DNA of 21,525 nucleotides from Syncephalis fuscata (Eukaryota > Zoopagomycota > Zoopagomycetes > Zoopagales > Piptocephalidaceae): the NCBI GenBank assembly GCA_025786725.1, contig JAHLTZ010000153.1, forward strand, positions 1-21,525, written 5' to 3'. Below are positions 1-21,525 of the stretch, one piece after another (the stretch's first letter is position 1; each line of letters begins with the position of its first letter). The notes under the pieces were generated by a model, which was not told the DNA's origin, did not search any database, and worked only from the letters and a program-made list of their open reading frames with translations. A program made the position numbers and the translations under genes.

Positions 1-13
1 AAACTACGCCTAC

Positions 14-138
14 CTTCATACTCGGTCGGATAGATCGACAAGAGTACTTCAAGTTCATTGGCTTGTTCTTCAGCGTAATCTTGTAGCAGCTAGTTAATAA
101 AACATACCGTTACTCGTTTGTACCTATTTACCCGTCAT
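14..138 (-). CDS. RWD-domain protein (Gir2/RWDD1-like), N-terminal part
   Basis: This is the beginning of a minus-strand gene that runs off the left edge. Exon 1 is only 7 nt (138 to 132: ATG ACG G), followed by donor GTAAAT and a 52-nt intron ending CTACAAG. Exon 2 (79 to 14) starts AT TAC and continues in frame. The joined N-terminus begins M-T-D-Y, then an E-E-Q, and carries the E-L-E-x-L-x-S-I-Y-P signature of RWD domains. That start closely resembles RWDD1/Gir2 proteins, which bind the DRG-type GTPases and Gcn1. Exon 2 probably ends at a GTAGGC donor in phase 1. The gene is divergent from RCF2, with about 530 bp between start codons. Other RWD proteins (GCN2 or an E3 ligase) cannot be excluded from 24 residues, but the very short lead before the motif favours Gir2/RWDD1. 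Confidence 0.72.
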
Positions 139-670
139 CGTGGCACTGCTACAGCTAATAAAATCGACAAATAAAGTAGAATAAAAAGTCCGATTCAAGA
201 ACTTGCTAGAATGGCGGTAAAAGAGGCAGTGGCGTCATAAATAGATTGATCATATTGATCATTTAACAATTTACAGATATTCATTCAGATGAACTAGTAT
301 TTATTAATATATTGCTTATATAGCATAGCACTTTTACTATCCATTGCTATGGAGCATTGGCATACTGGCACTGTAGAAAATCGATGATGCTTTGTCATCG
401 GGCTATTACTATTCCCGGGCATCACTCCGCAAAGACCCGTAAGAAAACGGGTAAAGTAGGATTCATGCTGTTGTTCCGATATACACTTAAAACATTTTAG
501 CAACTATTTATGCCTCGTGTTTGCCTGGAACAACACAAATCATCTGCATCGGTTTCCCTTTTATCTTTTCATACATATTGTAGCATCCAAGAGACATTGA
601 GATAGTCTCTCTTTTTCATACAGTTACTACTACTACTACTGCTGCTGCTGCCTTTTTTTCTATTACAAAT
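139..670. promoter_or_regulatory. Shared intergenic region between divergent RWD and RCF2 genes
   Basis: This stretch separates two divergent start codons, so it should hold both promoters. A perfect 6-bp inverted repeat (ACCCGT, 6-nt loop, ACGGGT) lies at 435-452. Just upstream of RCF2 a TAC/TGC trinucleotide tract (about 624-651) is followed by a T-run, which would sit in the 5' leader. I see no convincing TATA box or tRNA. A 69-codon minus-strand open frame at 294-503 has no recognisable protein character. Confidence 0.4.
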
Positions 671-1432
671 ATGAAGATCCTTACGCAAAAAGAAAGTGAC
701 GAAGCACAGCAGGCCGCCATCAACGGTGGTATCAAAGGAGCTGCCGTTGGCCTTGCCGCTAGTTTGGTGCTTTCACTTGCTGCACAGCGCTTTTCTCCCG
801 GGTATCGCCGCCTTACATTACCGCTTAAGGTTTTCTTTGTGACGGCCGGCGTATCAGTAACTACGGTTATTCAGGCAGAACATGAAATGGGAGCCTACGA
901 AGTAGAGCGAATGCGCCGTCGTGGATCGCAAAGACCTACACTTGAGTCTATGTTGAATCCGGATCAAGTTACTGCCCAACAACATCAAGCGGAATTAGCC
1001 ATGGTGCCAGCACGCCCATTGGCACAACGTACAGTCGATTTCATCAATGCGAATCGATGGTCAGTGGTTGGTAAGTAATATAGCTTCTACGCAATGTGAC
1101 TATGTTTATTGATTTGCTGGTTGTTTAGGTGGTACATGGGCTACTGGTATGGTTGGTGCTGGTACCTATCTCTGGGCACAAAAGTAAGCATATACAGTTA
1201 ACCATTAGTAACAATTGCTCATTCTGTATTATCATTGCATTATAGATATATGACATGGCAACAAAAGCTTGTCGAAGCACGTATGTACGCTCAAGCAATT
1301 ACCATCTTTGCCTTATTGGCTACAGCTGCTCTTTCAATGTCGCAAGAGCCAGTTAATCCACAAGCCGTGAAAGATGACACATGGCGTCGTCGACTAGCCT
1401 CGGCTCCAGAAAAGAACGCCATTTCTCAGTAA
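671..1432 (+). CDS. RCF2: Respiratory supercomplex factor 2 homologue (HIG1 domain)
   Basis: Three exons, 671-1070, 1129-1183 and 1246-1432, join in frame (phases 1 and 2) to 213 residues; yeast Rcf2 has about 224. Introns are GTAAGT..TTTAG and GTAAGC..TATAG. The protein opens with M-K-I-L-T-Q, as Rcf2 proteins do, and has hydrophobic segments near residues 19-40 and 52-68, a glycine-rich one in exon 2, and a C-terminal one. The HIG1 signature sits in exon 3 (Q-K-L-V-E-A-R-M-Y-A-Q followed by a membrane segment). By family knowledge it lies in the mitochondrial inner membrane, associates with cytochrome c oxidase and the III-IV supercomplex, and modulates oxidase activity. Start choice: first ATG, directly giving the family N-terminus. 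No damage is seen. Confidence 0.93.
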
Positions 1433-1849
1433 TCATTTGCAGTATATTAACATTAGTAAACTTGTTATCAATTTATTATTGCTGTTGTTATTAATGTTTC
1501 ATTTGTGACTAAGCAAATATTTTATTTCTTTTTTATTTAAACTATTACAAGACAGAACAAACAAAATATTGTTTACTAATTGAATAATGAACTACAAATA
1601 TCAATAATCAAAGTTTAATATAAGAACTATTTTACTTTGACTCGCTATTCTTAAATTGAAGAACAAAAAGATCCATAATTCGAATGATAAATCGTCCATC
1701 AGTTTTTACTACTGAAAAGTGCTATTTGTTAAAGCAGTGCACATCAACTCCGATTGAACTAATCAGAGTCAATTAATCTGCACTATTTTCAATATTTGAT
1801 ATCAGTGTTAATAAATGGTAAATAGTATTTCATGCTACTTACAACAAAA
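1433..1849. other. RCF2 3' flank, AT-rich, no gene
   Basis: AT-rich DNA follows the RCF2 stop. I see no open frame with protein character and no repeat of note. It should contain the RCF2 3' UTR and polyadenylation site. The Fanzor relic begins near its end. Confidence 0.5.
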
Positions 1850-2200
1850 TGTTACATTTGATTATGATGTTTATGCAACAGTAGAAGATTGGAAAATAAA
1901 AGAGACCATTTAGACGCAATAATTCATGCTGTATATAGATGCAACAACAATCAATGCGGAATGACATGGAATCGCGATCAATGACTTCTATTAATATTTG
2001 ATTAATCTTTCTACACATGGCCAACGACAATAATAATCGGCCTCAAATGTTCCAAAGAAATCAAATATTATGCTGCAGTAGTTATTTAAATCAATTTATT
2101 AACAATATTTTAATAGGAAGTAATATAACTATGTTTGTTGCGCATAACTGTGCGACTTCAATTGGAACAAGTTTTGCTTTGGGGGTTTCAAAATGGTGAA
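1850..2200 (+). pseudogene. Fanzor/TnpB-like nuclease relic, copy 1 (C-terminal fragment)
   Basis: A translated frame from about 1871 reads C-N-S-R-R-L-E-N, then C at 1940, C-G at 1955 and W-N-R-D at 1967-1978. This is the zinc-ribbon plus RuvC-III ending (C..C, C..C-G, NRD) of TnpB and eukaryotic Fanzor RNA-guided nucleases. A stop (TGA) comes one codon after NRD; the expected continuation (S-I-N-I, then N-N-R-P-Q-M-F-Q) resumes in another frame with an internal TGA. The first zinc-knuckle cysteine is lost and no upstream domains are present. The nucleotide sequence, including about 60-100 bp past the coding end, matches the relic at 8900-9230, so both descend from one element. The catalytic Asp codon (GAT, 1976-1978) is still intact here. 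It is a dead fragment. Confidence 0.78.
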
Positions 2201-3773
2201 TTTCAAAAATGCCACTTTTTCAGTTTTCAATTTTAAAAAAATTCATCATAATAAATTACAATTTTAAATAAGCATAAATAAAATATTAAAATATTAATTT
2301 CTTTTATTAAGAAAATATATCTAGATGTCTACTAAACTATTTGAAAAAGTTATATTTACCAGTATTGAAGAGCTGAGGATTGCCGTTGACGAGTTTAAAC
2401 TTGTTAACGATTGCAATTTTAAAAAGAAATGCTTTAACAAGATTATAGTCTATTTGTTCTCATGAAGATCGTTCCGACAACAAATGTCAGCTTGTTTTGA
2501 CTACCGGAAAGCAAAAGATTGGACTGGTAAAGATTGCATTAAGCAATATTAATTATTTTAATGGTTATCTATATGATTATGGTAATGCTACTATTAAATA
2601 TGTTACTAACTATATTACAAATGATATTGCTACATTCTCAAATATAAACTAAAAGATGTACAAGTAAAAGCATTAAGTACATATTTAAGTATTTAATATA
2701 CATTAACAATTATAATAGCATAATAAATGCTAGTATTTCTTATTGCAAAGCTTGGTCTGATTTTGATTTAATAAAAGATAATGGCATTGTTACAACAATA
2801 GCAATAGAATGATGTAACTTTAACCAAGCAACCAAAGGAGGAAAAGAAATAGCAGTAGTAGCTTAGTCAAATGTTTTAATATCAATTTAATAAAAATACT
2901 ATTATTAATATAAAATAACTTTAACTTCGAACAATAGTTTGAATCAGCAGAATTATAACAGAAGTTACAACTGTATAAATCTTAATAATAAACTAAAAAT
3001 TCCTGATAAAAAAAAGGTAATTTAGAATTTTGCTTATTTACGTAATTTACTTAATTGTAGCAATATTAACAGCAATTTCAATTGTGTTTTATTTGTTAAA
3101 AAACTTTCAACAATATACTTGTGACAAATGCAACTTAAAAAATACAATACAAAAACATTCATTGTAGGGGTTAGTATTAATAATATTAAACTGATGGTTA
3201 GTGTTGAAATAAACGTTTTTATTGAAAAGCAAATACAAACTGCTAATAAAGCAAATGTTAAAATAAATAAGTGTAATACAAAAAAATTTAATTAATAAAT
3301 ATTCTTTAAAATATAAAATTAACTAACAAATAAAATTCAAGTGGCTTATTTAGAACGTTTCAGATATTAGATTTAGCAATTAAATAGTTCCTAGTTACAT
3401 GAGAGTATTATTGCTCTGATCAACTCAAATTAATTAATTGGTTATCAAGCAAGAGTGAAGATATGTAAAATAAAGCCGTCAACATGGTATTTGTCATCGA
3501 TAAACTAGAACAATCTATTTGTAACATTCATTCTTAAATTCTGCAGTAATCGCTCTAATGTTCTAATTTAGAAAAGCCGTGGGACATGGCAAAAGAAGCT
3601 TAAGAGAATGTTGTGGCGGATCATTTAAACCACTTAATTTGTATTAAATCTTATGATATTTTTATTAACTAAATAAAAATAACTTTTTCCACAATATTAA
3701 GCACGCTATTGGTTGTTTAGTGTAATTTGGCAGTTAAATAGCTATAATAGCTTCACATTTAAACTAAATATTT
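2201..3773. other. AT-rich intergenic DNA with decayed mobile-element sequence
   Basis: Apart from the relic at 2325-2652 this stretch has no gene I can support. Around 3105-3150 a short plus-strand frame contains a C-x2-C pair (Y-T-C-D-K-C-N), again suggesting decayed zinc-finger or transposase sequence, but stops surround it. The rest is low-GC sequence with many A/T runs. Confidence 0.4.
2325..2652 (+). pseudogene. Decayed zinc-finger (FAR1/MULE-type) transposase-like relic
   Basis: From the ATG at 2325 a 46-codon frame (F-x-S-I-E-E-L-R, then V-D-E-F-K-L and a basic, Cys-containing stretch) ends at TGA 2463. A second frame, entered at about 2458 by a one-base shift, carries S-H-E-D-R-S-D-N-K-C and stays open to TAA 2650. 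Read across the shift the arrangement (S-x-E-E-L, basic K/C stretch, C-S-H...C) resembles the N-terminal DNA-binding region of FAR1/Mutator-like transposases. The assignment rests on short motifs, so it is tentative. No downstream DDE core was recognised. Confidence 0.35.
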
Positions 3774-4058
3774 GTGTTATTAAAGATAAAATTGAGTGGT
3801 GAGTGTCGTTGGTTATTAAACTATTTATTTATCATTATTATTGTACTGTACATATCTATCTTGTATACACATACTATATGTTCGTCTATAGCATTAATAT
3901 TGTATGTTTTATTGCCATGTTTTATTAAAAAACGTTTTTATTCTAATTTTAGCATAACGTTACTTAGCTATATGATAATGATAGCTTTGCTACTACCCAT
4001 ACCAATCTATGCCTATAGCTTAAGCGATATGATCATACACATTTTATTATTAATTTAA
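3774..4058 (+). other. Hydrophobic open frame, probably not a gene
   Basis: A 94-codon frame opens with GTG rather than ATG and encodes an I/L/Y-rich hydrophobic chain, which is what T-rich DNA gives by chance. The first ATG lies two-thirds of the way along. There is no recognisable domain, no upstream promoter-like sequence and no splice signals. It is recorded because it fills an otherwise empty stretch. Confidence 0.12.
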
Positions 4059-4149
4059 CTATTTAATTAATAGTTGCTAATTATTGGATACAAATAGAAC
4101 ATGCTTATAAATATAGCAATTTGATTGTATATAGTTAAGATGAAACCAT

Positions 4150-4169
4150 AAGTTTATTATTATAAACTT
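4150..4169. repeat. Perfect 8-bp inverted repeat, 4-nt loop
   Basis: AAGTTTAT (4150-4157) and ATAAACTT (4162-4169) are exact inverted copies around a 4-nt loop. On the minus strand the element contains AATAAA and lies about 220-240 nt beyond the stop codon of the microexon gene, so it could be part of that gene's 3' end-processing region. That role is inference. Confidence 0.4.
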
Positions 4170-4389
4170 GCACAGTTGAATATGGGCAACTAGATGCAAA
4201 GTTGTTGGCAAAATAATGATTTCATTGATTAAAGACTGGATAAGCCGGAGCATTGGCCAAAACTTGATATATAAATAGACTGGACGGTGTAGTTGTCAAA
4301 TGGTCTTGCTTTTTACCGAATATATACCTAAAGTGTATTGGAATAGTGGTTCGATTGCACTACCAATGCTAATGTCTTGAAACCGTTGA

Positions 4390-6524
4390 TTATGCTGTAT
4401 TTACAAATAAAGATATTATATGTCATATAATTAATGTATAAACCATCGATATACAATACTACTTACAACCTATTAGTATTAAGTTGTTGGTACACATGGT
4501 GTATAACATGTAGTTAGTGAGTAATTAATTAATATATAATACAACTTACATTCCTCTAATGTTGATTTGTTGATAGATACAGTACATGATATATGATTAG
4601 TGAATATCCAGTTAATATACAATACAACTTACTATCTATTATATTAAGTAATTGATACACACAGTACATATTATATAATTAATGTATAATCAGCTAATAC
4701 ACAATACTACATACCGCCTATTAATATTAAATAATTGGCACAGTCAGTAAATAGTATAGTTAATATATAGTCAGCTAATACACAATACTACTTACAAACT
4801 AATGATATTAAATAATTGGTGCAATCGATAAATAGCATGTGATTAGTGAGTAATCAATTAATACACAATATCACTTACAGCCTATTAATATTAAATAATT
4901 GGTACAATAAATAAATAGTATAGTTAGTGTATAGTCAATTAATATACAATACCACTTACACCCTATGAATATTAAATAATTGGTATAATCAATAAATAAC
5001 ATAGTTAATATATGGCCAGTTAATACACAATACAACTTACCAGCTATTAGTATTAAATAGTTAATAACATTAGTAAATAGCATAGTTAATTTATAGTCAG
5101 TTAATATACAATACAACTTACAATCTATTAGTATTAAATAGTTAATAACATTAATAAATAGCATAGTTAATTTATAGTCAGCTAATATACGATACAACTT
5201 ACGACCTATTAATATTAAAGAATTAATACAGCCAGTAAATAACATAATTAATGTATAGTCAGTTAATGTACAATATCACTTACCCACTATTAATATTAAA
5301 TAATTGGCACAATTAGTAAATAGCATAGTTAATAGATAGAAAATTAATATACAATACAACTTACTGCCTATTAATAGTAAGTTATTGATACACACAATAC
5401 ACGATGTATAATTAGCCAGTAGTCGGTTGATATATAATGCTACTTACATCCTATTAATATTAAATTAATACACACAGTATATGGATATAATCAGTGAGTA
5501 ATTAGTTAATATAAAATGCCACTTACTTTCTATTATATTAAGTTATCGATGCACGTAATTCATGATATATAATTAGTTAATACTCAATTAATATGCAATA
5601 TAGCTTACTAACTATAGCATTAAGTTGTTGATATACATAATACATGGTATATAATTAATTTACAAGTCAGCAACATACAATACAACTTACGGCCTATTAA
5701 CATTAAGTTATTGATAGATATAGTGTATAATATATAATTAGCCAATGCTCAAGCAATATACAACATAACTTACATGCTATTAATATTGAGTTATTGATAC
5801 ACGTATCACATGGTATAAATTAGCACATAATCAGTTAATATACAATACAACTTACCCCCTATGTCATTAAGTTGTTGATACACACAATACATGGAATATG
5901 ATTAATTTATAAGTCACCAGTATACAATATTACTTACTGCCTATTCGTATTAAGTCATTAATCCACATAGTACATCATATGCAATCAGTAAGTAATCAAT
6001 TGATATACAATACAACTTACATCCCGCTAATATTAATTAGTTGATGGATGTAGTACATGGTATATAATTAGTGTATGTCCTATTGATATACAACGCAACC
6101 TACCAGCTATAAATATTTATTTGTTGAAGCACACAGTACATAGTATATAATTAGTGCGTAGTTAGTTAATATATAATACAACTTACAATCTATTAATAAT
6201 AAATAGTTGATACAATTAGTAAATAGCATGTGATTAGTAAGTAAGTAATTAATATACAATACAACTTACCTTCTATTAATAATAAATGATTGGTACGATC
6301 AACAAATAGCATGTGATTAGTGCAGTCAATTAGTACACAACGCAACTTACTGGCTATTATAATCATTATTTAGAAATACTGTTAGTAAGCATAATAATAT
6401 GATATATCTATTGTTATTGCAGCATACCAGCACGACGAACTAAGGCTGGATTGGCATCCACCATGACTGTAGCGGCCACAAGCGCAACGACAATGGTGCA
6501 AACGACGGCAATGGAAAGCTTCAT
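4390..6524 (-). CDS. Secreted six-cysteine peptide gene built from 24 microexons
   Basis: Exon 1 (6524-6428, 97 nt) encodes a signal peptide: M-K-L-S, a hydrophobic core to about residue 22, likely cleavage after V-D-A (residue 24), and a dibasic R-R at 30-31. It ends at donor GTATGC in phase 1. The next introns end in AG followed by 3-nt exons at 6351-6353, 6270-6272, 6187-6189, 6104-6106, 5938-5940, 5856-5858, 5774-5776, 5691-5693, 5609-5611, 5527-5529, 5448-5450, 5365-5367, 5284-5286, 5203-5205, 5122-5124, 5041-5043, 4960-4962, 4879-4881, 4796-4798, 4715-4717, 4633-4635 and 4467-4469, and 6-nt exons at 6021-6026 and 4550-4555. Acceptor CAG at 4397-4395 leads to the last exon (4394-4390), which ends in TAA. 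The total is 180 nt, 59 residues. Cysteines fall at 39, 42, 46, 52, 54 and 58 (C-x2-C-x3-C-x5-C-x-C-x3-C). Phase 2 hits a stop; phase 0 is open but gives no cysteine. No family is recognised; the spacing only resembles small disulfide-knot peptides. No transcript was available. Confidence 0.72.
4440..6427 (-). repeat. Tandem array of ~82-bp intron/microexon units
   Basis: There are 24 units with a spacing of 79-84 bp between equivalent points. On the minus strand each runs GTAAGT, a TTGTATTGTATATTAA-like segment, a CTGAC/CTAAT branch-point-like element, an AT-rich middle and AATATTAATAG, followed by three (twice six) variable bases and the next GTAAGT. Donors are GTAAGT in 21 units and GTATGT (4714), GTAAGC (5608) or GTAGGT (6103) in three. 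The triplets are about 47% GC (37 of 78 bases), against 19% in a representative unit intron (15 of 78, at 5044-5121). The array evidently grew by tandem duplication. Confidence 0.9.
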
Positions 6525-6660
6525 GGTGATATTGATTTGTTAAGACAAACAAATAAAAGAGATAGTAGAGTGTGGTTGGTATAGGGTAGAGAGTAGTGTG
6601 TGTTTAGTAAGAAGTAGAGTGTGATGATGATATCGCAGTTGGTTGTGTATATTTTGTGGG

Positions 6661-6670
6661 CTATTTAAAT
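6661..6670 (-). promoter_or_regulatory. TATA-like element upstream of the microexon gene
   Basis: On the minus strand the sequence ATTTAAATAG lies about 140 nt before the start codon at 6524. The stretch between (6525-6640) reads as a C/T- and A-rich leader (CACACTCTAC, CTCTACCC) typical of a fungal 5' UTR, ending AATATCACC before ATG. No transcript start is known. Confidence 0.35.
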
Positions 6671-8605
6671 CTATGGTTATGCTGAAGTACTGGTATACTG
6701 TAGTATACGATATATACAATTGCTGTGTAATATGAACCAATAAACCAATCCAAACAGTGGTTTGAGGTGCACATGTACCAATAGATTCATGATGTGATAA
6801 CATGCTTCCTAGGCTTGATTTTAATCTGCTCGGCCCTGATGCAACCTGCTCAGTCTTAATTTTAACTTGTCCGGTCTTGATTTTAATCTTCTCGGCATTT
6901 ACGCAGCTGACGCGGCAATTTCAATGAGCAGTACATATACGATAGACATGTACATCATTCTGTATCTTCTGTTGCACGATTTAACTATTTGGTGAAAGCA
7001 AGATATTGTTTGGTTTTGTGAAAACGATAATGATGTCTTTGCTGCCATTTCTACCAATTCAGTCCTCAATATCTGTTGCATACAGAATAGCACACAAAAC
7101 TGATGCAAAAACAAGCTTAATGTATCAAACTGGTATTTTATACAGGTTTTACTACCATACATAGGTCGGCCATAATTTTTAAATTATAAAGTGTGTTGAT
7201 TGGTACATGTATGCATTTTATTCGACATTATGCCTATTGTTACAGGGGTAATCATTGTTTTGAATCCACAAATGCATCACATTCAGGCATATCATGCTAC
7301 ATGTCGTGCAACTGCCACCATTCAAATAAAGGCTAATTCTAATCACCTGAAACTGCCTATACAATAAGTACTATTTGTAGCATGATGCATCACAGCATTT
7401 TGAGCAATGAAACAGTCCAACAAGTCATTTTTGTCATCAGTCTTCTGCTGTAAACTAGATTGCATCGGATAAACTACACGCAATACAATATGCAGACACT
7501 GAACTAGACACAATAGGAAGCCCTAACCAGTTACCAGCAATTTCGAGTGCACAATGGCTGTGAACTGCATATCAACCGGTAATCATACAAGGCCTAACTG
7601 CTGCTTACATTTCTGAAACTACTTTTGACAAGTTAAGCAAGATAAAATGTAGAAGAACAAACCAAAGCAGAAACCAATGGAAAACAATTGGCAGCTCAAA
7701 GGTTTACTGGTTTAACCTGTGGCAAATTATTGTAGCTATGCTAAGCTGGACTGTGTTTATCAAAAGTTGGCTGTTGCTGATGCAACTAGAACAGCAGCAA
7801 TGTTAAACCAAGATAATACACAGAAAACAGAGAGTTGTAAATATAATTGAATTAACAAGTTTAGTAGTTAAATAATGTTAAAATTCTATTCTTAGATTTA
7901 CAACTCAGCATTTATGATATCTGGGAATATTACATCACCCTGTTTCTCCCGATCATAATTACTAAATACAGTAAGCGAAAAGTAAAATCTAGATCTTCCC
8001 AATGTTTCTGATGTCCAATGACATCAACAAACATTCGATTACATTCCATTCCCATAAAACAAGTATTATCTACATATACTTACGTTGTTATAAATACAGC
8101 AACAATCAAACACATAAAATAAAACATTATCCATTTAATCATATCCAATTGTTTCCCATTGAACTAACTGTTTACCACAACAAATAACTTATTATTGGCA
8201 CTATAATTTATAATTCTGGCTGTTTGTATGGATAAATATTTACAATCACATTGTAACTTCTTATATATTTACATTTATACAACCATCAACTAAGCCAACT
8301 ACTATAAGACTTAATCTAATCATTTATTAGAGTAAGTAACTAACATTATACATTATTGTAATAATAAAAAGACATATTAACTTATTTATTGACCATTAAT
8401 AAAAGTTGTATAGCTGTATATTAAAATAAAATAACAAATTGAGCGCGTAATACTTATATAATCAGATCATTTTTACTTTGACTTCACATATTTTATTTAC
8501 TCATTTCACCATCTTTTTCTTATTACTATCTTATTACTTTATTCAGTAATATATTATCTGATAATGCCAAATATAACAATATAAATAGCATGCGTATTTG
8601 AACAT
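6671..8605. other. Intergenic DNA without a confident gene; scattered coding-like remnants
   Basis: No intact gene is visible. Between 6810 and 6895 three degenerate copies of a unit like CTTGATTTTAATCTGCTCGG follow each other. Plus-strand frames between about 7575 and 7860 have coding-like composition (V-E-E-Q-T-K-A-E-T-N-G-K-Q in one, A-V-A-D-A-T-R-T-A-A-M in another) but are broken by stops and shifts, so this is probably a dead gene or transposon. It is on the same strand as, and upstream of, the Fanzor relic at 8606, so it could be its decayed N-terminal part, but I see no motif that proves it. From 7860 to 8600 the DNA is AT-rich and featureless. Confidence 0.4.
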
Positions 8606-9230
8606 TAATAAAAACATTATTCAATCCCTAGTCTTTGTTTCTCTTATTTTACATCAACACCTGTTCAAGTAACCTCAACGGCATGCCGTATATTCTGGTT
8701 ACAACTGCCGCCACAAGATCTTCCTGGTGAAGACAGTCAGCCTATCATTATTGCATATGGTAGAGGCCATTTGCTTCATCAATGATTGGCAAATAATCTG
8801 CGCCTACCAAGTTGATACCAAGAATGCTTAAGACAATGGTGAACATCAGAAACGCTAGTCGTCCTACCTTTTTGTCACCATAGACGAGTATCTTACATTG
8901 CAAATATGCCCAAAATGCAACAGTAGAAGATTGGAGAATAGAATAGACTATTTAGATGCAAAGAAACCACACTGTACGTAGTAACAGCAACAACAACTGC
9001 GGAACGATATGGAATCGCAATCAATGGCTTTTATTAATATTCTATCAATCTTTCTATGCATAGCCAACAACAACGATCGGCCTCATGAATTTCAAGTAAT
9101 CAAATAAAGACACTATACTTGTGGTTTGTTATGCATAACAGCAGTAACAGTGGCTATCCTACGGCCACTTTGTTACAATTGACTTCAATTGGAACGAATT
9201 TTGCTTTGAGGGCTTTAAATGTGGGAGTCA
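8606..9230 (+). pseudogene. Fanzor/TnpB-like nuclease relic, copy 2
   Basis: A frame open to TGA at 8783 includes Q-L-P-P-Q-D-L-P-G and P-I-I-I-A-Y-G, resembling the middle of fungal Fanzor proteins. After a gap with stops, the frame from 8859 reads V-T-I-D-E-Y-L-T-L-Q-I-C-P-K-C (cysteines at 8907 and 8916), matching the D-E-Y-x-T-S-x-x-C-x-x-C segment before the zinc ribbon, up to TAG 8979. The second knuckle (C-G, 8998) and W-N-R (9010-9018) follow in a shifted frame, where the catalytic Asp of NRD has become Asn (AAT, 9019-9021). The tail N-N-D-R-P-H-E-F-Q lies in yet another frame. At least three lesions and the lost Asp mean it is inactive. The 3' part is homologous to 1850-2200. No terminal repeats or guide RNA region were identified. 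Confidence 0.78.
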
Positions 9231-9587
9231 AAGTACAATAAAACCAATCAAATCATTGGCATTATTTTAAAACAGATAGTATAGCTGGAATTGTATTAAA
9301 TATAACTAATTGTAATAGGTTAGGTTGCTATCCTGATAACATGGCCATATTGCCATGATAGTGTGCCTAAGAGATATATTGTATGGCTGGAAAACATATT
9401 ACATTGAGCGGCACAATAATATATATATTGGATATCAGCGCTAATTACTAACAAACAACAAACAATTATGAAAATATGGCCTGTAGATGTTCGTTAAATG
9501 TAATAACACTAATGATAACATTAAAATAATAGCAATATATAGGTAATCAATGTCATTTAATTAAAAAACATTAATTGATGTTTAAAT
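9231..9587. other. NDK 3' flank
   Basis: AT-rich DNA lies between the Fanzor relic and the NDK stop codon. It should contain the NDK 3' UTR (minus strand). I see no other gene, and the sequence homologous to the Fanzor element stops near 9230. Confidence 0.4.
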
Positions 9588-10034
9588 CTACTCATAGATG
9601 AGCGATTCGATGACACGCTTGTGGGACTGGACACCATCCTTGAACCAGAGGGAGATTTCATGTTCGGCGCTCTCGACGCTGTCGGAACCATGGCACAAGT
9701 TGCGACCCATATCAATGCAGAAGTCGCCGCGGATGGTACCTGGAGCTGAAGCCAATGGGTTGGTGGCACCGAGCATGACACGGCCAGTCTTGACGACTTC
9801 CTTACCGCCCCAGACCATACCGACAACAGGGCCGGAGGTCATGTAGGTCATAAGGCTTGGGAAGAAGGGCTTGCTCTTAAGATCGGCGTAGTGCTCTTCC
9901 AAAAGATCGCGTGTTGGGTGGATAAGACGCAGGGCAAGGAGCTGGTATCCCTTGCGTTCGAAACGGCTGATGATATCGCCGACCAAACCGCGCTCGACGC
10001 CGTCAGGCTTGACCATGATGTAAGTGCGCTCCAT
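9588..10034 (-). CDS. NDK1: Nucleoside diphosphate kinase
   Basis: A single uninterrupted exon encodes 148 residues, the normal length for group I NDKs. It opens [13 protein letters not shown], with the nucleotide-binding lysine at residue 9. The active-site segment is [13 protein letters not shown], where His115 is the residue phosphorylated during catalysis. The last residues before the stop are I-Y-E. The enzyme transfers the gamma-phosphate from ATP to NDPs by a ping-pong mechanism, usually as a cytosolic hexamer, to balance NTP and dNTP pools. The start is fixed by the family N-terminus; there is no upstream in-frame extension. It is GC-richer than its surroundings and, unlike its neighbours, has no intron, as expected of a highly expressed gene. 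No defects. Confidence 0.97.
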
Positions 10035-10929
10035 AATGACGTTTAGGATGTAAAAGTTACAGTTGTCGCCTTAAAAGAGTGATCGAAATCCTATAAGCAA
10101 GAAGAGAAGAAAAAGAGTGGCAAGGTGCAAGTGATAGTGTGGCGCCGGAATTGTCCGCCTTTTTGAAACTTTTTTTTTCTTTCTTACATGGGCGAAATTG
10201 TAGTACGTCGTACCACTTTAGAACTGCCACTTGTTCGGGTTGGGGCCCTTCTATCTACAAATGGGCAATTACTTCACGTGTGTTCAGTAGTGCTTACGCA
10301 TACGCTACACTGTAGAGCATTCATTAGAATATTGTAAAAATGTGCTACGTAATTAATAGCCATCATGTATGATGTACGATATATCAATAGGTCAATGGCA
10401 CACGATAATAGCAAACCATTTATAGACAAATCTCAAAGAATGACATTTATTGCCAAACAGCAATATCAATGTAATACAAAATCGTCATTATTAATTGCAA
10501 GATTGGTAATTTGTAAAATATCAAACAGTAGTTTTCTATCGTGCCGCAATGTTATACCGTATCGGTACTAATATTATAAATGAAATGTATCACTGATACA
10601 GTTTACATTAAATGTTAAATCTACTAAATAAATATATAAATGATCTATTTTATTTGTTAATTAGTTAGTTATTGCTATTATGGAGTAGTAAAGTGCTGCT
10701 AGTATTAGTGAGTTAATTCAATAATAGACCGGTCGATTCACTGAAACCAAACTACTATTCTATTTATTTATTTTATAGTTTGCGGTTAAAACTGATAATA
10801 ATCACTGAGGGCGTAAAGGCCTAGCACGTCCTGATCATTATAATCGACAATAAGCAATTGAAATGATGATCATTAACGTTAATCGTCATGATGATAGCCG
10901 CAATAGTATTGCTAGCTATAGAGGGTGCT
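10035..10929. other. NDK promoter region and LARP1 3' flank
   Basis: Both neighbouring genes lie on the minus strand, so this stretch holds the LARP1 3' UTR and then the NDK promoter. Near NDK there is a T/A-run and a palindromic GGCGCC at about 10141. The LARP1 side has a palindromic TTAACGTTAA at about 10872. Open frames at 10365-10571 and 10863-11048 have no protein character (the latter is the antisense of the last LARP1 exon). Confidence 0.4.
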
Positions 10930-13900
10930 TTAAGGTGCACGAGAAGCACTTAGAGGTGGAAAGTTCTTATCGCGTTGATCGGCATCGAGTGGTACGGGTG
11001 GCACTTGAGCGGGCATCGGCTGATGCTGTGCTTGACGGAAGTCTCTAATGGTCTAGAAAGTGTAATGTTATAAGTATATTAATTCATTAGTTAATTAACA
11101 ACTATTTAACTTACCTTGAATTTCTCCAACTGTTCATTTAATTTTGGCATTACTTGAAGAGAATGCGTCGCTTTATCTTTACGATAGTGTAGATAGGCCC
11201 AGAACTTTTCTAGACCGTATAATTCACCGCGTCCAACGTCATTTAAGGTAATTTGCTGGAAATCATCAAATAAGTCTTGACGGAATCGACGTTCCAAACC
11301 ATAGGAAAAGAATCGGAATAAGCATTCTAATCCATAACTAAATAGCAGATACACTATTAATATAAGTATAAATATAAAAGTGTTTTACTTACCGGTAATT
11401 GGCATTGGCATCTTCTTCGGCCAATTTGCGGAATTCATTGTACATACGGCGATTAAAGTTATGTCGCAAAAAGTGGGACCAGAATCTGAAAAGTGTATTC
11501 ATTTCCTGAGAGTTGCCAACACCCAATCGCTTACGTTCTATCATTATTATTGTTATCATTAGTTGATATAGATATATAGATATATAACTAATTAACTAAC
11601 CTTTAAGAGCCTTGGCATGATATTTATAGTATTTATGTTGAATAAAACCATTTTCACGCAATAAAGCATGACTTGGATGTTCAAATACGGGAAAGTTGGC
11701 CATACTATCCATAGAACTTGATAGTAGTCCCGTTCCAGGTGATTTAGGCGATGCCGCTACTTGATATTGTTCACCTAGCAATGCATCTTGATGATCTGGC
11801 TCGCCACTAGTAAATCAAATCAATTAATAAATATTATTCATTGGTCAATTAATCGTGTCATTTGTACTTACCCAATGACCCAACCAACGGCTGTTTGTGC
11901 AAAGTATCGACGAGAATCCGAGGCAACTTGTGTATCTTTAAGTGGAAAGAATCGCTGTTTAGGCACACGTTTATTACTACCTTGTAGCAATTTCTCTTTA
12001 TGTTGCTTTTGTTGTTGGTCACGCATTTCCTTCTTCTTAATTTTTTGACTCTTTGTTTTATCGCTGTAATAACGTAATTAATACATTAACCATATAAACA
12101 CAACACCATAAACTCACATTGCATCAGCCAAATGTATAATCTTACTCGATATATGACTGCCACCACCACTGGCCATATATGAGGTGTGAGCACGAGCATT
12201 ACTTTGCATCTCTGCAAATTGTTCTTCGCTACTACTCTCAATACACACACACACACATATATATATATATATTAATACACATTATATTAGATATATAATA
12301 CGCTTCTTACCTAATGGTTTCCACTTTATGATTGGATGCAAAAGGTTGCTCATATTTCCTGTTCCATCTTATTAGTTACTAATGCGTATTAATCAATAAA
12401 TTGCTTACTTTTTCTTTCGCATATCCAATTCATAGTAATGAAGACCTTGATTAATCATATCGTTGACGTCATCTAACACCATAGTTTGTATTAGTTATTA
12501 TACTTCATTTGTCATACTTATAACTACCATTAAACGCTTTACGTTCAAATGACACATGAGTACGATCATGTCGTTTCTGCGTAACCAGCACTAGAGCGGC
12601 CACTGTATCGTCATCCAACTCTTCGTCATCGCCCCAGTCGCCTTCCAAGTAATAATCATTCTGTGTATCATACTTGTAGCGACCATAATCCTCATCGTCG
12701 TAACCATCTTCGTAGTCACTGTCACCAGCAACTAGCATATCCATATCTATATCATCGTCATCGTCGCTATCATTGACGATAGCTCGACTAGATGATGATT
12801 TAATAGTTGCTGCTGGGCGTATCGAGTCATCTCCGTCATCGGAGGGAGCTTCATATCGTTGAGATCGACCTGAAGCGCCTTCTGGCCACGTCTCATCGTC
12901 GTCAAAGGTAAAAACATCAGTTTCTGTAGTCTCTGTTGTTTTAACACTAGTTGTTGTAGTTGCAGACACATGCGACCCATTCAATGGATATTGAGCATCT
13001 TTACCATTCGTTAGTGAATCGCGAGTACCACGACGTTGACGTCTATTCGTCTTCACCGTCCAACCGGCGTCCATTTCGGTCTTGCTTGATGGCTATAATA
13101 ATTCCACATGTAAATTAAATATCCCACCAATCCCACCAACACCAATGCCCTCTATTAATCCGTAGAATAACGATTATAATCACCAACGTCAATGTAATAA
13201 CAATATTAATGGTAATAATCGTAATAATAATAACAACAATAACTGTGTATTAAAATAAGTATGCAAATCGCTTATTGAATAGTAAACGGATAATAAGAAA
13301 TAGAAAGATATATAAAATAACTAATGTCTGTCACGCAATCGCCTATGAAAGAAGCTCTTTCAGTCTATAATCCAGTTTAGTCCACTTGCTGGCCTTTCTT
13401 TCTTTCTTTCTTTTCTCTCTTTCTCTTTCTCTCTTTTCTGTCTCCACTTGTTCACATATGCAACCCACCGCCACTACCACCACCGCCACCGCCGTCCCAA
13501 ATCCACATATTAATGCGACTGATTGGTTACTACCTCGGCAGTAGAATGACTATTCTCCGATGACTTATGGGCCGTCGTTGTATTGTTACTATCATTGTCA
13601 GGGGCGGTGGTGGTCGTCTATATTACAGTTAGTCAGTATTAATTACAATAACAATAGGCTAGTATGGCTAATTACTTGAGCGGTGACTGCAGTAGTGGCA
13701 TTTGTTCCTGTTGAAGGGCCTGTCGTCGTCGTTGTTGTCTTCATTGATTCGGGTAGTAGCCAAGTCTTCCAATCGGCCTTTTTACGAACCATTGTATCTT
13801 TAACTTCAAGTACTTCGCTTGAGGCTACAGCCTATTACATTAATATAAACGTATTGTTATGTTAATAGTCTACTCATACAATAATAGTAATAGTCTTACC

Positions 13901-15412
13901 TCTAGTATAAATGAAGTAGACTGTGACAAGTTTTTAATACGATTAAATGCCGCTAGAATATCAATAGGCACGTAGCCTTCGTCATTCATCTAGTAACAAC
14001 AACAAGTATTATTGACCTATTATATACATCGCTTGTTTATTACTTACATGAGAGCGGAGATAAATGTCACGACAAAGGTTCTCAATACTGAAATAATATT
14101 CACTATAATGCTGGATTAATACAAGTGTATAAGTGTCATTATTGTGCAATTTACATTTGTGCCCGTAAATAGTGCTTAAGCGTATCTTGATCGGCTGATG
14201 TAGGATCGGCCGCTACTGCAGGATAACCAGGAACACATGGATAAGCTGTGCCATAAACAGTTGCTGTATCAACATTTACATCTGGTGTACCTGATGGATA
14301 ATAACGAGCATTATGACGTTGTCCATTGCCATGTCCACGACCTATATATTCAATCAGCCATTATTACTAGTATTACTATTACTAGCTACTTACGATTACC
14401 GCCATGACGACTGCCGCCGCGATGGCTTTTGCCACGCGTTGTATGACCGCGCGCATTGGTTACGGTATCGTCTTCACCACTTTTCTTGGCATTACCGCCC
14501 GCAGTCTGTTTATTAGTATTACTGTTATCATTAGCCGTAGTAGCTGCTGTAGATTTGGCACGATCTCCTCCTTCGCCATGTGCTTGTCGTGCTGCTGCTG
14601 TCGATGATGCTGATGGTTGCTGTTGTTGCGATGACTGTCCGCGTTTATCACGATTGCCGCCACTTCGACGAGCTGATCGGCCACCACGACCGCTACGAGA
14701 ACGGCCTGTCGTTGATGATTCGTCTTTATCGTTTGATCCATTGGCACGATAGCCAGATTGACTCGTTGGCTGCTTATGCTTGATATCCACAGACATTCGA
14801 ACCCATTTACCTTTGCCTATAACAACAACATTACCAAGTAAGTTAATATCTACTTTTACTATTATTATTATTATCATCTTGGTAATACCTTTCTTATCCT
14901 TCTTTGCTTTATCTTTAGCTGCACTAGGGGCAGTGCCGGCCTGCTCATTAACGCCATTAGATGTACCGTTTGCATTACTGGCATCCGATGATGCGGCCAC
15001 GCCACTGGATGCACCCGTTGACATGATTATCGCAGCAGCTTCCTGAGGCACTGGCCACGCCACTGGATCCTCAATTTGCGGTGGTACAGCTGTTTTTGAC
15101 GGTGTAGATCCGCTGCTACCGCCGCGTCCCTTTTTCTCAGTCTTTTGTTGACGTTTGCCTTCTCCTATATGCATAATCAATCAGTCACTTTCTCTTCTAG
15201 CCTATTACGACATTACCTTCAGCGCTAGTCGTAGCAGTAGCCGCAGCAGTCGAGTTGCTTCCTGCATCGCCCGTGACTGCTGGCTTGCCTGCTTTCCAAG
15301 GATTAGCGGCAGCTGCTTTAGCTGTGTCTGTGGTAGGAGCAGTGGCATGAGCGGCGCTCTGTCCAGCAACCTGATCCACAGACGACGGCGTAGGCAAGCG
15401 AGAATCAACCAT
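10930..15412 (-). CDS. LARP1: La-related protein 1 (LARP1), La motif and DM15 repeats
   Basis: Seventeen exons, each with GT..AG introns, join without a frame break to 1049 residues: 15412-15217, 15164-14889, 14816-14394, 14341-14155, 14102-14048, 13989-13900, 13831-13676, 13617-13534, 13092-12528, 12472-12409, 12358-12311, 12234-12118, 12063-11872, 11806-11601, 11537-11393, 11337-11115, 11052-10930. A low-complexity N-terminus (with N-P-W-K at about 37-40) and an Arg/Gly/Ser-rich segment precede the La motif (about residues 345-430; [11 protein letters not shown], then G-Y-V-P-I). A very acidic Asp-rich linker lies at about 490-680. The C-terminal DM15 region (about 855-1009) has [24 protein letters not shown] and Y-G-L-E-K-F-W. 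In other organisms LARP1 binds the cap and adjacent 5' nucleotides of mRNAs through DM15 and RNA/poly(A) through the La region, controlling translation and stability in the cytoplasm; TOR-linked control is known in animals and only presumed here. Confidence 0.95.
12242..12272. repeat. (AC)n(AT)n microsatellite in a LARP1 intron
   Basis: A run of AC dinucleotides passes into AT dinucleotides inside the LARP1 intron 12235-12310, a few bases from the acceptor of exon 12. On the transcript it forms an alternating TA/TG tract just before the TTGAGAG acceptor, where a polypyrimidine tract would be expected. Confidence 0.85.
13093..13533 (-). other. Unusually long LARP1 intron with G-rich and C/T-rich tracts
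   Basis: This intron is 441 nt while most others in the gene are 40-110 nt. On the coding (minus) strand it carries a G-rich run (about 13497-13464: GGCGGTGGCGGTGGTGG and similar, able in principle to form a G-quadruplex) and an A/G tract whose plus strand is CTTTC/TCTCT repeats (13396-13440). I could not find an in-frame cassette exon with good splice signals, though the Gly-type triplets of the G-rich run leave that open. Confidence 0.6.
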
Positions 15413-15413
15413 G

Positions 15414-15591
15414 CTGCAAAGAGAACGAGAAGAAAGTAAAGATCCGTCTCTGATCCAAAAACAGTGTTAACTTTTAAATAATGGCAACACACACACACAC
15501 CCGATAGGAGAATATATGCAAATACACAAGATCACAAGCCCCTTCTCGGCATCGCATACACTCAAGAAATACAAGTGTTTAATCGACTTAC
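15414..15591 (-). other. Probable 5' UTR intron of LARP1
   Basis: On the minus strand TGTCAA is followed by a perfect GTAAGT donor (15591), and CTCTTTGCAG ends one base before the LARP1 ATG (acceptor AG at 15415-15414). This predicts a 178-nt leader intron. A CA/TG dinucleotide run (about 15486-15500) lies inside it. Confidence 0.6.
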
Positions 15592-17099
15592 TTGACAGCA
15601 GCAGTACCACTCAACCAATAAAAAATCGAATCCACTGGTTGTAAACAGTGTAGACAAGAATGACAAAAATGTAATAAATTGTATGCAGCGTGCTTCAACA
15701 ACAACAATTTTGGGCAACAAATAAAAAGCCAATAAGAAGATAAAAAGAAAATGTATTGGCTGGACACAAATGTCAATGACACACAAATGCACCTGGACCA
15801 ATACAGAGTGAGAGTGGAAGTGAGAGTGAGAAAGTAAGAGTGAGTGAGAGCGAGAGAGTGAGAAATTGATAGAGCGACAATATTTGCACACTAATCGTTG
15901 TTTGCAGTCACTCGTAATAATAGTAGCGATGATATCACACCTGCAGTAATTGTCATCAATGTAGTAATAGCTGTATGTGTTAGTGTCTTAAGAAAATAAC
16001 ACAAGTAAATGAACAAAGAGTGCATCAAAGAAGCAAGGATAATTGAAGGGGAACATCAAACTACATCCTATTCACGTTGTAACATCGCTATTACAAATGG
16101 ATCAATTTGATTTATAGATACTCATAGCTGAAACAGAATATTCAATTGACAGAGATGTAATATGATTGATTAAGGAGATTATAGTTTATTATAATAGGAA
16201 CAGTATAGCTATTTTTATCTTTATCGCTTGCTATTAATCCATGTATTACTATTGGTTATACTACTGGAATGGCATATGGATGACTTTGAATAAACCCGTT
16301 GATTGAAGTTTATGCCCCCTATTTTGAGTTTCTTAAAGTAGAACTCATTATTAAAATGTTGTTGATAAATTGAGTTAAATAAAATATATTATTGTATAAA
16401 ACATTGCATTCAATTAACATTATTATACACTTTAATCATCACATTATTACATTTAATGAGTATTTGATGACTGATGTCACTCGCCGCCCATCATCATGTT
16501 CAATAGATTCAATATTATTAAATGTTAGTCATTTAACCACCAAACAAACAATAAATGACTAGTAAATTATTTAATATTTACAAAAAAACTTATTTATTTA
16601 TTTAATTAATAAATAATATAATATATACAAGCCATAAATCAAATGACAAAAATGATTATAAGTTAATTGAAACACAAATGAAAGAGTTGTTCAAGTGGTG
16701 GAATAAAACAAAGAATAAAAGCCAATTATAATTATAGAATATGTCATCAGTAGAACAATGAATGTAATAAGAATGACACACACACACACAACAAACAATA
16801 AAGAAAATATATTTATAAAACAATATTATCAATAAAGCAATGATAGCATTGTCAAAAGAGTATTCTAAATAGATTATCATCTAAAAACTACTATTACATA
16901 GTGCTTCTAAGTTAATGTACGTAAATATGATACTTAATACATTCAGAAAGGTAAAGTGATAATTGCTAATTATATAAATAAATAAAATGCATTAACAACT
17001 TTAAATTCATTATAATTGTGTGCACATACTATTTGCTCTTTTAAAAACAATATACAATATACAATATACAATATATTTTACATTCAAATTAATTTGTTT

Positions 17100-17161
17100 A
17101 TCCTATTTTTATTGCCAAAAGTAGGGGGGCTCAAAGTAGAATAGCTCCTAACAAATAGGAT
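17100..17161. repeat. 9-bp inverted repeat enclosing a G-run
   Basis: ATCCTATTT (17100-17108) and AAATAGGAT (17153-17161) are exact inverted copies around 44 nt that include GTAGGGGGGC. It may be an end of a small non-autonomous element (see the similar C-run at 16314) or chance in AT-rich DNA. Confidence 0.4.
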
Positions 17162-17312
17162 TGGCCTTTGAGTCATCATTAACCGGATGAATGATGAAAT
17201 AACCTATCAATGACGGGGGTTCAAATAGCCAGCTACTCTTTTAGGCCATATCGACTAATTAAGCAATGCCGAACAATCAATAGATGCTGTACAAATAGAA
17301 TCGGTTCCTTAA

Positions 17313-17519
17313 CAACCAACCATACACGGAAATCCCAAGGAGGACAAAAAGGAAGACGAAGCAGAAGAAGAAGCACTAAGAAGCATGGAGAGGAAGAGGA
17401 AGAGAAGAATCCAAATAGAATTGGCACTACAAGAAGCAGGAGAAACAGTAGCAGCAACAGCAGCAGTAATAGAAGGACCAGTCAGTATACTATACACATG
17501 CACCTATTTACTTTTTTGA
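17313..17519 (+). other. Open frame with coiled-coil-like composition, possible exon or gene remnant
   Basis: After a stop at 17310 one plus-strand frame stays open for 68 codons. It encodes a Lys/Glu-rich, Arg-rich helical stretch (K-E-D-K-K-E-D-E-A-E-E-E-A, then R-K-R-K-R-R, then I-E-L-A-L-Q-E-A-G-E-T-V). The alternation of charges and the following amphipathic segment look more protein-like than the competing 106-codon frame, which starts at 17210. There is an internal ATG but no partner exon, so it is either an isolated exon, a relic or a chance product of a purine-rich tract. Confidence 0.25.
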
Positions 17520-18133
17520 CTATTTGTTAATTGTATTAAGAGTGACTGGCATTACATTAATAGATTTAGTCTTTATTTCTCTTTCTATCTAATTCTAATT
17601 CTATTTATTGTCTCTATCTGTCCATCTATCTTTATACTCTCATACTATCTCTCTGTCTCTCTCTCTTTCTCCGTCTGTATCTATTGGTTAATTGATCGCT
17701 CTTTATTCTCTAAATACAAAACAGTGTCATAAAATATCTTTCTTTCAATTGTTGTTTTACACTTGCCAAACTCACCTGTTTTCTTGTCTTACTTGTTTCT
17801 TTCTTAGCTTTGATATCTCCGTGGTGTCTCAGACCTTGACACGCACAACACGCACTCACTCTTGCTCACGCACTCCTCATACTTGCTCATACTCATCTGG
17901 CGTGTGTTTTATTGTTATCGCGGTAATTACTATTACAGTAGTTACACGTGTATTCATGTGCCCTCGTCCCACCTTGTCTATCGTTTCCTTGGTCATATAT
18001 ATTCCTTCAACGCCTGCATTACTTTGTTACTAGCATATACCATAATACATCCACCTATTCCACCACCTCTTCATCACTTATACTGCAGTAGCAACGATAT
18101 TTCTGTATTCGAGCAATTCACTCTTAATTTATC

Positions 18134-21100
18134 ATGTGGGTCTATCCAGCAATGACTGGGTCGCTTGTACGATCGGTCTGGAAGACTATGCAGTCATTAA
18201 ATGGGCCGTTTATACTACAACGCAATGATACGGCATCAATAGCTATGGAAGAAGCGATGGCCTCAGAGAGTGGTGGTAACAACAACAGTAACAGTAACAG
18301 TCGTGGTCATACTAAACGACGTTCCACAGTAACAGCAACTAGTCACAATAGTAACGGTCATAGTAGAAGTATGACACCAACAATGGCCACAGCAACTGTA
18401 GGAACAGCAGGTCGACGTTCATTACAGAATCCCATTTATCGTATTATTACTCGTAACTTTCCTCATTATCGTGGTATGTAATAACAGTGCACAATTAAAT
18501 AATAACAATGAACTCATCTATCAATATAGTGGCAGAAGCAGTGGAATGGACAGATATTATAGAAGATTTGGATCAATTACAACAAACAGTTGTACCCAGA
18601 ATTGAAGGGAAATTAACATCAAAAAAAGTGGTAAAATGGTTAAGAAATTGGCATTTACATGGTGAATCAGTAAGTGTATAAATATTGTAAATTACCTAAA
18701 TACTTATTCTATTACAGATGTTACCAACTGCACTATTAAAAGATACAGATAGTAATCAAGGTATTGGTGTCCATACAAATCAACATCGAAATGATTCAAA
18801 TCAAGAGGTAGAAGTGGATGAGACTGGATATGCTTCATCTTCAGAAGGGGATTCAGAAGAGGAAGAGGAGGAAGAGGAAGAAGTTGAACTATTGTATTCT
18901 ACTACTGCACCTATACGTGTACCTTCTAATCGTAGTAATAACAGTAATCATAGTAATAATCCATTATTATTAATACGTTCATCTACATTATCTACTAAAA
19001 CAGTAGATACACTTGGTCTACCTGTAGTAAGAACACAATCTGCATCTTCATTAACCTTGCCACAACCACACCATCATCAGCATCATCAACATCAACATCA
19101 TCAACATGATGATAGTAAGCGAGATAGTGATCAATATGATATGTTGCCACTGCCATCAAGTCCATTAAGACCATCATTAGTAAAACAACATAAGCGTAGT
19201 TGGTCTGCTGGCAGTTATGATCCATCTACTGGTCAACCAACATCTAATATGAATAATACGTTAAATGAATCAGATTCACCGGCATTAATACCGTGTCATA
19301 CTACAAATCATGGTAAGACACGTGTCTATCCTAAATATCCACCTGTACCACCACCTGCACCATACCACCACAAACAACTGTGCCCAGTATGACAACACCA
19401 TTATCTAAAAGTGTGCCATTACCGACCAATCATTCTACCAATACACCCACTTTACCAAATAATACTGGTGGAAATAGTAATGGTGGAAATAACAACGATG
19501 TTACGTTATGGGATACTATTGAGTCATATACACGATGGGTAGCGGCTATGGATCCTGGACTAGAGGCGTGTCTATCTCCGAATAGACTATCACCTGATCT
19601 AGATCTATATGAAGATGAATTGGGCCAATTACCAACAACAGCTACATCAACAGGTCATCATCAACAGACGGTGAATGGCAGGAAGCGAGGTCAATCAACG
19701 ACTAATAATCCTTCAATGCCATCCTCTATTGGTATTGAACAATTATGGGAGTTTTCATTACAGTTTGTAGCTCTATTATCTATGCCAGATGTTGAAGGCA
19801 GACCCTCCTATCAAAGTAAGTTATATATTAGTTAGCAGTCAATAGTATTGGGTATTAACGATATATTTGGTTATTAGCGTTACGTGAAATGGCTCAAGTA
19901 CGACAAAGAAGACGTGTTTTATCTTATTTTACCTGTTTTATTCTTCTTGTTCGTTATTGTTCCTTTGATCTATTTCTACTTGTACTATTTGCATCCAATT
20001 GTGGTATGCTATTTCTAATGAAGAATTCCCGTCGAGTAAATATGACACTGGCCAAACGGTAAGACATTAACTAATATAATATAGTATAATATAATATAAT
20101 ATAATATAATAATATTTAATTTAATTAGATCTGTACGACAACGTGTTAATTGGGCCAAACAGTGGATGGGTGGACTGATTAAACCCAAGGCAAATAATCA
20201 TAGTAACAATAGCAATAATAGCGGTAATGGTAATACACCATTAGATTCTCAATTAGTACCATCTACACCTATTATGAATGCTACTATACCATCCACACCT
20301 ATACAGTCACAACAACCAACAACCCCTACTGTAACACCTAGTACAGGGAGTAGGGCAACTGCTGTAAGACGTAAATTAAGATTACGTGGTCGTAATAGTG
20401 ATGCTGCCACTACTACTTCATCTGTCAATACAGTTGTTAATCGACTGGAAAGAAGAAGAGGCGGCATTGGCAGTCAATATGGGTAATGGCAGTGTAAGTG
20501 ATCCATCCCCACCAGCACCACCACAGAATAAACAATCAACTCGTCATTCGTTCACTTTAACCTGTCCAGAGGATACAGTATCCATACAAGGCACGAATGA
20601 ATCGACTACTGCTACTGCTACTACTACTGCTACTGCTACTAGTACTAGTACTAGTACTACTACCATTAGCATAGTACATCTGTACAATCTAATCAAGTGA
20701 ATCAAGGTACAACACCAACTGTGATGGCCCGTCAAGTAGTGGCAAGTGCTACTTCAGCAACTGCAAAACGACTATCTTTTTTTCGTACACGTAGTCCAAG
20801 TAACGCTACAGATAAGATGGCCCAACAACAGCGTTCTCATTCTTCTTCACCACCATTAAATGCAACATCAGTATCAACTGTTGTACACCCAGCTGCCATA
20901 TCAGCTGCCGGTTCCCTAGCTTATAGTCAACATCAACGTTGTGCTAATGGTCCAGTTACCACAAGTAGTAATACACCATTAAATACCGATGGATCCACTA
21001 CTGCATCTATAGCCACTGGTACTAAACGTCGCTTCTTATTTGGTAGATCCACGCCATCATCATCCATATCAAATCAATCAGAAGTGATTAATGAATCGAT

Positions 21101-21254
21101 ATCTTCATCCACTCATACGAATGGTATACGATCACATTCACCCATGTCAAATGAATTATCTACTAATCCGCATAATACAACAATTGATTCATCTAGTAGT
21201 AATACTGGTAATACGGGCAGTACATCAGCTGCTTTTGCTTTGATATCTACGTAA
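18134..21254 (+). CDS. Unrecognised low-complexity protein with a membrane region; three frame breaks
   Basis: Exons: 18134-18473, 18530-18669, 18718-19815, 19878-20058, 20129-21254, with GT..AG introns and a stop at 21252. I do not recognise the family. The N-terminus (W-V-Y-P-A-M-T-G-S-L-V-R-S-V-W-K) is ordered-looking; exon 2 is a charged, Trp-containing segment (V-E-W-T-D-I-I-E-D-L-D, K-W-L-R-N-W). Long Ser/Asn/Thr/His tracts and an acidic E-rich run follow, then a conserved-looking block (L-W-D-T-I-E-S-Y-T-R-W, L-W-E-F-S-L-Q-F). Exon 4 holds an Arg/Gln-rich helix followed by about 35 hydrophobic residues, probably one or two membrane spans, then a basic stretch. The C-terminus is Ser/Thr/Asn-rich. 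The reading frame must change near 19340-19385, 20435-20460 and 20665-20680, each fixable by one base in low-complexity sequence. Either assembly indels or a recent pseudogene; correct splicing elsewhere favours a real gene. Confidence 0.6.
20076..20115 (+). repeat. ATAAT pentanucleotide repeat in intron 4
   Basis: Tandem ATAAT/TATAA pentamers fill most of the 70-nt intron 20059-20128 between the membrane exon and the last exon of the 18134 gene. Donor GTAAGA and acceptor TTAATTAG flank it. Confidence 0.8.
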
Positions 21255-21491
21255 TTCTTTTCTTTTCTTTTTTTTTCTTTATTCTCTTTAGTTTAAATAG
21301 CAATATTGGTGGTATAATTAGAATGATTGCTATTTCTTTTATTTTTGTATTATTAAATATAGTAATTACTTTTAATTAATTAATTAATTAATAAAAAGCC
21401 ATATAATAGTAACAATTCCATCCTTGATTTATTTGTCAATAGATACAATAATGAGTATAGTAAAAATAATATGATTTGATCTTTATACGGT
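21255..21491. terminator. 3' region between convergent genes
   Basis: A T-rich tract (about 21257-21285), an (AATT)n run (about 21374-21392) and AATAAA (about 21391) follow the stop at 21252, consistent with 3' UTR and polyadenylation of the plus-strand gene. The possible minus-strand gene at the right edge would end in the same interval. Confidence 0.4.
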
Positions 21492-21525
21492 TTAAAAGGT
21501 TTGTGTACTACGTCCAGCTCGACGA
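21492..21525 (-). CDS. Possible C-terminus of a minus-strand gene entering from the right
   Basis: On the minus strand the last bases read R-R-A-G-R-S-T-Q-T-F followed by TAA (21494-21492). The local GC content is much higher than in the adjacent DNA, as in other exons of this window. Ten codons are too few to identify a family, and another frame cannot be excluded. Confidence 0.3.
   Translation of the reverse strand, partial: RRAGRSTQTF

Follow-up and report, generated by a model that had tools for sequence, protein, structure and literature searches.

The window, the whole stretch of DNA analysed here, comprises 21,525 nt from Syncephalis fuscata, a member of the Zoopagales; the available portions of two papers describe Syncephalis as mycoparasites (PMC10386755, PMC6784888). 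On its minus strand lies a predicted gene in which a signal-peptide exon is followed by a tandem array of introns separated by tiny exons; the stop codon lies in the last exon (Table 1). The initial annotation had described 24 units between a signal-peptide exon with a donor and an exon with an immediate stop, with an AG and a GTAAGT-type donor enclosing 3 bases in 22 of the units and 6 bases in the other 2; the units were found exactly as described, and both flanking exons were confirmed. The introns measure 74-80 nt except for the final one (72 nt), and the first donor of the array lies 77 nt from that of the signal exon. Microexon 23 counts as 6 nt (AG-AGGAAT) only if the first AG is taken as the acceptor.

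Table 1. Predicted features of the array gene in the window.
Feature	Position	Strand	Description
5' region adjoining start codon	6525..6604	-	common to array genes and most intronless copies
Exon 1	6524-6428	-	97 nt, ending in phase 1; encodes MKLSIAVVCTIVVALVAATVMVDANPALVRRA + G, a predicted signal peptide with a dibasic site; donor GTATGC
Tandem array, 25 introns	4395..6427	-	introns 72-80 nt; repeat units 79-83 nt
Microexon 1	6351..6353	-	CCA
Microexon 2	6270..6272	-	AAG
Microexon 3	6187..6189	-	ATT
Microexon 4	6104..6106	-	CTG
Microexon 5	6021..6026	-	CGGGAT, 6 nt; acceptor AG 3 nt further upstream
Microexon 6	5938..5940	-	GCA
Microexon 7	5856..5858	-	GGG
Microexon 8	5774..5776	-	CAT
Microexon 9	5691..5693	-	GCC
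Microexon 10	5609..5611	-	TTA
Microexon 11	5527..5529	-	AAA
Microexon 12	5448..5450	-	GAT
Microexon 13	5365..5367	-	GCA
Microexon 14	5284..5286	-	TGG
Microexon 15	5203..5205	-	GTC
Microexon 16	5122..5124	-	ATT
Microexon 17	5041..5043	-	CTG
Microexon 18	4960..4962	-	GGT
Microexon 19	4879..4881	-	GCT
Microexon 20	4796..4798	-	TTT
Microexon 21	4715..4717	-	GCG
Microexon 22	4633..4635	-	ATA
Microexon 23	4550..4555	-	AGGAAT, 6 nt
Microexon 24	4467..4469	-	GTT
Last exon	4170..4394	-	CA, stop TAA (4392-4390), then 3' region; 4170 is not a mapped end

Exon 1 encodes a hydrophobic N-terminus (MKLSIAVVCTIVVALVAATVMVDANP), taken by inspection as a predicted signal peptide, and after this signal-like start the dibasic RR. 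All introns are in phase 1, so that codons are completed across the exon junctions. Joined in order, with the reading frame set by the signal exon, the exons yield a six-cysteine peptide (...VRRAAKDSAGCRACLKRCMGHSGCFCDKECS*); after VRRA the predicted product reads AKDSAGCRACLKRCMGHSGCFCDKECS and then stops, with its six cysteines within 27 residues. A genome search with the joined mature peptide returned no candidate, a result of little weight. Scans of the window for Rfam families and tRNAs gave zero matches. Elsewhere in the window, an ordinary gene for nucleoside diphosphate kinase occupies 9588-10034 on the minus strand and shares 93% identity with its counterpart in Syncephalis pseudoplumigaleata, and a 47-nt direct repeat (89% identical, at 1873-1919 and 8915-8961) flanks the array gene with its copies 7 kb apart; by eye, this repeat belongs to a longer similar stretch.

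The gene is one of a large family. Its signal peptide matches 150 scored places among 314 candidates, the weakest with an E value of 3e-7, and these places take in both array genes and intronless genes. When the 80 bases upstream of the start codon were set side by side for 38 array and 11 intronless genes, only the region of loci L071 and L072 was unlike that of the other compared genes. These two loci encode a different type of peptide: together with the proteins P0129, P0130 and P0131, they carry the same signal peptide before other mature parts (for example GPIPPFGACKCRDDDGYC..., or a cysteine-free one), and the signal exon seems to be common to several peptide types. A profile of 21 family members run against the protein database matched 11 deposited proteins, and a search with one intronless copy gave four matches; every match in both searches is from S. 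fuscata.

Array genes were decoded with splice-site profiles that made no use of frame and had no preference among exon lengths of 1-12. The 41 input sequences (the window and L021-L060) gave 37 genes with 851 exons; L021 was decoded separately, and L034, L045 and L047 were left unparsed by the start and donor patterns. Though lengths up to 12 were allowed, only exons of 2, 3, 5 and 6 nt were called. Under a first-AG rule, an acceptor choice likewise made without use of frame, 849 of the 851 exons are divisible by 3: 818 measure 3 nt and 31 measure 6 nt, leaving one of 2 nt and one of 5 nt. The initial decoding contained four 2-nt exons, of which three become 6 nt under this rule. Exon 1 ends in phase 1 in all 37 parsed genes. 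Introns, surveyed in 26 genes, are mostly 73-80 nt long, with GTAAGT as the donor in 614 of 711 cases; 6 of the 711 donors read GCAAGT, which suggests that the arrays include some GC-AG introns.

A last exon was located in 23 genes; 22 of them have 18-42 called units, and the remaining one has 10. The decoder skipped 1-3 units in 12 of these 23 genes, so that their peptides lack residues; zero units were skipped in the window gene. Some array copies are broken. L027 (with the 2-nt exon) and L056 (with the 5-nt exon) both miss the usual stop and stay open for 32 residues of the last exon, as a frameshift would predict, and several arrays are interrupted by insertions. The inserted DNA (about ...cttgtgagcccccgctgcgcataattaaagaatttgcgctgcttcc...) is similar in L025, L037, L038, L039, L040, L043, L053, L054 and L058, where it follows the last decoded unit; it is an apparent mobile element recurring in the family.

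A stretch of 2201 bases of the window (contig C61, 10900-13100) is 99% identical to part of contig C2 beside L021, so that L021 probably represents the second haplotype at the window locus; the copy numbers of the family may include second haplotypes more generally. In L021 the first donor is lost, reading ATATGC in place of GTATGC, and one later donor reads GTAAAT. An apparent shortage of one unit in L021 relative to the window gene was rejected, as the unit is present with a weaker donor that the decoder missed.

Because training of the decoder's site profiles had used 3-base units only, motif counts across the genome are a cleaner test of exon length. In the 28.95-Mb genome, the pattern ATTAATAGNNNGTAAGT occurs 1727 times and its reversed-pattern control 0 times. 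Written as the unit motif ATTAATAG-N3-GTAAGT, these 1727 sites compare with 12 for spacings of 1, 2, 4 or 5 bases together (8 with 1-2 bases, where the control gives 3, and 4 with 4-5 bases, where it gives 1). Judged from these counts, the 3-base spacing of the AG and GTAAGT motif is not due to chance. The exact motif is found in 395 of 874 units of 38 decoded genes, from which ~3,800 microexons can be roughly extrapolated for the 29-Mb assembly, haplotype copies included. Unit motifs also lie on opposite strands of contig C2, at ~520293-522764 and 537092-539571, with some of the motifs 241 nt from each other, perhaps as another type of array or as a recent inverted duplication.

The joined reading frame was assessed in 26 non-redundant genes, drawn from the 30 of the 37 decoded genes that have at least 8 units; the seven with fewer than 8 were excluded. 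Read in the signal exon's frame, the joined exons contain 0 stops in 739 codons, compared with a mean of 43.8 and a minimum of 27 in 2000 rounds of shuffling exon order within genes. The same frame holds 118 cysteines, twice the shuffled mean of 58.1 and above the shuffled maximum of 77. The offset that reads each triplet as a codon is also nearly stop-free (3 stops in 737 codons, with 3 cysteines), so that stop counts alone fail to pick the frame; the third offset has 69 stops and 27 cysteines. The choice of frame is made by the order test, the cysteines and the homology to intronless proteins described below. Were the array instead translated without splicing, as a minisatellite that codes for a 27-amino-acid repeat (81 nt), the minus-strand open frame of 124 aa that crosses part of it (5245-4871) would be accounted for. 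The frame of the signal exon, however, stops soon after its donor (open frame of 41 aa), the conserved positions are the splice sites, and a single frame cannot stay open across the array because unit lengths vary, with donors spaced 79-83 nt apart; such a reading is hardly credible.

Independent evidence for the joined frame comes from intronless copies. Twelve loci were fetched for the long open frames in their signal-peptide matches, and nine (L061-L069) proved intronless; in these the same signal peptide runs straight into a contiguous cysteine-rich peptide. Beyond their stop, these loci resemble the sequence that follows the last acceptor in array genes, and the 3' region of the window gene's last exon is also present in them; L069 is without the usual stop, and its frame continues. 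L070 failed every filter. Deposited protein P0001 is identical, letter for letter, to the open frame of L063 and L064. One correspondence between the two kinds of gene involves L024, whose product, assembled from 34 called exons and omitting one unit skipped by the decoder, aligns over residues 2-35 of its own 35 with BDF19DRAFT_449394 at a score of 97 (KDPAKCNQC..NYPYPSQA.. against KDPAKLCDKC..NYPYPSLA..). The best of 20,000 exon-order shuffles scored 54 and the other two frames 11 and 13. BDF19DRAFT_449394 is an independently deposited protein, intronless in the S. fuscata genome.

More broadly, 13 of 27 array products compared with the nine intronless peptides reached a score equalled by at most 5 of 500 shuffles. 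The similarity of the other 14 was not significant in this comparison, in keeping with fast divergence. Two deposited gene models touch on the arrays themselves. Residues A-K-D of P0002 (BDF19DRAFT_453770) require two consecutive 3-nt exons (CCA and AAG), after which the model enters an intron; the model of P0003 also ends in an intron, and one of its residues fits no exon choice that was tried.

Divergence between copies was measured in the well-aligned parts of ten pairs, each locus being used once. The acceptor AG had changed in 0 of 429 positions, the donor hexamer in 13 of 1323 and the signal exon in 25 of 958, compared with 500 of 9289 in mid-intron (5.4%) and 109 of 682 in the triplets (16.0%). 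The triplets thus diverge about three times faster than mid-introns when the ten pairs are pooled, and the initial observation of variable triplets between conserved flanks holds in the form that triplets diverge faster than introns while the splice sites are nearly frozen. The excess is present in nine of the ten pairs and reversed in L046/L050; it is slight in three pairs (window/L021, L044/L049 and L032/L039), and three pairs, one of them involving the frameshifted copy L027, supply 78 of the 109 triplet changes. In 13 overlapping pairs, 144 of 816 triplet positions had changed, compared with 967 of 18,441 intron positions outside the splice sites. We interpret this pattern as diversifying selection on the peptide combined with strict constraint on splicing; exchange of units between copies could add to the divergence of the triplets.

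These results also bear on whether the array is a single long minisatellite intron, excised in one piece or through recursive steps in which all of it is lost, so that the triplets never appear in mRNA. Tandem repeats of ~81-83 nt do exist at the locus, and GT-AG motifs would be copied along with such a repeat. Yet a joined frame free of stops where shuffled orders average 43.8, a doubling of the cysteines over the shuffles and homology of the joined peptide to an intronless gene are not expected of non-coding triplets, and the splice sites of a mere repeat would not stay nearly frozen while the introns drift. We consider a non-coding array very improbable. The proposal of a single gene with 24 tiny exons is instead supported by the open joined frame relative to order shuffles, the enrichment and spacing of cysteines, the intronless homologues of the predicted product, the faster divergence of triplets than of introns beside nearly frozen splice sites, and the restriction of the AG-to-donor spacing to 3 across the genome. 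Taken together, these comparisons of sequence show the triplets to be coding, in the called order and frame, with splice sites under strong constraint. With high confidence, then, we read the locus as a gene in which 24 exons of 3 or 6 nt stand between a signal-peptide exon and a terminal exon giving the stop, and in which the mature part of a predicted secreted six-cysteine peptide is encoded almost one codon per exon.

The predicted products are characterized by the cysteine spacing CxxCxxxC...CxxxC. For comparison, knottins (inhibitor cystine knot peptides) have six cysteines that form a knot of three disulfides. After the signal, 23 decoded genes, of which 12 have skipped units, encode six cysteines (13 genes), eight (1), five (4), four (2) or two (3). 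In a Pfam scan of 21 members, no family fits the set: seven families were each matched by one of the 21, with E values up to 1. The best of these matches, Toxin_2 in one member (E 0.00025), is read as a likeness in cysteine spacing. A sequence search against solved structures found no match. A single-sequence structure model of the intronless P0001 is helical and of low confidence (pLDDT 66), and comparison of this model with the PDB gave zero matches at E <= 0.001.

The microexons could also serve as cassettes, with varied subsets joined in different mRNAs and many peptides made from each gene. Skipping would keep the frame, given that 849 of the 851 exons are symmetric and in one phase. In the 711 cases considered, skipping a single exon creates a stop in 47, compared with 47.5 expected from random pairing, so that there is no sign of selection for exon skipping; skips would also be expected to alter the spacing of the cysteines. 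Use of the microexons as cassettes is unlikely.

How such a pre-mRNA might be spliced is suggested by the dimensions of the array. Very short exons are hard to use, since splice factors bound on their two sides collide, and recognition across a 3-nt exon is implausible. Recognition across introns is plausible here, as the introns are mostly 73-80 nt long and 614 of 711 donors read GTAAGT. We propose that splicing of the pre-mRNA relies on intron definition and probably proceeds stepwise from 5' to 3', which is the simplest arrangement. With a GTAAGT left three bases beyond every junction, able to act as the next 5' splice site, the process would be recursive and ratchet-like. Known ratchet points are located within long introns and contribute no sequence to the mRNA, whereas each step in S. 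fuscata would leave one codon. The likeness lies in the adjoining acceptor and donor and in a splice that regenerates the 5' splice site, as set out in the available part of PMC8605326.

The history of the arrays was approached through a tree of 23 array and nine intronless genes built from the flanks and the signal exon. The best tree requires three or more changes of intron state, two of them forced by well-supported branches. Six intronless copies share a clade (98/97) with the array genes L023, L024 and L032. The interspersion of intronless and array genes, with at least two changes of state, would be compatible with intronless ancestors into which introns were inserted between codons by introner-like gain, although it does not by itself fix the direction of change. 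Insertion one by one would leave intermediate exons of 9, 12 or more bases, of which the decoder called none, and neighbouring introns of an array resemble each other as tandem copies do. We know of no cause of intron insertion at every third base in one phase. Introner elements are near-identical introns scattered through many unrelated genes; the analysis covered this one family. Intron gain on this scale is decidedly unlikely, and the same lack of called 9- or 12-base exons makes an origin of the intronless copies from whole spliced mRNA more likely. The intronless copies would then derive from reverse transcription of fully spliced mRNA; in the available part of PMC8831610, which deals with 1-nt exons of plants, intronless copies are explained by intron loss mediated by reverse transcription.

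Arrays appear to grow and shrink by whole units of intron plus codon. The exon series of L022 and L026 agree except at one place, where CCA ATT CCA CTG ATT in one gene corresponds to GGG GCT in the other; with arrays of 2847 and 2603 nt, the two genes differ by three units. Since each such event would move whole units, residues would be gained or lost in frame. We lean slightly towards a reading in which the repeat unit of the tandem array is one codon, so that unequal recombination adds, deletes or swaps residues without breaking the frame. In the same reading, held with the same slight preference, the disulfide-rich family would evolve residue by residue, up to 44 exons would be joined in each short mRNA, and intronless copies derived from mRNA would return to the genome.

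Several known gene families and splicing systems resemble the arrays in part. Like the S. fuscata family, whose products are predicted to be secreted, the schistosome MEG genes encode variable, secreted parasite proteins through many tiny symmetric exons and are hard to annotate, as described in the accessible text of PMC10526429. That text gives 10 to 20 short exons, mostly of 15 bp, and introns of 100-5000 bp. The initial annotation stated that the exons of microexon-rich genes such as MEG are generally of about 6 nt or more; this agrees with the 6 bp minimum in the paper's results and disagrees with the '3-81 base pairs' of its abstract. The S. fuscata family shares the short symmetric exons (849 of 851 divisible by 3) and differs in having 818 of 851 exons of 3 nt and introns mostly of 73-80 nt in tandem repeat. 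The aphid bicycle genes, as presented in the consulted part of PMC9168663, likewise form a large family of candidate effectors that evolves fast, and their numerous small internal exons share one phase. The exons average ~17 per gene and are nearly all in phase 2, in contrast to phase 1 after exon 1 (37 of 37) and 849 of 851 exons of 3n length in S. fuscata, and the same part of the paper mentions neither single-codon exons nor a tandem intron array. Homology to MEG or bicycle proteins was not found with the 21-member profile, which matched S. fuscata proteins only. From these comparisons, the family belongs to neither.

In plants, the available part of PMC8831610 reports splicing of a 1-nt exon in APC11, also cites VPS55 and notes conserved GTRAGT donors. 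The plant genes described there have one ultra-short exon or two adjacent microexons, whereas most of the S. fuscata genes have 18-42 in a row. Single exons of 1-3 nt are already known. What appears to be new is the gene layout, in which 18-42 of these exons follow one another in a tandem intron array and make up the mature part, with introns of ~78 bases separating nearly all codons; among the matches listed in a search of the open-access literature, there was no gene made of consecutive single-codon exons.

Predicted secretion, the cysteine scaffold, the size of the family and the fast-evolving triplets suggest that the peptides act where the mycoparasite meets its fungal hosts or competitors. 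The family is largely missing from annotation, with 11 deposited proteins compared with 150 scored signal-peptide places. Apparent runs of up to 42 single-codon exons across a large family would make the recognition of 3-nt exons directly testable in a fungus with short introns, and they suggest a route by which a peptide family may vary one residue at a time.
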